Assembly: GCF_023093535.1 (NCBI RefSeq) | Contig: NZ_CP095757.1 | Location: 2,170,001-2,234,000 of the forward strand | Reading direction: 5' to 3' | Origin: Halovivax limisalsi | GTDB lineage: Archaea > Halobacteriota > Halobacteria > Halobacteriales > Natrialbaceae | DNA length: 64,000 nt | In this document: positions 1 to 64,000 of the stretch, piece by piece | How the letters are laid out: every line of letters begins with the position of its first letter | Position numbering within the stretch: position 1 is the stretch's first letter | Position numbers and translations under genes: made by a program | Notes under the pieces: generated by a model | The model's input: the letters and a program-made list of their open reading frames with translations, nothing else | Told to the model about the DNA's origin: nothing | Databases searched by the model: none

Positions 1-1
1 G

Positions 2-85
2 TTCGTCCTCCTGAGCGCCGCCCACGTCGTCGTCAATTACCGTCGCAAGCTGGCCGTCGACGGCAAACTCTCGCGAATCGAGTGA
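2..85 (+). CDS. C-terminal fragment of an unidentified protein (cut by window start)
   Basis: An open frame enters from the left edge and stops at TGA 83-85, giving the last 27 residues of a protein. The visible end begins with a hydrophobic stretch (FVLLSAAHVVV) followed by a basic segment (NYRRKLAVDGKLSRIE). That pattern fits the end of a last membrane helix plus a short cytoplasmic tail. The fragment is too short to assign a family; given the glycan genes that follow, a polysaccharide-related membrane protein is possible but is only a guess. Confidence 0.55.
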   Translation, partial: FVLLSAAHVVVNYRRKLAVDGKLSRIE

Positions 86-198
86 TCGAGTCGCCCGTCC
101 GGCCGGGGTCCGCGGACTCGCGGACGATTCTCACTGCGCGCTTCTCGACGACTGGCCGATGGTGCAGCGACCGCCTCGTTGCGGCTCCCGCGAGTGTC

Positions 199-1470
199 TC
201 ATTTCGACTCGGGGACGACCGATTCGCCGCCGAGTCGGAACGTCGCGACGTTCGCGACGCCGTCGTACGGGTCGATCGTCACGTCGGTGAGCTCGCCGGT
301 GACGGTCCACTCGGTGCGGGCGTCCTCGCTCCCGGAGAGCCACCACTCGACCCAATCCTCGCCGTAGGCTTCGCCCTCGGTGAGCCACCTGGCGGCCGAG
401 TCGCTCGGCGCGATCGAGCCGTCGACTTCGATGCGATAGCGAAACTGGCCCGCGAGTTCGAGCGTGCGTTCGGATCGTGACGACGCGTCGCCCGAGTCGG
501 GACGGCGGTCGGTGCTGGCCCCGCTCGCGGCGGCTTCGGCGCTTGTCGGACAGCCGTCGGGAATCCGGTGCCCGTTCGGATCGCCGCCCACCCCGTCTTC
601 GAACGTCACCGACGACCCGCTCGTTCGGCGGACGCCGCCGTGGAAGTCCGCATCCATCCTCGTGTCGCTCACGGTGACGCGACTCGCGTGGCCGTTCGCC
701 CCCGCGACGATGGCGTAGTGACGGCCGTTCGTCGCGAGATCGCAGTCGGTGACTTCGACGGCCCCCGGCGACCAGGCCCAGATGCCCCGCCCGTCGTCGC
801 GGCGCTCGTCGTTCAGCGCCACGCAGTTGTCGACCGATCCTCGCGCCAGCCGGTAGTGGGCGACCCACGAGTTCGCCGAGTAGCAGTTGCGTAGGGCTAC
901 GGTCCCACGGTCGCCGGAAGCGGAACAGTAGAACGAGTTGTCGCCCATCTCCTGGACGTTGACCCGGTCGATCAGGAGGTGGCCGGAGTGGGCGGGCGAG
1001 ACCCAGACGCCGAGCCCGTTCCGGTGTCCGCGTCCGGCGCCGTCCCCGAGGTAGACGTTCTCGACGACAGACGTCCCCCCGCCGGTCTCCGAGACGCCGA
1101 TGATCCCCGTCGGCGGGTCGTCCATCCGCCCGCGGAATCCGACGTTTCGAATCCTGGTCCCGGAGGCGTGGGCGTCGATCGTCGCCGACGCGCCGTCGGC
1201 GGTCACGTCGACGAGCACGTTCTCGAGCGTCTCGCCGGCGCCGACGGTGAGCAGCCGGTGGTCGCCGGCGCCGACGACGATCGTCTCGTAGCCGTCGTTT
1301 GTAGCCAGGGTACTCGCCGAGCCGACCAACCCGACGGCGGCGGTCGCCGCCCCGGCGAGACCGAGGTACCGTCGGCGACCGAGTAATCGGCCGCTACTCC
1401 TCGTCTTCCGCCGGTTGACGTCGTCCGTTTCTCCCCGGCCGTCGTCCGGTGGCGACCGTTCGTGGGGCAT
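199..1470 (-). CDS. Tat-exported right-handed parallel beta-helix protein (paralogue 1)
   Basis: This 423-residue protein carries a twin-arginine signal (RRRYLGLAG, residues 32-40) followed by a hydrophobic, alanine-rich segment, so it is probably exported folded. The body has the short glycine, asparagine and valine-rich repeats of parallel beta-helix proteins (for example ETLENVLVDV, RIRNVGF, SVDNCVALND). Such folds often bind or cleave polysaccharides, but I see no recognised catalytic motif. The tail after about residue 300 is acidic and ends in a separate strand-rich segment absent from paralogue 2. I chose the ATG at 1470 over the longer frame from 1593, because a TATA-like CTTATACCGG (1491-1500) sits about 22 bases upstream and the Tat signal follows directly. 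It is transcribed parallel to, and downstream of, its paralogue at 1770-2699. Confidence 0.75.
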   Translation of the reverse strand: MPHERSPPDDGRGETDDVNRRKTRSSGRLLGRRRYLGLAGAATAAVGLVGSASTLATNDGYETIVVGAGDHRLLTVGAGETLENVLVDVTADGASATIDAHASGTRIRNVGFRGRMDDPPTGIIGVSETGGGTSVVENVYLGDGAGRGHRNGLGVWVSPAHSGHLLIDRVNVQEMGDNSFYCSASGDRGTVALRNCYSANSWVAHYRLARGSVDNCVALNDERRDDGRGIWAWSPGAVEVTDCDLATNGRHYAIVAGANGHASRVTVSDTRMDADFHGGVRRTSGSSVTFEDGVGGDPNGHRIPDGCPTSAEAAASGASTDRRPDSGDASSRSERTLELAGQFRYRIEVDGSIAPSDSAARWLTEGEAYGEDWVEWWLSGSEDARTEWTVTGELTDVTIDPYDGVANVATFRLGGESVVPESK

Positions 1471-1490
1471 GCGGCGGTAATCCCAGGATA

Positions 1491-1500
1491 CCGGTATAAG
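1491..1500 (-). promoter_or_regulatory. TATA-like box for beta-helix gene 1
   Basis: On the minus strand the sequence reads CTTATACCGG and lies 21-30 bases before the ATG at 1470. This is the usual spacing for a leaderless haloarchaeal transcript and supports the shorter start. Confidence 0.5.
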
Positions 1501-1769
1501 CTTTCTCGGAACGATCGCCAAAAATGCGACCAACATCTTGGAATCTGGAACACTCCAACAGACGAGCGGGTATTTATCGACGTATTCGAACACATTCGTT
1601 CGAAACTGACCGCTTCGCCCGATTCCGGCGAACGGATCGATCGAATCCGCTCTGGCCGGTTAGCCGGGGGTGTGTGGAGTGATCGATCGCCGAGCGAGTG
1701 GCGGCGGGCCGGACGGACACCGGGAGGACCGCGGGATCGGAGTTGACGGGGACCGGCGGAGCGTCCCGG

Positions 1770-2699
1770 TCAGGCGTCGCCGGCCGCGGCGTCCGTCGGG
1801 TCGGCCGGACAGCCCTCGGGCCGCTCGTCGGTCGGCTCTCGACCGGGCTCGTCTCCGACGTCGATCGTGCTCCCGTGGGTTTCCTCGAGGCCCCCGTGGA
1901 AGTCCGTCGAGAACGCGGTATCGGCGACGTCGACGGTCGTGGCGGCGCCGTTGGCGCCGGCGGAGATCGCGTAGTGACGACCGTTCATGGCGAGATCGCA
2001 CCCCGCGACTTCGACCGATCCGGGCGCCCACGCCCAGACGCCGCGGCCGTCCTTGTGGCGCTCGTCGTTGACGGCTGTGCAGTTCTCGACCGTCCCTTCG
2101 GCCAGGCGGAAGTGCGCGACCCACGAGTTCGCCGAGTAACAGTCCCGGAGGGCGACCGTGCCGCCTCCTTTGCCGCCGGGAGCGGAACAGTAGAACGAGT
2201 TGTCGCCCATCTCCTGCACGTTGACCCGTTCGATGTCCAGGTGGCCGGAGTGGGCGGGCGCCACCCAGACGCCCAGGCCGACGCGGTGGCCGTCCTCGGC
2301 GCCGTCGCCGACGTACACGTTCTCGACCGTCGACGTGTTCCCGTCCGTGTCGGCCACGCCGAAAACGGCGCTGTCGGACCCGACGCGACCCTCGATACCG
2401 ACGTTTCGAATCGTCCAGTCGGTCCCCTGGGCTGAGACGGTGACGTGGGCGCCGGGCGCCGTGCAGTCGATCAGGACGTTCTCGAGGGTTTCGCCCGAAG
2501 CGACCTCGATCACGCGGCGCTCGCCGGCGTCGACGGAGCGTCGCTCGAACGTCCCGTCCGCGGCCGATACGGACTGGACGCCGAGCGTCGCGACGGCGCC
2601 CGTAGCGAACGTTCGGAGCGCAGATCGTCGAGTAATGGCGTGTTTACCCGTCTGCGTCGTCGAATCGGAAACGTCGGACTGGCGGGGGTCTGAAGGCAT
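1770..2699 (-). CDS. Tat-exported right-handed parallel beta-helix protein (paralogue 2)
   Basis: This 309-residue protein is a close relative of the product of 199-1470. The two share ETLENVLID/VD, the MGDNSFYCSA motif, SANSWVAH, GRG(V/I)WAW and NGRHYAI blocks in the same order. It has its own twin-arginine signal (TRRSALRT, residues 23-30). It ends after the beta-helix region and lacks the acidic and strand-rich tail of paralogue 1. I chose the ATG at 2699 because a TATA-like TTTATGCATTTAA (2719-2731) lies just upstream; the frame could extend to 2744. The 299 bases between the two paralogues leave room for a separate promoter for paralogue 1. Substrate unknown. Confidence 0.75.
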   Translation of the reverse strand: MPSDPRQSDVSDSTTQTGKHAITRRSALRTFATGAVATLGVQSVSAADGTFERRSVDAGERRVIEVASGETLENVLIDCTAPGAHVTVSAQGTDWTIRNVGIEGRVGSDSAVFGVADTDGNTSTVENVYVGDGAEDGHRVGLGVWVAPAHSGHLDIERVNVQEMGDNSFYCSAPGGKGGGTVALRDCYSANSWVAHFRLAEGTVENCTAVNDERHKDGRGVWAWAPGSVEVAGCDLAMNGRHYAISAGANGAATTVDVADTAFSTDFHGGLEETHGSTIDVGDEPGREPTDERPEGCPADPTDAAAGDA

Positions 2700-2718
2700 G
2701 TAGTCGCGTAGCGGAACG

Positions 2719-2731
2719 TTAAATGCATAAA
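2719..2731 (-). promoter_or_regulatory. TATA-like box for beta-helix gene 2
   Basis: The minus strand reads TTTATGCATTTAA, an AT-rich island in otherwise GC-rich DNA, 20-32 bases before the ATG at 2699. Confidence 0.5.
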
Positions 2732-2739
2732 TCTTCCCA

Positions 2740-3047
2740 TGCAATTATAGTCGGCTGCCGAGAGAGTCACACGTGCGCGAGTATCGGTGGTTCCGACCCG
2801 CCCGGCTGAACCGGCCGAATTCTGGCGGACTGGTTCCTCCCTGCTGGGCTGGCGGTCTGCAATCGACTGCTGCCGCCCGGTAACTGGTGGTTAGGGGGGA
2901 CATCGCCAGTACCGATCGAACGTCCCCACGATGGATCGCAGCGGACCGCTCGGGTGATCGATAGCGAGCCGACCGATCGCGCAACAGAAGCCGTCCGGGA
3001 TAGATCGGAAAGCGGCTGTCGCGTCGATGTAGGATTGCCGCCGTGGG
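2740..3047. other. Intergenic region without a recognised gene
   Basis: This roughly 300-base stretch lies between the promoter of the beta-helix gene and the end of the membrane protein gene. The short open frames in it are arginine-rich and unlike the acidic proteins around them. I see no RNA gene or repeat. Confidence 0.5.
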
Positions 3048-4862
3048 TCAGCGGTCGCGGATCTCGTACAGTTCGAACTCGGCGTTCGACACGTAGCGGG
3101 CCGATCCCCGATCGGCCGGCAGGGCCGAAAGCGACTCGGGGTCGTAATTCAGCCCCCGGTAGACGTCGTGTTCGCGCACCCGATCGTACGAGCTGAGGGC
3201 GAGGAAGTAGGGGCCGTCGCCGGGATAGGCCTCGTGATAGGCCCGGCGGTTGAACGCGTCCATCTCGATCGTCCCGTCGCCGGGCCAGGCGATGCCGGCC
3301 TCGGTGGCGTTCATCGACTCGACCCCGTTGATCGCGTGATTGTATCGCGTCGTCGTGTAGCCGTAGCCGGCGTACGGCCTGTCGTCGACGCCGCCGGTGA
3401 TCGCGGTCTCGTAGCCGTGGTAGGTCGCCTCGGAAACGTGCTGGGTGGGGTTGTAGATGAACGGCGAGGAGAAGACGCCCAGAAGGGCGACGACGAGACA
3501 GAGGCCGAGTACGACCGCCAGCACGCCCGACACGGCCGACCCGGGCACGTGTTTCTCGACCCGACCGGCCCCGCCGGCGACGGCCAGCCCCGCGAGAACG
3601 GTCACGACGACGAAGATGAAGCCGAGCTGGCGAAACGCCATCGTCGGCGTCCCCAGGAAGTAGACGGCGAAGATACCCCCGAGGGGGAGCAGCGAGACCC
3701 CGAGGTACGAGACGACCGCCCGGGTCTCTCTCGGTCCCCGGCTTCGACCGGTCCAGACGACGAGCAGATAGGCGCCGACCGCGAGCCCGATCACCGCGCT
3801 CACGAGGAAGAGCTTCGCGAAGAGTTCCGGCAGGCTCGCACCGATCTCCGTCAGCGACGCGCCGCGCTGGTCGACGGTGCCGCTCGCCCCGAAGGCGCCG
3901 GACAGCAAGCCGTACAGCAGGCCCTCGAACGCCTCCCTGAACCGGGGGTTGGCGAACGCCCAGACGACGAACGCGCCACCGAGCACCGCCGTGTAGGCGT
4001 GCGTCGTCGGGTGTTCCAGGATCGGATGGTCGTCGAACCGGTAGCGCGCGAGCAATTGTATCGCGCTGATCGTCGCCAGGATGACGACGGCGTTGACCAT
4101 CTGCTGGGGATGCAAGAGCAACAGGCCGACGCCGCTGATGACGACCAATAGCCCGAACGGCGAGAGCGCCGCGGGGAGCCGATCGTCACCCGACCGGCGG
4201 CCCAGGTAGACGAGGAGCGCGAAGACGAAGGCCGGCGCGTAAAAGAGCGCGTTCGAGTTCGTGTGGACGCCCGCGTACGTCGCGACGTTGTTGACCGGGA
4301 GGACGAACCACGAGACGACCGCCCCGGTGCCGATCGCGAGCGGATCGTCGGTGATGGCCCTGACGGCCAGCGGGACGACCAGGACGAACGAGACGAACAG
4401 CACGATCACCGTGAGCAACAGCGCGTGCGGCGGTTCGACGCCGGCTATCAGGACGAAGAGCGAGGCGACGCTGTGGACGCCGGGGTAGAGCAACTCGTGG
4501 GGCGCCATCGTCCCGGCGAGGAGGTCGCGCACCCAGCCGAGGTGGGTCATCGCGTCACCCTTCCCCAGGAAGTAGTACCCGCGAACGACGGGCAGACTGA
4601 TCACGGTCGTCGTCGCCAGCGCCCCGAGTGCGATCGCGACCGCCTGGGCGGCGCCTCGAAGCGAGAGCGCCGCGACGATCGCGACGGCGAACGCGAGCCC
4701 GATGGCGGCCCAGGTCGCCGGGGGCGTCGCGGCGTAGATCGACGGCTCGTACTCGGTCGCCGGTGTCGCCCGCGCGACGAGGAGCGCAGCGGTGATCGCC
4801 AGGAATCCGACCGCGAGACCACCGTTCACGAACCAGCCGCCGCTACTCGGTCGGTCGCTCAT
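3048..4862 (-). CDS. Polytopic membrane protein, GT-C glycosyltransferase-like
   Basis: This 604-residue protein is made of about twelve to fourteen hydrophobic helices followed by a soluble C-terminal part of about 100 residues. After the third helix, residues 99-110 read LGKGDAMTHLGW. An acidic residue in the first large outer loop is where GT-C glycosyltransferases carry their catalytic or metal-binding motif. The soluble end contains short motifs rich in tyrosine and aromatic residues (ITGGVDDRPYAGYGYTTTRY). It is probably a lipid-linked sugar transferase or a polymerase of surface glycan, consistent with the neighbouring glycan genes. The GT-C reading is my inference from topology plus one motif. 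It is transcribed away from the PP-loop gene at 5164. Confidence 0.6.
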   Translation of the reverse strand: MSDRPSSGGWFVNGGLAVGFLAITAALLVARATPATEYEPSIYAATPPATWAAIGLAFAVAIVAALSLRGAAQAVAIALGALATTTVISLPVVRGYYFLGKGDAMTHLGWVRDLLAGTMAPHELLYPGVHSVASLFVLIAGVEPPHALLLTVIVLFVSFVLVVPLAVRAITDDPLAIGTGAVVSWFVLPVNNVATYAGVHTNSNALFYAPAFVFALLVYLGRRSGDDRLPAALSPFGLLVVISGVGLLLLHPQQMVNAVVILATISAIQLLARYRFDDHPILEHPTTHAYTAVLGGAFVVWAFANPRFREAFEGLLYGLLSGAFGASGTVDQRGASLTEIGASLPELFAKLFLVSAVIGLAVGAYLLVVWTGRSRGPRETRAVVSYLGVSLLPLGGIFAVYFLGTPTMAFRQLGFIFVVVTVLAGLAVAGGAGRVEKHVPGSAVSGVLAVVLGLCLVVALLGVFSSPFIYNPTQHVSEATYHGYETAITGGVDDRPYAGYGYTTTRYNHAINGVESMNATEAGIAWPGDGTIEMDAFNRRAYHEAYPGDGPYFLALSSYDRVREHDVYRGLNYDPESLSALPADRGSARYVSNAEFELYEIRDR

Positions 4863-5163
4863 GCGTCGATCGCTCCCGGGACGTGCGACTGCGAACCCAT
4901 TCGACCCGCTCGACGGGTCCGACGACGTTTGTTAGCCGCGCGCTACCGATTTTGGCGTCGATCGAAGCGCTCGGGAACGCGGCCGTCGACGCGTCTAGGG
5001 GCGCGATACGGGATCCCGAGCGCCGGTACGGAGCCCGATCCGGCCGAACGAGGGGATCGACCCCATTCGCTTCGCGCGTGATTCCATCGTTCTCCGCTCG
5101 TGCGAGCGCCCGGTCGGTTTTAGCCGTCCCGCGTTGGGCGTCGGGGTACCGATCTTCGCTTCC
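4863..5163. other. Divergent intergenic region
   Basis: This region of about 300 bases separates two divergent genes and must hold both promoters. Near 5115 the plus strand has an AT-richer GGTTTTAGCC, which could serve the PP-loop gene with a leader of about 20 bases. I see no gene in it. Confidence 0.45.
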
Positions 5164-6543
5164 ATGTCACGACTCAGCATCGACGCCGTCGAGGCCGACG
5201 GGACGACGCTCGGGGCGACCGTCAGCGCGCGCGGCGGGATGGAGCGTTTCGTCAGTGCCGAACCGTTCCGGGTGAACTACGACCGGTCGATCGAGGGGGT
5301 GCCCGAGTCGATCCTCGTCGTTCCCGTCCTCGCGCAGGTCCTTCCGGTCGCCTGGGCCCGCGGCGCGACCGTCGAAGCACCCGTCGTCGACGCGACCTTC
5401 GCCGAGTCCGTCTCGAAAGCCGGCGAGGCGCTCCTCGACATGCACGATTTCCTCGAGGGCGGCCGGCTCGTCGCCAGGACGGTCGAACCCGACCCGCCGG
5501 ACGCGCCGGATCGGCCGTCGGAATCGACGACGGCTGATGAATCGGAGACGGGGAGTGAAACGGAGCCAGTCGAGGCGTCGGGGAACGCCGGATTGCTGTT
5601 CACGGGCGGGGTCGATTCGACCGCCTCGTACGTCGCTCACCGGGACGAAGACCCGACGCTGATCAGCGTTCGCGGGTGGACGATCACGCCGGCCCCCTCG
5701 GACGACGAGAAGTGGGACGCCCTCCGCCGACGCGTGGAAACGTTCGCCCGGGAGCGGGGGCTGGAGACGGCGTTCGTCGAGTCGAACGTCCTCGAGTTTC
5801 TCGATCACCCGATGCTGCTCGCCCACTACAAGCGCCACGTCGACGGGGCGTGGTACAGCTCCGTGGGACACGGCCTCGGTCTCACGGGGCTGTGCGCGCC
5901 GCTGGCGTACGCGAGCGGGCTGTCGGACCTCTACGTCGCCGCGACCCACTGGGACGGCGTCGACCTGGCCTGGGGCTCGCACCCCCGGATCGAGAACGCC
6001 GTGGCCTGGACGGGCACGCGCTGTCACCACGACGGCTACGACCGCACGCGGCAGGAGCGCATCGACGCGATCGCCGACTACGTCGCGGAGACCGACGACG
6101 CGCTCGAACTGCAGACCTGCAACGATCGCACGGACGGCAACTGCGGGGCGTGCGAGAAGTGCTATCGGACGGCCGTCGGGTTGCGACTCGCCGGACTCGA
6201 CCCGACGGATCACGGCTATTCGTTCACCGAGCGCGACTACGAGACGATCAGGCGCGGATTCGAGCGCGGCCGGTGGGTCCTCGGGCAGGACGAACGTTAC
6301 ATGTGGGCCGACATTCGCGACCGCGTGGGGGAGACGACGCCCCGATCGGCGACCGAACGCGCGTTCTTCGAGTGGCTCGCCGACGCGGATCTCGACGACC
6401 TGGTCGACGACGCGACGCCGCCGCTCACCCATCGCCTGTTGCGAGCGGGGGCGCGTCACACGCCGACGGCGCTCTACCGGCGACTGTATCCCGTCTGGCG
6501 CCGCGCGAACGCGATCGGCGACCTGACCGACTCGGCGCGCTGA
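5164..6543 (+). CDS. PP-loop ATPase, QueC/ExsB-like, in a glycan cluster
   Basis: This 459-residue protein has a pyrophosphatase-loop motif FTGGVDS at residues 146-152, the ATP-binding signature of the N-type ATP pyrophosphatase superfamily. Cysteines at 319, 327, 330 and 333 (NCGACEKC) form a likely zinc site like that of QueC. About 140 residues precede the PP-loop and match nothing I know. About 110 residues follow the zinc site and end in a basic helix. Enzymes of this fold adenylate a carboxylate or carbonyl before adding nitrogen or sulfur. Queuosine/archaeosine precursor synthesis is one known role, but the protein is twice the length of QueC and sits among glycan genes. Amidation of a sugar acid is therefore a reasonable alternative. 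I chose the ATG at 5164 over 5134 because MSRLSIDAVE starts the conserved-looking part. Confidence 0.7.
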   Translation: MSRLSIDAVEADGTTLGATVSARGGMERFVSAEPFRVNYDRSIEGVPESILVVPVLAQVLPVAWARGATVEAPVVDATFAESVSKAGEALLDMHDFLEGGRLVARTVEPDPPDAPDRPSESTTADESETGSETEPVEASGNAGLLFTGGVDSTASYVAHRDEDPTLISVRGWTITPAPSDDEKWDALRRRVETFARERGLETAFVESNVLEFLDHPMLLAHYKRHVDGAWYSSVGHGLGLTGLCAPLAYASGLSDLYVAATHWDGVDLAWGSHPRIENAVAWTGTRCHHDGYDRTRQERIDAIADYVAETDDALELQTCNDRTDGNCGACEKCYRTAVGLRLAGLDPTDHGYSFTERDYETIRRGFERGRWVLGQDERYMWADIRDRVGETTPRSATERAFFEWLADADLDDLVDDATPPLTHRLLRAGARHTPTALYRRLYPVWRRANAIGDLTDSAR

Positions 6544-6649
6544 GCCCAACCGCATCCGGAGAACCCGGGTTCGAACGCGATCGACGGACGCCTTCGAAGC
6601 GAATTTGCGGACGAACGACTCGCTCGCGTCCGGGTGACGGCCGGCCGGG

Positions 6650-8242
6650 CTACTCCATGTAGCCGAGCCCTTTGAGCCGTCGCTCGACGGCGTCGAAATC
6701 GTCGTCGACCGGTTCGTCGGTCACCGTCGCGCGGATGTCCTGGCGTCGTACTTTGGTCGTCGCCGGTCGGGAGTCGGGGTCGAACGCGTCGAAGAGCACC
6801 CGGCCGTCGACGTTGTCGGGGACCGGTTCGCCGAGTCCGTGCAAGAGCGTGGGGGCGACGTCGACGACTCGCGCCCCGCGCAGGGTCGCTCCCGCCTCGA
6901 TCCCCGGACCGGAACAGAGCATGATCCCGGTCGATCGATGACTCGCCGCGGTGTCGCCGGGCTCCCCGAACGGTTCGTCGGTGATCGTGGGTCGGCTCTC
7001 GTAGCCGTCGCGACCGTTGACGACGAGGTCGGGCGACGCGTCGTCGGTCGGGAAGAGGTCGTCGCCGTCGAAGACGCGAAGCACCCGCTCGTCGGTCTCC
7101 GGGTCGGTCACCGCTTCGAACGTTCGCCTGACGGATTCTTTGACCGCCGGGACGTCGCGCGGCTCGACGATGCCCGATTCGAAGCGTTCGACGTCGTTAA
7201 TGTAGACCGTACCCGCGTTGTGGACGAACGCCTTCGTCCGCTCGTAATCGACGTCGTAGAGCGCGTGGTCGCCGGGCAGTTGCTCGGCCACGGAGTCGAC
7301 GAGGTCGCGCGGTAACGCGGTCGCGAGCCGTTCCTCGGAAATGCCGAGCGTCTCGAGCACCGACGTGACGCTATCGCGGGTGATGCCGAGCGTCGAGAGG
7401 ACGCCGCGGGTGCCCTCGTCATCGCGCCGAGTGAGTAGTCCCTCGCGCTCCAGCAGGTGGTTGACGTAGACGAGCGTGTGAATCGGCCCGAACCCGTGAT
7501 CGGAGACGACGTAGAGGGTCGCGTTCGCCGCGGCCGCGCGATCCATCGCCTCGCCGACGACCTCGTCGAGGCGGCGATAGTGATCGAGGAGCCGATCCTC
7601 GTCCCAGACGAGATGCTGGAAGCGATCGGGGGCGGTGAAGACGAAAAAACAGAGCCGCCAGTCCTCGACCCGGTTGCAGAGGAGATCGAGCAGTTCGCGA
7701 CGATCGTCCATCACGTCCTCGACGGCCGTCTCGAAGGCGTCGCGGTCGTCCGCGTAGTCCGGATACTCGAGCGAGATCCGGTAATCGGGGATGCGCTCGT
7801 CGATCTCGGTCGCGAGCTCGGGCGGCTCGGTGTACGTTCGATCGGTCGAGGGCGCCATCATTCCCGAGACGACGGCGCCGTCGATCTCGGCGGGCGGGTA
7901 ACTCAGCGGGACGTTCCCGACGATCGCCGGCGAGAGCGAGCGCCAGATCGGCGGCTGCCGACAGTCGCGGCTGGTGTACATCCGATGGGTGTAGCTACTC
8001 GAGAGCTTCTGAAAGCCGTAGATGCCGTGTTTGTCGGGCCAGACGCCGGTGGCGATCGACGGCCACGCGAGCGGCGTCGTCGGCGGGTGCGTGCTCTCGA
8101 GCGGCCCCGACGCGCCCCGTTCGCGCAACCGCGCGAAGTTCGGGAGGTGGCCGGCCTCACTCCACCGTTCGACGAACCGCCACGGGACGCCGTCGAGCCC
8201 GAGGACGAACGCTCGATCGGCTCCGGTCTGTGTTGTAGGCAT
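6650..8242 (-). CDS. Type I phosphodiesterase / alkaline-phosphatase-superfamily enzyme
   Basis: This 530-residue enzyme has the metal-site motifs of the phosphodiesterase/nucleotide pyrophosphatase branch of the alkaline phosphatase superfamily. They are LGLDGVPW with Asp17, the nucleophile region PPTTPLAWPSIATG (Thr55 or Thr56), APDRFQHLVW, VSDHGFG and a late ASHRSTGIM. Family members hydrolyse phosphodiesters or transfer phosphate-linked groups. No signal peptide or membrane helix is visible, so it acts in the cytoplasm or at the inner membrane face. It converges with the PP-loop gene and is divergent from the polysaccharide deacetylase, which suggests a role in glycan or lipid-linked intermediate turnover. 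The substrate cannot be read from the sequence. Confidence 0.8.
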   Translation of the reverse strand: MPTTQTGADRAFVLGLDGVPWRFVERWSEAGHLPNFARLRERGASGPLESTHPPTTPLAWPSIATGVWPDKHGIYGFQKLSSSYTHRMYTSRDCRQPPIWRSLSPAIVGNVPLSYPPAEIDGAVVSGMMAPSTDRTYTEPPELATEIDERIPDYRISLEYPDYADDRDAFETAVEDVMDDRRELLDLLCNRVEDWRLCFFVFTAPDRFQHLVWDEDRLLDHYRRLDEVVGEAMDRAAAANATLYVVSDHGFGPIHTLVYVNHLLEREGLLTRRDDEGTRGVLSTLGITRDSVTSVLETLGISEERLATALPRDLVDSVAEQLPGDHALYDVDYERTKAFVHNAGTVYINDVERFESGIVEPRDVPAVKESVRRTFEAVTDPETDERVLRVFDGDDLFPTDDASPDLVVNGRDGYESRPTITDEPFGEPGDTAASHRSTGIMLCSGPGIEAGATLRGARVVDVAPTLLHGLGEPVPDNVDGRVLFDAFDPDSRPATTKVRRQDIRATVTDEPVDDDFDAVERRLKGLGYME

Positions 8243-8559
8243 GGGTCGGGTCGGGCTGGCGCGGACCAGTTACGGACCAAGATGGCCGAGAAGGGTTTTG
8301 TTATGCAAGTGCTTTGGCGTCCGATAGCGAGACACTCCCGCACGCAGTCGCATCGATACGCGATGGGGGCCGGGAGCGTTCGTCCGACCGCCGGACTCGA
8401 ATCACGACCGCCTCGTCCCGTTCCGACCGCCGCGTCAGCCATCCGACCCGTCCCGATCGACCGTCGTAATCGCTCACGACTCGAAGGCGGTCGCAGCAAG
8501 GCCGGTCATAACAAACCGGCGTCCCGGACGGACTAGCCGTATGCGCCCGCTGGAGCGAG
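8243..8559. other. Divergent promoter region, no gene
   Basis: This 317-base region lies between the divergent phosphodiesterase and deacetylase genes. It contains CATAAC boxes on each strand: CATAACAAAAC on the minus strand near 8300 and TCATAACAAACC on the plus strand at 8506-8517. Confidence 0.45.
8506..8517 (+). promoter_or_regulatory. TATA-like box for polysaccharide deacetylase gene
   Basis: TCATAACAAACC lies about 43 bases before the GTG start at 8560, leaving a short leader that contains a GGAG ribosome-binding site at 8552-8555. Confidence 0.4.
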
Positions 8560-9525
8560 GTGGCCGCGGTGGGTAGCGTCGTCGTCTCCCTCGACGCCGA
8601 ACTCGGCTGGGGGTTTCACGACATCGAAACGCCCCCGCGCGAGCGCCTCGAACGCGCCCGGTGGGGATGGCGCGAGACGCTCGCCCTCCTCGACGAGTAC
8701 GACGTCCCGGCCACCTGGGGGGTCGTCGGCCACCTCATGCTCGAGACCTGCGACGGTCGCCACGAATCACACCCGACGGCGCCCGACTGGTTCGCCCGCG
8801 AGCGAGCCGACTGGGCGGATCGGCCGGATCGACGGTTCGGGCCGGAGCTCGTCTCGGCCGTCGTCGACTCGCCGGTCGACCACGAGATCGCCTGTCACTC
8901 GTTCTCCCACGTGCGCTTCGGCGATCCGACGACGTCGGCTGAACTGGCCCGCGCCGAGTGCGAGCGCGCGATCGAGGTCGCCGACGAGCGGGGCCTCTCG
9001 CTCGAGTCGTTCATCTTTCCGCGAAACGAGGTCGGCCACCGCGACGTCCTCGCCGCGTCGGGCTTTCTCGCCTACCGCTCCAGAGAACCCGCTCCTGAAG
9101 GGGCGGTGCGGGTTCTCGGGGACGTCGTGCGATCGCCGTCGCTGCTCGTCACGCCCCGGATCGACGACGTCGGCCTGGTCGACGTCCCGCCGTCGCTCTT
9201 CGCGTTCGGGTTCGAGGGCCGGTTGCGCCGGCTCGGGTCGGCGCTGCGACTCGACCCGATCGTCGTCCTCGCGCGTCGCGGGATCGACCAGGCTGCCGCT
9301 GGCGACGGCATCTTTCACCTCTGGTTCCATCCGAACAACGTCACGACCCGCGAGGACGTGACGCGACTCCGGCGGATCCTGTCGTACGTCGACCGCGTGC
9401 GAAGTCGAACCGATCTGCAGACGGAGACCATGGCGTCGGTAGCTCGTCGAACCCTCTCGTCGGCGCCGACGGGGGAGGCCCGGGCACCTTCGCCCGCAGA
9501 CCAACGTCCGCTCGCGACCGACTGA
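8560..9525 (+). CDS. Polysaccharide deacetylase (NodB-like, CE4)
   Basis: This 321-residue enzyme shows the motifs of the NodB/CE4 deacetylase fold: SLDAEL with Asp12 (motif 1), HEIACHSFSH (metal-binding HxxxH, motif 2), FPRNEVGH (motif 3) and HLWFHPNN (late His motif). It would remove N- or O-acetyl groups from a glycan or lipid-linked sugar. There is no signal peptide, so it probably acts on a cytoplasmic precursor. The start is a GTG at 8560 with GGAG four bases upstream (8552-8555). The ATG at 8541 is in another frame and stops after 11 codons. Neighbours are glycan genes on both sides. Confidence 0.82.
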   Translation: MAAVGSVVVSLDAELGWGFHDIETPPRERLERARWGWRETLALLDEYDVPATWGVVGHLMLETCDGRHESHPTAPDWFARERADWADRPDRRFGPELVSAVVDSPVDHEIACHSFSHVRFGDPTTSAELARAECERAIEVADERGLSLESFIFPRNEVGHRDVLAASGFLAYRSREPAPEGAVRVLGDVVRSPSLLVTPRIDDVGLVDVPPSLFAFGFEGRLRRLGSALRLDPIVVLARRGIDQAAAGDGIFHLWFHPNNVTTREDVTRLRRILSYVDRVRSRTDLQTETMASVARRTLSSAPTGEARAPSPADQRPLATD

Positions 9526-9599
9526 CCGGCGATGTGACCGACTCTGAGTCCGTCTCGTCACCGTCTGTGGAAGAATAGATCCGCCGCGGAGGGCGCCCG

Positions 9600-10625
9600 T
9601 CACCGATCGTCGATCGGGACCGTCCTCGGCGGACGGCTGGACGGTCCGTCCGCGCGGTCGAGCGCGCGATCGTACACCTCCCGGACGGCCGCGGTCGTCC
9701 GTTCGAGTCGTACCGGTTCGACCGTCTCGCGCCCGTTCGAGCGGCCGCCGTGGCCCAATACGCGCCGCAGTCCGTCGCGCAACTCCCGGTCGGTCCGACA
9801 GACCGCGCTCGGCTCGACACCGTCGAGGCGCTCGGGCACGTCGCCGACCGCGGTCGCGACGACCGGCAGGTTACAGGCCATCGCTTCCTTGACGGCGTTG
9901 GGAGAGCCCTCGTGTCGAGACGTCAGCAGGAGCGAGTCGGCCGCGTTCATGTACAGCGGGATCCGGTCGTGTGCGACGCCGGAGACGGTCCGCAGTCTGA
10001 GCGGTCGGTCGAACTCCGGATCGAGCGCGTCGACGACCGATTTCGCGCGCGGATAGTCCTTCACCGATCGGGTCTTCGCGTACGGGAAGAGGACGTCGAA
10101 TCCGTCTCCGACCCAGCCGAGTGCGCGCCGCGCTCGCTCGCGGTCCATCGGGCGAAACAGATCCATGTCCACGCCGTCGGGAATGACGTGACAATCGGTC
10201 CCCACCAGCCGCGCCATCTCCCGCGACATGACGATCGTCTCGGCGCTGGCGCGAGCGGCGAGCCTGCTGATCGGGGCGACCGCCGGATTGTACAGGTCAG
10301 ACCCCCACAGGGAGAGGACGACCGGCAGGCGTCGCTGGACGAACGCGGCGGGGGCGAGGAGACCGTAGTGGGCGTGAACGAGATCGATCGATTCGTCGAT
10401 CGCGTCCCGAACCCGGGCGAGGAACCGAACGTAGTCGAGCGGGCTTCGACCCGACGGCGACGACGGATCGCCGGGGACGCTACACACCCTCGTCTCGACG
10501 CCGGCCGTTTCGAGCGCCTCGACCTGCTGGGCGAAAAACGGCGCCGCTCGGTTCGAGGTCAGGGCGAGGACGCCGATCTGCCGATCGCGACGCGTCACGC
10601 GGGGGCCGTCGCGGGGCCGCTGCAT
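9600..10625 (-). CDS. Glycosyltransferase family 4 (GT-B fold)
   Basis: This 341-residue enzyme has the two Rossmann-like halves of GT-B glycosyltransferases. The N-terminal half contains LVHAHYGLLAP and LWGSDLYNP. A hinge VIPDGVDMDLFRP follows, and the C-terminal sugar-nucleotide site is HEGSPNAVKEAMACNLPVV, the E-x7-E region of GT4. It would transfer a sugar from a nucleotide or lipid donor during surface-glycan synthesis. I chose the ATG at 10625 (MQRPRDG); the frame is open to 10658. It converges with the deacetylase gene. Confidence 0.8.
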   Translation of the reverse strand: MQRPRDGPRVTRRDRQIGVLALTSNRAAPFFAQQVEALETAGVETRVCSVPGDPSSPSGRSPLDYVRFLARVRDAIDESIDLVHAHYGLLAPAAFVQRRLPVVLSLWGSDLYNPAVAPISRLAARASAETIVMSREMARLVGTDCHVIPDGVDMDLFRPMDRERARRALGWVGDGFDVLFPYAKTRSVKDYPRAKSVVDALDPEFDRPLRLRTVSGVAHDRIPLYMNAADSLLLTSRHEGSPNAVKEAMACNLPVVATAVGDVPERLDGVEPSAVCRTDRELRDGLRRVLGHGGRSNGRETVEPVRLERTTAAVREVYDRALDRADGPSSRPPRTVPIDDR

Positions 10626-10773
10626 TGTTAGTCGCACAAATTGACTGCCGGAAACCACTCCATACCGGGGCGCCGGGTGGCGGTTTCGACGGCGAAACCG
10701 ATAGGGTCCGCGGACGACGTCGCCAGGGCGTTACGCGGTCGTTTACCGTCGCAGCGAGTGACGTATCGGCGGA

Positions 10774-10785
10774 CGTTTATGTACC
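10774..10785 (+). promoter_or_regulatory. TATA-like box for zinc-ribbon gene
   Basis: CGTTTATGTACC lies 29-40 bases before the ATG at 10814, within range for a short-leader transcript. Confidence 0.4.
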
Positions 10786-10813
10786 GGTTCGGTGAACGTC
10801 CGACGACGCCCGC

Positions 10814-11068
10814 ATGACATTGCGAGAGTATCTCGCGGCGCTCGTCTACTCGTCGGGGCCGCCGGTCGAGGCGCGACCGGACAACGGGCGGCCTCACGAG
10901 CGTGACCGGAAGCACGATCGATCGCTCGAACCGGGGACGACCCGGTTGGTGGAGGCGGAGCGATCGGTCGTCTACGAGTGTCGACGGTGCGGGACGACCG
11001 TCGACGACGCCTCGACCGCCTGTCCGCACTGCGATCGCCGGACGATCGCCGAGTACCCCGTCGATTGA
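10814..11068 (+). CDS. Small zinc-ribbon protein
   Basis: This 84-residue protein has a short N-terminal part with a possible hydrophobic helix (REYLAALVYSS), a charged linker of about 40 residues, and a C-terminal zinc ribbon. The ribbon has two CxxC pairs (YECRRCGTTVDDASTACPHC). Its ribbon closely matches that of the 48-residue protein at 50066-50212, with VVYECRRCGTTVD identical in both. The function is unknown; single zinc ribbons in haloarchaea often mediate protein or nucleic-acid contacts. Confidence 0.7.
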   Translation: MTLREYLAALVYSSGPPVEARPDNGRPHERDRKHDRSLEPGTTRLVEAERSVVYECRRCGTTVDDASTACPHCDRRTIAEYPVD

Positions 11069-11207
11069 ATCCGTCGCCGAAATCCCGTCGACGGGGTGAT
11101 CGCCGAACACCCGGTCGCGGAACACGATCGAAGTGCCTCTGGTCGAGTATCGACGGCGTCGGGTCGCACGCGGGAACCGACCGAATCGGCGTCGAGAACC
11201 CCTCGCG

Positions 11208-12782
11208 TCACTCGTGGCTGGCCGAGAGTCCGTCGTCGACGGCTCGATCCTCGACCGGCCGCTCGGCCCGACCTGACGGCGACGCACGCTCTCGGTCGGC
11301 TGGTTCCGTCCGCCCACCGAGGACGTCGTAGGTCGAGGGCGGCGATTCGAACGCGAGTCCCTCTCTGCCGTCGAACAGGTACGACAGGTCGAGGCGATCC
11401 CACGCCACGTCGTCGAAGGCGTCGTGGGGCGTCACGACCATCGCGGCGTCGAGGTCGAGCGACGAAACGGTCGCTCGATCGGTGACGATCGTCGTCTCCG
11501 TCGCCGGGCCGTCACCGTTGGATCGTCGGGATTCGAGCGCGGCTTCGACGGTCGCGGCGTCGACCAGGGGATCGATCGCGACGACCGTCGCGCCCCTGGC
11601 TTCGAGTTCCGCGATGGCGTCGAGCGCCGGCGCCTTTCGCAGTTCGGCCACGCCGGGCCGGTACGTCAGCCCGAAGACGCCGACGCTCGCCTCCGAGAGG
11701 CTGGGCCCGTCCGCCTCGAGGCCCGCCTGGAACGCATCCACCGCGTGGACGGGCATCCGATCGTTGACCCGCCTGGCCGTGGCGAGCAACGGCGTCGGCG
11801 TTTCGGTCTCGGCCCGGACGAAGTGCGGGTAATTGGGGATGCAGTGGCCGCCGACGCCCGGTCCCGGATCGTGGAGATCGCAGACGGGCAGTTCGTTCGC
11901 CGTGGCGATCGCCTCGCGCACGGAGATCCCGAGTTCGCGCGCCGTCGTCGCCAGCTCGTTGGCCAGCGCGATGTTGACGTCGCGATAGATCCCTTCGAAG
12001 ACCTTGACGGCCGCCGCCGTCGTCGCGTCGCCGACCACGTCGATCTCGCCGTCGGTCACCTCGCCGTAGAGGATCGCCGCCGCTCGCGCGCTCTCGTCGT
12101 CGATCCCGCCGACAACCTTCGGGTAGCGCCCCTGGATGTCCCTGAGCGCCGTCCCCGAGGACGTGCGTTCCGGACAGACGGCGACGCCGAACGATCCGGG
12201 TTCGAGCCCGGACCGTTCGAGGAGGATCGGCTCGATCACGTCGCGCGGAACGCGCGGCGGGACGGTGCTCTCGACGATCACCAGATCGCCCGCGGCGAGG
12301 CCGTCCGCGATCGTCTCGACGGCCGCCTGGAGCGCGGAGAGGTCCGGCTCGTTCGCTGCCGTCACGAGCGTCGGGACGAGGATCACGTGCACGCTCGCAC
12401 GCGTCGCCGCGGCCACGCCGTCGGTCGTGGCTCGCAGCCGTCCCCGTCGAACCTGCGACGCCACGAGCGAGTCGAGGCCGGGTTCTCCCTCGACCGGACA
12501 GGCCCCGTCGTCGATCCGGTCGACCACGTCGGGATCGATGTCGACGCCGATCACGTCGCCGGTTCGCTCGGCCACGACGGCCGCCAGGGGCAACCCCATC
12601 TTTCCGAGGCCGAACACCGAGGTGGTGACCTCGCCGTCGCGCAGCGCCGCCCGGAGTTCGTCGTCGGAGGCGTCGATGCCGTACAGCGCGCTCGGTCCGT
12701 TCCGATCGGCGTACGTCCCCGAATCGCTCCGGTCGGTGTGCGCCCCTGAATCGTTCCGATCGGAGGGTGCGTTCGGCGTCAT
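11208..12782 (-). CDS. UDP-N-acetyl-hexosamine 6-dehydrogenase (WecC/WbpA-type)
   Basis: This 524-residue enzyme oxidises C6 of a UDP-N-acetyl-hexosamine to the uronic acid with NAD. It shows the NAD site VFGLGKMGLP (residues 57-65), the CPERTSSGTALRDIQGRYPKVVGG segment split across 203-226, the central lysine and aspartate region, and catalytic Cys314 in GVGGHCIPNYP. The first 45 residues are a low-complexity extension with near repeats of DRNDSG / DRSDSG, and the last 40 are also unstructured. The start overlaps the stop of the upstream oxidoreductase by one base (TGATG), so the two are cotranscribed. The 785-residue frame extending upstream is an artefact. With its neighbours it matches WbpA of the 2,3-diacetamido-uronic acid pathway. 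Confidence 0.85.
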   Translation of the reverse strand: MTPNAPSDRNDSGAHTDRSDSGTYADRNGPSALYGIDASDDELRAALRDGEVTTSVFGLGKMGLPLAAVVAERTGDVIGVDIDPDVVDRIDDGACPVEGEPGLDSLVASQVRRGRLRATTDGVAAATRASVHVILVPTLVTAANEPDLSALQAAVETIADGLAAGDLVIVESTVPPRVPRDVIEPILLERSGLEPGSFGVAVCPERTSSGTALRDIQGRYPKVVGGIDDESARAAAILYGEVTDGEIDVVGDATTAAAVKVFEGIYRDVNIALANELATTARELGISVREAIATANELPVCDLHDPGPGVGGHCIPNYPHFVRAETETPTPLLATARRVNDRMPVHAVDAFQAGLEADGPSLSEASVGVFGLTYRPGVAELRKAPALDAIAELEARGATVVAIDPLVDAATVEAALESRRSNGDGPATETTIVTDRATVSSLDLDAAMVVTPHDAFDDVAWDRLDLSYLFDGREGLAFESPPSTYDVLGGRTEPADRERASPSGRAERPVEDRAVDDGLSASHE

Positions 12783-13777
12783 CACTGGCGCACCTCGACG
12801 CTCTCTGCCGTGCGGATCCGATCGTCGATCGAGTCGATCGTCTCGAGCGCGTTCAATCCGTCCTCGGCGGTGACGACGGGCGCGCTGCCCTCCGTCACGG
12901 ACGTGACGAACGACTCGATCTCGGCCCGGAGCGGTTCGCGGTTTTTCACCTCGGGCCGTTCGATGACGCTCTCGTGTCGGTAGTGCGTTCCGCTCTCGTC
13001 GGTGACGTACTCCGGGAACGAATCGCGATAGACCAGCACCGACTGGTCGAGGTAGTCGACTTCGACGAGGCAGTCGACCGCCATGATCGTCAACCGACGG
13101 ACCTTCCGCTGGCTGACGCGACTCGCCGTCAGCGTCGCCACGACGTCGTCGAATTCGAGCGTCGCCGTCGCGTGTTGCCCGTCGGCCGTCCCCGTCGCCG
13201 ACACGCTCGTCGGTCGCGCGTCGAGCATCGACTGGACGACGTCGACGTCGTGAATCATCAGATCGAGCGTGACGCGATCCGTGGCCGTTCGATCGATCGG
13301 CGGCCCCAGTCGTTTCGCGTCGACGGCGATGATCTCGAGGTCCGAGAGCAGTCGCTTCGCCGCCCTGACCGCGGGATTGAACCGTTCGACGTGCCCGACC
13401 TGCAACACGAGTCCCGACTCGCGAGCGAGCGTCGCGAGTTCGCGACCCCGTTCGACGTCGTCGGTGATGGGTTTCTCCACCAGGACGTGGACGCCGGCCT
13501 CGAGACAGCGCTGGACGGTGTCGTAGTGGACCGATGTCGGGACGGCGACGGAGACGACGTCGCACGTCTCGAGCAGGGAATCCAACTCCATCGTGGTCGT
13601 CTCGTACTCGGCGGCCACGCAGCGGGCGAGTTCGTCGTCCAAATCGGTGACGCCGGCGAGGCTGACCCCGCGCGATTCGCTGTAAACGCGCGCGTGATTC
13701 TCTCCCATCGCGCCGACGCCGACGACGCCGGCGCGGGGCGGGTTCGATACCTGTCGCTGGTTGGATACGAAGCTCAT
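12782..13777 (-). CDS. Gfo/Idh/MocA oxidoreductase, probable UDP-sugar 3-dehydrogenase (WbpB-like)
   Basis: This 331-residue NAD(P)-dependent oxidoreductase has the Rossmann motif GVVGVGAMGENHAR (residues 17-30), the catalytic EKP at 101-103 and the C-terminal sheet domain typical of the family. In bacteria (WbpB) and Methanococcus (UDP-GlcNAc 3-dehydrogenase) such enzymes oxidise C3 of UDP-GlcNAc or its uronate. The product is a 3-keto sugar for the next aminotransferase. Translation is coupled to the downstream 6-dehydrogenase, and the aminotransferase gene lies 67 bases upstream. The 3-dehydrogenase call rests on gene context more than on unique residues. Confidence 0.78.
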   Translation of the reverse strand: MSFVSNQRQVSNPPRAGVVGVGAMGENHARVYSESRGVSLAGVTDLDDELARCVAAEYETTTMELDSLLETCDVVSVAVPTSVHYDTVQRCLEAGVHVLVEKPITDDVERGRELATLARESGLVLQVGHVERFNPAVRAAKRLLSDLEIIAVDAKRLGPPIDRTATDRVTLDLMIHDVDVVQSMLDARPTSVSATGTADGQHATATLEFDDVVATLTASRVSQRKVRRLTIMAVDCLVEVDYLDQSVLVYRDSFPEYVTDESGTHYRHESVIERPEVKNREPLRAEIESFVTSVTEGSAPVVTAEDGLNALETIDSIDDRIRTAESVEVRQ

Positions 13778-13844
13778 TGTCTCGGTCCCGATCGAAGTCG
13801 TCGGTGGGCCGGGTCGCTCCCGACCAGTGTTGCGGGTCGTCTGG

Positions 13845-14954
13845 TCATGCTGATTCGTAGTGGGTCGCGATCGCTCGGACCACCCGGCGGCAATCGTCCG
13901 CGTCGAGCCCCGGGTGGACCGGAATCGAGAGCACTTCGCGCGCCGCTCGCTCCGCTTTCGGCAGCGTCGTCGCGGCCGTGTGAACCGAGTCGTACGCCGG
14001 TAGCCGGTGGATCGGCGTGGGGTAGTAAACGCCCGTCTCGACCCCTGCGTCGTCGAGCGATTCGCGGAGGGCGTCCCGGTCGTCGGCTCGAACCGTGTAC
14101 TGGTGGTAGACGTGGGTCCGGCCGTTGGGGACGGCTGGGGGACGCACGGGCAGGTCGGCCAGGTGCTCGTCGTAGTACTCGGCGTGTTCTCGGCGCGCGC
14201 GTGTCAGCTCGGGGAGCCGGTCGAGCTGTCGTCGGCCGATCGCCGCCGCGATGGACGTCATGCGGTGATTCGAGCCGAGTTCGGCGTGCTCGTAGCCGCG
14301 GTCGTCGCCGTCGCGGCGGCCGTGGTTGACGTAGCTTTGGACGCGGGCGGCGAGGGCAGCATCACTCGTCGTCACCATGCCGCCTTCCCCGGTCGTCATG
14401 TTCTTGGTCGGATAGAAGGAGAAACAGCCGGCGTCGCCGATCGAGCCGGCCGGTCGGCCGTCGATCGTCGCCCCGTGAGCCTGACAGGCGTCCTCGAGGA
14501 CGAAGCAGTCGTGCTCGTCGGCGATGGGGGTCAGTTCGTCCATCGGCGCCGGCAGTCCGTAGAGGTGGACCGGGAGGAGCCCGACGACGTCGTCCCGTTC
14601 GCGACACCGTCGCTCGACCGAGTCGGGATCGATCACGAACGTGTCGGGATCGACGTCGGCGAAGACCGGCCGGCCGCCGGCGAGGCGGATCGCGTTCGCG
14701 CTCGCGACGAACGAGAACGGCGAGGTGACCACCGCGTCGCCGTCGTCGACGCCGAGCGCCTCGAGTGCAGCCTGAAGCGCGGTCGTCCCGTTCGACGTCG
14801 CCACGGCGTGGTCCGTCTCGCAGTAGTCGGCGAAGGCGTCCTCGAAGCGGCGGACCTCGGGTCCGTCCGCCAGCGCGCCGCGTTCGAGCAGCGCCTCGAT
14901 CCGGTCGTAGGCGGCCGGGCCGACGTCGGGGTCGGCGAGGGAGACGTCGGTCAT
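13845..14954 (-). CDS. DegT/DnrJ/EryC1 sugar aminotransferase (WbpE-like)
   Basis: This 369-residue PLP enzyme has SNGTTALQAAL (phosphate-binding), ASANAI, VLEDACQAHGA (Asp contacting the PLP nitrogen) and the Schiff-base Lys184 in FSFYPTKNMTTGEGG. It would transfer an amino group from glutamate to the 3-keto-UDP-sugar made by the adjacent oxidoreductase. Its ATG overlaps the stop of the acetyltransferase gene by four bases (ATGA), so the pair is translationally coupled. The long frame reading beyond 14954 is out of register with the real upstream gene. Confidence 0.83.
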   Translation of the reverse strand: MTDVSLADPDVGPAAYDRIEALLERGALADGPEVRRFEDAFADYCETDHAVATSNGTTALQAALEALGVDDGDAVVTSPFSFVASANAIRLAGGRPVFADVDPDTFVIDPDSVERRCRERDDVVGLLPVHLYGLPAPMDELTPIADEHDCFVLEDACQAHGATIDGRPAGSIGDAGCFSFYPTKNMTTGEGGMVTTSDAALAARVQSYVNHGRRDGDDRGYEHAELGSNHRMTSIAAAIGRRQLDRLPELTRARREHAEYYDEHLADLPVRPPAVPNGRTHVYHQYTVRADDRDALRESLDDAGVETGVYYPTPIHRLPAYDSVHTAATTLPKAERAAREVLSIPVHPGLDADDCRRVVRAIATHYESA

Positions 14955-15529
14955 CGGAGCTGGTTCGCCCCCTCGAGCGCGGGTGGCAGTTCTCGGTGGC
15001 CTGCCGGACAGCCCACCGCGAGTCGATTCGGCGGGACGTCCTCGGTCACGACCGCGCCCGCCGCGACGAACGCGTTCTCGCCGATCGTCACGTCCGGCAG
15101 GATCGTCGCGTTCGCCCCGACGGACGCGCCGGACTCGATCGTCGGGCCCGCGAGTTCCGCCTCGCGTCTGATCGGCGCGGGATCGTTGGTCAGGACGGCG
15201 CCCGGGCCGACGAAGGTGTTCGATCCGATCGTGGTCTCCGTCGGCACGTAGACGTTCGTCTGGAGGCTGACGTGGGAGCCGATCTCCGTCTCGCCGTCGA
15301 TGACGGTCTTCGTTCCCACGAGGACGTCGTCGCCGATGGTCGTCCCCTCCCGCACGAGCACGTCGTGGCCCGTTCGGAAGTCGTTGCCGACGGTGACGCC
15401 GCCGTAGATGATGCTCCCCGCTCGGATCGTCGCGTCGTCGCCGATGCGGGTCGGTTCCTCCGCGTCGCCGTAGCCGACGGTGACGTCCTCGTCGATCGAG
15501 CACGCCGTTCCCTCGACGAGCCGAGTCAT
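14951..15529 (-). CDS. Hexapeptide-repeat N-acetyltransferase (WbpD-like)
   Basis: This 192-residue protein is built almost entirely of hexapeptide repeats of the left-handed beta-helix type (for example IGDDATI, VGNDFRTG, IGDDVLVG, IGSHVSL). It ends with the typical AVVTEDVPPNRLAVGCPA segment of nucleotide-sugar acetyltransferases. It would acetylate the 3-amino group installed by the aminotransferase. It is the first gene of the four-gene set on the minus strand. A TATA-like GGATAACAAAGCG lies at 15623-15635, leaving a leader of about 70 bases. Confidence 0.82.
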   Translation of the reverse strand: MTRLVEGTACSIDEDVTVGYGDAEEPTRIGDDATIRAGSIIYGGVTVGNDFRTGHDVLVREGTTIGDDVLVGTKTVIDGETEIGSHVSLQTNVYVPTETTIGSNTFVGPGAVLTNDPAPIRREAELAGPTIESGASVGANATILPDVTIGENAFVAAGAVVTEDVPPNRLAVGCPAGHRELPPALEGANQLR

Positions 15530-15620
15530 GTCGATTCACCCGTTCCGGCGCGGTGTGCTGTCGTGGAATGCATGGTCGACTGCAGGAATCGGTTGCAATC
15601 GGGCCAACCCAACCGCCAAG

Positions 15621-15638
15621 CGCGCTTTGTTATCCCGC
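15621..15638 (-). promoter_or_regulatory. Possible promoter of the diacetamido-sugar genes
   Basis: The minus strand reads GCGGGATAACAAAGCGCG. Its AT-rich core resembles the CATAAC boxes near the other glycan genes. It lies about 95 bases before the ATG at 15529, so the transcript would carry a leader. Confidence 0.35.
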
Positions 15639-15890
15639 TCTTGCCCGGGCGGTAGCCGGCAGCTACACGGCCGCTGCGGTCGGGACTCGGGCACGACCTG
15701 CTGGCGCCTGATTCGGCCGAAATCCCGCGATCGGCCAGTCTACCTGTCGATTACGATGTCCGTCACCGGGTCGGACGGGTACAACCGCCTTTCGTCCGGG
15801 TAGCCCGCTGATAGTAATGCCCGACTCCGTCACACTGTGGCCCGTGAGGTATTCGATTCGCGCCGGGTCACCCCCCGCCGAGTGCACGGA
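15639..15890. other. Intergenic region, no gene seen
   Basis: Together with the promoter of the acetyltransferase gene, this makes a gap of about 375 bases between divergent genes (15530-15904). CTGATAGTAATGCC near 15810 could be a promoter element for the DUF7344 gene. Confidence 0.4.
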
Positions 15891-15904
15891 TGGAGGGATC
15901 GCGG

Positions 15905-16414
15905 ATGGCTGAAGCAGAACTCTCTCGAGCGGAACTGTTCGACGTGTTCAGCAACGCGCGTCGTCGGTTGGCGGTTCGATTCCTCACGGAACGGGACGGC
16001 ACGTGCGACCTGACGCCCCTCGTCGAGTACGTCGCCGCACAGGAGAACGACGTCGACCGGAACGAGGTGACGCGCGCCCAGCGTCGCCGCGTCTACATCT
16101 CGCTCTACCAGACGCACCTGCCGATGCTCGCCGATCACGGCATCGTCGAGTGGGTGCCGGACGCCCACCGGATCGAACTCCTGCTCGACGATGGGGTGTT
16201 CGAGCCGTACCTCGCGACCGACCCCCGGGCCGGCCGGGAGTGGTATCGCGCCTACGCGGCGCTTGCGATCTGTGCCGTGGCCGCGGTCGGCGTCGGCGTG
16301 CTCGTCCCGGGTCCATCGACGCCGGTCGTCACCGCCTCGCTCGCGATCCTCGTCGCCGGACTGTTCCTGATCGTCGCGCTCGTCCAGCGCGTCGAGCGAA
16401 CGAATCGATTGTGA
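15905..16414 (+). CDS. DUF7344 winged-helix membrane protein
   Basis: This 169-residue protein starts with a winged-helix-like domain (LSRAELFDVFSNARRRLAVR and following), as in haloarchaeal DUF7344 proteins. Two C-terminal membrane helices follow (about residues 115-135 and 140-160). The design suggests a membrane-tethered regulator. I chose the ATG at 15905 over 15890, because a strong GGAGG (15892-15896) lies eight bases before it and overlaps the other start. A second member of the family is encoded at 19716-20222, with the same SLxQTHLPxLxxxGxxxxxPD core. Confidence 0.75.
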   Translation: MAEAELSRAELFDVFSNARRRLAVRFLTERDGTCDLTPLVEYVAAQENDVDRNEVTRAQRRRVYISLYQTHLPMLADHGIVEWVPDAHRIELLLDDGVFEPYLATDPRAGREWYRAYAALAICAVAAVGVGVLVPGPSTPVVTASLAILVAGLFLIVALVQRVERTNRL

Positions 16415-16855
16415 CCAGACCGGCCGTGCACCCGATCGGCTTTCGCGACGGACGCGTCGTCGGTCTCGATAGCCGAACCGGGACGTGACTGCGGTGGACC
16501 GGCCATCCCGGGCCGGATCCGGCAGTCCAGCGTGACCCAGTGCCGTCAGAGACTCGAGCCCGTCAGGGCCGTCGCGACGCGCCGACCGACTCGTTGCTCG
16601 ACGGTCGCGATTGATGGGTGAGTATGTCCCACTGACCGCGGCGAACGGGCGGTCATATCGTGCGATCATCGACCGTGAATCGCCGCAGGAACTGCTCGGA
16701 CGGGCGCCTGACAATCGGTCGGAGTTAGACGGCGGGTGGTCGGCGGTGTCCCGTCGCCTCCGGCTTGGCCCGCGCCCGTCCGGACGGCGGTGGAGTCGTC
16801 GAGAATACAGCGTCCGCCTGGACGAACCGACGGCCGTCCGCCGGACGCCGATCCC
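16415..16855. other. Intergenic region, no gene seen
   Basis: About 440 bases between convergent genes. The frames in it are overlaps of the DUF1616 gene or arginine-rich. No RNA gene, repeat or terminator is obvious. Confidence 0.45.
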
Positions 16856-17872
16856 TTACTCGCCAACGGTCGTTCTGTCGTCGGACGGATCCTCGGTGAC
16901 GGTGATCCAGAAGTAGAGCGTCCGGTCGGCGTTGTCCATCGTCGGCGCGTCGGGAACCGGCCCCGCGGCGGTGTCGTACAGCAAGACGGCGACTCGGACG
17001 GGTTGATCGAGCGGGGCCGTCGGCGTGATGTCGACGTCGCGCCGGTTCGACTCGCCGGACGCCAGGTCGTACTCGATCGTACCCAATCGGGTCCGGTCGC
17101 GAACGGTTTCGCCCTCGAGGGTCTGTTGCTGAACGATTGCGACGTAGCTGCGACGGTCCCCGTGCTGGTTCGACACCTCGACCCTCGCGTCGACCGACGT
17201 TCCCGGTTCGATCGCGGTCGGGATCGCCCCGATCTCGTCGGTTCCGTTCTCGGCCTCCCCGTAGATCGCCAGTTCGGTGTACGATCCCGCCGCCGGCGGG
17301 GCGACGATCGCGAACAGGAGCACACCGCTCGCGAGCGCGATCGCCCCGAGGAGGACGATAGCCGAGATGGGGGATCGGCCGGACCCGGTCCCGACGAGCC
17401 GATCGAACGCGGCCCGCGGGGCGACCGTGAACTGCCCATCCGGTCCGATCAGTCCGCGACGCAACGCGGCCAGCTGCAGAAGCGCGACCGTTACCGCCCC
17501 GAGTGCGTCGATGGCGGGCGCCGCTTCGAGGCCCCGCCCACCGAGCGGTAGTGCGACGGCGATCGCTATCAGCAGGGGAATCGAGACGGCGATCGTCAGG
17601 CCGGCCCGTTCGACGAAGTCGAGTCCACGGGGTCGGTCGGTCGCGCCGGCCGCAGCCGACCGGGCCGCGGCCGGGAAGAGGACGGACAGCAGGGCGTATC
17701 CCGGCAACACGACGAGGAACGGAACGGCGACGAGCGGTCGAAGCTCGCTCCCGATCGGGAGCGCGCGCACGGCGAACCAGCAGCCGACGGTCACCACGGT
17801 CGCGACGGCGACGTCGGCCGGATAATATCGGAGCAACCCGGCCCAGCCCGTCGTTTCGGTTTCCGAACTCAT
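16856..17872 (-). CDS. DUF1616 family membrane protein
   Basis: This 338-residue protein has four or five membrane helices in its first 190 residues, including the family's PFLVVLPGYALLSVLFP segment. After them comes a membrane anchor (VLLGAIALASGVLLFAIV) and an extracytoplasmic, beta-rich domain to the C-terminus (about residues 220-338). DUF1616 proteins are common in haloarchaea and often lie near glycan or surface-protein genes. Their function is unknown. The family and topology are clear; the role is not. Confidence 0.75.
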   Translation of the reverse strand: MSSETETTGWAGLLRYYPADVAVATVVTVGCWFAVRALPIGSELRPLVAVPFLVVLPGYALLSVLFPAAARSAAAGATDRPRGLDFVERAGLTIAVSIPLLIAIAVALPLGGRGLEAAPAIDALGAVTVALLQLAALRRGLIGPDGQFTVAPRAAFDRLVGTGSGRSPISAIVLLGAIALASGVLLFAIVAPPAAGSYTELAIYGEAENGTDEIGAIPTAIEPGTSVDARVEVSNQHGDRRSYVAIVQQQTLEGETVRDRTRLGTIEYDLASGESNRRDVDITPTAPLDQPVRVAVLLYDTAAGPVPDAPTMDNADRTLYFWITVTEDPSDDRTTVGE

Positions 17873-18368
17873 CGTTCAACGCAGGGATCGCGGTCCGCCG
17901 CTCGGCCCGTTCGGTTGGCGGTCAGTTCCGGCGTCGTTCGGTTCGAACCGTCCGAAACAGGCGCGGGAGATCCGCTCTCGATCGAGAACTGCGTGTGCAT
18001 CACCCGTCCAGACGCACTGCGTGTGGTTTGTTACGCCGTCAGTACGGCCGGCTGAGGGCACCGGACGCCGCCTAACGCGGCTCGGTATCGGGAGTCCCAT
18101 GTCGTTCGAGACGGGAGCACGTCCAGAAGCCGTAGCGACGGTGACCGTCCGGCTGTATCCGACCCGCTCTTCGATCGGCGTCAAGCGGGCTGAACACGCG
18201 AGGAGGGTCCGGTGGAAGCCGTCACTCGGGTCGCCGACGCAATCGGTACTACTGATCGTGATCACTGGCGCAGTCGGCGACAACGGCGCGGCAGAACTAG
18301 TCGCTCGCCGTCGGACGCAACCGACCGGACCGCACTCACCGTCGGGGACGGGGCCGTACCGCCGGTGC
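17873..18368. other. Intergenic region, no gene supported
   Basis: About 500 bases. The longest frames (for example 17876-18412 minus and 18021-18512 plus) are rich in arginine and low in acid, opposite to real proteins here, and one overlaps the HTH gene. I see nothing else in it. Confidence 0.5.
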
Positions 18369-18719
18369 TCACTCCTCGGTTCGAACGAGCGATACCGAGA
18401 GCGATTCCGCATCGAACGCGACCGTTACCGCCTCGACGGTCGCCTGGTAGGCAGTCGTGTGCGAACCGCCCGCATCGAATCGGATACACTCCTCGATCAG
18501 CCCGGTTTCTAGCAGGTCGTTGATCCGTCGATAGACGGTCGCGGATGAACTGTCAGTTCGGTCGGTCAACTCCTTCGCCGTTCGCGGCTTTTCTTGAGTC
18601 GCGACGAGAATCGTCCGCGAGCACTCGTTTCCGAGGACGTCGAGCTGGGTTTCCGGCTGCTCGCTATCTTCGACTCGTGCGTCCTGGGCCCGTCCGTGGG
18701 ATCGGTATTCACTCGACAT
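18369..18719 (-). CDS. Winged-helix transcriptional regulator (ArsR/TrmB-like)
   Basis: This 116-residue protein contains a helix-turn-helix core: LDVLGNECSRTILVATQEKP, then TAKELTDRTDSSSATVYRRI (recognition helix) and a wing at EECIRFDAGGSHTTAYQ. The acidic N-terminal 25 residues look disordered. It resembles haloarchaeal ArsR-like regulators, which sense an unknown signal. The upstream region to 19228 is AT-richer than its surroundings and probably holds its promoter; I cannot point to a clear TATA box. Confidence 0.72.
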   Translation of the reverse strand: MSSEYRSHGRAQDARVEDSEQPETQLDVLGNECSRTILVATQEKPRTAKELTDRTDSSSATVYRRINDLLETGLIEECIRFDAGGSHTTAYQATVEAVTVAFDAESLSVSLVRTEE

Positions 18720-19110
18720 CGATTGCGATCTTCGACATCGTCCTCGCTCGATTCGGCGCCGGCTGGCGCGGTCTCATACAACCGTCGATCTCTGTCACTC
18801 GTTGGACCATCTACGCCGTCCGTTATCGATGGGTGTATTTGATAACGGGCCACGTTCCAGACAACAATCGGACAATTACTTCCAAAAACGATGTGTTTCC
18901 TCGAGTAAATGCTCTCTTTACCTCGTCCTGTTTCACCTGGGTCCACTAGATCCGGCTAAAGTATTTCCGACGATGATATGTTCGGCACTCCCGGCGACGC
19001 CTTCGTTGTGACTGCCAGAGCCGGTCCTGACCGGCCACGTCTCCCTCGCCTCGCCGGGTCATCCCGCGTAATTCCGAACTACAGGACCGAGCGGACTGAA
19101 CGGTCTGACG
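18720..19110. other. AT-richer intergenic island
   Basis: This stretch between two divergent small regulatory genes is clearly less GC-rich than the rest of the window, especially 18830-18985. It holds runs such as CCAAAAACG and GTATTTGATAACG. No frame in it has haloarchaeal composition. It may be a regulatory region or a remnant of transferred DNA. Confidence 0.45.
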
Positions 19111-19228
19111 ACTTTATCCACGTTCCCCAGCCTGCCTTAGGTACGGCCCCGGCGGGTTCGTACAGGTCGCTGGCCGGGGGTACGAGCCGACACGCAGGGC
19201 TGGTGTCTGCCAACACGGAGGTTTCCCA
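19111..19228 (+). promoter_or_regulatory. Promoter and structured 5-prime leader of the zinc-finger gene
   Basis: ACTTTATCCA at 19111-19120 looks like a TATA box, which puts transcription start near 19140. The leader then folds well. CCCCGGC (19147-19153) pairs with GCCGGGG (19173-19179), extended by GTAC (19141-19144) with GTAC (19180-19183) across a two-base bulge. GACAC (19189-19193) pairs with GTGTC (19203-19207). A GGAGG ribosome-binding site at 19217-19221 lies just after the second hairpin, seven bases before the ATG. Leadered messages with a Shine-Dalgarno are a minority in haloarchaea. Confidence 0.4.
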
Positions 19229-19444
19229 ATGAATTCGGATTCACACAACTGGACCCCGATGGAATCGTCTGCAACAGGTACCCGATGTCGAAAATGCGGA
19301 ACCCACGTCACCCAGCAGTTCGCCCGCGTCTTCGGCGATAATGGTGACGAAGTGCACGGCTGCCCGGAGTGTACCACCTATCGAGAGATGCAGGCGGGCG
19401 ATCATCTCTCGGGCGAATCCGAACCCGCCGATACGAGTCCCTGA
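19229..19444 (+). CDS. Zinc-finger microprotein, DUF7563-like
   Basis: This 71-residue protein has a single zinc-binding unit: CRKCGTHVTQQFARVFGDN followed by VHGCPECTTYREM. The CxxC...CxxC pattern with the RVFGDN block is characteristic of a haloarchaeal zinc-finger family. The GGAGG seven bases upstream supports the ATG at 19229; a second in-frame ATG occurs at 19259. Function unknown, possibly regulatory. Confidence 0.72.
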   Translation: MNSDSHNWTPMESSATGTRCRKCGTHVTQQFARVFGDNGDEVHGCPECTTYREMQAGDHLSGESEPADTSP

Positions 19445-19715
19445 TCCTCGACCGGCTATCGAATGCACCTGCGATCCGTTCTCGGCTGGAGAACGAAGCG
19501 TCTCTCCGTTTGAATACCCGGTGGTCCCGTTCACGAGCGACGCGTCGACGGCGCTCGAGCGTCGATCGTGAAAGTCAAAATGAATGTGTCGTCATTCACT
19601 ACGTTAAAGAGTGAGCCCCCTCTAGAGGGTAGTAGACATGCGAAACCGAACCGAGGACACCCTCCCAGGAGCCGTTGGCGGTACTTCGAGCCGTTCGACC
19701 GGGTGATGCCTGACG

Positions 19716-20222
19716 ATGGTGGACACAGCTTCGACCGAGCCAGCTCTCGAAGAGAGCGATATATTCCACATCCTCGGGAACGATCGTCGTCGCGCGATCG
19801 TCGTCGAACTGGCCGACCGGCCGGAGCGGGTCGACGTCTCGACGGTCGCGACCGCGGTCGCGGCCCGGGAGACAGACGACGAGGAGGTCCCGAACAACCT
19901 CTATAAGAGCGTGTACGTCTCCTTACAGCAGACGCACCTCCCGCAGCTCGAATCGGACGGGGTGATCTCGTACGATCCCGACGAGAAGACGATCGCGCGC
20001 GGCCCGCAGTTCGATCGCGTTCGCACGTACCTGACGGCCACGCAGCGCTCGATCGAGGGCGGCGTCGTCGCCGTGCTCGCGATCGCGGTGGTCGGACTCG
20101 CGACGACGTTCCTGAGCGGCGTGGACGCGATCGGATTCGCCTCGCTCGCCCCGGCCGTTTGGGGATCGCTGGCCCTCTGTGTCATCGCCCTTGTTTCGGG
20201 CTATCGGCTATTCGTCCGATAG
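19716..20222 (+). CDS. DUF7344 winged-helix membrane protein (second copy)
   Basis: This 168-residue protein is related to the product of 15905-16414. It has an N-terminal winged-helix region (ESDIFHILGNDRRRAIVVEL; SVYVSLQQTHLPQLESDGV) and two C-terminal membrane helices (about residues 113-133 and 140-165). It ends 15 bases inside the convergent DUF7343 gene, so the two messages overlap at their 3-prime ends. Probably a membrane-linked regulator; the target is unknown. Confidence 0.75.
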   Translation: MVDTASTEPALEESDIFHILGNDRRRAIVVELADRPERVDVSTVATAVAARETDDEEVPNNLYKSVYVSLQQTHLPQLESDGVISYDPDEKTIARGPQFDRVRTYLTATQRSIEGGVVAVLAIAVVGLATTFLSGVDAIGFASLAPAVWGSLALCVIALVSGYRLFVR

Positions 20223-20762
20223 GTGCTCGTCGGTCGTTTCGCGGGCTGATTCGGTCGGTTTCGCGCCGTCGGCGCGCGGCGACCGGGACGCTTTCGGTTC
20301 GTAGCCCGGCCGACAGATCAGGTTCTCTCGCCCGAGTCTGAGTTTGATGATCTCCTCCTCGGACTCCAGTTCGGCGAGGAGACGACTCACCTTCGCCTTC
20401 GACCACTCGACGGACTCGACGATCTGGCTCTGTTTCATTCGGCCGCCGTTCCCGTCGAGGAGACGAAGGACGCGTTCGCGATCCGTGAGAATGGGCTGCT
20501 CAGCCCCCGGCTGGCCCCCCTGGCCGTCGGTTCGGCGCACGAACCGACCAGCCGCCACGGCCACGGCGATAAGGACGACGATCCCGACGGCGACGGCGAC
20601 GATCGGCAAGCCGGCCGGGACGAGACCGACCGCCCGGTTCGGAACGGACAGCGGAAAGCGGGCGACGGTATCAGGGCCCGACCCGCTCGCGAGCAACGGG
20701 ACGGCCGACCCCCAGATTCCCGTCACCGCCGTGACGAGCCGGTTCCGATTCTCGCCAGTCAT
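20208..20762 (-). CDS. DUF7343 membrane-anchored winged-helix regulator
   Basis: This 184-residue protein has a hydrophobic N-terminal region, with a clear membrane helix at about residues 52-76 (PIVAVAVGIVVLIAVAVAAG). It continues with a cytoplasmic winged-helix domain (TDRERVLRLLDGNGGRMKQS; SKAKVSRLLAELESEEEI) matching DUF7343. The last 30 residues are polar. Haloarchaeal DUF7343 proteins are believed to be membrane-bound transcription regulators. It converges with and overlaps the DUF7344 gene by 15 bases. Confidence 0.75.
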   Translation of the reverse strand: MTGENRNRLVTAVTGIWGSAVPLLASGSGPDTVARFPLSVPNRAVGLVPAGLPIVAVAVGIVVLIAVAVAAGRFVRRTDGQGGQPGAEQPILTDRERVLRLLDGNGGRMKQSQIVESVEWSKAKVSRLLAELESEEEIIKLRLGRENLICRPGYEPKASRSPRADGAKPTESARETTDEHLSDE

Positions 20763-21038
20763 GCTATCACCGTTCGAGACGGATCCGTGTCGCTGTCACG
20801 CCTGCACAGACAGTAGCGGGAAGTAAAGCACTTTTTCAGGGGACCGTGTGATACTTCCGGCGGATGTGTTCTGCCCGGCTGATTCGTCGTGGAACCTATC
20901 ACGACTGGCAGCGGGGCCCTGGATCGACGGCCGTTCGAGACGTCGCCGAACGCGGGAGTAATCGGCCGTTCATTCGCAGTGCTGGTACCACTCGCCCGAG
21001 ACGGTCGTCGAACGTGCGCCGGGACCACGTGTCGGCCC

Positions 21039-21410
21039 TCAGGCGCCCGGGACGCCCGCGGCCTCGAAGCCGGTTATCCCGAGCACAGCCAGGACGTAGA
21101 GCACGGCCAGGACGGAGATCCAGGCGAGCAGCGTGATCGTCGCCGCCTGCACCCAGCCGCCCGGATAACGCCAGTTCACGACTGCGAGGTACGAGAGCAA
21201 CACGAGCGCGGGGCCGAGCAGGGGAATCCACCCGAGGAAGAACCCGACGACGGCCCAGACGATCGCCCCGATGAGCGCCGTGACGATCGCGTACGTGTAG
21301 TCCTCGACGTCGACGATAACTTTGGCCCCGAGGTAGATCCCGAGGGCCCCGATTAGCAGGCTGATCGCGAACACGATGAGCGAATCGAGCGCGGCGACTG
21401 AACTAGTCAT
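21039..21410 (-). CDS. Small four-helix membrane protein
   Basis: This 123-residue protein is almost entirely hydrophobic, with four predicted membrane helices. The first two are IVFAISLLIGALGIYLG and IVTALIGAIVWAVVGFFLG; the other two cover about residues 65-80 and 90-110. The loop YLAVVNWRYPGGW between helices 3 and 4 looks conserved-type. No enzymatic motif. It lies alone between convergent and divergent neighbours, with its function unknown. Confidence 0.6.
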   Translation of the reverse strand: MTSSVAALDSLIVFAISLLIGALGIYLGAKVIVDVEDYTYAIVTALIGAIVWAVVGFFLGWIPLLGPALVLLSYLAVVNWRYPGGWVQAATITLLAWISVLAVLYVLAVLGITGFEAAGVPGA

Positions 21411-21584
21411 AGCGGGACCAGGCGGGGCGCGGCGTTAGTTATCTCGCACGTACACTGGTGTCTCGACGGAGCGGATCGGGTTACGTTACCGCGCGACCGG
21501 CAGCCTCGCAATACTGTCCCGCCAAAACGACGATACTCGGCGTCTCGGGTGCCGGTACGCGGGCGGAGCGAGACCGTGTCAGAA

Positions 21585-21597
21585 GCTATTTTGACGG
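21585..21597 (+). promoter_or_regulatory. TATA-like box for dihydroorotase gene
   Basis: GCTATTTTGACGG lies 20-32 bases before the ATG at 21617, fitting a leaderless transcript and supporting that start over the longer frame from 21458. Confidence 0.5.
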
Positions 21598-21616
21598 CCG
21601 GCCGCAAGAGCGGCCA

Positions 21617-22999
21617 ATGACCGTCGAGCTCGTCGTTCGAAACTGTACGATCGGAACCCACGTCGATCGGACGCCCGACGCAGCGATCGCCGTCGAGGAC
21701 GGGACGATCGTCGCGGTCGGGACGCCGGACCGGATGCCCGCCGCCGACCGGACGGTCGACGCCGAAGGCAACCTCTTGGTGCCTGGGGTGATCGACTGTC
21801 ACATCCACAACCGGGAGCCCGGACTCGAGTACAAGGAGGACTGGGAGAGCGCGACCAGGGCGGCAGCGGCCGGCGGTGTAACGACGGTCGTCGGGATGCC
21901 CAACACGGAGCCGATCATCGATCGGCCGGCCCACCTCGAACGGAAGTTCGAAACCGGGGAGGCCGGCGCGCACGTCGACTTCCAGAGTTACGCGGTCGTT
22001 ACGTCGGAAAACATCGATCTGATTCCGGCGATCGCGGAGGCGGGCCCGCTCGGGTTCAAGATCTTCCTCGGTTCGACCGTCGGCGACGTCCCGGCCCCGA
22101 ACGACGGGGAGATTCTCGAGGCGATGGAGTCGATCGCCGAGACGGGTAAGCGGCTGGGCTTTCACGAGGAGAACGGCGAGATCATCGACCACGTCGAACG
22201 TCGGTTCCGCGAGGCGTCGAAGAATCGGCCGATCGACCACGCCCGATCGCGCCCGGTGATCGCGGAACGCGAGGCGATCGAACGCATGTGCACGTTCGCC
22301 GAGGAGACGGGTGCATCCGTCCACATGTTCCACGTCTCCTCCGGGTCTGGCGCCGAGGCGGTCGCCCGCGCGAAGGCCCGCGGCGTGGACGTCACGGCCG
22401 AAACGACGCCGCACTACCTCTGGTTCACCGAGGACGTCCTGCGCGAGAAGGGCAACGTCGCCCGGATCCAGCCGCCGATCCGGGACGCGGCCGAACGCGA
22501 CCGCCTCTGGCGGGCGTTCGAGGACGGCGCCATCGACTGCGTCGCGACCGACCACGCGCCTCACACCGACGAAGAGAAGGGCGTCGACGACCCCTTCGGG
22601 AACACCTGGGAGTCGATCTCGGGCTTCGTCGGCCTGGAGACGGAGGTGCCGGCGATGCTGACCTTCGTCGAGCAGGGCCGCCTGTCGATCGAAGACTGGA
22701 TCTATCACCATTCGACACGCCCCGCACAGGTCTGGGACATGTACCCGCAGAAGGGATCGCTCCGCGTCGGCACGGACGCCGACTTCACGATCGTCGACCC
22801 CGACGCGTCGTGGACGCTCGACGACCGCGACGCGCTTCACTCGAAGCAGACGGTCACGCCGTTCGTCGGCGAATCGTTCGTCGGCCGGGCGACGGCGACG
22901 GTCGTCCGCGGCGAGATCGTCTACGAGGACGGCGACGTCGTCGGCAAGTCGGGGTACGGCACGCGGGTCGACGTCGATTCCGCCGACGAGTCATCGTAG
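21617..22999 (+). CDS. pyrC: Dihydroorotase
   Basis: This 460-residue amidohydrolase would cyclise carbamoyl aspartate to dihydroorotate in pyrimidine synthesis. It has the binuclear metal-site motifs in order: DCHIHNREPG, the carboxylated-lysine region GFKIFLGS, GFHEENGEI, MFHVSSGSG and VATDHAPH. The REPG after the HxH favours dihydroorotase over dihydropyrimidinase. Allantoinase is a less likely alternative. The convergent neighbour is dihydroorotate dehydrogenase, the next enzyme but one in the same pathway, which supports the call. The ATG at 21617 follows a TATA-like box. Confidence 0.85.
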   Translation: MTVELVVRNCTIGTHVDRTPDAAIAVEDGTIVAVGTPDRMPAADRTVDAEGNLLVPGVIDCHIHNREPGLEYKEDWESATRAAAAGGVTTVVGMPNTEPIIDRPAHLERKFETGEAGAHVDFQSYAVVTSENIDLIPAIAEAGPLGFKIFLGSTVGDVPAPNDGEILEAMESIAETGKRLGFHEENGEIIDHVERRFREASKNRPIDHARSRPVIAEREAIERMCTFAEETGASVHMFHVSSGSGAEAVARAKARGVDVTAETTPHYLWFTEDVLREKGNVARIQPPIRDAAERDRLWRAFEDGAIDCVATDHAPHTDEEKGVDDPFGNTWESISGFVGLETEVPAMLTFVEQGRLSIEDWIYHHSTRPAQVWDMYPQKGSLRVGTDADFTIVDPDASWTLDDRDALHSKQTVTPFVGESFVGRATATVVRGEIVYEDGDVVGKSGYGTRVDVDSADESS

Positions 23000-23058
23000 C
23001 GGGCCGGGGCTGGTCCGCGCGGTGACGAGAGCAGGTCGACGAACCGCCACGCCCCCGA

Positions 23059-24123
23059 TCACTCGAGGTCGGCGCCGACGGCATCCTCGACCGACTCGAA
23101 CCCGTCGCGCTGGAGCAACCGGACGAGTCCGCGATTGATCTCGCTGGCTGTCGTCGGGCCGTCGTAGACGAACGCGGTGTACAGCTGGACGAGCGACGCC
23201 CCGGCCCGGATCTTCGCGTAGGCGCTTTCCGCCGAGTCGACGCCGCCGACGCCGATCACGGGGAGGTCGCTGTAGGAGGCGACCGCTCGAACGACGGCCG
23301 TCGATTCCGATTCGAGCGGCTCGCCGCTCAAGCCACCCCACTCCTCGCTTTTGGGCGAGTCGAGTCCGTCTCGACTCGTCGTCGTGTTGGTCGCGACGAC
23401 GCCGTCGACGTCCTCGGCCTCGACGATGTCCAGCAAGTCGTGGAGCGACTCGGTCGGCGAATCGGGGCCGATCTTGACGAGGATGGGCACGTCCGCGTCG
23501 TTCTCCGCTTCGAGCGTCTCGAAGATCGCTCGCAGGTGCTCCGGGTCGGACTCGTCGAACGAATCAGGGGTGTTCGGACACGAGACGTTGACGACGCAGT
23601 AGTCGGCGAACGGAGAGAGGCGATCGAAGACGCGCCGGTAGTCCTCGAGCGCCTCGTTCGCGTCGGAGGTGTTCATCTTGCCGACGTTGATCCCCAGAGG
23701 GATCTCGGGCGTGCCGTGGGATTCGAGTCGCTCCCTGACCCGTTCCATCCCCTGGCCGTTAAAGCCCATCCGGTTGATCAGCGCGCCGTCGTCCGGGAGC
23801 CTGAAGAGCCGCGGTCGCGGATTGCCCGACTGCGGATACGGCGTGACGGTCCCCGCCTCGACGAAGCCGAAGCCGAGGTCGGCCAGCGCCGGCGCGACCG
23901 CCGCGTCCTTGTCGAACCCGGCGGCGACGCCGACCGGATTCGGGAACGTCGCGCCGAATCGTTCGACTTCGAGCATCGGGTGGCTGTAGCGATAGCGAGA
24001 CCGGACGAGCCTGCGGAGCGGGCGGACCGACTGGACGCCGCGTAACCCGTACTTCGCGAGTTCGTGGGCCGTCTCCGCCGGCAGGCGGAACAACAGCGGG
24101 CGGGCCCGTTCGTACAGGCTCAT
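23059..24123 (-). CDS. pyrD: Dihydroorotate dehydrogenase, class 2-like
   Basis: This 354-residue flavoprotein oxidises dihydroorotate to orotate. The extended N-terminal helical segment (RARPLLFRLPAETAHELA) is the membrane and quinone-binding part of class 2 enzymes. The barrel has GVAAGFDKDA, PYPQSGNPRPRLFRLP, INRMGFNGQG and VKIGPD. In the active-site loop NVSCPNT, residue 182 is cysteine, where E. coli class 2 enzyme has the catalytic serine and class 1 enzymes have cysteine. The ATG at 24123 follows a TATA-like GCTTTACGTACC on the minus strand; the frame to 24252 is probably untranslated. It converges with the dihydroorotase gene. Confidence 0.87.
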   Translation of the reverse strand: MSLYERARPLLFRLPAETAHELAKYGLRGVQSVRPLRRLVRSRYRYSHPMLEVERFGATFPNPVGVAAGFDKDAAVAPALADLGFGFVEAGTVTPYPQSGNPRPRLFRLPDDGALINRMGFNGQGMERVRERLESHGTPEIPLGINVGKMNTSDANEALEDYRRVFDRLSPFADYCVVNVSCPNTPDSFDESDPEHLRAIFETLEAENDADVPILVKIGPDSPTESLHDLLDIVEAEDVDGVVATNTTTSRDGLDSPKSEEWGGLSGEPLESESTAVVRAVASYSDLPVIGVGGVDSAESAYAKIRAGASLVQLYTAFVYDGPTTASEINRGLVRLLQRDGFESVEDAVGADLE

Positions 24124-24142
24124 GGCGTCATCTCGGGTCGTC

Positions 24143-24155
24143 CGGTACGTAAAGC
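24143..24155 (-). promoter_or_regulatory. TATA-like box for pyrD
   Basis: The minus strand reads GGCTTTACGTACC, 20-32 bases before the ATG at 24123, fitting a leaderless start. Confidence 0.45.
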
Positions 24156-24386
24156 CCTCGTCTCGCGGCGCGGCGATCGAGGCGGTCCGTGCGGCGACGA
24201 TGGCGGTCGATCGAGAATTCCCGCCGACCGTCGGCCCTCTAAAATCCATCAAATGTATACAAAGAAGGGTGGAAAGACTCAGTAGCTAGTGCGTACTACG
24301 AGTTATTTGTTCGATCCGGAGATCTACCTATCGACCCCTAAGCCAAACGGGAACATTGAAGAGCGTACGACCGATAGCTCCGCAAA

Positions 24387-25454
24387 ATGACCGACACAGC
24401 CGGTGGTGAGACGACTGGCTCTTCTGTTCTCGTTCTCGTCTCGGACTCGCCGACCGTCGAGGAGACGGCCCGCTACGCCGCCCGTTCGGCGCGCGAACTG
24501 GCGGCCGAAACCGATCGACGGCTCGCGCTGACGATCGCCACGCCGGGCGGCCGATCGGACGTTCCGGGGCCCCACGGCCGCGACCCCGAAGCGATCCTCG
24601 CGACGGCGGCCGACGCGGCCACCGAGGCGATCGAGCTGACGGATCCGGACGGTGACGTCGAGATCGAGACGGAGACGCTGTTTTCCTACCGGTATCCGTT
24701 CGATCCGTACGAGTACGCCGACGCCGTGACCGCCTACGCCGCGGACCACGCCATCGGCACGGTGATCCTCGACCCGCCCGAGCCCGCCAGCGCCGAGTCG
24801 ACGATCGTCGGCTCGCTCGTCGACGAACTTCGCGAGGCAAATTCGTTCGACGTCGAGATCGCGCCCGTCGAGCGCGAAACCGAGTCGAGTTCGCTCGTCA
24901 CCCGCGGCGGCGTCGCACAGTTTCTCTCCCTTTCGGTACTCTCCTTTGGGTTCTACGTGCTCGTCGGCGGCTTCGGCGACCTGGTCTTCGACCTCGCAAC
25001 GGGGGCGGTCACGGCGATCATCGTCGCCGGCGTCCTCTCTCGCGTGACGTTCGAGACGCGGCCCAGACCCGTCCGAATGCTCTCGAGCGTCGCCCGCTGG
25101 CTGCTCTACGTGCCGTACCTCGGCTGGAAGATCCTCGTGGCGAACGTCCAGATCGCCTATGTAGTGTTGCACCCGTCGCTGCCGATCGATCCCTCGATGG
25201 AGCGTTTCGAACCCGGCGTCTGGGGCGGACTCCCGATCGCGACGCTGGGCAACAGCATCACGCTCACGCCGGGTACCCTGACCGTGGACGTCGAGGATCG
25301 CGAACTCGTCGTCCACTCGCTGACGCGGGGCGCTCGCGAGGACCTCCTCGATGGTGGCCTTGAGCGAGCCGTGCGATTCGTCTTTTACGGTCGCACGGCC
25401 CTGCCGTATCCCTCGCCGCGCGAACGGAACGCCGCGGAGGATGATTCGACGTGA
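24387..25454 (+). CDS. mrpE: Mrp antiporter subunit E with USP-like N-terminal domain
   Basis: This 355-residue protein is about twice the length of a plain MrpE. Residues 1-170 look like a universal-stress-protein fold: SVLVLVSDSPTVEETARYAA, then LDPPEPASAESTIVGSLVDEL. Residues 175-330 are the MrpE membrane domain, with helices near SLSVLSFGFYVLVGGF and VTAIIVAGVLS. LVANVQIAYVVLHPSLPIDP and the family's SITLTPGTLTVDV segment follow. It starts the Mrp operon, and its last bases overlap mrpF by four (GTGA). The role is in a multi-subunit cation/proton antiporter in the cytoplasmic membrane. The N-terminal domain could bind a nucleotide, but this is inference. Confidence 0.83.
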   Translation: MTDTAGGETTGSSVLVLVSDSPTVEETARYAARSARELAAETDRRLALTIATPGGRSDVPGPHGRDPEAILATAADAATEAIELTDPDGDVEIETETLFSYRYPFDPYEYADAVTAYAADHAIGTVILDPPEPASAESTIVGSLVDELREANSFDVEIAPVERETESSSLVTRGGVAQFLSLSVLSFGFYVLVGGFGDLVFDLATGAVTAIIVAGVLSRVTFETRPRPVRMLSSVARWLLYVPYLGWKILVANVQIAYVVLHPSLPIDPSMERFEPGVWGGLPIATLGNSITLTPGTLTVDVEDRELVVHSLTRGAREDLLDGGLERAVRFVFYGRTALPYPSPRERNAAEDDST

Positions 25455-25732
25455 TCGAGGGGCCCGTCGCCACGGCGCTGTTCGCGGGCGCGCTCGGGTT
25501 CGTGACGATCTCGATCGTCCTCCTCGGACGCGTATTGCTCGGCCCGACGATGCAGGATCGCGTCATCGCCTTGAACGTCGTCGGCTCGAACGTCGTGGTC
25601 GTCATCGCCTTGCTCGCCGCGGCGATGGACTTCCCGTCGTTCCTCGACGTCGCGCTCGTTTACGCGCTGCTCAACTTCCTGATGAGCATCGCCATCTCGA
25701 AGTTCACCGTCGAACGCGGGGGTGTCCTCTGA
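25451..25732 (+). CDS. mrpF: Mrp antiporter subunit F
   Basis: This 93-residue protein has three membrane helices and the MrpF core GRVLLGPTMQDRVIALNVVG. It starts with GTG at 25451, overlapping the stop of mrpE by four bases. Its stop overlaps the ATG of mrpG (TGATG). It is a small membrane subunit of the antiporter. Confidence 0.85.
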   Translation: MIEGPVATALFAGALGFVTISIVLLGRVLLGPTMQDRVIALNVVGSNVVVVIALLAAAMDFPSFLDVALVYALLNFLMSIAISKFTVERGGVL

Positions 25733-26040
25733 TGGTCGAACTCGCGGTCGTCTCGGTCCTCGTCGCCGGGGGCCTGTTCTTCGCGTTCGTCTCGGCGGTG
25801 GGGCTCTACCGGCTTCCGGACCTCTACACGCGCGCCCACGCGGCGTCGAAGAGCGACACCCTCGGCGCGGTGCTCTCGCTCGCGGCCGTCGCCGTGGCCT
25901 TCGGGGCGGACGTCGCGACGATCAAGGTGGGCATGCTCGCGATCTTCATGCTCGTCACGAGTCCGACCGCCGCCCACGCGATCGCCCGGGCGGCCCACGA
26001 ACAGGACATCGAACCCTGGACGCGAGGTGAGAACGAATGA
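25732..26040 (+). CDS. mrpG: Mrp antiporter subunit G
   Basis: This 102-residue protein has three helices and the MrpG signature VGLYRLPDLYTRAHAASKSD, followed by TLGAVLSL. The ATG at 25732 overlaps the mrpF stop by one base. The longer frame from 25351 is an artefact. The end overlaps the next gene by four bases (ATGA). Confidence 0.85.
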   Translation: MVELAVVSVLVAGGLFFAFVSAVGLYRLPDLYTRAHAASKSDTLGAVLSLAAVAVAFGADVATIKVGMLAIFMLVTSPTAAHAIARAAHEQDIEPWTRGENE

Positions 26041-26573
26041 TCGCCTCGATCGAGGTCGCCCTCCTCGTGTTCATCGTCGTCTCGGCCCTGTTGACGGCAC
26101 TCCTGCGCGACGCCCTGGCCGCGATCATCATGTTCGGCGCCTACAGCCTCGGCATGGCCGTCCTCTGGATCGTCTTCCGCGCGCCAGACGTCGGGCTCAC
26201 CGAGGCGGCCGTCGGCGCCGGCATCATGACGATCCTGTTGCTCGTCTCGATCGCCCGAACCACGCGCCTGACCGGGATCGACCTCTCGCCGGTCTCGATC
26301 AACTGGACCGCGGTCGCGGCCTGTGCGGCCTTTACGGTCCTCATCCTGGCGACGGTGCCGGCGCTGCCCGAGATCGGCGATCCGACCGCCCCGGCGTTCG
26401 ACGGCGTCTACGAACACTACGTAACGGAAGCCTACGACCAAACACACGTCGAGAACGTCGTGACCGCCATCCTCGTCGCCTACCGCGGGTTCGACACGCT
26501 CGGCGAGGCGACGGTGGTCTTCACGGCCGGCGTCGCCGTGCTGACGGTCCTGAAACAGGAGGTGGACGAATGA
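26037..26573 (+). CDS. MrpA C-terminal-type subunit (DUF4040/MbhD-MbhE domains)
   Basis: This 178-residue membrane protein corresponds to the C-terminal part of bacterial MrpA, encoded here as a separate gene. Residues 1-75 match the DUF4040/MbhD domain (IMFGAYSLGMAVLWIVFRAP; DVGLTEAAVGAGIMTILLL). Residues about 125-178 match MbhE (NVVTAILVAYRGFDTLGEAT). It links the large ion-pumping subunits to MrpB in the antiporter. It is coupled to both neighbours by four-base overlaps. Confidence 0.8.
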   Translation: MIASIEVALLVFIVVSALLTALLRDALAAIIMFGAYSLGMAVLWIVFRAPDVGLTEAAVGAGIMTILLLVSIARTTRLTGIDLSPVSINWTAVAACAAFTVLILATVPALPEIGDPTAPAFDGVYEHYVTEAYDQTHVENVVTAILVAYRGFDTLGEATVVFTAGVAVLTVLKQEVDE

Positions 26574-27202
26574 GCATCCGGCGCCCGTACGTCGAGAGCC
26601 CGATCATCATGGCGACGGTCCGGCTGGTCGCGCCGTTCGTCCTCACGTACGGCCTGTTCGTCACGCTCCACGGCGCGAGTTCGCCGGGCGGGGGTTTCCA
26701 GGGCGGGGTCATCGCAGCGTCGGTGATCGTCATGCTCTCGTTCGCCTACGGCATCGACCCGACATGGGAGTGGCTGGACAAGCGCGTCCTCGTCGGCCTC
26801 GCTGCCGGCGGGATCGCCGTCTTCGCCATCGTCGCGCTCGGACCGATCCTCTTCGGGGCCGAGTTCCTCGATCTCGGCGTCTACCCGTACGTTCCGGACC
26901 CGTTCAAGTACGGCATCGAACTGATCGAGGTCGGGATCGGGATGACCGTCGCCGGCGTCATCACGATCCTCTTTTTCGCCCTCTCGCGCGGGGCGATGCC
27001 GCCGGGCGGCGAGCCGTACCCGAAACCGTCCGACGCGCCGCGGTCGGCTGGCGCCGCACGGGCTGACGGGTCGCCGTCGAACCCAGCATCGGATTCGGCC
27101 CCTGCCGACGGGACCGACCCATCGGCCGAATCGATCGACGAACCGACCGGAACGGAACCGGCGACGTCCACCGACGCATCGAACGCAGGTGAGCAGGCAT
27201 GA
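26570..27202 (+). CDS. mrpB: Mrp antiporter subunit B
   Basis: This 210-residue protein has four membrane helices in residues 1-145, with the MnhB signature TLHGASSPGGGFQGGVIAAS. A 60-residue acidic and serine-rich tail follows that is not part of the family and is probably disordered in the cytoplasm. The ATG at 26570 overlaps the previous stop (ATGA); the end overlaps mrpC by four bases. Confidence 0.84.
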   Translation: MSIRRPYVESPIIMATVRLVAPFVLTYGLFVTLHGASSPGGGFQGGVIAASVIVMLSFAYGIDPTWEWLDKRVLVGLAAGGIAVFAIVALGPILFGAEFLDLGVYPYVPDPFKYGIELIEVGIGMTVAGVITILFFALSRGAMPPGGEPYPKPSDAPRSAGAARADGSPSNPASDSAPADGTDPSAESIDEPTGTEPATSTDASNAGEQA

Positions 27203-27567
27203 CCGGACTCGAACTCCTCTCTACGCACTACGCCTACGTCGCGTACGCGCTCTTGCTGGGTATCGGCCTCTACATCGTCATCGACGACGAGAACCTGGTG
27301 AAGAAGGTCATCGGATTGAACATCTTCCAGACGGGGATCTTCCTGTTTTTCATCACGATGTCGGTTCGCGAGGGCGGCGCCCCGGCCGTCCTGCACTCGG
27401 GCGAGTCCGAATTCGTCAATCCGCTGCCCCACGTCCTGATCCTCACGGCGATCGTCGTCGGCGTCAGCCTCACCGCGCTGGCGCTGGCGCTGGTCGTGCG
27501 CATCCACGAGGAGTACGGGACGATCAGGGAGGACGTCCTCGCGGAGGTGCTCGGAAACGATGAGTGA
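27199..27567 (+). CDS. mrpC: Mrp antiporter subunit C (NuoK-like)
   Basis: This 122-residue protein has three membrane helices and the NuoK/MrpC core KKVIGLNIFQTGIFLFFI. The PLPHVLILTAIVVGVSLTAL segment holds the family's third helix. It overlaps the gene before it by four bases and the one after it by eight. Confidence 0.85.
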   Translation: MTGLELLSTHYAYVAYALLLGIGLYIVIDDENLVKKVIGLNIFQTGIFLFFITMSVREGGAPAVLHSGESEFVNPLPHVLILTAIVVGVSLTALALALVVRIHEEYGTIREDVLAEVLGNDE

Positions 27568-29119
27568 GGTACTCGATCCGACGCTGCTGCCGATCCTCCT
27601 CGTCGTCGTGCCGCTCGTCGCGGCGGCCGGCATCCTCGCGATCGGTCGGCTGTTCGGCGCGACCGGGATCGGCCTCTCGCTGCTCGCGACGGCCGTCCAG
27701 GCCGCGATGGCACTCTACCTGGCCGGCCGGACGCTGCTCGGCGGCGACGGCGTTCGGACCACGATCGCCGGCTTCCCGGCCGAAGAGGGCGGTATCGAGC
27801 TGTTCGTCGACGGCGTCTCGGCGCTGGTCGTCCTCCTGATCGCCGCCGTCGGCGTCGCGGTGCTGGTCGCGAGCGTCGACGAGCGCCGCTCGGACAGCTT
27901 CTACTCGCTGTACGTGTTGTTGCTCGCCGGGCTCTCGGGGCTCGCGGTGACCAACGACGTCTTCAACATGTACGTCTTCCTCGAGATCAGCGGGCTGGCG
28001 GCCTACGCGCTCATCGCGAGCGACGGGACCGGATCGTCCGCGCTCGCCGCCCTCAAGTACCTCATCGTCGGGACCGTCGGCGCGTCGCTCTATCTCATCG
28101 GCGTCGGCTACGCGTACGTCGCGACGGGCTACCTCAACATGGTCCAGCTCGCGGAGACGCTCCCCGAAGTCGGCGAGTTCGGTTACGCGGATCCGCAGGT
28201 GCAGGCCGCGTTCGGCCTGATCGCGGCCGGCTTCGCCATCAAGATCGCGCTCTTCCCGGTCCACACCTGGCAGCCCGACGCCTACACGGAGGCGCCCGAT
28301 CGCATGACGGCGCTGATCGCCGCGCTCGTCTCGACGACGGCCGCCTACGCGCTCGCCCGCGTCGCGCTCGACGTCTTCACGCCGGCCTTCTTCGCCGCGA
28401 ACCCGATCGTCCACGACCTCGTGCTGGCCGTGGCGGCCGCGAGCGTGATCGCCGGCAGCGTCCTCGCCGTCCTTCAGTCGGAGGTCAAGCGGATGTTCGC
28501 GTACTCGTCGGTGTCGCAGTTCGGCCTCGTCGTCGTCGGCATCTTCCTGCTGAACGACACGGCGCTGGTCGGCGCGATCGTCCACCTCGTCGGTCACGCG
28601 ATCGTCAAGGCCGGCCTCTTCCTCGGCGTGGCCGGCTTCGCGGCCGCCTACGGCCTTCGGACGGTCGACGACTACGCCGGTCTGGCTCGCCGCGCGCCCT
28701 GGGCGAGCGCGGCCGTCGCCGTGCTGGCGCTCGCGCTGGTGGGCATCCCGCCGACGGTCGGCTTCGTCGGCAAACTGTTCGTCGCGATCGGTGCGGTCGA
28801 ACAGGACGCCTGGGTCCTCGTCGCCGTCATCGTGGCGAGCACCGTCCTCACGCTCGGCTACGTCCTCCGGCTCCTGGAGCGGATGTACTTCACCGATCCG
28901 GCGCCGGCGTCGGGCGAATCGACGGCCGGGGCCGACGTCGCGGCCGACGGGGGTGCCTCGACCGACCGTCAGTCACAATCCGGCGGATCCGACGGTCGGA
29001 TCGCTCGCCCGCTGCTGGCGGTCGTGATCGTCGCCGCGCTGGCCTCGATCGGCCTCGGGCTGCTCGGGGCCTGGTTCGATGCCGTGCTCGAACCCGCCGT
29101 GGAGGTGCTACTCGAATGA
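27560..29119 (+). CDS. mrpD: Mrp antiporter large subunit, MrpD/NuoN-type (first of three)
   Basis: This 519-residue protein has about fourteen membrane helices of the proton-translocating NuoL/M/N family. It contains NMYVFLEISGLAAYALIAS (Glu of TM5), AGFAIKIALFPVHTWQPDAY (Lys of TM7 and the HTW motif) and LQSEVKRMFAYSSVSQFG. The acidic, low-complexity stretch at about residues 450-480 before the last helix is a haloarchaeal insertion. It overlaps its neighbours by 8 and 4 bases, so all nine genes form one operon. Confidence 0.83.
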   Translation: MSEVLDPTLLPILLVVVPLVAAAGILAIGRLFGATGIGLSLLATAVQAAMALYLAGRTLLGGDGVRTTIAGFPAEEGGIELFVDGVSALVVLLIAAVGVAVLVASVDERRSDSFYSLYVLLLAGLSGLAVTNDVFNMYVFLEISGLAAYALIASDGTGSSALAALKYLIVGTVGASLYLIGVGYAYVATGYLNMVQLAETLPEVGEFGYADPQVQAAFGLIAAGFAIKIALFPVHTWQPDAYTEAPDRMTALIAALVSTTAAYALARVALDVFTPAFFAANPIVHDLVLAVAAASVIAGSVLAVLQSEVKRMFAYSSVSQFGLVVVGIFLLNDTALVGAIVHLVGHAIVKAGLFLGVAGFAAAYGLRTVDDYAGLARRAPWASAAVAVLALALVGIPPTVGFVGKLFVAIGAVEQDAWVLVAVIVASTVLTLGYVLRLLERMYFTDPAPASGESTAGADVAADGGASTDRQSQSGGSDGRIARPLLAVVIVAALASIGLGLLGAWFDAVLEPAVEVLLE

Positions 29120-30852
29120 CGACGGCGATCATCGAATCCCTGTCGCAACTGCGACCGCTGTTCGCCGTCGCCATTCCGACGGTCTCGATCGCGCTGATCC
29201 TGGCCTCCGCGGGTCGGCCGAACATTCGGGAGGGCTGGACGCTCCTGGCCGGGATCGCGACGTTCCTCACCGTCGCGAGCATGGTTCCCGGCGCACTCTC
29301 GGGGACGGTCTACGAGACGAGCCTGGGCGCGTTTATCCCCGGCGTGGAGTTCGCACTCCGCGCCGATCAGCTGGGGGTGCTCTTCGCCCTGCTGGCCTCG
29401 TTCCTCTGGATCTTCACCAGCCTCTACAGCATCGGCTACATGCGCGGGCTGGACGAGCACGACCAGACGAGATACTTCGCGGCGTTCGCGGCCAGCATCG
29501 CGAGCGCGATGGGCGTCGCCTTCGGCGCGAACCTCGTGACGCTCTTTATCTTCTACGAACTGCTCTCGGTGGCGACCTACCCGCTCGTCGCTCACGACGA
29601 GACGGACGAAGCCATCTGGGCCGGCCGGAAGTACCTGCTCTACACGCTCGGCGGCGGCGTCGCCGTCCTCGCGGGGACGATCATGGTCTACACGCTGACC
29701 GGGACCACCGCGTTCACGCCGGGTGGCCTCGAAGGGCTCGCGACCGGCACCGACGCGACGATGGCCCGGATGGCGTTCGCGCTGCTCGTCGGCGGGTTCG
29801 GCGTGAAGGCCGCGCTGATGCCGCTTCACTCCTGGCTGCCGGACGCGATGGTCGCGCCGACGCCCGTCTCGGCGCTGCTACACGCCGTGGCGGTCGTCAA
29901 GAGCGGCGTCTTCGGGATCGCGCGCGTCGTCCTCGACGTGTTCGGGCCCGAGACGGTCGACTCGCTCGGCGTCGGAATCCCGCTCTCGATCGTCGCGGCG
30001 ATCACGCTGCTCACCGCGAGCGTCATCGCGCTGAAACAGGACAACCTCAAGCGCCGGCTCGCCTACTCGACGGTCTCGCAACTATCGTACATCGTCCTGG
30101 GGCTCGGCCTGTTCCACCAGGCGGCGCTGGTCGGTGCGCTGTTGCACATCCCGGCTCACGCGTTCATGAAGATCACCCTGTTCTTCTGTGCGGGGGCGAT
30201 CCACGTCGAGACCCACACCGACCGCATCAGCGAGATGGCCGGCATCGGCAAGCGCATGCCGCTGACGATGTCGGCGTTCGCCGTCGCGGCGGCCGGGATG
30301 GCCGGCATGCCGCTGCTGGCCGGCTTCGTCAGCAAGTGGTACCTGCTGGTCGGCGCCGTCGACCTCGAGCACGTCGTCTTCGCGGTCGCGTTGCTCCTCT
30401 CGGGCGTGCTCAACGTGGCGTACTACTGGCCGATCGTCTACCAGGCCTTCTTCGAGGACGAGGCCGATCCCGATCCGAAACCGCTGCTCGAGTTCCCGCC
30501 CGGCGGCGTCGCGTCGAGCGACGCCGGCGCCGAGGCCGACGTCGCCCTGCCAAACGGCGGTACGCCGCACGCCGAACACGTCCCGGACGGCGACGAACCG
30601 ACGAGGGGCGGAGGGGACGACGATCGCGACGCGGCCGACGGGAACGCCGTGGCGGCCCACGAGTACCACGCCGACCAGGACGAGACGGGCTGGGAGCGTC
30701 GAACCTGGCGCACGGAGAGCACCTGGTTCATGCTCGGCCCGATCGCCGCCGCGGCGATCGGGGCGGTCGTCCTCGGGCTCGTGCCGGATAGCGTCGTCTT
30801 CCTCGACCTGATCGAGCGCATCGTCGAGACCGCGATGGAGGTGCCGAACTGA
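29116..30852 (+). CDS. Mrp antiporter large subunit, MrpA/D-type (second of three)
   Basis: This 578-residue polytopic protein has the NuoL-like signature SLYSIGYMRGLDEHDQTRYF, the ANLVTLFIFYELLSVATYPL glutamate helix, and GFGVKAALMPLHSWLPDAM with Lys and His of the proton path. LKQDNLKRRLAYSTVSQLSY follows. Residues about 450-530 are an acidic, glycine-rich loop before the final membrane helix. It is the most MrpA/NuoL-like of the three large subunits. Overlap with both neighbours keeps it in the operon. Confidence 0.82.
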   Translation: MTTAIIESLSQLRPLFAVAIPTVSIALILASAGRPNIREGWTLLAGIATFLTVASMVPGALSGTVYETSLGAFIPGVEFALRADQLGVLFALLASFLWIFTSLYSIGYMRGLDEHDQTRYFAAFAASIASAMGVAFGANLVTLFIFYELLSVATYPLVAHDETDEAIWAGRKYLLYTLGGGVAVLAGTIMVYTLTGTTAFTPGGLEGLATGTDATMARMAFALLVGGFGVKAALMPLHSWLPDAMVAPTPVSALLHAVAVVKSGVFGIARVVLDVFGPETVDSLGVGIPLSIVAAITLLTASVIALKQDNLKRRLAYSTVSQLSYIVLGLGLFHQAALVGALLHIPAHAFMKITLFFCAGAIHVETHTDRISEMAGIGKRMPLTMSAFAVAAAGMAGMPLLAGFVSKWYLLVGAVDLEHVVFAVALLLSGVLNVAYYWPIVYQAFFEDEADPDPKPLLEFPPGGVASSDAGAEADVALPNGGTPHAEHVPDGDEPTRGGGDDDRDAADGNAVAAHEYHADQDETGWERRTWRTESTWFMLGPIAAAAIGAVVLGLVPDSVVFLDLIERIVETAMEVPN

Positions 30853-32669
30853 TGACACTCGAAGGGCTGCTCGGCGTCGATCCGTTCGTCGTCCCGCCGG
30901 TACTGCTCGTCCTGGCCGCGCTGGTCGTCTTCGCGATCCGGCCGCGACTGATCCACCCCGCCGGACTGGTCGTCACCGCCGCGGCGCTCGCGTACGCGGC
31001 GACGGTGCCCGAAGGCTACGAACTGACGGGAACGATCTTCGGGAGCGGCCTCCTGGCGGACGTCGGCTTCGAGGTCGTGTTCGTCTCGGTCGACGAGTTC
31101 TCTCGCCTGATGGGACTCATCTTCGCGTTCATCGGCTTTATCGCCGTGCTCTACTCGTGGTCGACCGACGCCGCGCCGACCCAGACCGCCTACGCGCTCG
31201 CCTACGTGGCCTCGAGTCTCGGCGCCGTCTTCGCCGGCGACTGGCTCCTCCTGCTATTCAGCTGGGAGCTGATGGCGATCACCTCGACGCTGCTCGTCTG
31301 GCACCACGGCGGGGCCGCGATACGGGCCGGCTTCCGCTACGCCGTCTGGCACGGTATCGGCGGCAGCCTGCTGATGGCCGCCGTCATCTGGCACTATCAG
31401 AGCCCCGGCGTTGGGTCGTTTGTCATCACCAACGAGGGAATCGCGACCGGCATCCCGCAGGTGCTGGCCGCGCTCGGCATCGGGATCAACGTCGCGTTCG
31501 TCGGCTTCCACGCGTGGTTGCCCGACACCTATCCGCGTCCCCACGTCGCGGCGAGCGTCTTTCTCTGCGTCTACACCACCAAGACCGGCGTCTACGCGCT
31601 CTACCGGGCATTCCCGCAGGGCGAGCTCCTGATCGCGTACATGGGCGGCGCGATGGCCGTCTTCGGCGTCACCTTCGCATTGCTGCAGAGCGACATGCGT
31701 CGGCTGCTGTCCTACCACATCCAGTCCCAGGTCGGCTACATGGTCGCCGGCGTCGGGATGGGCGGCGCACTCGCGACCTCTGGCGCGTTCGCCCACGTCT
31801 TCAACCACATCCTCTACAAGGCGCTGCTGTTCATGACCGTCGGCGTCGTCATCTACCGTACGGGTGCGGAGAGCCTGAACAAGATCCACGGGATGCGCCG
31901 CGCGATGCCGATCACGTTCGTCGCGTTCACGATCGCCGCCCTCTCGATCGCCGGCTTCCCCGGTTTCAACGGCTTCGTCAGCAAAGGGATGGTGATCGCG
32001 GAGGCCCACCACTACGAGAAGTACGAGGCGCTCTGGTACATGCTGCTACTCGGCGGGGTCGGCACGTTCATGTCGTTCATCAAACTCGGCTACTACGTGT
32101 TCTTCTACGGCGAGCAGACCCACGACGTCGATCGCGCCTCGCTCGGGCAGTCGATCGCCATGCTTTCCGTCGCCGCGCTCTGCGTCGGCTACGGGCTGTT
32201 CCCGGACGCCCTGTTCGCGATCCTGCCGGAGCGGGGCGCGGAAGCGGTCGTCGAGTTCGAGGTGTTCTCGTTGTACCACCTGCTGGAAGGCTTCGGTCTC
32301 GCGGCGGCCGGCGTGATCGGGTTTGCGCTCCTCAAGCGCCCGCTCTCGCGCGTCGGGAAGATACCCGACCGCGACCTGGGCTACAACCCGCTCTCGGTGG
32401 GTCTCGGCCGGGGCGTTCTCCGGACGATCAACGCCGCGATCGGCGTTCTCGATCGGACGAGCACCCGCGCGTCGCTCGGGACGGTGGCGCTCGGGACGAC
32501 CCTCGCGTCCGACAGCGATCGAGCAGTTGGAGCCGAACCGTCGCCCGCGGGCGGATCGACGCTCCTCGAACGCGGACTGGGGGTCCTGTTCACGAGACGC
32601 GGCGGCATCGGTATCGGCGTCCTCATCGTCGTCATCGTCGCGACGGTCCTGCTGCTCGCGTTCCTGTAG
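30852..32669 (+). CDS. Mrp antiporter large subunit, MrpD-type (third of three)
   Basis: This 605-residue protein is a third NuoL/M/N-type subunit, with GDWLLLLFSWELMAITSTLL, NVAFVGFHAWLPDTYPRPHV and LQSDMRRLLSYHIQSQVGYM. After about 510 residues the family part ends. A linker of about 60 residues and one more membrane helix (GIGIGVLIVVIVATVLLLAF) close the protein. It is the last gene of the operon; its ATG overlaps the previous stop (TGATG). The 800-base gap downstream would hold the terminator. Confidence 0.82.
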   Translation: MTLEGLLGVDPFVVPPVLLVLAALVVFAIRPRLIHPAGLVVTAAALAYAATVPEGYELTGTIFGSGLLADVGFEVVFVSVDEFSRLMGLIFAFIGFIAVLYSWSTDAAPTQTAYALAYVASSLGAVFAGDWLLLLFSWELMAITSTLLVWHHGGAAIRAGFRYAVWHGIGGSLLMAAVIWHYQSPGVGSFVITNEGIATGIPQVLAALGIGINVAFVGFHAWLPDTYPRPHVAASVFLCVYTTKTGVYALYRAFPQGELLIAYMGGAMAVFGVTFALLQSDMRRLLSYHIQSQVGYMVAGVGMGGALATSGAFAHVFNHILYKALLFMTVGVVIYRTGAESLNKIHGMRRAMPITFVAFTIAALSIAGFPGFNGFVSKGMVIAEAHHYEKYEALWYMLLLGGVGTFMSFIKLGYYVFFYGEQTHDVDRASLGQSIAMLSVAALCVGYGLFPDALFAILPERGAEAVVEFEVFSLYHLLEGFGLAAAGVIGFALLKRPLSRVGKIPDRDLGYNPLSVGLGRGVLRTINAAIGVLDRTSTRASLGTVALGTTLASDSDRAVGAEPSPAGGSTLLERGLGVLFTRRGGIGIGVLIVVIVATVLLLAFL

Positions 32670-33468
32670 CCGTCGTCGCGCCCGATTCGCTTCGCCTGCT
32701 CTCGTCCGAGGTGACGGTGCGGGGCCGTCCACCCACTGAGTACCGGCCATCGCTCCGGTCCGGGTCCGTCGGGTCCAAAGAGATCCGCCTGTCCTCGATC
32801 CGATACGGCGAGGAATTCGGACCTGACGACGATCGTCGGACGCGATATCCCGGGTGTGACGAGCGCCGAGATACGACCGACTCGCCCCACGAACTGACCG
32901 GCGAACGTGGCGCTGGCGCGTCGGTAACGGCGTGGTAACACGACCGAACATGCCGCGAGATAGACCGCAGGACGGGTCCGATTGCCCGGCGGACCACGCT
33001 CGCGTTGCGACGACCGTATCCGTTCGGGACGGCCGAGTTCGCACCGGCTCCGTCTTTCATCGCCTCGAACACTCTGCTGTACCTGAAGCGTACCGACATC
33101 GGCGACCCTCCCTGGACGATACCGGCTGTCGGGAGTCTCTTCCCGGTGTCCGACCGAGTAGGGCCGACTGTCCGTCCGTCAGTCGGCGGCTGTTCGAGGA
33201 GCCGTAATTCGGTCGGCGGTCGATACCGGTCGGAATCGGGACGAGGCGTCAGGAGTAGGTCCAGGCAGCTTCGCGTGCGACGATCGACCCGCGACGATTC
33301 GGCGAGCGCCCACCGCACGATCGCGATTCGGATTCGACGACCGTTACGGCCCAAAGGTCGAGAATAACAATGCCCTCCCCGGGGTAACGCGTGCATCGAT
33401 GACCGAGACTGGACGTCGAGCGCGGTCGACCGGCCGATCGAGCGCGGGCCGACGGGTGGGCGTCGACG
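32670..33468. other. Long intergenic region (800 bases) without a convincing gene
   Basis: This is the largest gene-free stretch in the window. Frames on both strands are arginine-rich. One minus-strand frame from ATG 33099 has a GGGAGG just upstream and about 30 residues of mixed composition (MSVRFRYSRVFEAMKDGAGA), but then becomes arginine-rich. GAATAACAATGCC near 33361 could be a promoter for the glycosyltransferase gene at 33469. I do not see an RNA gene I recognise. Confidence 0.45.
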
Positions 33469-34731
33469 ATGTATCGTGAACACAGCGTGGCCGTCGTGAT
33501 CCCGGCGTACGACGAGGCGGGGTTCGTCGCCGACGTCATCGACTCGGTCCCGGACTTCGTCGATCGCGTCTACGCCGTGGACGATCACTCGACGGACGGC
33601 ACCTGGGCGGAGATTCGACGAACCGTCCGCGCTCGCGCAGCCGACCGGGCGGACGGATCGGGCGACGACCCACGGCCGCGGGGAGCCGCCGATCCGTCTA
33701 CGTTCGGCGATCGGACGGACCGACCCGCCGCCGAGGATTCGATCCGGTCGGTCTCGACCGGGCCGACGACCACGCGGTCCGACGGCGGTGCACTGGCCGA
33801 GGACGCCCCCGCCGATTCGTCCGGCGAGTCGTCCCGGCCGATCCGGTCGACCGCCGAGACGGTGGTTGCGTCACGGGAGACGGCGGCGCCACGCGAGCCG
33901 GGTGCCTCCGACGACGCCGGGCGACCGAGCGTCGTCGGGATCCGACACGATCGCAACCGGGGCGTCGGCGCGTCGATCGCGACGGGCTATCGTCACGCCT
34001 TGCGCGACGGGATCGACGTCACGGCGGTCATGGCCGGTGACGGGCAGATGGATCCCGCCCACCTGGATCGGCTGCTCGACCCGATCGTCGAGGGGTGCGC
34101 CCACTACGCCAAGGGCGATCGCCTTCGCGATCGATCGTGTCGGGGATCAATGTCCCGGTTTCGTCTCTTCGGCAACGCCGTCCTCTCGCTCCTGACGAAG
34201 ATCGCGAGCGGGTACTGGCGGATGCTCGACCCGCAGAACGGGTACACCGCGATCTCGCACGAGGCGCTCCGCCGGCTCGATCTCGACGCCCTCTACGACC
34301 AGTACGGGTTTGCAAACGACGTCCTGATCGCGCTGAACGAGCGCGAACTCGCGATCGCCGACGTGGCGATGCCCGCCGTCTACGGCGACGAGGAGAGCCA
34401 CATCGACTACGGATCCTTCGTGCCGACGATCTCGAAACTCCTGGTCGATCGGTTCCTCCGACGCCTCGGCGTTCGGTACCTCGTTCGCGACTGTCATCCG
34501 CTGGTCGGCCTGTACGCGCTCGGTGCCGGCGGCGTCCTCGCGATCGGCGCGGCCGTCCTTCGATTCCGGTCCTGGCGGCGGGGTTCGTCCGACCCCGATC
34601 CCCGGAGCGAGCGACGGCTGCTGGTCGGCCTCACGACGCTGTCGGCGCTGCTGTCGGCGACGACCGCCCTGCTCCTCGCGATGGCGTTCGACCGGGCGGA
34701 AAACGACGACCTGGTGGTGGTCGACGAATGA
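33469..34731 (+). CDS. GT2 glycosyltransferase with a large disordered insertion
   Basis: This 420-residue enzyme has the GT-A fold of family 2. The nucleotide site is VAVVIPAYDEAG (residues 7-18) and YAVDDHSTDGT (35-45). Then HDRNRGVGASIATGY (160-174) and the metal-binding AGDGQMDP (189-196) follow, with LDPQNGYTAIS downstream. Two C-terminal membrane helices anchor it. Residues about 56-152 are a serine, aspartate and arginine-rich, low-complexity insertion, where most relatives have a short helix-strand. The enzyme resembles polyprenyl-phosphate glycosyltransferases. The stop overlaps the next gene by four bases. Confidence 0.8.
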   Translation: MYREHSVAVVIPAYDEAGFVADVIDSVPDFVDRVYAVDDHSTDGTWAEIRRTVRARAADRADGSGDDPRPRGAADPSTFGDRTDRPAAEDSIRSVSTGPTTTRSDGGALAEDAPADSSGESSRPIRSTAETVVASRETAAPREPGASDDAGRPSVVGIRHDRNRGVGASIATGYRHALRDGIDVTAVMAGDGQMDPAHLDRLLDPIVEGCAHYAKGDRLRDRSCRGSMSRFRLFGNAVLSLLTKIASGYWRMLDPQNGYTAISHEALRRLDLDALYDQYGFANDVLIALNERELAIADVAMPAVYGDEESHIDYGSFVPTISKLLVDRFLRRLGVRYLVRDCHPLVGLYALGAGGVLAIGAAVLRFRSWRRGSSDPDPRSERRLLVGLTTLSALLSATTALLLAMAFDRAENDDLVVVDE

Positions 34732-35840
34732 GCGGCGGTGGTCGACGAGGGCCTGAGAGCTGGTCACTGCGGATCGTCGTCACGATCCAGCACCCCGCCC
34801 ACGTCCACTTCTATCGGCACGCGATCGACGAACTCGAAGCCGAGGGTCACGAGGTGTACGTGTTCGCGCGCGAGAACGACCTCGCCGTACCGCTGCTCGA
34901 GGCCTTCGACATCTCCCACGAGGTGCTGGCCTCCCAGCACCGGTCGCTGGTCGGACTCGGACTCACGCAGGCGGCCTACGAGGTGCGCCTCCTCCGACGG
35001 GCGCGCCAGATCGACCCGGACGTGATGACGGCGATCGGCGGCCTCGCCGTCTCCCACGTCGCCCCGCTCGTCGGCGCGCGGAGCGTCGTCTTCCTCGACA
35101 ACGAAGGGGTGACGTCCCACCGCCTCGTGGCGCCGTTCGCGGACGTGATCGCCACGCCGGCGAACTTCCGCGACGACCTCGGCGAAAACCACGTTCGTTA
35201 CGACAGTTTTCAGGAGCTGGCGTACCTGCATCCGAACCGATTCGATCCCGATCCGTCCCGGTTGCGCGACGCCGGCGTGGATCCGGCCGAACCGTACTTC
35301 GTCTGTCGCTTTCGCACGTGGGACGCCCTGCACGACGTCGGCGCCCGCGGCCTCTCGACCGACGGTAAGCGCGAGATCGTCTCGCGGTTTCGCGACGCGG
35401 GCTCGGTCTACATCTCGAGTTCCGACCCGTTGCCGCCGGATCTCGAGCCGTATCGCCTCCCCGTTCCCCCGGCGGCCGTCCACGACCTGCTCTACTACGC
35501 GGACGGGTACGCCGGCGATTCCGGGACGATGGCGACCGAGGCAGCGCTCCTGGGAACCCCCGCGGTGCGCATCCAGTCGTTCGCGACTGACCCCGAGTCG
35601 GACATGAGCAACTTCGTCGTCCTGGAGCAGGAGTACGGGCTGTTACGGTCGACGGCGGCGGAGGCGACTGCGATCGCCCACGTCGAGGAACTGCTTGCCG
35701 ATCCGTCGGCGAAGGCTCGCTGGCGGACGCGCCGTCGTCGGGTGATGCGAGCGAAACGCGACGGGACGGCGGTGCTTCGGTCGCTGCTCACCGACGCGAC
35801 GCTCCCGCGCGCTCGCGAGCAACCGATCGCAGAACGGTGA
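34728..35840 (+). CDS. DUF354 family protein (GT-B / epimerase-like fold)
   Basis: This 370-residue protein belongs to DUF354, a group of archaeal proteins with the fold of UDP-GlcNAc 2-epimerase and GT-B transferases. It has VVTIQHPAHVHFYRHAIDEL near the start, DNEGVTSHRLVAPF, and the C-terminal YYADGYAGDSGTMATEAALL, the likely nucleotide-sugar site. It is translationally coupled (ATGA) to the GT2 gene, so the two probably act in one glycan pathway. The reaction is unknown. The long frame beginning at 34095 is a shadow of the GT2 gene. Confidence 0.75.
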   Translation: MSGGGRRGPESWSLRIVVTIQHPAHVHFYRHAIDELEAEGHEVYVFARENDLAVPLLEAFDISHEVLASQHRSLVGLGLTQAAYEVRLLRRARQIDPDVMTAIGGLAVSHVAPLVGARSVVFLDNEGVTSHRLVAPFADVIATPANFRDDLGENHVRYDSFQELAYLHPNRFDPDPSRLRDAGVDPAEPYFVCRFRTWDALHDVGARGLSTDGKREIVSRFRDAGSVYISSSDPLPPDLEPYRLPVPPAAVHDLLYYADGYAGDSGTMATEAALLGTPAVRIQSFATDPESDMSNFVVLEQEYGLLRSTAAEATAIAHVEELLADPSAKARWRTRRRRVMRAKRDGTAVLRSLLTDATLPRAREQPIAER

Positions 35841-35900
35841 CGGTTGAGCGGTGTGCGGTATCGGTCGATCGTCGGCGCGGCGGGTTGGCCGGCCCGCCCG

Positions 35901-37088
35901 TCATTCCGTTTCCGATTCGTCGGCGTCGGCGTCCGGATCCGCGTCCTCGACGGCCACGAGCGACTCCTCCCGGACGGTCGTTCGGAGGCCGCCGCTGATG
36001 CCGCTGGCGACGGAGCGCGGCTCGTCCGGCTCGAACGCGCGGCGCGCCCCGACCGGTTTGAGATAATCGCCGTCGACGTCGACGTCGGCGTCCGCACAGA
36101 GTCGCTTGAGGATGCTCCGGGCGCCCTCGGTCGTGATCGCGGACGGCGCGATGGCGTGCTCGCGGGCGAGCTCGATCGCGGTGTGGTCCTCGAACAGCGC
36201 GTCGATCTCCGTCTCGGACCGCCCGCGAGCGGCGAGTTCCTCGCGGACAGTCGCGGCGACCGATGGAGCGTGACGCGTGGGAAAGAGCGGCCAGTCGGTC
36301 GTCGGGGGATCGAGCGCGACGCGGTAGCGCCGAAGCGGCGTTCGCGCGGGCGCGGGTAGCGGGACGTCCTCGTACTGCTGTGACGTGCCGAGGACGCGGA
36401 TCGTGCCGGCGTAGAAGTCGACGTCGTCCCACGTCGCCCCGGCTCGGCGGTCGTCAGTCGGGACGCGAAAGAGCTCGCCGCCGCGGAGCCCCGCGTGGGC
36501 GAGCAGCGCGACCATCGCGTACTCCCGGAGGCGCGCGAGGCGCTCGTCGCTCCCCTCGTCGGCGGCCGCCGCCCGCGAACGGACGTGCGATTCGAGGTCG
36601 CGGCGCGCCGCCGGCGACCAGTGCTGGGAGAGCGTCGTCTCGCTCACCGTCGGGAGGGCGTCGGCGACGGCGTCCGCTTCAGCCGGGTTCTCCCGGCTGA
36701 TGTCCGCGTCGACGCACCACGAGAGGAAGGCGCGCACCACCGCGACGTAGGTCCGCGCGGTCGAGGCCGCGTACTCGCCTCGTTCCGCGCGGCGGGACAG
36801 TTCGTTCGCGTAGGCCGTACAGTGGGCCGTTTCCAGTTCCTCCAGCGCCGTGACGTCGTACTCGCGCTGGAGCCAGTCGGCCCAGCGCGTGAGGATCGAC
36901 GCGGCGTTCGCGGCGTAGGTGCCGCCGGAGTCGGCGCCCCGACCGACGGACTTGCGGTCGAGATAGCGCTCGATGGCGGCCTCGAGGGGAATCACGGGTC
37001 GACCACCGGTCGCTCGTTCGCCCCGCCACTCGACCGATACCCGTGTTTCATCGACGCGAAGCGAGGGGTTCCAGGCGGGTAAATCCAC
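35901..37088 (-). CDS. Tyrosine-recombinase-like protein lacking key catalytic residues
   Basis: This 395-residue protein has the two-domain layout of XerC/D-type recombinases. The N-terminal SAM-like core-binding domain lies at residues about 34-130 (YAASTARTYVAVVRAFLSWC). A C-terminal catalytic domain follows, with the first arginine in HAGLRGGELF (Arg202). The catalytic lysine position reads VLGTSQQ (Thr235). The HxxR box reads KPVGARR (Val346 with Arg349). No tyrosine occurs after residue 342. The tail is acidic and disordered. It is probably unable to cleave DNA and may bind it instead. The start is GTG at 37088. No att sites or phage genes are near. Confidence 0.7.
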   Translation of the reverse strand: MDLPAWNPSLRVDETRVSVEWRGERATGGRPVIPLEAAIERYLDRKSVGRGADSGGTYAANAASILTRWADWLQREYDVTALEELETAHCTAYANELSRRAERGEYAASTARTYVAVVRAFLSWCVDADISRENPAEADAVADALPTVSETTLSQHWSPAARRDLESHVRSRAAAADEGSDERLARLREYAMVALLAHAGLRGGELFRVPTDDRRAGATWDDVDFYAGTIRVLGTSQQYEDVPLPAPARTPLRRYRVALDPPTTDWPLFPTRHAPSVAATVREELAARGRSETEIDALFEDHTAIELAREHAIAPSAITTEGARSILKRLCADADVDVDGDYLKPVGARRAFEPDEPRSVASGISGGLRTTVREESLVAVEDADPDADADESETE

Positions 37089-37123
37089 CCTTTCGGGCCG
37101 CCCGGCGGGAGGCCGGGAATCCG

Positions 37124-38572
37124 TCAGTCGTCGGCCGTCGGCGTCGCCGGGCGGTAGGATCGGCTGATCGCCTTCCAGCGGCCGGTCCCGAAGCGGTAGT
37201 AGTTGATGGCGGCCGGCAGGATCGTCTCCGCCGCGAACGCCAGGTAGAGCCCCCAGAGCCCGAGGGAGGTGGTCGCGCCGAGGTACGCGAGGGGGATCGC
37301 GCCGAGGAACATGCCCGACGCCTGGGCGTAGAACGGCCAGCGCGTATCGCCCGCGGCGTTCAACGCCCCCTCAGCCGCGCCGACGACGCCTCTGAACACG
37401 ATCGCCGCGCACGCGGCGTAGACCAGCGAGATGGCGATCGGGATCGTGTTGGGACCCGGATCGTCGACGAACGCGTGAACGATCGGTTCCGCGAAGACCG
37501 CGACGAGCAGCGCGGAGACGGCGTAGACCGCCACCGCGAAGGTGATGATCTCGGTGCCGTACTCGCCGGCGGTGTCTTCGTCACCCCGCCCGAGTTCCTG
37601 GCCGACGAGACTGGAGGCGGCCAGGCCGAAGCCCCAGCCGGGCGTGTTCATGATCCCCCAGATGCGCCGCGTGATGACGTACGCCGAGGCGGTGTCGGTC
37701 CCGAAGATGTCCACGATCCCGAGCAGTGGAATCTCCGCGACCGTCCAGACCATGTTGCGAAGGAAGACGGGCGTCCCGATGGTGACCAGCGAGCGGAGCA
37801 TCTCCGGATCGAGGTACGTGCCGAACGGGTCGACCGTGACGACGACGTCGGGCACGCCGGGGAAGCGCCCGCGAAGGAGGAGCACGGCGAACGCCGCGGT
37901 GACGATCACGTTCGAGAGGACGGTCCCGAGCGCCGCGCCGACGACGCCCTTTCCGAGGCCGAAGATGAGGATCGCGCTGAACCCGATGTTCGCGAGGGCG
38001 CCGCCGCCCCGGAGGATCATCGGCGTCCAGGCGTCGTCCATGCCGACGAACGTCCGGCTCCCGATCAGGTTCAGGCCCGCGAAGGGGACGCCGAACGCGA
38101 CGACCGCGAGGTACTCGGCACCCTCGTCGATCACGTCCGGATTGTCGCTGATGATCGAGATGAAATCGGGCGCGAACGCGTTGAAGACGGCCGCCAGCGG
38201 CACGCTGATCACCAGCACGAGGAGGACGCTCGAACGGATCGCCATGCCGAGTTCGTCGTACTTCTCGGCGCCGTAGCGCTGGGAGACGAGCGCGATCGTG
38301 CCGCCGGCGACGCCCCCGCCGACCGTGAACGCGAGGCCCCAGAACGGGGCCGCGAACCCGACGCCGGCGATCGCCATCTCGCCGATGGCGATCCCGACCA
38401 GCGCGACGTCGACGGCGTTCTTGGACATCCGCGCGATGCCGGTGACGATGCGCGGCCAGGCCAGGTCGGTCGTGTGTCGCGCGCGCTCCCGGTCGATGAC
38501 GCCCAGTCTGGCCAGTCCGAGGCCGATCCAGAGGATCGTCAGGCGGACCGGATTGGGAGGACGCCACGCCAC
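37124..38572 (-). CDS. MATE family efflux transporter
   Basis: This 482-residue protein has twelve membrane helices in two homologous halves, as in multidrug and toxin extrusion transporters. Visible parts include VGGGVAGGTIALVSQRYGAE in half 1 and the equivalent GFGLAASSLVGQELGRGDED in half 2. It would exchange organic cations or a lipid-linked substrate for Na+ or H+. The start is GTG at 38572, with a TATA-like TCATTTAAGCC at 38600-38610 on the minus strand. It ends 35 bases before the start of the recombinase-like gene. Confidence 0.84.
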   Translation of the reverse strand: MAWRPPNPVRLTILWIGLGLARLGVIDRERARHTTDLAWPRIVTGIARMSKNAVDVALVGIAIGEMAIAGVGFAAPFWGLAFTVGGGVAGGTIALVSQRYGAEKYDELGMAIRSSVLLVLVISVPLAAVFNAFAPDFISIISDNPDVIDEGAEYLAVVAFGVPFAGLNLIGSRTFVGMDDAWTPMILRGGGALANIGFSAILIFGLGKGVVGAALGTVLSNVIVTAAFAVLLLRGRFPGVPDVVVTVDPFGTYLDPEMLRSLVTIGTPVFLRNMVWTVAEIPLLGIVDIFGTDTASAYVITRRIWGIMNTPGWGFGLAASSLVGQELGRGDEDTAGEYGTEIITFAVAVYAVSALLVAVFAEPIVHAFVDDPGPNTIPIAISLVYAACAAIVFRGVVGAAEGALNAAGDTRWPFYAQASGMFLGAIPLAYLGATTSLGLWGLYLAFAAETILPAAINYYRFGTGRWKAISRSYRPATPTADD

Positions 38573-38599
38573 GAGAATCGGGCGGCCCTTCTCGATGCC

Positions 38600-38610
38600 G
38601 GCTTAAATGA
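38600..38610 (-). promoter_or_regulatory. TATA-like box for MATE transporter gene
   Basis: TCATTTAAGCC on the minus strand lies 28-38 bases before the GTG at 38572. Confidence 0.45.
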
Positions 38611-38736
38611 GTTCTCGACGCGGCAGCCAGGACCGGTTTCGGTTCGAAACACGATACCACGGCTCACCGAGCGACGAGGGTCGCTCGCCCGGTCACGCGC
38701 CGATCGGAATAGTGCGAGGGTCGATCGGTCGTCCCG

Positions 38737-39213
38737 TCAGATGACGAGCGGAATCGTCGCGAGGATCGAGAGGCCACCGGTGGCGAACAGGAAGCGGTTC
38801 GCGAACCGGTTTCTGGACTTGACGACGCGAAGCGAGATCGACGCCGAGGAGAGCGGTTCGAGGGGCCTGATGCCCATGGGCGTGAGCGCGTCGACGGCGA
38901 CGTGCGAGGTGAGCGAGAGCCCCATCGCCCCGCCGATCGCGAGCGCAGCGGTGGCGCCGGGACGGCCGATCCAGATCCCCAGCGCGTAGCCGACCACGGT
39001 CGCCAGGACCGTCGCGATCGCGACGAACCAGAGGGTATGCGTCGGACCGCGGTGGGGAATCGACAGCTCGATGTCGACGTCGGGAAGCATCGACGCGCCG
39101 ACGGCGACGACGAGGCCGATCACCGCCAGCGTCGTCGATTCGGCCGCGGCGAGCCACAGGTACAGCGGGAGGTACGCGAGCACCCCTAGCCCGACGTGTC
39201 CCGGCCAGTGCAT
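38737..39213 (-). CDS. DUF457 membrane-bound metal-dependent hydrolase (YdjM-like)
   Basis: This 158-residue protein has four membrane helices and the family's metal-site motifs: MHWPGHVGLG at the N-terminus, SMLPDVDIELSIPHRGPTHT and SLTSHVAVDALTPMGIRPLE. The motif set is complete. The family is assumed to hydrolyse a membrane substrate, but no reaction is established. It is divergent from thiE. Confidence 0.8.
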   Translation of the reverse strand: MHWPGHVGLGVLAYLPLYLWLAAAESTTLAVIGLVVAVGASMLPDVDIELSIPHRGPTHTLWFVAIATVLATVVGYALGIWIGRPGATAALAIGGAMGLSLTSHVAVDALTPMGIRPLEPLSSASISLRVVKSRNRFANRFLFATGGLSILATIPLVI

Positions 39214-39361
39214 ACCCGACGCTCGATATACGCGCGTATGAGCGCACTGCCGTCACTCGCTCGCTGCAATCGCGACCCGGACCAATCCAGTCGGTGCGCA
39301 CCCGATCCGGACGAGAGCGGCGGTCGAAGCCACTTTGTGCTCGCTCGCCGAAGGCTCCCGC

Positions 39362-39997
39362 GTGAATCCAGCCACCTGGCGGACGTACCTCGTGACGCAG
39401 GAATCCCTTTCAGCGGGGCGGACGACCCCGGAGATCGTCGCCGCGGCGATCGAGGGCGGCGTCGACGCCGTCCAGCTGCGCGAGAAGGATCGGTCGGCGC
39501 GCGAACGCTACGAACTCGGCCGGGAGGTGCGCGACCTGACCGCCGACGCCGGCGTCCCGTTGCTCGTCAACGACCGGATCGACCTGGCGCGGGCGATCGA
39601 CGCCGACGGCGTCCACCTCGGCCAGTCGGACCTCCCGGTCGCCGTCGCCCGCGACCAGCTCGGCACCGACGCGATCGTCGGCTGTTCGGCCTGGCGCGTC
39701 GAGGACGCCCGCGAGGCCGAACGGCAGGGGGCGGACTACCTCGGCACGGGCGCCGTCTACGGGACCTCATCGAAGGACGTCGACCCCGACAAGGACGGCA
39801 TCGGCCCCGAGGGGATCGAACGCGTCGTCGAGGCCGTCTCGATCCCCGTGATCGGAATCGGCGGCATCACCCGCGAGAACGCGGGCACCGTCGTCGACGC
39901 CGGGGCGGCCGGCGTCGCGGTCATCAGCGCGATCACGCGGGCCGACGATCCGGCGGCCGCCACGCGGGAACTCGGGGAGGTGGGCGTCCGTGCCTGA
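39362..39997 (+). CDS. thiE: Thiamine-phosphate synthase
   Basis: This 211-residue enzyme joins hydroxymethylpyrimidine diphosphate to the thiazole phosphate to make thiamine phosphate. It shows VDAVQLREKD, LLVNDRIDLARAIDADGVHL, GQSDLPV, YLGTGAVYGTSSK and IPVIGIGGI, all classic ThiE motifs. I chose GTG at 39362 (MNPATWRTYL), because the alternative start at 39335 is a TTG. The stop overlaps thiM by eight bases, so the two are coupled. Confidence 0.88.
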   Translation: MNPATWRTYLVTQESLSAGRTTPEIVAAAIEGGVDAVQLREKDRSARERYELGREVRDLTADAGVPLLVNDRIDLARAIDADGVHLGQSDLPVAVARDQLGTDAIVGCSAWRVEDAREAERQGADYLGTGAVYGTSSKDVDPDKDGIGPEGIERVVEAVSIPVIGIGGITRENAGTVVDAGAAGVAVISAITRADDPAAATRELGEVGVRA

Positions 39998-40820
39998 GTC
40001 GCTCGCGACCGCCGAGGGGCTGGCCGACGCCCGCCGCGCGATCGAGGAGACGTCCCCGCTGATCCAGCACCTGACCAACCGCGTGACGATGAACGACGTC
40101 GCGCAGGTGACGCTGCACTGGGGCGGCCTGCCCGTGATGTCCGACACCCCCGGGGACGCCGCGGAGATGGTCGAGGGGGCGAGCGGGGTGCTGTTCAACA
40201 TCGGCACCGCCTCGCCGACCGAGATCGACACCATGCTCGCGGTGGGCGAACGCGCGAACGAACTCGACGTGCCGGTCGTCTTCGACCCCGTCGGCGTGGG
40301 CGCGACGCCCACGCGAGACGAGTACGCCGAGCGACTCCTGTCGACGGTCGACTTCGCCGCGATCAAGGGCAATCACGGCGAGGTGAGCGCGCTGGCCGGC
40401 GTCGAGGCCGACGTCGCCGGGGTCGAGTCCGTCGGCGAGTACGACGAGATCGGCGAGACGGCCCGGGCGCTGGCCGAATCGACGGGATCGACGGTCGTCG
40501 CCTCCGGCGTCACGGACGTCGTCGCGGACGGCGAGGTCGCCTGCGAGGTATCGGCCGGGCACGAGCGCATGGGCCAGGTCGTCGGCACGGGCTGTCTCCT
40601 CGGGGCGACGCTCGCGACGTACCACGCGGCGCTCGACGATCCGTTCGAGGCGTCCCTCTACGCCGCGCTCGGGTTCGACCTCGCGGGCGAGCGCGCCGCC
40701 GAGGCCGACCACGACGGCCCCGCGAGCTACCGGGTGAACTTCCTCGATAGCGTCGCGTCGTTCTCGCCGTCCGTCGCCTCGTCGCACTCGCCCGCGGACC
40801 GAATCGACCGGATCGAGTGA
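39990..40820 (+). CDS. thiM: Hydroxyethylthiazole kinase
   Basis: This 276-residue kinase phosphorylates hydroxyethylthiazole for thiamine salvage. It shows HLTNRVTMNDVAQVTLHWGG, MSDTPGDAAEM, VFDPVGVGATPTRDEY, IKGNHGEVSAL and the catalytic VVGTGCLLGAT. The start is GTG at 39990 inside the end of thiE. Together the pair makes thiamine phosphate from salvaged thiazole. Confidence 0.9.
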   Translation: MPESLATAEGLADARRAIEETSPLIQHLTNRVTMNDVAQVTLHWGGLPVMSDTPGDAAEMVEGASGVLFNIGTASPTEIDTMLAVGERANELDVPVVFDPVGVGATPTRDEYAERLLSTVDFAAIKGNHGEVSALAGVEADVAGVESVGEYDEIGETARALAESTGSTVVASGVTDVVADGEVACEVSAGHERMGQVVGTGCLLGATLATYHAALDDPFEASLYAALGFDLAGERAAEADHDGPASYRVNFLDSVASFSPSVASSHSPADRIDRIE

Positions 40821-40841
40821 CCGGCGCGGGGTCGAACACGT

Positions 40842-41279
40842 ATGGACGATACCCCGGAGGCAGGCCAGAACACTTCCTCGACACGCCGAGCCAGGGACCT
40901 ACTGACTGACGAGCACGCGGAGACGATCGAGACGATCGACGCCTGTGCCGAACGCGCGGCCGCGACGTGGGCGGAGCCCGTGCCGACCGATCGCGACGCC
41001 GTCGTCGAGCCGTTTCGAGCCCGTCTCGAGGATCGCGGCGTGCTTGCCGAGTTACCGGCCGTCATCGAATCCGTCGTCGAGCCGCTGGACCAGGAACTGC
41101 AGGCGACGCCCGTCGCGGGACCGCCGTACGTCGTGGTGACGAGCCGGGGCGTGCTCCTGCGAGCGACGCTCGACACGGATCGGCTCGTCGTCGGGATCGA
41201 ACCCTTCGCCGTTACGGCCGGGCCCGGCGCCGGCTACCGGTTACGTGACGCGATCCGCGTGACCGTCTCGCTGGCCTGA
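40842..41279 (+). CDS. Uncharacterised haloarchaeal protein
   Basis: This 145-residue acidic protein starts 21 bases after thiM. The N-terminal part is helical and charged (DLLTDEHAETIETIDACAER). The C-terminal half has a strand-rich piece (PPYVVVTSRGVLLRATLDTD). I do not recognise the family. Composition and codon use match its neighbours, and the spacing suggests cotranscription with thiEM, so I take it as a real gene of unknown function. Confidence 0.6.
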   Translation: MDDTPEAGQNTSSTRRARDLLTDEHAETIETIDACAERAAATWAEPVPTDRDAVVEPFRARLEDRGVLAELPAVIESVVEPLDQELQATPVAGPPYVVVTSRGVLLRATLDTDRLVVGIEPFAVTAGPGAGYRLRDAIRVTVSLA

Positions 41280-41396
41280 GGTGCCCGATCATGGCTGCAT
41301 CCGACCTGTCGCCGCCGGACGCGTGAGTCGATGCATAGCGGTGAGGGGGCTGCCGCGACCGGTGGATTTTCGAACGCGGCTTGCCAGCACGTTCGC

Positions 41397-41879
41397 ATGC
41401 ACGAGCGAGCGGCGGAGTTCCTCGACCAGGCGGTCGATCGCTACGGCTTCGAACCGCCCGTCCACGAGTTTCCCGAGGGGACGAAGACGGCCGCCGACGC
41501 GGCCGACGCGATCGGTTGCGAGACGGCCCAGATCGCGAGTTCGCTCGCGTTCGACGTCGACGGCGAGCTGATCGTGGTGGTCGCGAGCGGGGCCAGCCGC
41601 GTGAGCGAGGACCGCCTGGCCGCCCGCTTCGAGACGACGCCGGACGCGGTTTCGATGGCGGATCCCGACCGGATCAGTGACACGCTCGGGTGGACCATCG
41701 GCGGCGTGCCCCCGATCTGCCACGAGACCACCGTGCCGACGCTGTTCGATCGCAGCCTGAGCGAGTTCGAGACGGTCTGGGCAGCCGCGGGGACGCCGTC
41801 TGCGGTCTTTCCGATCGCGCCGGACCGGCTGTGCGATTTGGCCGACGCGGAGGCGATCGAGGTCGCGACCGCCGATTGA
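41397..41879 (+). CDS. YbaK/EbsC-type aminoacyl-tRNA deacylase
   Basis: This 160-residue protein belongs to the YbaK/ProX family, which hydrolyses wrongly charged tRNAs such as Cys- or Ala-tRNA(Pro). Visible motifs are VHEFPEGTKTAADAADAIGC, ASSLAFDVDGELIVVVASGA, WTIGGVPPICHETTVPTLFD (substrate loop) and GTPSAVFPI. I chose the ATG at 41397 (MHERAAEFLD); a longer frame from 41331 is less likely, since GGATTTTCG lies about 27 bases before 41397. Confidence 0.8.
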   Translation: MHERAAEFLDQAVDRYGFEPPVHEFPEGTKTAADAADAIGCETAQIASSLAFDVDGELIVVVASGASRVSEDRLAARFETTPDAVSMADPDRISDTLGWTIGGVPPICHETTVPTLFDRSLSEFETVWAAAGTPSAVFPIAPDRLCDLADAEAIEVATAD

Positions 41880-41924
41880 CGGTCGCGCGTGGACAAACCG
41901 GATCCGTCGCGGGAATCACGACCG

Positions 41925-41934
41925 ACTTTTATCC
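41925..41934 (+). promoter_or_regulatory. TATA-like box for ADP-forming acyl-CoA synthetase operon
   Basis: ACTTTTATCC (41925-41934) lies 25-34 bases before the ATG at 41959, fitting a leaderless start there. Confidence 0.55.
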
Positions 41935-41958
41935 CGGTTCGGGGCGACGTCGCAGGTG

Positions 41959-44055
41959 ATGGGTGCGCTGGACTCCCTGTTCGATCCGGGATCGGTGGCC
42001 GTCGTCGGGGCGACGGACCGCGAGGGATCGGTCGGCCGGGCGATCACGTCGAACCTGCAGGCGCACTTCGACGGGCCGATCGTCCCGGTGAATCCGTCCC
42101 GCGAGTCGGTGCTGGGGCTCGAGTGCGTCCCGTCGATCACCGACGGCCCCCCGGTCGACCTGGCGATCGTCGTCGTCCCGCCGGACGTCGCCGTCGAGGC
42201 CGTTCGCGAGGCGGGTGACGCCGGGGTCGACGCCGTCGTCGTCATCACGGCGGGGTTCTCGGAAACGGGTGGCGAGGGTGCCGCCCGCGAACGGCGCCTG
42301 CGCGAGGCGGCGGCGGAGTACGACCTGGCGCTGATCGGGCCGAACAGCCTCGGGGTGATGAGCACGCCCGCCGGCCTCAACGCGACGTTCGGGCCCGACA
42401 TGCCCGACGAAGGATCGATCTCGCTGTTGAGCCAGTCGGGCGCGTTCATCACGGCGGTGCTCGACTGGGCCGGCGAGGGGACCCTCGGCTTTCGCCACGT
42501 CGTCTCGCTGGGGAACAAGGCCGTCCTCGACGAGACGGACCTGCTGCGCGAGTGGGGGGCGGACCCGGAGACCGACGTCATCGTCGGCTACCTCGAGAGC
42601 ATCGTCGACGGCGCGGCGTTCGTCGAGACGGCGCGCGAGGTGACCCGCGAGACGCCGGTCGTCCTGGTGAAAGCGGGTCGGACCGACGCCGGCGCGCAGG
42701 CCGCGTCGTCCCATACGGGTGCGATCGCGGGCAGCGAACGGGCCTACGAGGCGGGACTGGGCCAGGCAGGTGTCCAGCGAGCCGATTCGGTGCAGGAACT
42801 CTTCGACGCGGCGCGGGCCCTCTCGGGGCTGGAACCGGCGGCGTCGGACGGCGTCGCGGTCGTCACGAACGCCGGCGGCCCGGGCGTGCTCACGACGGAC
42901 GCGGTTGGCGATTCCCGCCTCTCGATGGCCCGATTTGCCGACGACACCGCCGAAGCGCTCGCCGACGCGATGCCGGAGGCGGCGAACACGCACAACCCGA
43001 TCGACGTGATCGGCGACGCCGACGTCGACCGGTTCCGGACGGCGCTGGATCTGGCCCTCTCGGACCCGAACGTCGGGAGCGCCGTCGTCGTCAGCGCCCC
43101 GACGGCCGTCCTCGCCTACGAGGACCTCGCCGAGGCCGTGGTCGACCGCCAGCGAGCGCACGGCAAACCGGTCATCACGAGCTTCATGGGCGGCGAGCGG
43201 ACCCGCGCCGCGGAGGCGCTGCTCGACGACGCCGGCGTGCCGAACTACTTCGACCCCGCCCGGGCGGTGGCAGGCCTCGACGCGCTCGCTCGCTTCCGGG
43301 CCGCTCGCGAGCGCCGTGTCGCGGAGCCGCGAACGTTCGACGTCGATCGCGAGCGAGCCCGGTCGATCCTCGAACGGGCGATCGACCGACCCGGCAACGG
43401 ACTGGGCGTGGAGTCGATGGACCTGCTCGAGGCGTACGGGATCCCGACGCCGCCGGGCGCCGTCGTGTCGGACCCCGAAGCGGCCCGCGAGGTCGCGGCT
43501 GGCATCGACGGCGACGTCGTGATGAAGATCGTGAGCCCGGACATCAGCCACAAGTCCGACATCGGGGGCGTCGAGGTCGGCGTCGCGACGGAGGCGGTGG
43601 CCGACACCTACGAGACGCTGGTGACCCGTGCGCGAAACTACCAGCCCGACGCGACGGTGCTGGGCGTCCAGGTCCAGGCGATGGTCGATCTCGACGCCGC
43701 GACGGAGACCATCCTCGGCGCGAATCGCGACCCGCAGTTCGGCCCGCTGCTCGTCTTCGGGCTCGGCGGCATCTTCGTCGAGGTGCTCTCCGACACGGCC
43801 GTCCGCGTCGCGCCGATCAGCGGTGACGAGGCTCGCGAGATGGTCTCGGAGATCCGGGCGAGTCCGCTGTTACACGGCGCGCGCGGCCGGGAGCCGGCGG
43901 ACGTCGACGCGGTCGTCGAGACGATCCAGCGCCTCTCGCAGTTGGTGACGGACTTCCCGTCGATCCTCGAGCTCGACGTGAACCCGCTCGTGGCCGGTCC
44001 GGACGGTGTCCAGGCAATCGACCTCAGACTGACGGTAGATACGGAGCAACTATGA
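41959..44055 (+). CDS. acd: Acetate/acyl-CoA ligase (ADP-forming), fused alpha-beta subunits
   Basis: This 698-residue enzyme converts acetyl- or acyl-CoA, ADP and phosphate to acid, ATP and CoA. The alpha part (about residues 1-450) has the CoA-binding Rossmann motif VAVVGATDREGSVGRA and the phosphorylated His252 in ASSHTGAIAGSE. The beta part (about 470-698) is an ATP-grasp domain with VVMKIVSPDISHKSDIGG and LVFGLGGIFVEVLSD. The fusion is usual in haloarchaea. GTG at 41956 and ATG at 41959 are adjacent; I prefer the ATG given the TATA at 41925-41934. The stop overlaps the next gene by four bases. Confidence 0.87.
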   Translation: MGALDSLFDPGSVAVVGATDREGSVGRAITSNLQAHFDGPIVPVNPSRESVLGLECVPSITDGPPVDLAIVVVPPDVAVEAVREAGDAGVDAVVVITAGFSETGGEGAARERRLREAAAEYDLALIGPNSLGVMSTPAGLNATFGPDMPDEGSISLLSQSGAFITAVLDWAGEGTLGFRHVVSLGNKAVLDETDLLREWGADPETDVIVGYLESIVDGAAFVETAREVTRETPVVLVKAGRTDAGAQAASSHTGAIAGSERAYEAGLGQAGVQRADSVQELFDAARALSGLEPAASDGVAVVTNAGGPGVLTTDAVGDSRLSMARFADDTAEALADAMPEAANTHNPIDVIGDADVDRFRTALDLALSDPNVGSAVVVSAPTAVLAYEDLAEAVVDRQRAHGKPVITSFMGGERTRAAEALLDDAGVPNYFDPARAVAGLDALARFRAARERRVAEPRTFDVDRERARSILERAIDRPGNGLGVESMDLLEAYGIPTPPGAVVSDPEAAREVAAGIDGDVVMKIVSPDISHKSDIGGVEVGVATEAVADTYETLVTRARNYQPDATVLGVQVQAMVDLDAATETILGANRDPQFGPLLVFGLGGIFVEVLSDTAVRVAPISGDEAREMVSEIRASPLLHGARGREPADVDAVVETIQRLSQLVTDFPSILELDVNPLVAGPDGVQAIDLRLTVDTEQL

Positions 44056-45119
44056 CCGAAACCGATACGATACTGGTGTGTTCGCTCGCGGAAAGTACCG
44101 GCAAGACGGCGATCGCCGTCGCGCTCGGCCGCGCCTCGAAGGAGCGCGGCGAGTCGGCCGGCTACATGAAACCGAAGGGGACCCGCCTCCGGAGCGTCGT
44201 CGGCAAGACGCTCGACGAGGACCCGAAACTCGCGATGTCGGTCCTCGGCCTCGAGGCCGACCTCGAGACGCTCGAACCCGTCGTCTACTCGCCGACGTTC
44301 GTCGAGGGCGCGATCGCCGGCCGGGCCGACCCGGCCGAAATACGCGAGCGCGTCCGCGAAGCCTTCGAGACGCTGGCCGCCGACCACAATCGGATGCTGG
44401 TCGAGGGCGGCGGGCGCATCGACCTCGGCGGCGTGATCGAGCTGACGGACGTCGACCTGGCCGAACTGCTCGACGCCCGGGTCCTCCTCGTCGCCGGCTA
44501 CGACGACGTCTACGACCTCGACTCGGTGCTCGCCGCGGCCGAGCGCTTCGGGGACCGCCTCGCCGGCGTCTGCTTCAACGCCGTCGAATCGCCGGATCGA
44601 TCGCGCCTGGATACGGACGGCATCTCGTTCCTGGAATCGCGGGACGTTCCGGTGCTGGGGATCGTTCCCCGGAACGAGACGCTCGCCGGCGTCACCGTGG
44701 AGGAACTCGCGGCCGAGATCGGGGGCGACCTCCTCGTCGAACCGACGGAGGACCACACGATCGAACGCTTCAGCGTCGGCGCGATGGGCCCCGACAGCGC
44801 GCTCAGACACTTCCGCCGCCTCCAGAACGCCGCGGTGGTGACAGGCGGCGACCGCTCGGAGATTCAGACCGCCGCTCTGGAGGCCCCTGGCGTGCGCTGT
44901 CTCATCCTCACCGGCGGCCACCGCCCGTCCGGGGCCGTGCTCGGCGCCGCCTCGGAGGCGTCGGTTCCCGTCATCGCCGTTCGGACGGACACGCTCACCA
45001 CCGTCGAACGAGCGGAATCGGTCGTCAGGGGCGGCCGGAGCCGCGACGAGGCGACCGTCGAGCGCATGCACGACCTCCTCGTCGACCACGTCGATCTCGA
45101 TCGGCTGTTCGAATCCTGA
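44052..45119 (+). CDS. Phosphotransacetylase-family protein (BioD-like P-loop plus DRTGG domain)
   Basis: This 355-residue protein has an N-terminal BioD/CobQ-like P-loop domain: LVCSLAESTGKTAIAVALGR, GYMKPKGTRLRS, LVEGGGRIDLGG, and CFNAVE with VPRNETLAGVTVEELA. A C-terminal DRTGG-type domain follows (SVGAMGPDSALRHFRR; CLILTGGHRPSGAVLGAASE). Haloarchaea carry this as a phosphotransacetylase-family protein; it lacks the classical Pta catalytic domain. Four-base overlap with the acyl-CoA synthetase gene suggests a shared role in acyl-CoA metabolism or its control. It may be a regulator rather than an enzyme. Confidence 0.75.
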   Translation: MTETDTILVCSLAESTGKTAIAVALGRASKERGESAGYMKPKGTRLRSVVGKTLDEDPKLAMSVLGLEADLETLEPVVYSPTFVEGAIAGRADPAEIRERVREAFETLAADHNRMLVEGGGRIDLGGVIELTDVDLAELLDARVLLVAGYDDVYDLDSVLAAAERFGDRLAGVCFNAVESPDRSRLDTDGISFLESRDVPVLGIVPRNETLAGVTVEELAAEIGGDLLVEPTEDHTIERFSVGAMGPDSALRHFRRLQNAAVVTGGDRSEIQTAALEAPGVRCLILTGGHRPSGAVLGAASEASVPVIAVRTDTLTTVERAESVVRGGRSRDEATVERMHDLLVDHVDLDRLFES

Positions 45120-45353
45120 GCACCGTGCGATTCCGTCACAGGTCACGCGATCGGGCGTTCTTCCGTCGTCGCTCGGTCCATCAGTCGGTAGGTGCAGGGT
45201 GGACCGACCGTGCGTTCGTTCAGAGAACGACTCCGTCACCGCGGGGGTCTCCTGTCACGCGATCGGTTTCGGAGCCCCGACGCGCGCCGCAATTCGCCAT
45301 CTCCACCGGGCCGAACGGCAATCTACTTCGGTGCCGCCCGCCGAGACTCGGAC

Positions 45354-46043
45354 ATGCCGACCGACGAGAGCGATGACGACGGGCGGTCCCGGACCCCGGG
45401 CGGGGGTCAGCCGCCGACGCCGGAACCGATCGAGGCCAGCGCGCCACCCGAATTCGGACTGGTGCAGGTCTGGTGGGGCGACGGCAAGGGAAAGACGACG
45501 GCCGCGCTCGGCATGGCGATGCGAGCCGCAGGGCACGGCTATCGGGTGCACCTGCTCCAGTTCATGAAGGGCGGAGCGTCGAGCGTCGAGGGGGTTCGCG
45601 GCGAGTACAACGCGATCGAGGCGCTCCCCGGGATCAGCTACGAGAACATCGGACACTACGGGTGGCACGGGATGGCGGACGGAACCGAGGAGGCGGATCA
45701 CGTCGCGCAGGCCGAGGCGGGCCTGGATCGCGCTCGAACGCTGCTCGACGCCGCGGCCGACGCGGCGCTTGACGCCCCGCTACCGCTCGACGGGCCGCCC
45801 GAGGACGGCGTCCACATGCTGGTGCTCGACGAGATCTGCTACGCGGCCAACCGCGACCTGATCGCGCCCGAGGACGTGCGCGACCTCGTCGAATCGAAGC
45901 CCTCCGGCCTCGAACTCGTCCTCACAGGGGGACACGATCGGCCGGACTATCTGACCGACCTCGCGGAGCTGGTGACCCACGTGGGGAAAGACCGCCACCC
46001 GATCGACGACGGTCAGCGCGCCCGAAAGGGGACGGAGTACTGA
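45354..46043 (+). CDS. cobA: Corrinoid adenosyltransferase (CobA/CobO family)
   Basis: This 229-residue enzyme transfers adenosyl from ATP to cob(I)alamin. It has the family P-loop VWWGDGKGKTTAALGMAMRA, LLQFMKGG and VLDEICYAANRDL (Walker B), and ends VTHVGKDRHPID. The first 33 residues are an acidic, disordered extension. I chose the ATG at 45354; the frame to 45192 is upstream noise. The gene stands alone. Confidence 0.85.
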   Translation: MPTDESDDDGRSRTPGGGQPPTPEPIEASAPPEFGLVQVWWGDGKGKTTAALGMAMRAAGHGYRVHLLQFMKGGASSVEGVRGEYNAIEALPGISYENIGHYGWHGMADGTEEADHVAQAEAGLDRARTLLDAAADAALDAPLPLDGPPEDGVHMLVLDEICYAANRDLIAPEDVRDLVESKPSGLELVLTGGHDRPDYLTDLAELVTHVGKDRHPIDDGQRARKGTEY

Positions 46044-46177
46044 GACACGATATTCCAACCTCAGTCTCGCGAAAACCCTCGATTCGATTCTCCGCGGGCG
46101 GCTGGCTCTCTCGTCATCCGTAACACGGCCCAGGCGGTCGAATTTACCTAGACCGCCCGAAAATTCCCCTGCCACTA

Positions 46178-46189
46178 CCGTTATAGGTG
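46178..46189 (+). promoter_or_regulatory. TATA-like box for ABC transporter operon
   Basis: CCGTTATAGGTG lies 25-36 bases before the ATG at 46214. Confidence 0.5.
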
Positions 46190-46213
46190 TCGCGACCGAA
46201 TCCTGGCCGAACG

Positions 46214-46954
46214 ATGGCTGAGATACGGGTTCGAAACCTCGAGAAGTCCTTCGACGGCGTCGAAGCGGTCTCGGGAATGAGCTTCGAGGTGGACGCTGGG
46301 GAGCTGTACGGCTTTCTCGGTCCGAACGGGGCCGGGAAGACGACGACGATACGCATCCTGACGGGGCAACTCCGGCCGGACGCGGGCAGCGTCGAGGTCA
46401 ACGGGACGGACCCGACCGTCGACCCGATCGAGACCCGCCGACGCGTCGGCATCCTGCCGGAAGACGGCACGCCGCCGAGTTTCTTCACCCCGCGCGAGTA
46501 CTTCGAGTACGTCGCGCGCATCCGGGGCCTCGATCCGGACCGCGTCGCGGAGCGCGGCGAGTCGCTGGCCGACCGCTTCGGCCTCGCCGGCAAGCTGGAT
46601 ACGCTTTCGACCGACCTCTCCCGGGGCCAGCAGCAGAAGGCGATGATCGTCCAGGCCTTCTTGCACGATCCAGACGTCGTCTTCATCGACGAGCCGCTCG
46701 CGAACCTCGACCCGATCGTCCAGGAACAGGTCAAGACCCACCTCGACGCGTACGTCGCGGACGGCAACACGGTCTTCGCCTCGACGCACAACATCGACGT
46801 CGCCGAGGAACTCTGCACCCGGGTGGGGATCGTCGCGGACGGACGCATCGTCGCCGACCAGCCCGTCGAGGGACGCGACGGGTCGCTGCTCGATACCTTC
46901 CTCACGACGGTCTCCGACGCGGAGCCGCGTGACGTCCCGACGATCCAGCCATGA
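46214..46954 (+). CDS. ABC transporter ATP-binding protein
   Basis: This 246-residue ATPase has Walker A FLGPNGAGKTTTIRIL, a degenerate signature LSTDLSRGQQQKAMIVQAF, Walker B VVFIDEPLANLD and the H-loop FASTHNIDVAEEL. It is of the ABC-2/NatA type, with the permease encoded next (four-base overlap). The ATG at 46214 follows a TATA box. Substrate unknown; such pairs often export lipids, peptides or drugs. Confidence 0.86.
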   Translation: MAEIRVRNLEKSFDGVEAVSGMSFEVDAGELYGFLGPNGAGKTTTIRILTGQLRPDAGSVEVNGTDPTVDPIETRRRVGILPEDGTPPSFFTPREYFEYVARIRGLDPDRVAERGESLADRFGLAGKLDTLSTDLSRGQQQKAMIVQAFLHDPDVVFIDEPLANLDPIVQEQVKTHLDAYVADGNTVFASTHNIDVAEELCTRVGIVADGRIVADQPVEGRDGSLLDTFLTTVSDAEPRDVPTIQP

Positions 46955-48462
46955 GCGCCGATTCGAGAGACGGTTCGGCCCCTGCGGTCGCCGCGGACGG
47001 CGGCGAGTCCGTCCCGGGAACGAGGCCGGGCCGAGCCGCGCAGGTTCGAACGATCGCCCGCGCGCTGGCCCGCGAGGAGTGGCGACTACACGTCCGCCTC
47101 TTCGGCGGCGTTCGATTCCTCGCGATTCCGGCGATCCTCGCGGTGTTCGCCGTCGGGACAGCGGTCGCGCTCGCCGAGACGGGAACCTCGATGGCGGGGG
47201 TCGTTCGCGGGCTGCACGTCTTCGCGCTCGGGTTCGGCCTCTACGCGGGCACGGGCGGCTTCGCGGGCTCGGACATGATCGAGGACGTCTTCGGCCCGCA
47301 CAGCTTCCTGCTCACGACGGCCGCCTGGCTCCCCGTCTCGCGACGGTTGGTCCTCGGACTCTTCCTGTTGAAAGACGCCGTCTTCTACGGCATCTTCTTC
47401 GTCGGACCGATGGCCCTGGCCGTCCTCGGACTCGAGGGCGCGGCGCCGGCTGCGCTCTCGTCGACGGCGATCCAGTGGCTCTCGCTCTGGCTGGCGTTCG
47501 CGTTCGGAATGGCCGTCACCGTCTGCGCCATCGCCGTCCGGACGCGGGGCGTCCCGTCGTCGGCCATCGGTGCAGTTGTCGGGGGAACCATCGTCGCCCT
47601 CTGGTGGACGGATTCGCTTCTCGCGGTCGTCGAGCTGGTGACGACGGCGGGGGTCGTCGTCGAGATGGCCGGACTCGCGGGTCTCACGCTGGTCATGAGC
47701 GTCGGCGGCCTGTCGATCTACGACCCCGCTCACGTCCCCCCGTCGCGGACCACGCCGGGACGCTACGAGTGGCTACGGGCCCGAATTCCGGGCGGTGACC
47801 CGCTCGTCGCCAAGTCGATTCTGGATCTGGGCCGGTCGAGCGGCGGCTACGCGAAGCCGTTCGTCTCGGTCACGATCCTGCTCGTCCTCGTCGGCGGGCT
47901 GGTCGACGTCGTCGCGTCTATCACCGGCGTCGCGCCCGCGCCGGGGCTGTTCTTCGGCGGCGTCCTCGGGTTGAGCGCCTTCACGACCTACAACTGGCTC
48001 ACTCAGTTCGACGACGTCGAGGCCTACCGCATCCACCCGATCTCGGTGCCGGATCTCTTCGCGGCGAAGCGACTGGCGTTCGTCCTCGTCGGTGCGCCGA
48101 CGGTGGCGATTCCATACGCACTCGCCGTGGTCTGGTTCGACGCGACGGCCCTCGACGCGGCCGTGGGTGCCTGCGTCCTGGCCGGCTACTCGCTCTATTA
48201 CTACGGGCTCACGGTCGCACTCGCGGGTTTTTCGCCCAACGAGTTCCTCTTCGACGGCCTGCGATTCGGCGCGTTCGGACTCGGCGTCGCGCTCGCGCTC
48301 GTCCCGACGCTCGTCGTCGGGTTTGTCCTCGGGTCGATGACTCCGGGGATTGCGGTCGTCTTCGTCGCGACGAGCGCGATCCTGGCCGCCGTCGGCGTCG
48401 TCCTCTCGAATCGGGCCGCCGCCTACTGGACGGAGCGGTATCTCGACGGGACGGCGGGCTGA
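46951..48462 (+). CDS. ABC transporter permease (ABC-2-like)
   Basis: This 503-residue membrane protein has about twelve helices in two blocks (about residues 55-265 and 300-495), joined by a soluble loop. An N-terminal amphipathic elbow (IARALAREEWRLHVRLFGG) precedes the first helix, as in ABC-2 permeases. It is coupled to the ATPase gene by ATGA overlap, so the pair forms one transporter. Confidence 0.78.
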   Translation: MSADSRDGSAPAVAADGGESVPGTRPGRAAQVRTIARALAREEWRLHVRLFGGVRFLAIPAILAVFAVGTAVALAETGTSMAGVVRGLHVFALGFGLYAGTGGFAGSDMIEDVFGPHSFLLTTAAWLPVSRRLVLGLFLLKDAVFYGIFFVGPMALAVLGLEGAAPAALSSTAIQWLSLWLAFAFGMAVTVCAIAVRTRGVPSSAIGAVVGGTIVALWWTDSLLAVVELVTTAGVVVEMAGLAGLTLVMSVGGLSIYDPAHVPPSRTTPGRYEWLRARIPGGDPLVAKSILDLGRSSGGYAKPFVSVTILLVLVGGLVDVVASITGVAPAPGLFFGGVLGLSAFTTYNWLTQFDDVEAYRIHPISVPDLFAAKRLAFVLVGAPTVAIPYALAVVWFDATALDAAVGACVLAGYSLYYYGLTVALAGFSPNEFLFDGLRFGAFGLGVALALVPTLVVGFVLGSMTPGIAVVFVATSAILAAVGVVLSNRAAAYWTERYLDGTAG

Positions 48463-48567
48463 CGGACGGATCTGCCGCCGACCATCGGACTCGGCGTTCG
48501 ATTCGACGCTCGATACGGAGGATACGTTGAAGGGTGAAATCCACGTCAGTTCGCCTATCGGGCCTCC

Positions 48568-49374
48568 ATGATCGCCAGCGCTCCTGCGATACTCTTCGAT
48601 AGTTTTCCCTGGTGGATCGCCGTCCCGATGCTGTATCTCACCGTCTTGATCGCCGGAATGGCCCTCGACGAGACGTACGTCAACCGGACGACGCCGCTTT
48701 CCGCCGCGATCGTGCTCTCGGTCCACAGCCTGTTGAACGGCGGGCTGTGGGCGCCGCTCTCGCTGTACGTGGACGTCGGGCTCTTCGTCGGTCTCTACGG
48801 CCTGTACGCCTACGTCGTGGACGGCTACGTCGGGGAGCCGTTCCGGCTGGCCGCCTACCTGCTCTACTCGCCGCTCTCGGTGGTCCTCGTGCTCCTGTTC
48901 CCGGAGATTCTGTTCGTCGTCGCCCTCGCGGTCGCGGGCTACGCCAACATGCACCTGCTCGCCGTTCTCCACCCGGTGGAGCCCTACTATTTCGGGCCCG
49001 ACTCTCCCGACGAGGTGCCGGCCGACGGAAGCGAGTGGGGCACTCGCGACCCGGTCGAGCGATCCGACGACGATCCCGGGGCCGGGCTCTCCAGTGCGAT
49101 CGCCGGCCGGTCCATCGCGGCGACCCTCCGAGGTGACGCCGCCTCGACGGACGAATCGGCCGCGAACGCACAGTCTCCACGGGATGGGAGGGCCGGCGTG
49201 GGCGAGACGGCTGGCGCGGAGCGTCCCTCGACCGATCCCAGCGATCCGTCGGGGGCCAGCGCCACCGATTCGGCGCCGACCGGCCCCGCGGATGCGTCGA
49301 CGACCGAGGGGACGCCGGAAGACGAGTCGACGCCGGATCGCGGCGTCTTGCCCGGATTCATGCGACGCGTGTGA
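48568..49374 (+). CDS. Uncharacterised membrane protein with a long disordered tail
   Basis: This 268-residue protein has four or five membrane helices in residues 1-140 (for example WWIAVPMLYLTVLIAGMALD and LYSPLSVVLVLLFPEILFVV). Residues 145-268 are acidic, serine and threonine-rich and low complexity. Next to the ABC transporter but 106 bases away, it may share its control or be independent. I do not recognise the family. Confidence 0.6.
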   Translation: MIASAPAILFDSFPWWIAVPMLYLTVLIAGMALDETYVNRTTPLSAAIVLSVHSLLNGGLWAPLSLYVDVGLFVGLYGLYAYVVDGYVGEPFRLAAYLLYSPLSVVLVLLFPEILFVVALAVAGYANMHLLAVLHPVEPYYFGPDSPDEVPADGSEWGTRDPVERSDDDPGAGLSSAIAGRSIAATLRGDAASTDESAANAQSPRDGRAGVGETAGAERPSTDPSDPSGASATDSAPTGPADASTTEGTPEDESTPDRGVLPGFMRRV

Positions 49375-49570
49375 CGACCATCCGCTGTCACCGCGGACCG
49401 TCCGCTTCCGTACTGCTGACACGCCGCTCGTCCACTCGATCCGGGATCGATTCGTTCGACCGACTCGTATCGAAGCCGTACCCGATCGAGACGTGTCTCA
49501 ACGACGCCAGCGTGTTCCGGTCGGAGAGAGGCGGTACGGACGGCGTCGACCCGAATCAACTACCTCAAAA

Positions 49571-49583
49571 TTTATTATTTATG
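49571..49583 (+). promoter_or_regulatory. TATA-like box for MTH865 gene
   Basis: TTTATTATTTATG is strongly AT-rich and lies 21-33 bases before the ATG at 49604, as for a leaderless, well-expressed gene. Confidence 0.6.
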
Positions 49584-49603
49584 CGGGCGAAGCCCCACTC
49601 GCA

Positions 49604-49858
49604 ATGACAGACGAAGCCGAACTCCGCGAGCAGTTCACCGAGGCGTTCAAAGGCGCCGACTACCCCGTCTCCAACCCGATGGACCTCGTCCCGGCGCTGC
49701 CGAACGGCCCGGGAACCAAATTCGAGTCCGGCGACTTCTCCATGACGGCGATGGAACTCAACTCCAAAGCCGCCGGAAAGGCCGACTTCCCCTACGACGA
49801 CGTCGACTCGCTCGTCGACGACCTCATCGCGGGCCTCAAGGACGACGGCCACCTCTGA
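49604..49858 (+). CDS. MTH865 family protein
   Basis: This 84-residue protein matches the MTH865 family: ELREQFTEAFKGADYPVSNP, then LVPALPNGPGTKFESGDFSM and DVDSLVDDLIAGL. It is a small helical domain related in fold to EF-hands, found in methanogens and haloarchaea, with no known function. The whole protein is this domain. A strong TATA box suggests high expression. Confidence 0.82.
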   Translation: MTDEAELREQFTEAFKGADYPVSNPMDLVPALPNGPGTKFESGDFSMTAMELNSKAAGKADFPYDDVDSLVDDLIAGLKDDGHL

Positions 49859-50065
49859 GTCGGCTACCGCTCCGAAACGGCTACTCGAAGTCGATCGTCC
49901 GCGCTCCTGCTCGAGTCTCGACGCCGATTCGTCTCACTGTGATCGTGTCGGACTCGGTAGTCCGGCCTCGGGTTGGCGCCGTTCGTCCACCAGCCTCGTT
50001 CGACGGGCTTGCGCTTTCCCGAGTTCTCGACGGCCGGGCGACCGCCGACGGATCCGTCTCTCGTG

Positions 50066-50212
50066 TCACCGCGTCGTGTGCGTGACGATGTCGTCGTCGC
50101 CGCAGTTCGGACAGGCCGTCGCCGTCGCGTCGACGGTCGTCCCGCAGCGGCGACACTCGTAGACGACGGCTCCCTCGCCGCCGAAGAGGAGTGACGTAAC
50201 TGTCTCGATCAT
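50066..50212 (-). CDS. 48-residue zinc-ribbon microprotein
   Basis: The minus strand from ATG 50212 to TGA 50066 encodes 48 residues: a short hydrophobic start (MIETVTSLLFGGEGAV), then a zinc ribbon with two CxxC pairs (YECRRCGTTVDATATACPNC) and the tail IVTHTTR. The ribbon is nearly identical to that of the 84-residue protein at 10814-11068, which supports a real gene. It seems to be the minimal form of that family. Confidence 0.65.
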   Translation of the reverse strand: MIETVTSLLFGGEGAVVYECRRCGTTVDATATACPNCGDDDIVTHTTR

Positions 50213-50390
50213 TCCATCCCCTACCGTCCCGTGTCACGTTCATCGACAAGTATTTTTCCGGAGTATTCAGTTCCGTCGAGGAACCGAAAGGCCGTACTCT
50301 CGGTGCTCGATCCGGCCCTGCGATCTCCGTCTTGAATCGATCCGTGACCGATACCGCCGCCCTGGCCGGGACCGAAGCGGAAGCGCCACC

Positions 50391-51512
50391 TCATTCGTCG
50401 GCTCGGGTCCACTCGCCCTGGACGACGGTGTCGACGGACGGCGGTTCGGCGCCGACGGTTCCGTCCGTCGAGAACGTCTCGACGGCGTTCGCCGCGGCGG
50501 TCGTCTCGTCGGTTCCGTCCCCCGTCGCGTCGAGTTGTCGTTCCACGATCGTGCCGCCGTCGCCGACCGCGACGTCGTACGAGTCGCCCTTCGCGGCCCC
50601 GCGGAGGGTCGATTCGACCGGCGTCTGGAACTGGTCCCACTGGCCCGCGGACCGTCGCTCGTACACCGCTCCACCGTCGCCGGCGGCGAGGCCCGCGTCC
50701 CCGGCGCGGTCGACCGCGCGGATGGCGCGCCGACCGTCGTCGATCACGTGGGGCGTCCAGCGGAAGCCGTCGTATCGGTAGACGATCCCGGCGCCGCCGG
50801 CGACGTTCGCGTCCCGCAACCCCTGGCTCGCGATGTCGTAGAACGCGCCGCCCGCGAAATCGATGCCGACCTGCTCCCAGGAGGCCCCGCCGTCGGTCGT
50901 CTCCCCGACGAACTGACTCGTCGAGCAGACGTGGCCGGCCGTCCGCGCGTGGAAGTCGATGCCGGGAATCGTCGAACCGCCGCCGGGCTTGATCACGTCT
51001 TCGTACTGCATCGCGCCGCTATCCTGGCGGGTCCCGACCAGCAACTCGCCGGAGCCGTTGACGAAGTAGACGCGCTCGTTCTCCCCGGCGGTTCCCCGCA
51101 CGGCGCAGTCCTCCCACGTGCTCGTCATCCCCATCGGCGCGGAGTAGTTCGTCAGCGTCCGCGTCTCGATGTTGTACTCGCCGATGACGCCGCTGCCGCC
51201 GACGAACCAGACCGCGGCGCCGTCGTCCGTGACGTCGATCCCGGTCAGGCGGCGGCTCCTGGCTTGCGGTCCGTACCTGACGACGAAGTGCCAACCGTCG
51301 TCGCACCGGGCGACCACGTTGCCGTCTGCCCCGGCCGCGAACGGCCCGGACGGGGTGCCGACCGCGTCGTTGAGCGCCTTGCTGGTCGGCGATTCGGCCA
51401 CGGTCCAGTCGGTTCCATTCGATTGGCCGGCGGCGAACCCGATGGGGAGGGTGCCGGCCGCAGTCGTCGCCGTTGCGAGTCGAAGGACGTCGCGTCTCGT
51501 CTGTGCTGTCAT
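50391..51512 (-). CDS. Tat-exported beta-propeller (YCF48/BNR-like) protein
   Basis: This 373-residue protein begins with a twin-arginine signal (TRRDVLRLATATTAAGTL). Repeats of about 45-50 residues follow, with the pattern AxGxDGxVxR / WxxV as in YCF48 or BNR propellers (FAAGADGNVVARCDDGWHFV; ETTDGGASWEQVGIDFAGGA; LAAGDGGAVYERRSAGQWDQ). It would be a folded, exported protein of about six or seven blades. No catalytic motif. The role is unknown. A TATA-like TCATTTACGGAG lies at 51539-51550 (minus). Confidence 0.72.
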   Translation of the reverse strand: MTAQTRRDVLRLATATTAAGTLPIGFAAGQSNGTDWTVAESPTSKALNDAVGTPSGPFAAGADGNVVARCDDGWHFVVRYGPQARSRRLTGIDVTDDGAAVWFVGGSGVIGEYNIETRTLTNYSAPMGMTSTWEDCAVRGTAGENERVYFVNGSGELLVGTRQDSGAMQYEDVIKPGGGSTIPGIDFHARTAGHVCSTSQFVGETTDGGASWEQVGIDFAGGAFYDIASQGLRDANVAGGAGIVYRYDGFRWTPHVIDDGRRAIRAVDRAGDAGLAAGDGGAVYERRSAGQWDQFQTPVESTLRGAAKGDSYDVAVGDGGTIVERQLDATGDGTDETTAAANAVETFSTDGTVGAEPPSVDTVVQGEWTRADE

Positions 51513-51859
51513 GTGACGCGGCTCTGTGTACTAACCCACTCCGTAAATGAGTGGAGGACATTCTACGCGGTTGGAACAACTGGTAATGGGTATCGGCCGT
51601 TGTCGCGAACCCGTCCGGTGCGATGGTCCGGGCCGCTCAAACGCCGTTAACCGGGTGTTCAGCTGCGGTCGCGTGCGTCGCGAGAACGAGGGTCGTCGAC
51701 CTGTGACGGGTCCGCGCCAGGGAACATCACCGAACCCGCGAACGGGCCGAACGCGGTTGGCGGAGCGGATCGACCGTCCGAGCGGCTCGCCGACGGTGCG
51801 GTTTCAGATTCACCGCGCGCTGAGAACCCTTTTTACGAGCGCCCACATAGGCCGATTCG
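51513..51859. other. Divergent promoter region
   Basis: These 347 bases separate the beta-propeller gene from the RPA operon and hold TATA-like boxes for both: TCATTTACGGAG (51539-51550, minus) and CCTTTTTACGAGC (51828-51840, plus). No gene is seen. Confidence 0.5.
51828..51840 (+). promoter_or_regulatory. TATA-like box for RPA operon
   Basis: CCTTTTTACGAGC lies 20-32 bases before the ATG at 51860, giving a leaderless transcript. Confidence 0.55.
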
Positions 51860-53131
51860 ATGGACTTAGACAGCCACGCCGAGGAGCTCGCCTCCGACCT
51901 CGGCGTCGACAACGAGGAGGTCAAAGCCGACCTGCAGAACCTGGTGACGTACAGCGTCCCGATCGACGAGGCGAAACAGAGCCTCCGGCGGAAGTACGGC
52001 GACGGTGACGGCGGTTCGAGCGGGCCGACGACGAAGTCGATCGGCGAGATCGACCCGGACGCGGGCAACGTCTCCGTCACGGGCGTCGTCCTCACCGCGG
52101 GGAAGCGATCGATCCGGTACCAGGGCGACGATCACGAGATCGTCGAGGGCGAACTCGCCGACGAGACCGGCCGCATCGACTTTACCGCCTGGGAGGACTT
52201 CGGGCTCGAAGCGGGCCAGACGCTCACCGTGGGCAACGCCGGCGTCCGCGAGTGGAACGGCCAACCCGAGCTCAACCTCGGCGAACACACCTCGATCACG
52301 GAGTCGGACGACGCGCTCGACGTGCCCTACGAGATCGGCGGCGAGGCCTCGCTGACCGACCTCGAAACCGGCGATCGAGCGGCGACCGTCGAGGTCGTCG
52401 TCCTCGAGTGCGAACGGCGGACGATCGACGGCCGCGACGGCGAAACGGAGATCCTGAGCGGCGTGCTCGGCGACGAGAGCGGTCGCCTCCCCTTCACCTG
52501 CTGGGATCCGCGACCCGAGATCGAACCCGACGCCACGCTCAGACTCGAGAACGTCTACGTCAGGGAGTTCCGCGGGGTCCCCGAAGTGAACGTCTCCGAG
52601 TACACGACCGTCGACGTCCTCGACGCCGAGATCGAGGTCGGCACGGACGCCCCGTCGATGACCATCGGCGAGGCCGTCTCCGGCGGCGGGGTCTACGACG
52701 TGGAGCTGTCGGGCAATCTGATCGAGGTCCGCGACGGCTCCGGGCTCATTCAGCGCTGTCCGGAGTGCGGTCGCGTCGTCCAGAAGAACCAGTGTCGCAC
52801 CCACGGCGAGGTCGACGGCGAGGACGACCTCCGGGTGAAGGCGATCCTCGACGACGGCACCGGCACCGTGACGGTCGTCCTCGACGACGAGGTCACCGCC
52901 GAGGTGTACGGCGGCGATCTCGATGACGCCCGCGAGCAGGCTCGCGAGGCGATGGACCAGTCGGTCGTCGCGGAGACCATCCGCGAGCGCGTCGTCGGTC
53001 GCGAGTACCGCGTGCGCGGTCACCTCTCCGTCGACGAGTACGGCGCCAACCTCGACGCGACGACCTTCGCCGAGTGCGACGACGATCCGGCCGCGCGTGC
53101 GAGCGCGTTCCTCGCGGAGGTGGACGGATGA
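51860..53131 (+). CDS. rpa1: Single-stranded DNA-binding protein, RPA large-subunit type
   Basis: This 423-residue protein binds ssDNA in replication and repair. A short helical N-terminus precedes three OB folds, at about residues 70-150, 170-255 and 280-400. The third contains a zinc finger, CPECGRVVQKNQCRTHG. The layout of three OB folds plus zinc finger, followed by an associated protein and a phosphoesterase, matches the rpa1 operon of Haloferax volcanii rather than rpa2 or rpa3. The next gene overlaps by four bases. Confidence 0.85.
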   Translation: MDLDSHAEELASDLGVDNEEVKADLQNLVTYSVPIDEAKQSLRRKYGDGDGGSSGPTTKSIGEIDPDAGNVSVTGVVLTAGKRSIRYQGDDHEIVEGELADETGRIDFTAWEDFGLEAGQTLTVGNAGVREWNGQPELNLGEHTSITESDDALDVPYEIGGEASLTDLETGDRAATVEVVVLECERRTIDGRDGETEILSGVLGDESGRLPFTCWDPRPEIEPDATLRLENVYVREFRGVPEVNVSEYTTVDVLDAEIEVGTDAPSMTIGEAVSGGGVYDVELSGNLIEVRDGSGLIQRCPECGRVVQKNQCRTHGEVDGEDDLRVKAILDDGTGTVTVVLDDEVTAEVYGGDLDDAREQAREAMDQSVVAETIRERVVGREYRVRGHLSVDEYGANLDATTFAECDDDPAARASAFLAEVDG

Positions 53132-54804
53132 GCGCGAACGGCGACGCCGAGGATCGACCGGGCCGAGAGGTGGCCCACCGGCTCTTCGCGGCGGAGTTCG
53201 ACGACGCCTCCCTCTCCTACGCCGAGAGCGACGAGGAGCGCGCGCCCAACTACGTCGTCTCGCCGACCGGGGCGCGGCTCAACCGCGTCTTCGCCGTCGG
53301 GACTCTCACCGAGGTCACCGACGTCAACGAGGAGATGGTCCGCGGACGCGTCGTCGATCCGACCGGCGCGTTCGTCGTCTACGCCGGCCAGTACCAGCCC
53401 GACGCCCTCGCCTTCCTCGAACGGGCCGAGCCGCCCGCGTTCGTCGCGGTGACCGGCAAAGCCCGGACGTTCGAGCCCGACGACGGCGATCGGGTCTACT
53501 CCTCGATCCGACCGGAGACGCTGGCCACCGTCGACGGCGACACGCGGGATCGGTGGGTGGTGGACGCGGCCGAGCACACGCTCGATCGCATCGCCACCTT
53601 CGCCGCGGCGGCCCAGCTCGACGTCGATCCCGATCGGCGCGCCGACGTGCTGCGGGCGAACGACGTCGACGCGGGCTTCGCGGAGGGCATCGAACTGGCG
53701 CTCGAACACTACGGTACGACGCCGGCGTACCTGACGAGCCTGCGCGAGGTCGCCCTCGAAGCGGCTCGCGTCGTCGCCGGCGAGCAGTCCCAGGTCGAGT
53801 CGTCGACGACGTCCCCGTCCACGCAGGGGGACGGGTCGGCCTCCTACGCGGATCTCGCCGCCGACGGGCCGTCGCTCTCCGTCCCCGACGACGTCGGATC
53901 GCCGGCGGAGACGGCCACCGCGGACGACGAACCGTCGCCAGACGGCCCGGACGCGGCCGCCGGCGCGGCGGTCGGCACGGCGACCGGCAGCGATCGCTCG
54001 GCGGCGCCGGTCGACGAGTCGCCGACCGACGAATCCGCCGACGCCACGCGGACCGGCGAGCGCGCGGACGGGCCGGACGACGCCGAGGAGCTGGGCGAAT
54101 TCGACGCGGACGAACCACCGTCCGACGACGAAGACGACTCGACTATCACGGACGAAGAGCCCGCCGACGACGAATCGGAACCGACCGTATCGGACGACGC
54201 AGCCGACGAGCCAGTCGAGTCGGACGAATCATCCGACGAACGAGTCGCGTCTGACGAATCACCCGACGAACGGGTCGCGTCCGACGAATCGGCCGACGAA
54301 CCGGGTCCGTCGGACGAGGAACTGGGCGATTTCGACGCCGACGGCATGTACGAGTTCGACGAGGAGGAACGCGAGGCGATCGAGGAGGAGTACGGGACCG
54401 AATTCACGTCCGGTACCGAGGTCGGCGACCCCGGCGAGGCGGACATCGACGTCCCGGAACCGGAGGAGGTCGAGGAAGCGGTATCGAGCGAGGGCGTGGC
54501 CGAGGAGACGTCGTCGACGGATACTGCGGCTGACGACGAAGCGGACGCCGACGAGTCGTCGACCGCCGCTTCCGACGAGACGCCGTCGACCGGTGACTCC
54601 GACGGGGACGTGGACCTCCAGGCGCGCGTGGTCGAGACGATGGAAGCGCTGGACGAGGGCGAGGGTGCCGAACGGGACGCCGTCGTCGACGCGGTCACCG
54701 ACGAGACCGGTGCCGAACGGGACGCCGTCGAGCAGGCGATCCAGGACGCGCTCATGGGCGGCGAGTGTTTCGAACCGTCGGAGGACCGACTCCAGGCCAT
54801 CTGA
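53128..54804 (+). CDS. rpap1: RPA-associated protein (COG3390) with long acidic linker
   Basis: This 558-residue protein has an N-terminal OB-like domain (residues about 10-210; APNYVVSPTGARLNRVFAVG, FVVYAGQYQPDALAFLE), as in haloarchaeal RPA-associated proteins. A long acidic, serine-rich linker follows (about 225-495), with short repeats such as DESPDERVASDES. A C-terminal helical domain (about 500-558; TMEALDEGEGAERDAVVDAV) closes it. It is coupled to both neighbours (ATGA and TGATG overlaps), so the proteins likely form a complex at ssDNA. Confidence 0.8.
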   Translation: MSANGDAEDRPGREVAHRLFAAEFDDASLSYAESDEERAPNYVVSPTGARLNRVFAVGTLTEVTDVNEEMVRGRVVDPTGAFVVYAGQYQPDALAFLERAEPPAFVAVTGKARTFEPDDGDRVYSSIRPETLATVDGDTRDRWVVDAAEHTLDRIATFAAAAQLDVDPDRRADVLRANDVDAGFAEGIELALEHYGTTPAYLTSLREVALEAARVVAGEQSQVESSTTSPSTQGDGSASYADLAADGPSLSVPDDVGSPAETATADDEPSPDGPDAAAGAAVGTATGSDRSAAPVDESPTDESADATRTGERADGPDDAEELGEFDADEPPSDDEDDSTITDEEPADDESEPTVSDDAADEPVESDESSDERVASDESPDERVASDESADEPGPSDEELGDFDADGMYEFDEEEREAIEEEYGTEFTSGTEVGDPGEADIDVPEPEEVEEAVSSEGVAEETSSTDTAADDEADADESSTAASDETPSTGDSDGDVDLQARVVETMEALDEGEGAERDAVVDAVTDETGAERDAVEQAIQDALMGGECFEPSEDRLQAI

Positions 54805-55661
54805 TGGTACAGGTAGAGCCCGTCCCGTCGGAACCCGCCGCACTCGCGACGGTCGATGACGAGCGAACGCTCCTCGTCGCGGATTACCACGCGGGCGTCG
54901 AGGCGGCGTTGCGATACGAACGCGGCGTGCAAGTGCCGAGCCAGGCGGAGTCGCGTCGCGACCGCTTGCTCGCGCTGCTCGAGCGGACGGACGCGGACCG
55001 GCTGGCGATCCTGGGCGACCTCATGCACTCGATCGGCGACCCCGGCGGGGCGGAACGGGGCGAGCTCGAAGTCCTGTTCGAGTCGTTGCCGCCGGTCGCC
55101 GTCACGCTCGTCAAAGGGAACCACGACGGGGCGATCGAGTCGTGGCTCGCCGACGCGATCGAGGATGCCGATTCGCCCCGTCCGGGCGGACCCGACGGTC
55201 CGACCGATCTCGAGGTTGTCCCTGGCGCGGGGACGCGACTCGGCGATCTCGGAGTATGTCACGGCCACAGCTGGCCGGCAACCGAGGCCCTGGAGGCCGA
55301 GACACTGTGTATGGGCCACGAACACCCCTGCGTTCGGCTGGAGGACGAAGTCGGCGGAAGCCGGATCGAGCCCGTCTGGGTGCGGGGGGCGTTACGACGG
55401 TCGTGGGCCCGGGGGCGCGCCGCCGAGAGTGCCGACGAGGGAACGACTTCGACCGGTGACGACGATCGCTCTGGCGGTGACGACGGCGATCGCTTGAACG
55501 GCGAACTGGTCGTCCTGCCGGCGTTCAACGAGCTCGTGGGCGGTACCTGGATCAACGTTGCCGATCAGTCCTTCCTCTCCCCGATGCTGCCGGACGGCCT
55601 GGACGCCGGCGAGGCGTACCTGCTCGATGGGACGCGACTGGGGCCGTACGAATCTGTGTAG
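54804..55661 (+). CDS. rpe: Calcineurin-like phosphoesterase of the RPA operon
   Basis: This 285-residue protein has the metallophosphoesterase motifs VADYHAG, ILGDLMHS, LVKGNHDG, CHGHSWP and MGHEHP. A serine and aspartate-rich insertion of about 30 residues lies before the last strands (TTSTGDDDRSGGDDG). It is the third gene of the RPA operon, as in Haloferax. The reaction in DNA metabolism is not known. The ATG at 54804 overlaps the previous stop by one base. Confidence 0.82.
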   Translation: MVQVEPVPSEPAALATVDDERTLLVADYHAGVEAALRYERGVQVPSQAESRRDRLLALLERTDADRLAILGDLMHSIGDPGGAERGELEVLFESLPPVAVTLVKGNHDGAIESWLADAIEDADSPRPGGPDGPTDLEVVPGAGTRLGDLGVCHGHSWPATEALEAETLCMGHEHPCVRLEDEVGGSRIEPVWVRGALRRSWARGRAAESADEGTTSTGDDDRSGGDDGDRLNGELVVLPAFNELVGGTWINVADQSFLSPMLPDGLDAGEAYLLDGTRLGPYESV

Positions 55662-55708
55662 GCACATCACGTCTTGGAATCTGTCTCTCGGGGCTGCTAA
55701 GGGCAAAA

Positions 55709-55720
55709 CTACATAAGGCG
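55709..55720 (+). promoter_or_regulatory. TATA-like box for the CdpA-like gene
   Basis: CTACATAAGGCG lies 23-34 bases before the ATG at 55743. A GGAG also sits four bases before the start. Confidence 0.5.
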
Positions 55721-55742
55721 TCTCTATAGTTGGTTTTGGAGA

Positions 55743-57287
55743 ATGGCACAACAAACCGGTAGTGGAATTCTATACGACATTTACCGAACCCGGGTCGGTG
55801 AACCGACGACACACGACGAGGTTCGAGGGTACTGGGTGTTTCTGACCGGACTGGTGTTGGGAACGCTCGGGATCGTCCTGTTCCTGCCGAGTACGTCACC
55901 CGGTGGTGCCACGGGCTTGACGGTACGGGAGGCGAGCATCTTCCTCTCGGCGGTCGGGCTGGCGATGCTCGTCGCAGGTCCGGTCATCCGGCTTCCGCTC
56001 CAGTCGTGGGCGAACTACGCGGCGTACGTCGGGCAGGCTGTCTGTTTCGTCGCGGCGGTCTGGTTCCTCCTCGTGTTCCCCGCCGAGTGGAGCGTTCAGA
56101 CGGGGAACCAACCCGTTCTCGTATTGTACGCCCTGGGGCTGGCCAGCATCACGATCGGGAGCGTCATCGCGCCGCTCCTCGCCAGTGGGGCCACCGACGA
56201 TGTTGTGGCCGGTGGGCCCAACCCAAGCGCGGCCGAATCCGACGCGGCCGAGGTCCGTCGCGAGCGCGATCGGCTCGAAGACGAAATCGAACAGGCGCGA
56301 CGCGAATCGGACGACGGTGCCGCCGCACGGGCGACCCTGCAATCGGACGTCGACGCCCTGTACGCGAGTCAGGCCCGGTTCGAACTCTACGAGGACGCCG
56401 CGAACGAGTGGCGATGGCGCTTCCGACATCGAAACGGGAACGTCGTCGCCACGAGCGGCGAGGGCTACACGCGCAAGCACAACGCCCAGAAAGGGATGCA
56501 GAGCGTCCGACGGAACGCACTCGGCGCGGAGACGCTACTCGTCGAGCGTGAAGCGGAGCTCCCACCCGCGGACGAGCGCTTCGAACCCGTCACGGAACTC
56601 GACAGTCGGGCCGCGTTCGAAGTCGAGGCGGACAGCGCCGGCGAGTATCGCTGGCGATTGCGCCACGACAACGGCAACATCATCGGCGATAGCGGCGAGG
56701 GATACGCCTCGCGAAGCAACGCACAGCGGTCGATCGACCGGATTCGCGAGACGGCCGGCTCGGCGAGCTACCTCTGGTTCGATCCCACGGGCTTCGAAGT
56801 CTATCGAGACAAAGCCGGCGAGTGGCGGTGGCGATTCGTCCACCGCAACGGCAACATTCTCGCCGACAGCGGAGAGGGCTATACGCGACGCAACGACGCC
56901 AACCGGGCCGTCGAACGCATCCGTGACCGGATCGACGACCTGACGTTCGACGTGTACGAAGACGACGCGGGGGAGTACCGCTGGCGGCTCCGCGGCGGCA
57001 ACGATCAGATCGTGGCCGACAGCGGCGAAGGATACACTGCTCGCGACGACGCCACCGAGGCGGTCGACAGAGTCCGACAGTACGCCCCGGATGCGAACGT
57101 TCTCGACATCGGGCTGGCGACGTTCGAGATCTACGAGGACAAGAGCGGGCAACACCGCTGGCGGTTGCGCCATCGCAACGGAAACATCCTGATGGACAGC
57201 GGGGAAGGGTACGGAGATCGGAGCGCGGCTCGTGACGGTATCGAGAGCGTCAAGCGGAACGCGCCGACCGCCGAACTGCGGACCTGA
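55743..57287 (+). CDS. Membrane protein with five DUF1508 repeats (CdpA/DUF7139-like)
   Basis: This 514-residue protein has four membrane helices in residues 30-145, then a charged coiled-coil-like segment (about 165-205). Five DUF1508 repeats follow (about 212-262, 291-340, 350-398, 401-448 and 460-508). Each repeat has the pattern FE-Y-D-GEW-RWR-HRNGNI-DSGEGY-R-A. The N-terminal membrane part resembles the domain of the haloarchaeal cell-division protein CdpA, an FtsZ-ring organiser. That link is from memory and uncertain. DUF1508 repeats elsewhere (YegP) have no fixed role. The gene stands alone with its own promoter. Confidence 0.72.
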   Translation: MAQQTGSGILYDIYRTRVGEPTTHDEVRGYWVFLTGLVLGTLGIVLFLPSTSPGGATGLTVREASIFLSAVGLAMLVAGPVIRLPLQSWANYAAYVGQAVCFVAAVWFLLVFPAEWSVQTGNQPVLVLYALGLASITIGSVIAPLLASGATDDVVAGGPNPSAAESDAAEVRRERDRLEDEIEQARRESDDGAAARATLQSDVDALYASQARFELYEDAANEWRWRFRHRNGNVVATSGEGYTRKHNAQKGMQSVRRNALGAETLLVEREAELPPADERFEPVTELDSRAAFEVEADSAGEYRWRLRHDNGNIIGDSGEGYASRSNAQRSIDRIRETAGSASYLWFDPTGFEVYRDKAGEWRWRFVHRNGNILADSGEGYTRRNDANRAVERIRDRIDDLTFDVYEDDAGEYRWRLRGGNDQIVADSGEGYTARDDATEAVDRVRQYAPDANVLDIGLATFEIYEDKSGQHRWRLRHRNGNILMDSGEGYGDRSAARDGIESVKRNAPTAELRT

Positions 57288-57357
57288 TCCACGCCGGTCG
57301 CTTCCCGACCTGTTCGGATCGTATCTGATCGGGACCGTTGGCGCCCTTGAACAAGCA

Positions 57358-57518
57358 TCCGCGAGCGAAGCGAGCTGTTCACCGGCGGCGGAGCCGCCGG
57401 CACTTTTTCATCGAAGTTTTTGCGGTGAGTGGGTTGCGGGCCCTTGGTCCGCAACCGAATGCCGTGGCGGCGGAGCCGCCACGCGGGTCGCCGGAGGCGA
57501 CCCCGAACCGGAAAAAGT
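57358..57518. repeat. Cluster of GGA-loop hairpins
   Basis: Between two genes lie four hairpins. CCGGCGGC-GGA-GCCGCCGG (57382-57400), CGTGGCGGC-GGA-GCCGCCACG (57463-57483) and GGGTCGCC-GGA-GGCGACCC (57485-57503) each have a perfect stem of 8-9 bp and a GGA loop. GGTTGCGG (57432-57439) pairs with CCGCAACC (57449-57456) over a nine-base loop. The cluster is bordered by ACTTTTTC (57402-57409) and its inverse GAAAAAGT (57511-57518). A mirror repeat GCGAGCGAAGCGAGC lies at 57361. Confidence 0.7.
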
Positions 57519-57534
57519 TCGGTGCGGAACAACG

Positions 57535-57546
57535 CGCTTATGCGGC
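57535..57546 (+). promoter_or_regulatory. TATA-like box for helicase gene
   Basis: CGCTTATGCGGC lies 21-32 bases before the ATG at 57567, immediately after the hairpin cluster. Confidence 0.5.
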
Positions 57547-57566
57547 GTTCGCCCCTACGACCGTCG

Positions 57567-60482
57567 ATGACCGACGGGGACGCGGCGGCCTTCACCCACC
57601 TCGGATCGGCCGTCCGCGACGCCCTCTCCGAGCGCGGCTTCTCGACGCCGACGCCGCCGCAGCGACTGGCGATTCCGCCGCTCGCGGCCGGGGAGAACAC
57701 GCTGGTGATCGCCCCCACCGGGAGTGGCAAGACCGAGACGGCCATGCTGCCCGTCTTCGACCACATCGTCGCCGATCGCGATGGGCGCCAGGCCACCCTC
57801 GACGGGGCGAGCGGCGGCGCGGACTCGGACGTCACCGAAGCGAGCGCCGACGTCGATGCGGAGCCGCCCGTCGACGGCTTCCGGGCGCTCTACGTCACGC
57901 CGCTCCGGGCGTTGAACCGCGACATGCTCGATCGCCTGGAGTGGTGGGGCGAGTCCCTCGACGTCTCCGTCGACGTCCGCCACGGCGATACGACGCAGTA
58001 CCAGCGTTCGAAGCAGGCGGAGGATCCGCCGGACGTCCTGATCACCACGCCGGAGACCATCCAGGCGATGCTCACCGGCGAGAAACTACGCGAGGCGTTC
58101 GAGTCGCTCTCGCACGTCGTCGTCGACGAGGTCCACGAACTCGCCGCGTCGAAGCGCGGCGCCCAGCTCTCGATCGCCCTGGAGCGACTCGTCGAACTGG
58201 CCGGGCCGTTCCAGCGGGTCGGCCTCTCGGCGACCGTCGGCGATCCGGGGGAGGTCGGCCAGTTCCTCACCGGCGGCCGACCCTGCGAGGTCCGGGAGAT
58301 CGACGTGGGGTCGAACGTCGACGTGACGGTCCGCGAGCCCACGGTGACCGACGAGGACCGCGACCTCGCCGGCACGCTGATGACGGAGGTGACGACCGCG
58401 AGTCACGTCCGGCTGATCCGCGACGTCGTCGCCGACAACGAGTCGACGCTCGTCTTCGTCAACACGCGCCAGACCGCCGAAGCGCTCGGATCGCGGTTTC
58501 GCGAACTCGACCTGCCGATCGGCGTCCACCACGGCTCGCTGTCGAAGTCGGCCCGGGTCGAAGTGGAGGACGACTTCAAGGCGGGCGAGCTGGACGCGCT
58601 GCTGTGTACCTCCTCGATGGAACTCGGGATCGACGTTGGGCGCGTCGACCACGTCGTCCAGTACCAGAGCCCGCGGCAGGTGACCCGTCTGCTCCAGCGG
58701 ATCGGCCGGGCGGGTCACCGCACGGACGAGGCTTCGTCGGGCACGATCGTCACCACGCGGGCGGACGACACGTTCGAGGCGATCGCCATCGCCCGCCGGG
58801 CGCGTTCGGGCGAGGTCGAGGACGCGGCGATCCACGAGGGGAGTCTGGACGTCGTCGCGAACCAGATCCCGGCGATCGTCAAGAGCGCCGGCGACACCCG
58901 CGTCGACGACGCCTTCGAGATCATCTCGCGGGCGTATCCGTTCCGAGCGCTCACTCGCGAGACGTTCGTCGAGGTCCTCTCGGAACTCCACCGCAACCGG
59001 ATCGTCTGGTACGACGAGGCCGCAGACCGGATCGAAGGCAGCGGGAACACCTGGCAGTACGTCTACGCCAATCTCTCGATGATCCCGGACGAGGAGACCT
59101 ACGAGGTCCACGACATCGCCTCGGGGGGCCAGATCGGGACGCTCGACGAGCGATTCGTCGTCAACTTCGCCTCGCCGGGCGAGATCTTCATCCAGCGCGG
59201 CGAGATGTGGCGCATCGCCGAGGTGGACGACGAGGAGGCCGTCGTGAAGGTGAGCCCGATCGAGGATCCGGCGGGCGAGGTCCCCTCCTGGATCGGCCAG
59301 GAGATTCCGGTCCCCCTCGACGTGGCGGGTGAAGTCGGCGAGATACGCGCCGTCGCCCAGCCGCAGTTCGCCGGCGGGGCCGACGAGGACGCCGTGGCGC
59401 GCGAACTCGAGACCCGGTATCCGAGCGATCGGGCGACGCTGGCGTCGGCGCTCTCGCAGCTCGAACGACAGGTCGACGGCGGCGATCCGATGCCGACCGC
59501 GGACCGGATCGTGATCGAGCGCCAGGGTCGCGACGTCGTCGTCAACGCCTGTCTGGGCCACAAGACTAACGAGACGCTCGGCCGCGTGCTCACCTCGCTG
59601 CTCGGCCAGCAGTCCGGGTCGTCGATCGGCCTGGAGATCGATCCTTACCGGATCGAACTCGAAGTGCCGACGAGCGTCGCGACGAGCGACGTCCTCGACG
59701 TGCTCTTCGAGACCGATCCGGATCACGTCGAGGCGATCGTCGAACTGGGACTGAAGAACGCCGACGCGCTCGCGTTCCGGCTGGCCCAGGTCTCGGGCAA
59801 GTTCGGCGCGCTCAAGCGCTGGGAGGGCTCGGGTCGGCTGTCGAACGATCGGTTGCTCGCCGCGCTCGAGGACACGCCGATGTACGAGGAGGCGATCCGC
59901 GAGGTGTTCCACGAGGACCTCGACACCGATGCCGCGGCGAGCGTTCTCAGGGCGATCCAGTCCGGCGAGATCGACGTCGAGACGGTCCGCGGTCGAACCG
60001 CCGTCGGCTCGGGCGGCCACTCCTCGGGGAAGGAACTGCTCGCCCCCGAGAACGCCGACGCGAGCATCATCGAGACCGTCAAGGAGCGCATCCAGGACGA
60101 TCGCGTCATCCTCCTCTGTACGCACTGTACGGAGTGGCTCTCCCGGACGAAAGTGCGACGGGTGCCCGACCAGCCGTCCTGTCCCGACTGCGGCTCGACG
60201 CGCATCGCCGCGCTCAACCCCTGGGCCGACGAGGTGGTCGACGCCGTGCGCGCCGCGGAGAAGGACGACGAACAGGAGGAGATGACTCAGCGCGCGTTCC
60301 GCTCGGCGAGTCTGGTCCAGAGCCACGGCAAGCAAGCCGTGATCGCGATGGCGGCCCGCGGCGTCGGCCCGCACAACGCCGCGCGCATCATCAACAAACT
60401 CCGCGAGGACGAGGCCGAGTTCTACCGCGACATCCTCCGCCAGGAGCGCCAGTACGCCCGGACGCAGTCGTTCTGGGACTGA
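57567..60482 (+). CDS. Lhr-type DEAD/DEAH-box ATP-dependent helicase
   Basis: This 971-residue helicase has motif I APTGSGKTETAML, motif II DEVHEL, motif III SATVGDPGE, and the C-terminal motifs CTSSMELGIDVG, QYQSPRQVTRLLQRIGRAGH (V and VI). Beyond the RecA cores comes a long Lhr-like region and, at about residues 840-890, a zinc ribbon (CTHCTEW... and CPDCGSTRI). Archaeal Lhr proteins unwind RNA-DNA and DNA forks in repair and recombination. The ATG at 57567 follows a TATA box; the frame to 57429 crosses the hairpins. Confidence 0.85.
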   Translation: MTDGDAAAFTHLGSAVRDALSERGFSTPTPPQRLAIPPLAAGENTLVIAPTGSGKTETAMLPVFDHIVADRDGRQATLDGASGGADSDVTEASADVDAEPPVDGFRALYVTPLRALNRDMLDRLEWWGESLDVSVDVRHGDTTQYQRSKQAEDPPDVLITTPETIQAMLTGEKLREAFESLSHVVVDEVHELAASKRGAQLSIALERLVELAGPFQRVGLSATVGDPGEVGQFLTGGRPCEVREIDVGSNVDVTVREPTVTDEDRDLAGTLMTEVTTASHVRLIRDVVADNESTLVFVNTRQTAEALGSRFRELDLPIGVHHGSLSKSARVEVEDDFKAGELDALLCTSSMELGIDVGRVDHVVQYQSPRQVTRLLQRIGRAGHRTDEASSGTIVTTRADDTFEAIAIARRARSGEVEDAAIHEGSLDVVANQIPAIVKSAGDTRVDDAFEIISRAYPFRALTRETFVEVLSELHRNRIVWYDEAADRIEGSGNTWQYVYANLSMIPDEETYEVHDIASGGQIGTLDERFVVNFASPGEIFIQRGEMWRIAEVDDEEAVVKVSPIEDPAGEVPSWIGQEIPVPLDVAGEVGEIRAVAQPQFAGGADEDAVARELETRYPSDRATLASALSQLERQVDGGDPMPTADRIVIERQGRDVVVNACLGHKTNETLGRVLTSLLGQQSGSSIGLEIDPYRIELEVPTSVATSDVLDVLFETDPDHVEAIVELGLKNADALAFRLAQVSGKFGALKRWEGSGRLSNDRLLAALEDTPMYEEAIREVFHEDLDTDAAASVLRAIQSGEIDVETVRGRTAVGSGGHSSGKELLAPENADASIIETVKERIQDDRVILLCTHCTEWLSRTKVRRVPDQPSCPDCGSTRIAALNPWADEVVDAVRAAEKDDEQEEMTQRAFRSASLVQSHGKQAVIAMAARGVGPHNAARIINKLREDEAEFYRDILRQERQYARTQSFWD

Positions 60483-60574
60483 ACACGGCCCGGCGTCATT
60501 TCTGCCGTCCGAACCCGCGCCAGCGGGCCCGGCGCGACGAAACGATCAAACGTCGGGCGACCGAACTGACGACC

Positions 60575-61195
60575 ATGAACGTCGCGCCCGGGGCCGTGCG
60601 CTACGCGATCGTCCCGTTTGCGGTGGCCCCGTTCGGCCTCGTCATCTTCCCTCCGGCCGGCGTGGCGCTCTCCCTGCTCGGGATCTTCGTGCTCTGGTTC
60701 TTCCGCGACCCCGAGCGAACGCCGCCGGCTTCAGGGATCGTGGCGCCGGCGGACGGCACGGTCTCGGTCCTCCGTGAGGAGGGCGACCGGGTTCGGCTGG
60801 GCATCTTCATGAACGTCTGGGACGTCCACGTCAACCGCTCGCCGGCGACCGGCCGCGTCGTCGACGTCGAACACACGCCGGGCGCCCATCGGCCGGCGTT
60901 CTCGAAGGACTCGGACCGCAACGAGCGGGTTCACCTTCGGTTCGAGGATGGGCCGGACCCGGCCCCGATCGAGGACGTGACGCTGATCGCGGGGGCGTTC
61001 GCGCGTCGAATCACGCCGTACGTCGAGACGGACGAGCGAGTCGAGCGCGGCGACCGGATCGGTCACATCGCGTTCGGCAGTCGCGTCGATATCGTGTTCG
61101 CGCCGTCGGTGTCCACCGACGACGTTCTGGTGACCCAGGGCGAGAAAACGCGAGCCGGCGAAACTGTCGTCCTCGCGACGGACGCAGTCGGCTGA
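60575..61195 (+). CDS. Archaetidylserine decarboxylase (PssD-like)
   Basis: This 206-residue enzyme makes archaetidylethanolamine. Two N-terminal membrane helices (residues about 12-42) precede the FFRDPERTPP block, the IVAPADGTV motif, MNVWDVHVNRSP and the self-cleavage site FGSRVD (Ser169 becomes pyruvoyl). The short length is typical of the archaeal form. In Haloferax this enzyme, with PssA, is needed for archaeosortase-dependent lipid anchoring of surface proteins, which would link it to the surface genes in this window. Confidence 0.85.
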   Translation: MNVAPGAVRYAIVPFAVAPFGLVIFPPAGVALSLLGIFVLWFFRDPERTPPASGIVAPADGTVSVLREEGDRVRLGIFMNVWDVHVNRSPATGRVVDVEHTPGAHRPAFSKDSDRNERVHLRFEDGPDPAPIEDVTLIAGAFARRITPYVETDERVERGDRIGHIAFGSRVDIVFAPSVSTDDVLVTQGEKTRAGETVVLATDAVG

Positions 61196-61249
61196 GCGGG
61201 TTCGGTTGGTCGTCGAACGGGAGCGTAGCACAGAGATCGCCTGGCGAGG

Positions 61250-63433
61250 TTACTCGCGCGCCTCGATCGCCCGGTCGAGGTGCTCGCGCTCGACGACGAC
61301 ATCGTCGGCGCGGTCGTTCGCCTCCTCCGGGCCGTATTCGTCGGCGACCTCGCGGATCGCCTGCATCGACGCGTCGCGGACGATCGCCTCGATGTCCGCG
61401 CCGGTCGCACCGTCCAGTTCCGCCGCCAGCTCGTCGAGGTCCACGTCCTCGGCGATGGGTTTCCCGCGGGTGTGCACGTCCAGGATCTTCTTCCGCGCGT
61501 CGAGGCCGGGTTCCGGAACCAGGACGTGCGTGTCGAGGCGACCGGGTCGCAGCAGCGCGGGGTCGATGTCCTCCTTGCGGTTCGTCGCCGCGAGCACCAC
61601 CAGATTGGGGTTCTCGCGCATGCCGTCGAGTTCGGTGAGCAGTTGCGAGACGACGCGCTCGGTCACCTCGTGGCTCTCGCCGCGTCGCCCGACGATGGCG
61701 TCGATCTCGTCGATGAAGACGATCGACGGCGCGGACTGCCTTGCGCGCTCGAACACTTTCCGGATGGCCTTCTCGCTCTCGCCGACGTAGCGGTCGATGA
61801 TCTCGGGGCCGTCGACGCGCACGAAGTTGACGTCGGTCTCGCCCGCCAGCGCGCGGGCGAGCAGGGTCTTACCGGTCCCCGGCGGTCCGTACAGCAACAC
61901 GCCGGACGGCGGCTCCGTGTTGGTCCGCTCGAAGAGGCGATCGTAGGTGAGCGGCCACTCGACGGACTCGGTGAGCGTCCGCTTCGCCTCGTCGAGGCCG
62001 CCGACGTCGTCGAAGTCGGTCCCCGGCGACTCCGCGACGTACTCGCGCATCGCGGAGGGCTCGACCGCGGCCAGCGCCTCGTCGAAGTCGGCCTTCGTCA
62101 CGGTGGGATCGCGGTTCCAGGCCTCGCGCTCGGCCTCGTCGGCCGGCCGTCGGCGGATCGCGGCCATCGCCGCTTCACTGGCGACCGAGTCGAGATCGGC
62201 GCCGACGAACCCGTGCGTGCGCGCGGCGAGCGCGTCGAGCGAGACGTCCTCGGCCAGCGGCATTCCGCGGGTGTGAACCTCGAGGATCTCGCGCCGGCCG
62301 GCTTCGTCGGGCACGCCGATCTGGATCTCGCGGTCGAAGCGCCCGCCGCGGCGCAGCGCCGGGTCGAGCGAGTCGACCCGGTTGGTCGCGCCGATGACAA
62401 TGACGTCGCCCCGGCCGTCGAGGCCGTCCATCAGGGTGAGCAACTGGCCGACGACGCGGCTCTCGGCGTCGGCGTCCTCGTCGCGCGCGCTGGCGATCGA
62501 GTCGATCTCGTCGAAGAAGACGATCGAGGGCGACGCGTCGCGAGCCCGGGCGAACGCCTCGCGGAGTTTCTCCTCGGACTCGCCCTTGTACTTCGACATG
62601 ATCTCGGGGCCCGAAATCGAGATGAACGTGGCGTCGACCTCGTTGGCGACGGCCCGGGCGATCAGCGTCTTCCCCGTCCCGGGCGGCCCGTACAACAACA
62701 CGCCGGAGGGTGGATCGACGCCGAGGCGACCGAACAGCGCCGACTCCGTCAGCGGCAACTCGATCATCTCCCGGACGAGTTCGAGCTCCTCGTCGAGGCC
62801 GCCGATGTCCTCGTAGGTGACCCCGCCAGCCGTCCCCGGGGCCACCGATCCCCGATCGGGGGATCCTGCTGTACGCTCGGCAGCCGTCCCCTCGCCGCTC
62901 GCCGCATCGGCGGTGGTTCCCTCTCCGGTGACGCGAACCTCCGTCGATCCGGTGATCCGGACGTCGCCGTCCGGCGTCGTGTCCACGACGCGGAACGGTT
63001 CCGCGGCGACGCCCTCGATGCGTATCTGTTCGTCCGTTCGGACCGGTCGATTCCGGAGTTTCTGGTTGGCGACGCGCTCGGTGAGTTGCGTCTCCGCGTC
63101 GTTCGCGGTCGGCGGCGGCGCGAGCACGACCGTCTCCGCGTCCGGGATCGGGCTTCCATCGAGGGCCGCGACCGTCACCGTGTCCCCGACGTGGGCGCCG
63201 GCGTTCGCGCGGGCGTCCGCGTCGATCTGGATCACCCCGTCGTCGACCGTCGGATCGGCGGGCCACATCTTGGCGACGGTGGACTTGTTCCCCTCGATGC
63301 GGACCGAGTCGCCGCTCAACACGCCGAGCGCGCGTCTCGCTCGTTCCGGAATGCGGGCGACGCCGCGGCCGGCATCTCGCTTCTCGGCCGCGCGGACCGA
63401 GAGGCGAACTCCGTCTGCGTCCGACTCGCTCAT
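61250..63433 (-). CDS. cdc48: CDC48/VAT-type AAA+ ATPase
   Basis: This 727-residue unfoldase has an N-terminal double-psi barrel region (about residues 1-110) and an extra acidic linker. Two AAA domains follow, both with GVLLYGPPGTGKTL (Walker A) and a Walker B (IVFFDEIDS and IVFIDEIDA). Second-region arginine fingers are present (ALRRGGRFDRE and ALLRPGRLDTH). It extracts or unfolds proteins for the proteasome. Haloarchaea carry several copies. A TATA-like GGATAATTCTCA sits at 63461-63472 (minus). It converges with the PssD-like gene. Confidence 0.88.
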   Translation of the reverse strand: MSESDADGVRLSVRAAEKRDAGRGVARIPERARRALGVLSGDSVRIEGNKSTVAKMWPADPTVDDGVIQIDADARANAGAHVGDTVTVAALDGSPIPDAETVVLAPPPTANDAETQLTERVANQKLRNRPVRTDEQIRIEGVAAEPFRVVDTTPDGDVRITGSTEVRVTGEGTTADAASGEGTAAERTAGSPDRGSVAPGTAGGVTYEDIGGLDEELELVREMIELPLTESALFGRLGVDPPSGVLLYGPPGTGKTLIARAVANEVDATFISISGPEIMSKYKGESEEKLREAFARARDASPSIVFFDEIDSIASARDEDADAESRVVGQLLTLMDGLDGRGDVIVIGATNRVDSLDPALRRGGRFDREIQIGVPDEAGRREILEVHTRGMPLAEDVSLDALAARTHGFVGADLDSVASEAAMAAIRRRPADEAEREAWNRDPTVTKADFDEALAAVEPSAMREYVAESPGTDFDDVGGLDEAKRTLTESVEWPLTYDRLFERTNTEPPSGVLLYGPPGTGKTLLARALAGETDVNFVRVDGPEIIDRYVGESEKAIRKVFERARQSAPSIVFIDEIDAIVGRRGESHEVTERVVSQLLTELDGMRENPNLVVLAATNRKEDIDPALLRPGRLDTHVLVPEPGLDARKKILDVHTRGKPIAEDVDLDELAAELDGATGADIEAIVRDASMQAIREVADEYGPEEANDRADDVVVEREHLDRAIEARE

Positions 63434-63460
63434 ACGCCGAGTCTTTCGCGCCTGCCACCT

Positions 63461-63472
63461 TGAGAATTATCC
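63461..63472 (-). promoter_or_regulatory. TATA-like box for cdc48 gene
   Basis: GGATAATTCTCA on the minus strand lies 28-39 bases before the ATG at 63433. Confidence 0.5.
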
Positions 63473-63514
63473 TGCCCGGCGAGTCCGTCCGGCTTCACGT
63501 CGGATGTCCGGCAC

Positions 63515-63526
63515 AATATCTATTGG
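63515..63526 (+). promoter_or_regulatory. TATA-like box for zinc-finger microprotein gene
   Basis: AATATCTATTGG lies 22-33 bases before the ATG at 63548. Confidence 0.5.
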
Positions 63527-63547
63527 ACAGCGGCCCATTCCCACCGT

Positions 63548-63682
63548 ATGGTCGCCGAAACGGAGCGAGACGGCGCAACCTGGTACGAGTGTGAGATCTG
63601 TGGCCTCCTCTTCGACGAGTACGAGGACGCATCGATGCACGAATCGAACTGCGACGACGAGGATCCGTCCTACATCCAGTGA
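63548..63682 (+). CDS. 44-residue zinc-finger microprotein (DUF7128-like)
   Basis: ATG 63548 to TGA 63682 encodes 44 residues. They contain one zinc site of C2H2-like spacing, YECEICGLLFDEYEDASMHE followed by SNC. The protein is strongly acidic, with typical codon use and a TATA box at the right distance. It resembles the short C2H2-like zinc-finger proteins found throughout haloarchaea. The family name is from memory. Role unknown. Confidence 0.72.
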   Translation: MVAETERDGATWYECEICGLLFDEYEDASMHESNCDDEDPSYIQ

Positions 63683-63772
63683 CCGACGCGGTGCCGTCGG
63701 CCCGTGGAGCGCGACGAGGCGCCGCCGTACAGCAGCGACCGGCGAGGACGGTCCGTTGGCCGGTGAGATCGA

Positions 63773-64000
63773 CTACTCGTCCGCCGTGTCCTCGGTCGCT
63801 ACCGATTCCACGAGTTCGTAGGCGTGTTCGCTCAGTTGATCCTCGGCGAAGACGAAGACGCGCCCGTCGACGACCGAGTGATCCGCCGAGACGGTGACCG
63901 AATGCCCAGCAGCTTCGGCCGTCACGCCGGGGAAGAGCTCGGCTCGCTCGCCGTCGTCGAGGCCGACCCGACCGACGCCGGTCGATTCGAGGATCGAGGC
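63773..64000 (-). CDS. C-terminal part of an unidentified protein (cut by window end)
   Basis: A minus-strand frame without stops enters from the right edge and ends with TAG at 63773, giving the last 75 residues. The sequence is acidic and strand-rich (GHSVTVSADHSVVDGRVFVF) and ends in an acidic tail (ESVATEDTADE). Composition is typical of a real haloarchaeal protein. I do not recognise the family. Confidence 0.6.
   Translation of the reverse strand, partial: ASILESTGVGRVGLDDGERAELFPGVTAEAAGHSVTVSADHSVVDGRVFVFAEDQLSEHAYELVESVATEDTADE

Follow-up and report, generated by a model that had tools for sequence, protein, structure and literature searches.

The window, a 64,000-nucleotide stretch of the Halovivax limisalsi genome (contig NZ_CP095757.1, positions 2,170,001 to 2,234,000), carries the gene of a long PP-loop ATPase of the QueC/QatC fold. 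By analogy with its structural relatives, the protein may well be a glycan-tailoring, AMP-forming ligase that activates a carboxylate (or an amide carbonyl) for attack by ammonia or an amine. The family to which it belongs is tightly linked to glycan genes in many lineages; the superfamily is already known, and the family itself is unnamed in Pfam, NCBIfam and PADLOC. Activation of a sugar carbonyl is the most likely role because a QueC core with a PP-loop occurs here in a glycan setting and without the deazaguanine motifs. The gene and the parts of its product are as follows.

5164..6543, plus strand: gene of the long QueC/QatC-fold PP-loop ATPase, 459 aa (ORF, homologues, model)
5164..5487, plus strand: N-terminal alpha/beta domain, residues 1-108 (predicted structure, alignment)
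5488..5583, plus strand: linker modelled with low confidence, residues 109-140, reduced or absent in relatives (model, relatives)
5599..5619, plus strand: PP-loop FTGGVDS (pyrophosphate-binding loop), residues 146-152 (sequence, alignment)
6118..6171, plus strand: C-x7-CxxCEKCxRT, putative zinc site and family signature (sequence, alignment)
6202..6540, plus strand: C-terminal helical extension, residues 347-459 (model)

The reading frame opens with ATG at 5164, with an in-frame TTG at 5134, and an antisense ORF (5167-6555, minus strand, 462 aa) overlaps the gene along its length. Despite this antisense ORF the plus-strand gene is not a product of chance, because its protein is encoded in 55 of the 61 genomes of the host family; the PP-loop gene at 5164-6543 is real. 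The original prediction, made from the DNA letters, had named the PP-loop FTGGVDS and a QueC-like zinc site. Both are present, and the spacing of the putative zinc-site cysteines (C319, C327, C330 and C333; C-x7-C-x2-C-x2-C) is that of all ten haloarchaeal QueC proteins compared. It had also described the protein as extended in front relative to QueC, which holds for about 145 residues, and had missed about 110 more behind the zinc motif.

Conservation was read from a family alignment of 69 ORFs (mostly from 95 family ORFs) plus the window protein, from which long-start ORFs, near-duplicate ORFs and plasmid loci were omitted. The ORFs came from a simple longest-ORF script, which gave approximate starts and missed some haloarchaeal genes; neighbour counts were made by tblastn instead. 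The clear family signature is C-x(n)-NCxxC[ED]KCxR, and in the form NCxxC[EDK]KCx[RF] it occurs in 69 of the 70 rows. Invariant columns are G149, R296, C319, N326, C327, C330, K332 and C333. Within the PP-loop G149 is invariant, and F146, G148 and D151 are each conserved in at least 90% of rows; a PP-loop regular expression matched 62 of 70 rows, a count to which the alignment columns are the better guide. The N-terminal domain, modelled with strands at residues 3-12, 15-23, 35-38, 68-76 and 100-108 and helices at 48-66 and 77-93, has P54, W64 and D76 invariant (38 of 38 aligned rows).

An AlphaFold2 model built from the 70-row alignment had a mean pLDDT of 92.1 and a pTM of 0.90. When the full model was submitted to Foldseek, the QatC structures 9y01 and 9y02 were the sole PDB chains at E <= 0.001. 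VIA-align matched the model to QatC 9y01_B over 300 aligned positions (Z 12.8, rmsd 4.7, model residues 1-405), to QueC 2pg3 over 191 (Z 12.2, rmsd 3.9), to QueC 3bl5 over 186 (Z 12.1, rmsd 3.3) and to Cap9 9nto over 170 (Z 10.1, rmsd 3.4), with the nitrile synthetase ArtA (Z 9.9) and argininosuccinate synthase (Z 9.8) following. The difference in Z between QatC and QueC is within the range of a tie, and the QatC match covers most of the chain. QatC, from the Qat anti-phage system, is the best structural match; it is similar in length to the window protein and likewise consists of an N-terminal extension, a QueC core and C-terminal helices. Likeness between the two at the sequence level was detectable by profile only: comparison with 11 QatC sequences gave a probability of 86.5 and an E of 4.6e-6 over 104 columns (the end of the N-terminal domain plus the PP-loop). 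The corresponding comparison with 10 haloarchaeal QueC sequences was weak (probability 20), a point against the ligase reading. Modelled alone, the N-terminal domain (pLDDT 92.2) had no confident fold match; its best Foldseek E was 0.011, its best VIA Z was 5.4, to RNase H domains, and QatC was absent among the matches listed by Foldseek or VIA for this domain. The RNase H-like matches of the modelled domain may be a mere common arrangement.

Pfam held no model for the window protein, one chance-level match aside, and no model of NCBIfam or PADLOC claimed it. There was no match to Asn_synthase, to NF041925 or to the PADLOC QatC model, and a sequence search of solved structures gave nothing better than E 0.058. 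Plain membership of PF06508, the QueC family, was rejected on the lack of any match to the window protein at E <= 1. Across the 70 rows, PF19932 (DUF6395, itself a family without an assigned function) matched 13 and PF06508 matched 10 (best 0.0014) at E <= 0.1, these being the sole Pfam models to touch several rows; in all rows examined singly their scores lay below the curated cut-off. The NF041925 QatC model matched two rows at the same threshold (best 0.036). The family falls below the PF06508 cut-off, and a 2026 survey of the QueC superfamily, in the part available, maps PF06508 only and does not describe this family (PMC13329287). A literature search found no paper that connects QueC-like PP-loop proteins to genes for polysaccharides or pyruvyl transferases, nor anything on DUF6395.

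Matches to the window protein were found in 55 of 61 Natrialbaceae genomes (its own included) and in none of 39 genomes from other families of the order. An alignment search of 294 genomes of the phylum gave 20 with a match, four of these only at about E 5e-4; among the 20, another family of the order accounts for two copies and an archaeon further removed for one clear match. Relatives on plasmid records came from haloarchaea, Priestia, Pseudobutyrivibrio, Gemmobacter and Gloeothece, and a scan of species-level genomes with the alignment of these plasmid relatives confirmed 521 places (587 stretches). The best 80 of the 521, ranked by likeness to a Priestia protein, were used. Their bacterial members belong to Bacillota, Bacteroidota, Acidobacteriota (Geothrix), Verrucomicrobiota, Chloroflexota and Actinomycetota, and their archaeal members to Bathyarchaeota, ANME-1, Methanobrevibacter, Thermoplasmatales and many Halobacteria. 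Evenly drawn genomes seldom contain the family: at E <= 1e-20 it occurs in 3 of 296 Bacteroidota and in 2 of 348 Bacillota, with the centre genome itself included in both counts, whereas in the host family it is near-universal. Haloarchaeal rows formed one group (support 98/96) in a tree that drops 8 of the 70 alignment rows. IMG/VR searched with the single window protein yielded no relative, and a mainly viral gene was rejected on the count of only 10 IMG/VR loci.

The neighbours named in the original prediction (a GT-C-like protein, a phosphodiesterase, a deacetylase and the diacetamido-uronate genes) were all found in the window, the last set within 11.2-15.5 kb.

3048..4862, minus strand: GT-C-like membrane protein, 604 aa, weak DUF6541, divergent neighbour (Pfam)
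4863..5163, no strand: intergenic region of 301 bp between the GT-C and PP-loop genes (ORF coordinates)
6650..8242, minus strand: type I phosphodiesterase / nucleotide pyrophosphatase family (PF01663), convergent neighbour (Pfam)
8560..9525, plus strand: polysaccharide deacetylase family protein (PF01522; Pfam)
9600..10658, minus strand: GT4 glycosyltransferase (Pfam)
11208..12650, minus strand: UDP-glucose/GDP-mannose dehydrogenase family, start approximate (domain match)
12782..13777, minus strand: Gfo/Idh oxidoreductase, best NCBIfam model UDP-GlcNAc 3-dehydrogenase, below cut-off (NCBIfam)
13845..14909, minus strand: DegT/DnrJ/EryC1 aminotransferase domain, start approximate (domain match)
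14951..15529, minus strand: hexapeptide N-acetyltransferase, NeuD-like, below cut-off (NCBIfam)

A 229-aa ORF (10628-11317) between the GT4 and UDP-sugar dehydrogenase genes matched nothing in Pfam or NCBIfam and may be spurious.

We defined Natrialbaceae-type loci as those with a PP-loop protein at least 55% identical to that of the window (n=28, window included). A divergent GT-C-like gene lies within 2.5 kb at all 28 (aligned ends 287-771 bp apart), and also at two further Natrialbaceae-type places beyond the 28. A PF01663 protein lies within 10 kb at 26 loci (22 when at least 50% identity is asked for), and a deacetylase gene lies within the same distance of the PP-loop gene at 24. These three, the GT-C, the phosphodiesterase and the deacetylase, are the constant partners of Natrialbaceae-type PP-loop genes. 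No GT-C neighbour was found at close range in eight other halophile loci (40-55% identity) or in four further places. The tie to diacetamido-uronate genes, on which the original prediction had drawn, did not hold up: a window-type UDP-sugar dehydrogenase and Gfo/Idh lie near the gene in 3 of the 28 loci, and a close link was rejected on this count. In most Natrialbaceae loci a trio of Gfo/Idh oxidoreductase, DUF362-like protein and HpnA-like epimerase (e.g. L021:18502-21511) replaces the diacetamido-uronate genes; this different Gfo/Idh and the DUF362-like protein lie within 15 kb at 18 of the 28 loci, with the HpnA-like epimerase also present in 16. Near the PP-loop gene of some halophile loci (L021, L170, L171 and L173) there is a GNAT, a CoA-transferase or an ATP-grasp protein annotated 'carboxylate--amine ligase', as though strains exchanged acyl or amine decorations at these slots.

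Outside the halophiles we examined 55 loci drawn from the best 80 of 521, an uneven sample of which about half is Flavobacteriaceae; the neighbour counts do not include the ten IMG/VR loci. A PF04230 'pyruvyl transferase' gene lies within 6 kb in 46 of the 55 by tblastn (37 within 1.6 kb) and, by annotation only, in one more (L024), which brings the count to 47. Wzx, glycosyltransferases and UDP-sugar dehydrogenase (28 of 55) are common around these genes. Twenty genomes, picked from loci already having PF04230 nearby, contain 27 PF04230 genes; 16 of the 20 carry a single PF04230 gene, always beside the PP-loop gene. At three new places from the even draws, PF04230 was adjacent in one and unrecognised in 17 kb in the second, and the third lay on a 3.8-kb contig. 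PF04230 was found near the PP-loop gene in none of the 28 Natrialbaceae-type loci. Because the host genome has no PF04230 gene, and 33 of 121 genomes of its family carry one, this partner is not obligatory. It speaks against the ligase reading that no single carboxylate-making gene is constant: a UDP-sugar dehydrogenase gene lies close by in 3 of the 28 halophile loci and in 28 of the 55 others, and PF04230 is near none of the 28.

In the proposed reaction, the QueC-type core would bind ATP through the PP-loop, and AMP would be transferred to a carboxylate (or an amide carbonyl) on a sugar building block; the sugar is most likely linked to a nucleotide or to a lipid. This substrate would probably be held by the N-terminal domain together with the C-terminal helices. 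Ammonia or an amine would then displace AMP to give an amide (or an amidine). Uronic acids, pyruvate ketals and other acids are all candidate acceptors, and the product might be an amidine, a primary amide or an amine in amide linkage; the substrate need not be a diacetamido-uronic acid made by the neighbouring genes of the window. The adenylation chemistry we infer from QueC, from Cap9 and from PP-loop enzymes more widely; that the substrate is a sugar, and what the nucleophile and product are, we infer as well. In both QueC and Cap9, ATP activates a carboxylate that ammonia or an amine then attacks (PMC12424860, PMC13329287). Cap9, from type IV CBASS, shares the core fold of the window protein (Z 10.1), and its ATP-driven coupling of carboxylate and amine is the model for the chemistry that we propose; Cap9 is itself a minimal core of about 185 aa that retains the QueC motifs (PMC13329287).

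A broader and more tentative reading, which we think possible but rather doubtful, is that the family is a new class of surface-glycan carboxylate-amine ligases built on a QatC-type QueC scaffold. In bacteria and some archaea its neighbours would make a pyruvate ketal or uronic acid, whose carboxylate it would then amidate or couple to an amine; in Natrialbaceae it would have become a near-core enzyme paired with one GT-C. Glycan tailoring would then be a further use of the QueC fold, beside tRNA and DNA modification and the modification of proteins in anti-phage defence. If the family makes sugar amides or amide-linked substituents, it would provide a candidate enzyme for such modifications, for which to our knowledge the enzymes are often unknown; the gene, present in 55 of the 61 Natrialbaceae genomes searched, would then also offer a testable handle on the surface glycans of these haloarchaea.

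The original prediction had arrived at activation of a sugar carboxylate through an analogy with WbpG. ATP-driven carbonyl activation does fit the fold and the glycan cluster; the links to WbpG and to diacetamido-uronate genes fell away. WbpG and PseA are PP-loop proteins of diacetamido-uronate clusters. The P. aeruginosa sugar concerned bears a 3-acetamidino group (PMC8319346), from which it follows that WbpG would act on the N-acetyl carbonyl and not on the carboxylate, and we regard it as a weak analogue for carboxylate activation. That the window protein is an amidine synthase of the WbpG/PseA type, activating a sugar N-acetyl carbonyl and inserting ammonia to form an acetamidino group, is unlikely. 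The N-sugar amidotransferase signature CxxC(x)6CxC (PMC13329287), which differs from the cysteine signature of the PP-loop family, occurs in 0 of 70 rows, and none of these rows has an NCBIfam N-acetyl sugar amidotransferase match at E <= 0.1. The window does hold a PP-loop enzyme together with diacetamido-uronate genes, but such genes are near 3 of 28 loci only; also in favour of an amidine synthase is the second step of QueC (amide to nitrile), which shows that the core can activate an amide (PMC13329287).

No glutaminase partner (HisH/HisF-like) or other ammonia source was annotated beside the PP-loop gene in the five Natrialbaceae loci examined, which speaks against the ligase reading. A Cys nucleophile at residue 2 is a feature of glutaminase domains, and no Ntn glutaminase with Cys2 was recognised in the window protein, in which residue 2 is Ser and the N-terminal domain is weakly RNase H-like (Z 5.4). 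A documented case of a sugar carboxylate being amidated is that of the asparagine-synthetase-like WbpS (PMC7468200). As a uronamide synthase of a glycan cluster WbpS would have the same role as the one proposed here, but it belongs to a different PP-loop subfamily with another architecture.

Somewhat less likely still is a protein-modifying ligase like Cap9 or QatC: a partner protein within the glycan machinery would have its N-terminus linked to a carboxylic acid, of which 7-carboxy-7-deazaguanine is a possible case. Although the nearest whole-chain structural match is QatC, and a canonical queC is also present in 30 of 34 carriers of the PP-loop gene, the motifs VPxRN, YPDC and P(x)4TK each occur in 0 of 70 rows. 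The last of these is found in 11 of 11 QatC proteins, and a pattern like C(x)19CGxCxxRR, searched with a loosened regular expression, occurs in 4 of 70 rows compared with 8 of 11 QatC. Judged from inferred starts, a Met-Gly start was found in none of the GT-C proteins (28), the phosphodiesterases (26) or the PF04230 proteins (33 of one type and 8 for each of two further queries). No qatA, qatB or qatD was annotated in the five Natrialbaceae loci examined, qatB being a gene for which Pfam has no model. A Qat defence system was rejected on the scarcity of QatC model matches (PADLOC, NF041925) and of QatC motifs.

It is very improbable that the protein is a PP-loop enzyme of sulfur transfer, close to LarE, TtuA and TilS, with a sugar or a tRNA as its substrate. 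Chains of TtuA, LarE and TilS are in the structural list at Z 8-9, well below QatC and QueC, and the QueC-like zinc spacing of the window protein stands against the three-cysteine iron-sulfur pattern of LarE (PMC13329287); the glycan context, moreover, is constant in the loci examined.

QueC (PF06508) shares with the window protein the PP-loop, in which the latter carries T where QueC has S, the Rossmann-like core fold and the C-x7-CxxCxxC spacing. The window protein differs in being twice as long, in its gene context and in the lack of VPxRN and YPDC, the QueC substrate motifs found in 10 of 10 haloarchaeal QueC and in 0 of 70 family rows. A canonical queC lies elsewhere in the host genome (C1:1283876-1284526, E 4.9e-67). 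When 38 genomes of the host family were examined for both genes, with queC scored at E < 1e-20, 30 had both, 4 the PP-loop gene alone, 2 queC alone and 2 neither. Replacement of QueC, the outcome that the original prediction had named as refuting, was not seen, as queC stands alongside the PP-loop gene in 30 of 38 genomes; with coexistence in 30 of 34 carriers, this candidate was rejected. Three Natrialbaceae genomes that are 97-99% complete (G009, G011 and G030) have no strong canonical queC match. A queuosine- or archaeosine-pathway paralogue located by chance in a glycan island is scarcely credible: the QueC-like core, the Cys4 spacing and the four of 34 carriers in which no strong match to queC was found (three being 97-99% complete) speak for it, and are outweighed by the separate canonical queC in the host genome and 30 of 34 carriers, the absence of both substrate motifs from all 70 rows and the linkage of the gene to glycan genes.

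Two tandem copies on the IMG/VR contig L136 (6533-7693 and 7662-8816) carry altered PP-loops (ALTLGVDS and ALSCGVDS), and ATP use has perhaps been changed or lost in them. Tandem paralogues of the PP-loop gene are present at L022, L048, L067, L100 and L101 as well as L136, and might be enzymes with differing sugar specificities.

Follow-up and report, generated by a model that had tools for sequence, protein, structure and literature searches.

The window, a stretch of 64,000 nucleotides (G000:C1:2170001-2234000) from a 3.89-Mb single-contig haloarchaeal genome, carries a cluster of hairpins between two genes on the forward strand. The upstream gene encodes a DUF7139 domain and five DUF1508 repeats (hereafter the DUF1508 gene), and the downstream gene encodes an lhr-type helicase. 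From the stop codon of the DUF1508 gene to the first T5C motif of the cluster the distance is 116 nt. The features of the locus are as follows.

55743-57287, forward strand: upstream gene with DUF7139 and five DUF1508 repeats, its message predicted to end in the element
57355-57377, forward strand: left-hand module GCATCCGCGAGCGAAGCGAGCTG, a weak stem, common to other copies (blastn)
57382-57400, forward strand: hairpin H1, 8-bp stem with GGA loop, immediately before the first T5C (-17.2 kcal/mol, z -3.7)
57403-57409, forward strand: CTTTTTC (T5C), where rightward transcription is predicted to end, from its sequence and the Haloferax volcanii T5C motif (PMC7237163)
57403-57521, forward strand: core element, match of covariance model R1 (71.4 bits, E 5e-11)
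57412-57426, forward strand: left arm CGAA-G-TTTTT-G-CGGT, including the second T5, pairs with the right arm
57432-57456, forward strand: hairpin H2, GGTTGCGGGCC/GGTCCGCAACC, within the extra two-hairpin module (imperfect stem, 11 bp, 91%)
57463-57483, forward strand: hairpin H3, perfect 9-bp stem with GGA triloop
57485-57503, forward strand: hairpin H4, perfect 8-bp stem with GGA triloop, the family's common inner hairpin
57507-57521, forward strand: right arm ACCG-G-AAAAA-G-TTCG, partner of the left arm by pairing and covariation
57511-57517, reverse strand: CTTTTTC (T5C), from its sequence, for leftward transcription
57537-57542, forward strand: CTTATG, the TATA-like box of lhr, located beyond the element and conserved in relatives without it
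57567-60482, forward strand: lhr-type helicase gene (DEAD, Helicase_C, WH_Lhr, DEAD_assoc)

An earlier note on this DNA had described three perfect stems with identical GGA loops and one further stem, and all four are found at 57382-57503, the perfect stems being 8, 9, and 8 bp long. It had also described an inverted repeat bordering the cluster. The opposed CTTTTTC/GAAAAAG blocks (ACTTTTTC at 57402-57409 and GAAAAAGT at 57511-57518) lie where it placed them, but they do not border all of the stems because the first hairpin (57382-57400) falls outside. The pairing of the arms (57412-57426 with 57507-57521) extends beyond these blocks and is interrupted by two G.G mismatches. As a whole, the 171-nt stretch folds 4.7 SD (RNA) and 5.9 SD (DNA) below shuffles, with a strong RNA fold in both orientations. 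A search of the window against Rfam returned no family at the gathering score, and a tRNA search found none. At 57360-57375, GCGAGCGAAGCGAGC is a mirror repeat and not an inverted repeat; the true inverted form, CCGCTCGCGAAGCGAGCGG, is present in some relatives.

The window has a GC content of 69%, which would favor the appearance of stems by chance in intergenic DNA. This explanation is refuted, with next to no probability left to it, by shuffle, reversed-pattern, permutation, and outgroup controls. Triloop stems of at least 8 bp with a GGA or TCC loop number three in the window and none in five third-order Markov shuffles. In a 464-kb sample of the genome, on which the genome-wide statistics are based, GNA or TNC loops close 11 of the 20 triloop stems of at least 8 bp found between genes and 3 of the 35 in coding DNA. 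Since three of the four intergenic GGA cases in these 464 kb are the window's own stems, GGA is to be seen as part of a broader preference for C(GNA)G / C(TNC)G loops. The observation that the stems differ in sequence and share one loop is true of the copy in the window; elsewhere in the family, different loops occur, both within and outside the GNA/TNC type.

The window cluster represents an expanded member of a dispersed haloarchaeal repeat family. In the same genome, a blast search with the 171-bp query recovered eight strong and many partial copies, with query positions 1-78 matching other copies at 85-96%. The 18-mer TTTTTCATCGAAGTTTTT occurs there 13 times exactly and 25 times at three or fewer mismatches, compared with once for the reversed control, and about 25 copies of the element are present in total. 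The family plan consists of a GC hairpin, CTTTTTC, an arm NNNNG-TTTTT, at least one GC hairpin, and AAAAA-GNNNN; in this genome it takes the form of a GC hairpin, CTTTTTC, ATCGAAG-TTTTT, at least one GC hairpin, and AAAAAG-TTCG. The search across haloarchaeal genomes that the earlier note had proposed reveals a widespread family. A strict pattern was found in 90 of 292 Halobacteria genomes (reversed control 0), and a covariance model matched in 46 of 59 sampled Halobacteria genomes. In a draw across the phylum at E 1e-4, the same model matched 9 of 11 Halobacteria and none of 69 other Halobacteriota genomes. The genera that carry the family in a named scan include Natronomonas, Haloterrigena, Natrinema, Natronococcus, Haloarcula, Halomicrobium, and Halovivax. 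With the 171-bp query, haloarchaeal plasmids gave three partial matches and a phage collection gave none, and a pattern scan picked out 65 stretches in viral contigs. Neither the sequence nor a description of the family was found in the openly accessible literature searched, so its novelty is provisional. A second class was also seen in which T4/A4 replaces T5/A5 (GCTTTTCATCGAAGTTTTG ... CAAAAG) and which has its own conserved left module (L052, L054, L051, L055, and relatives).

The paired arms vary in sequence, and their complementarity is maintained. The 4-base arms flanking G-TTTTT and AAAAA-G are complementary in 132 of 137 copies (shuffled mean 47, maximum 63), and in 31 of 33 copies (9.9 when shuffled) once the two commonest types are set aside, though these counts are not independent events because the permutation ignores relatedness. 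The arm types, about ten in number, are CGAA/TTCG, CGAC/GTCG, CCAT/ATGG, CCAC/GTGG, CAAA/TTTG, GCAA/TTGC, GGAA/TTCC, GAAA/TTTC, GAAC/GTTC, and CAAC/GTTG. Between arm and T tract, G faces G in 216 of 224 cases, copies in more than one locus being counted repeatedly, and the G.G mismatch is therefore conserved. RNAalifold recovered the arm helix unprompted. On the alignment, 90.3% of cells are paired, compared with 41.9-54.2% for slid structures, and pairing changes are two-sided in 138 cases and one-sided in 9, with G-U pairs being rare. Covariation of arms and stems, together with the strong fold in both orientations, is what would be expected of a stabilizer or processing site at the mRNA 3' end, where the long stem would protect the message or be cut by a nuclease and polymerase would not be stopped. 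Helices selected as RNA do not usually show so few G-U pairs or such an imbalance between one-sided and two-sided changes, however, and the invariant part of the element is the T5 tracts on both strands. We consider this explanation improbable.

Where the gene to the right faces the element, its stop codon lies within -10 to +20 nt of the element's right end in 55 of 75 cases, mostly at -2 to +5, while a stop codon lies in the same range of the left end in 1 of 85. A right-hand gene transcribed away from the element commonly starts 38-52 nt from it, and a TATA-like box often lies in between. Convergent genes flank 43 of 98 copies, compared with 28 of 207 intergenic gaps of at least 100 bp (p ~1.5e-8; genes called with a self-trained, home-made caller and the orientation background taken from one genome). 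Divergent genes flank a minority of the copies.

Placement at gene ends also bears on whether the element is mobile. The earlier note had called the cluster MITE-like, and a dispersed repeat with complementary arms is indeed what is found. As a non-autonomous mobile element (MITE/SMR-like), it would have its arms as terminal inverted repeats, a transposase acting in trans, and a preference for gene ends. The dispersed copies in one genome are 82-87% alike, the arms within one genome tend to share a sequence that differs from those in other genomes, some copies have an extra hairpin module inserted, tandem copies with gene tails occur, and the element is missing along with the DUF1508 gene in congeners, all of which would be compatible with mobility. 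Nevertheless, visual inspection of copies showed no short target duplication, no transposon with matching ends was noticed in a non-systematic look, up to five species retain copies at orthologous gene ends, the right end sits within a few bases of stop codons, and the internal mismatch is conserved. At lhr, the congeners are missing the gene and the element together, not the element alone. We judge mobility unlikely, if somewhat less so than a role in stabilizing or processing messages. Membership in the REP/RAYT group was rejected, as no Y1 transposase (PF01797) was found in this genome or in G004, both of which have the element. With no target duplication seen and no Y1 transposase despite about 25 copies, the element is not classed as a MITE, REP, or PATE.

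The reading that we favor is that the element is a haloarchaeal bidirectional transcription terminator, to which we assign a probability of roughly 70%. Work on Haloferax volcanii identified a T stretch closed by C as the termination motif between genes; T5C halted 95% of transcripts in vivo, and some termination sites have a hairpin ahead of them (Berkemer et al., 2020, PMC7237163). The element has such a T stretch in CTTTTTC on both strands; the GC-rich hairpin followed by a U-tract that marks an intrinsic terminator is present as H1 and CTTTTTC, in the forward direction only. A polymerase moving rightward would thus meet H1, then CTTTTTC, then the second T5, while one moving leftward would reach CTTTTTC 0-5 nt past the facing gene's stop codon and the arm in most copies that have a facing gene. 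The arms, lying outside the inner hairpins, could form one long stem, and the inner hairpins may serve as interchangeable modules. For the window, this predicts that the DUF1508 message ends in the element and does not run on into lhr. Several points count against a terminator. T5 is uncommon after stop codons in this genome (14 of 224 gene ends), so T5C is not supported as its usual terminator, a T5C a few nucleotides past a stop codon should suffice without arms or extra hairpins, and the copies between divergent genes do not fit. Among the roles that the earlier note had suggested, ending the upstream message is nonetheless the best supported, given the opposed T5C blocks, the GC hairpin before the forward one, and the right ends of the family at stop codons.

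Control of the Lhr helicase, the other role that had been put forward, does not fit the locus. The element lies about 45 bases upstream of the lhr start codon, where a promoter-proximal element or an attenuator might be placed, but the TATA-like box of lhr is outside the element and is conserved where the element is absent. In all four congeners, lhr directly follows a phosphoesterase gene, without the DUF1508 gene and without the element, and other copies of the element adjoin unrelated genes. A regulatory element of lhr is thus highly improbable. The DUF7139/DUF1508 gene is whole here, and only partial relatives occur elsewhere in the genus. Because the congeners are without both gene and element and have only these partial relatives, the DUF1508 gene and the putative terminator came into this genome, or disappeared from the others, together, and their joint presence and absence fits insulation of lhr and speaks against Lhr control. 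Lhr was not found encoded on the viral contigs.

Archaeal termination signals are known mainly as bare T tracts, and archaeal RNA polymerase is not known to need a hairpin. Bacterial intrinsic and bidirectional terminators resemble the element in having a GC hairpin followed by U5, on the forward side, and in serving convergent genes from both sides; the element differs in that, on the reverse side, the T tract comes before the hairpin and almost adjoins the stop codon. Like bacterial REP/BIME sequences, the copies are extragenic palindromic repeats near gene ends, where ending or stabilizing of messages has been proposed, but no GTAG/CGTC tag was seen, the genome is without a RAYT-type transposase, and the stem sequences are not conserved. 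Fungal mitochondrial double-hairpin elements share the combination of variable stems and maintained pairing in another type of genome, and are not known to be placed at gene ends. The SMR-A and PATE sequences of Haloquadratum walsbyi are likewise short haloarchaeal repeats that are dispersed, do not code for protein, and contain inverted repeats or palindromes, SMR-A inserting into IS605-type elements and PATEs carrying IS605-type palindromes (PMC3119063), whereas the present copies lie at gene ends in a genome without the Y1 transposase. In its predicted action the element resembles intrinsic terminators and the Haloferax volcanii T5C terminators. The latter share T5C, here inside CTTTTTC, and the hairpins before some sites (PMC7237163). 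That work describes a motif, while the element recurs as a family in which two T5C blocks face each other, the arms pair, and the hairpins can be exchanged. With opposed T tracts that do not vary, arms that covary, and a fixed distance to stop codons across the class, the family would be a defined and searchable type of terminator, would make 3' ends predictable in many haloarchaeal genomes, and could offer parts for gene insulation.

The element is found at several orthologous gene ends shared by two to five species of the genus. At these loci the facing coding DNA is about 84-92% alike, and the inner hairpins differ throughout with their pairing kept; across species, one locus has GGTGCGC/GCGCACC, GGTTCGCC/GGCGAACC, and GGTTCGCGC/GCGCGAACC. 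The extra two-hairpin module (approximately 57428-57483 in the window) is found again in further copies within this genome; one locus has it in this genome and lacks it in two congeners. Because one-sided changes and G-U pairs are so few, the data suggest that arms and hairpins are each replaced as a whole at the DNA level, by template switching or cassette exchange, and not stepwise under RNA selection. Whole hairpins replaced quickly with pairing kept would offer a natural case for studies of palindrome maintenance. We propose tentatively, and with slightly more doubt than conviction, that these are haloarchaea-wide, undescribed, modular terminators acting in both directions, in which copying or exchange of units at the DNA level, instead of base-wise repair, keeps the palindromes perfect, the structure persisting at orthologous gene ends as the sequence turns over fast.

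Further arrangements of copies were observed. At G000:C1:120268-121120 (L006, L007, L031), two near-identical inverted copies lie about 700 bp apart and have an identical inner hairpin, which suggests local gene conversion. Among L269:1331-1678, L270:1435-1761, L132, and L135 there are tandem copies, with units of 142 bp and 163 bp, and copies in which the tail of the flanking gene is repeated past the element.
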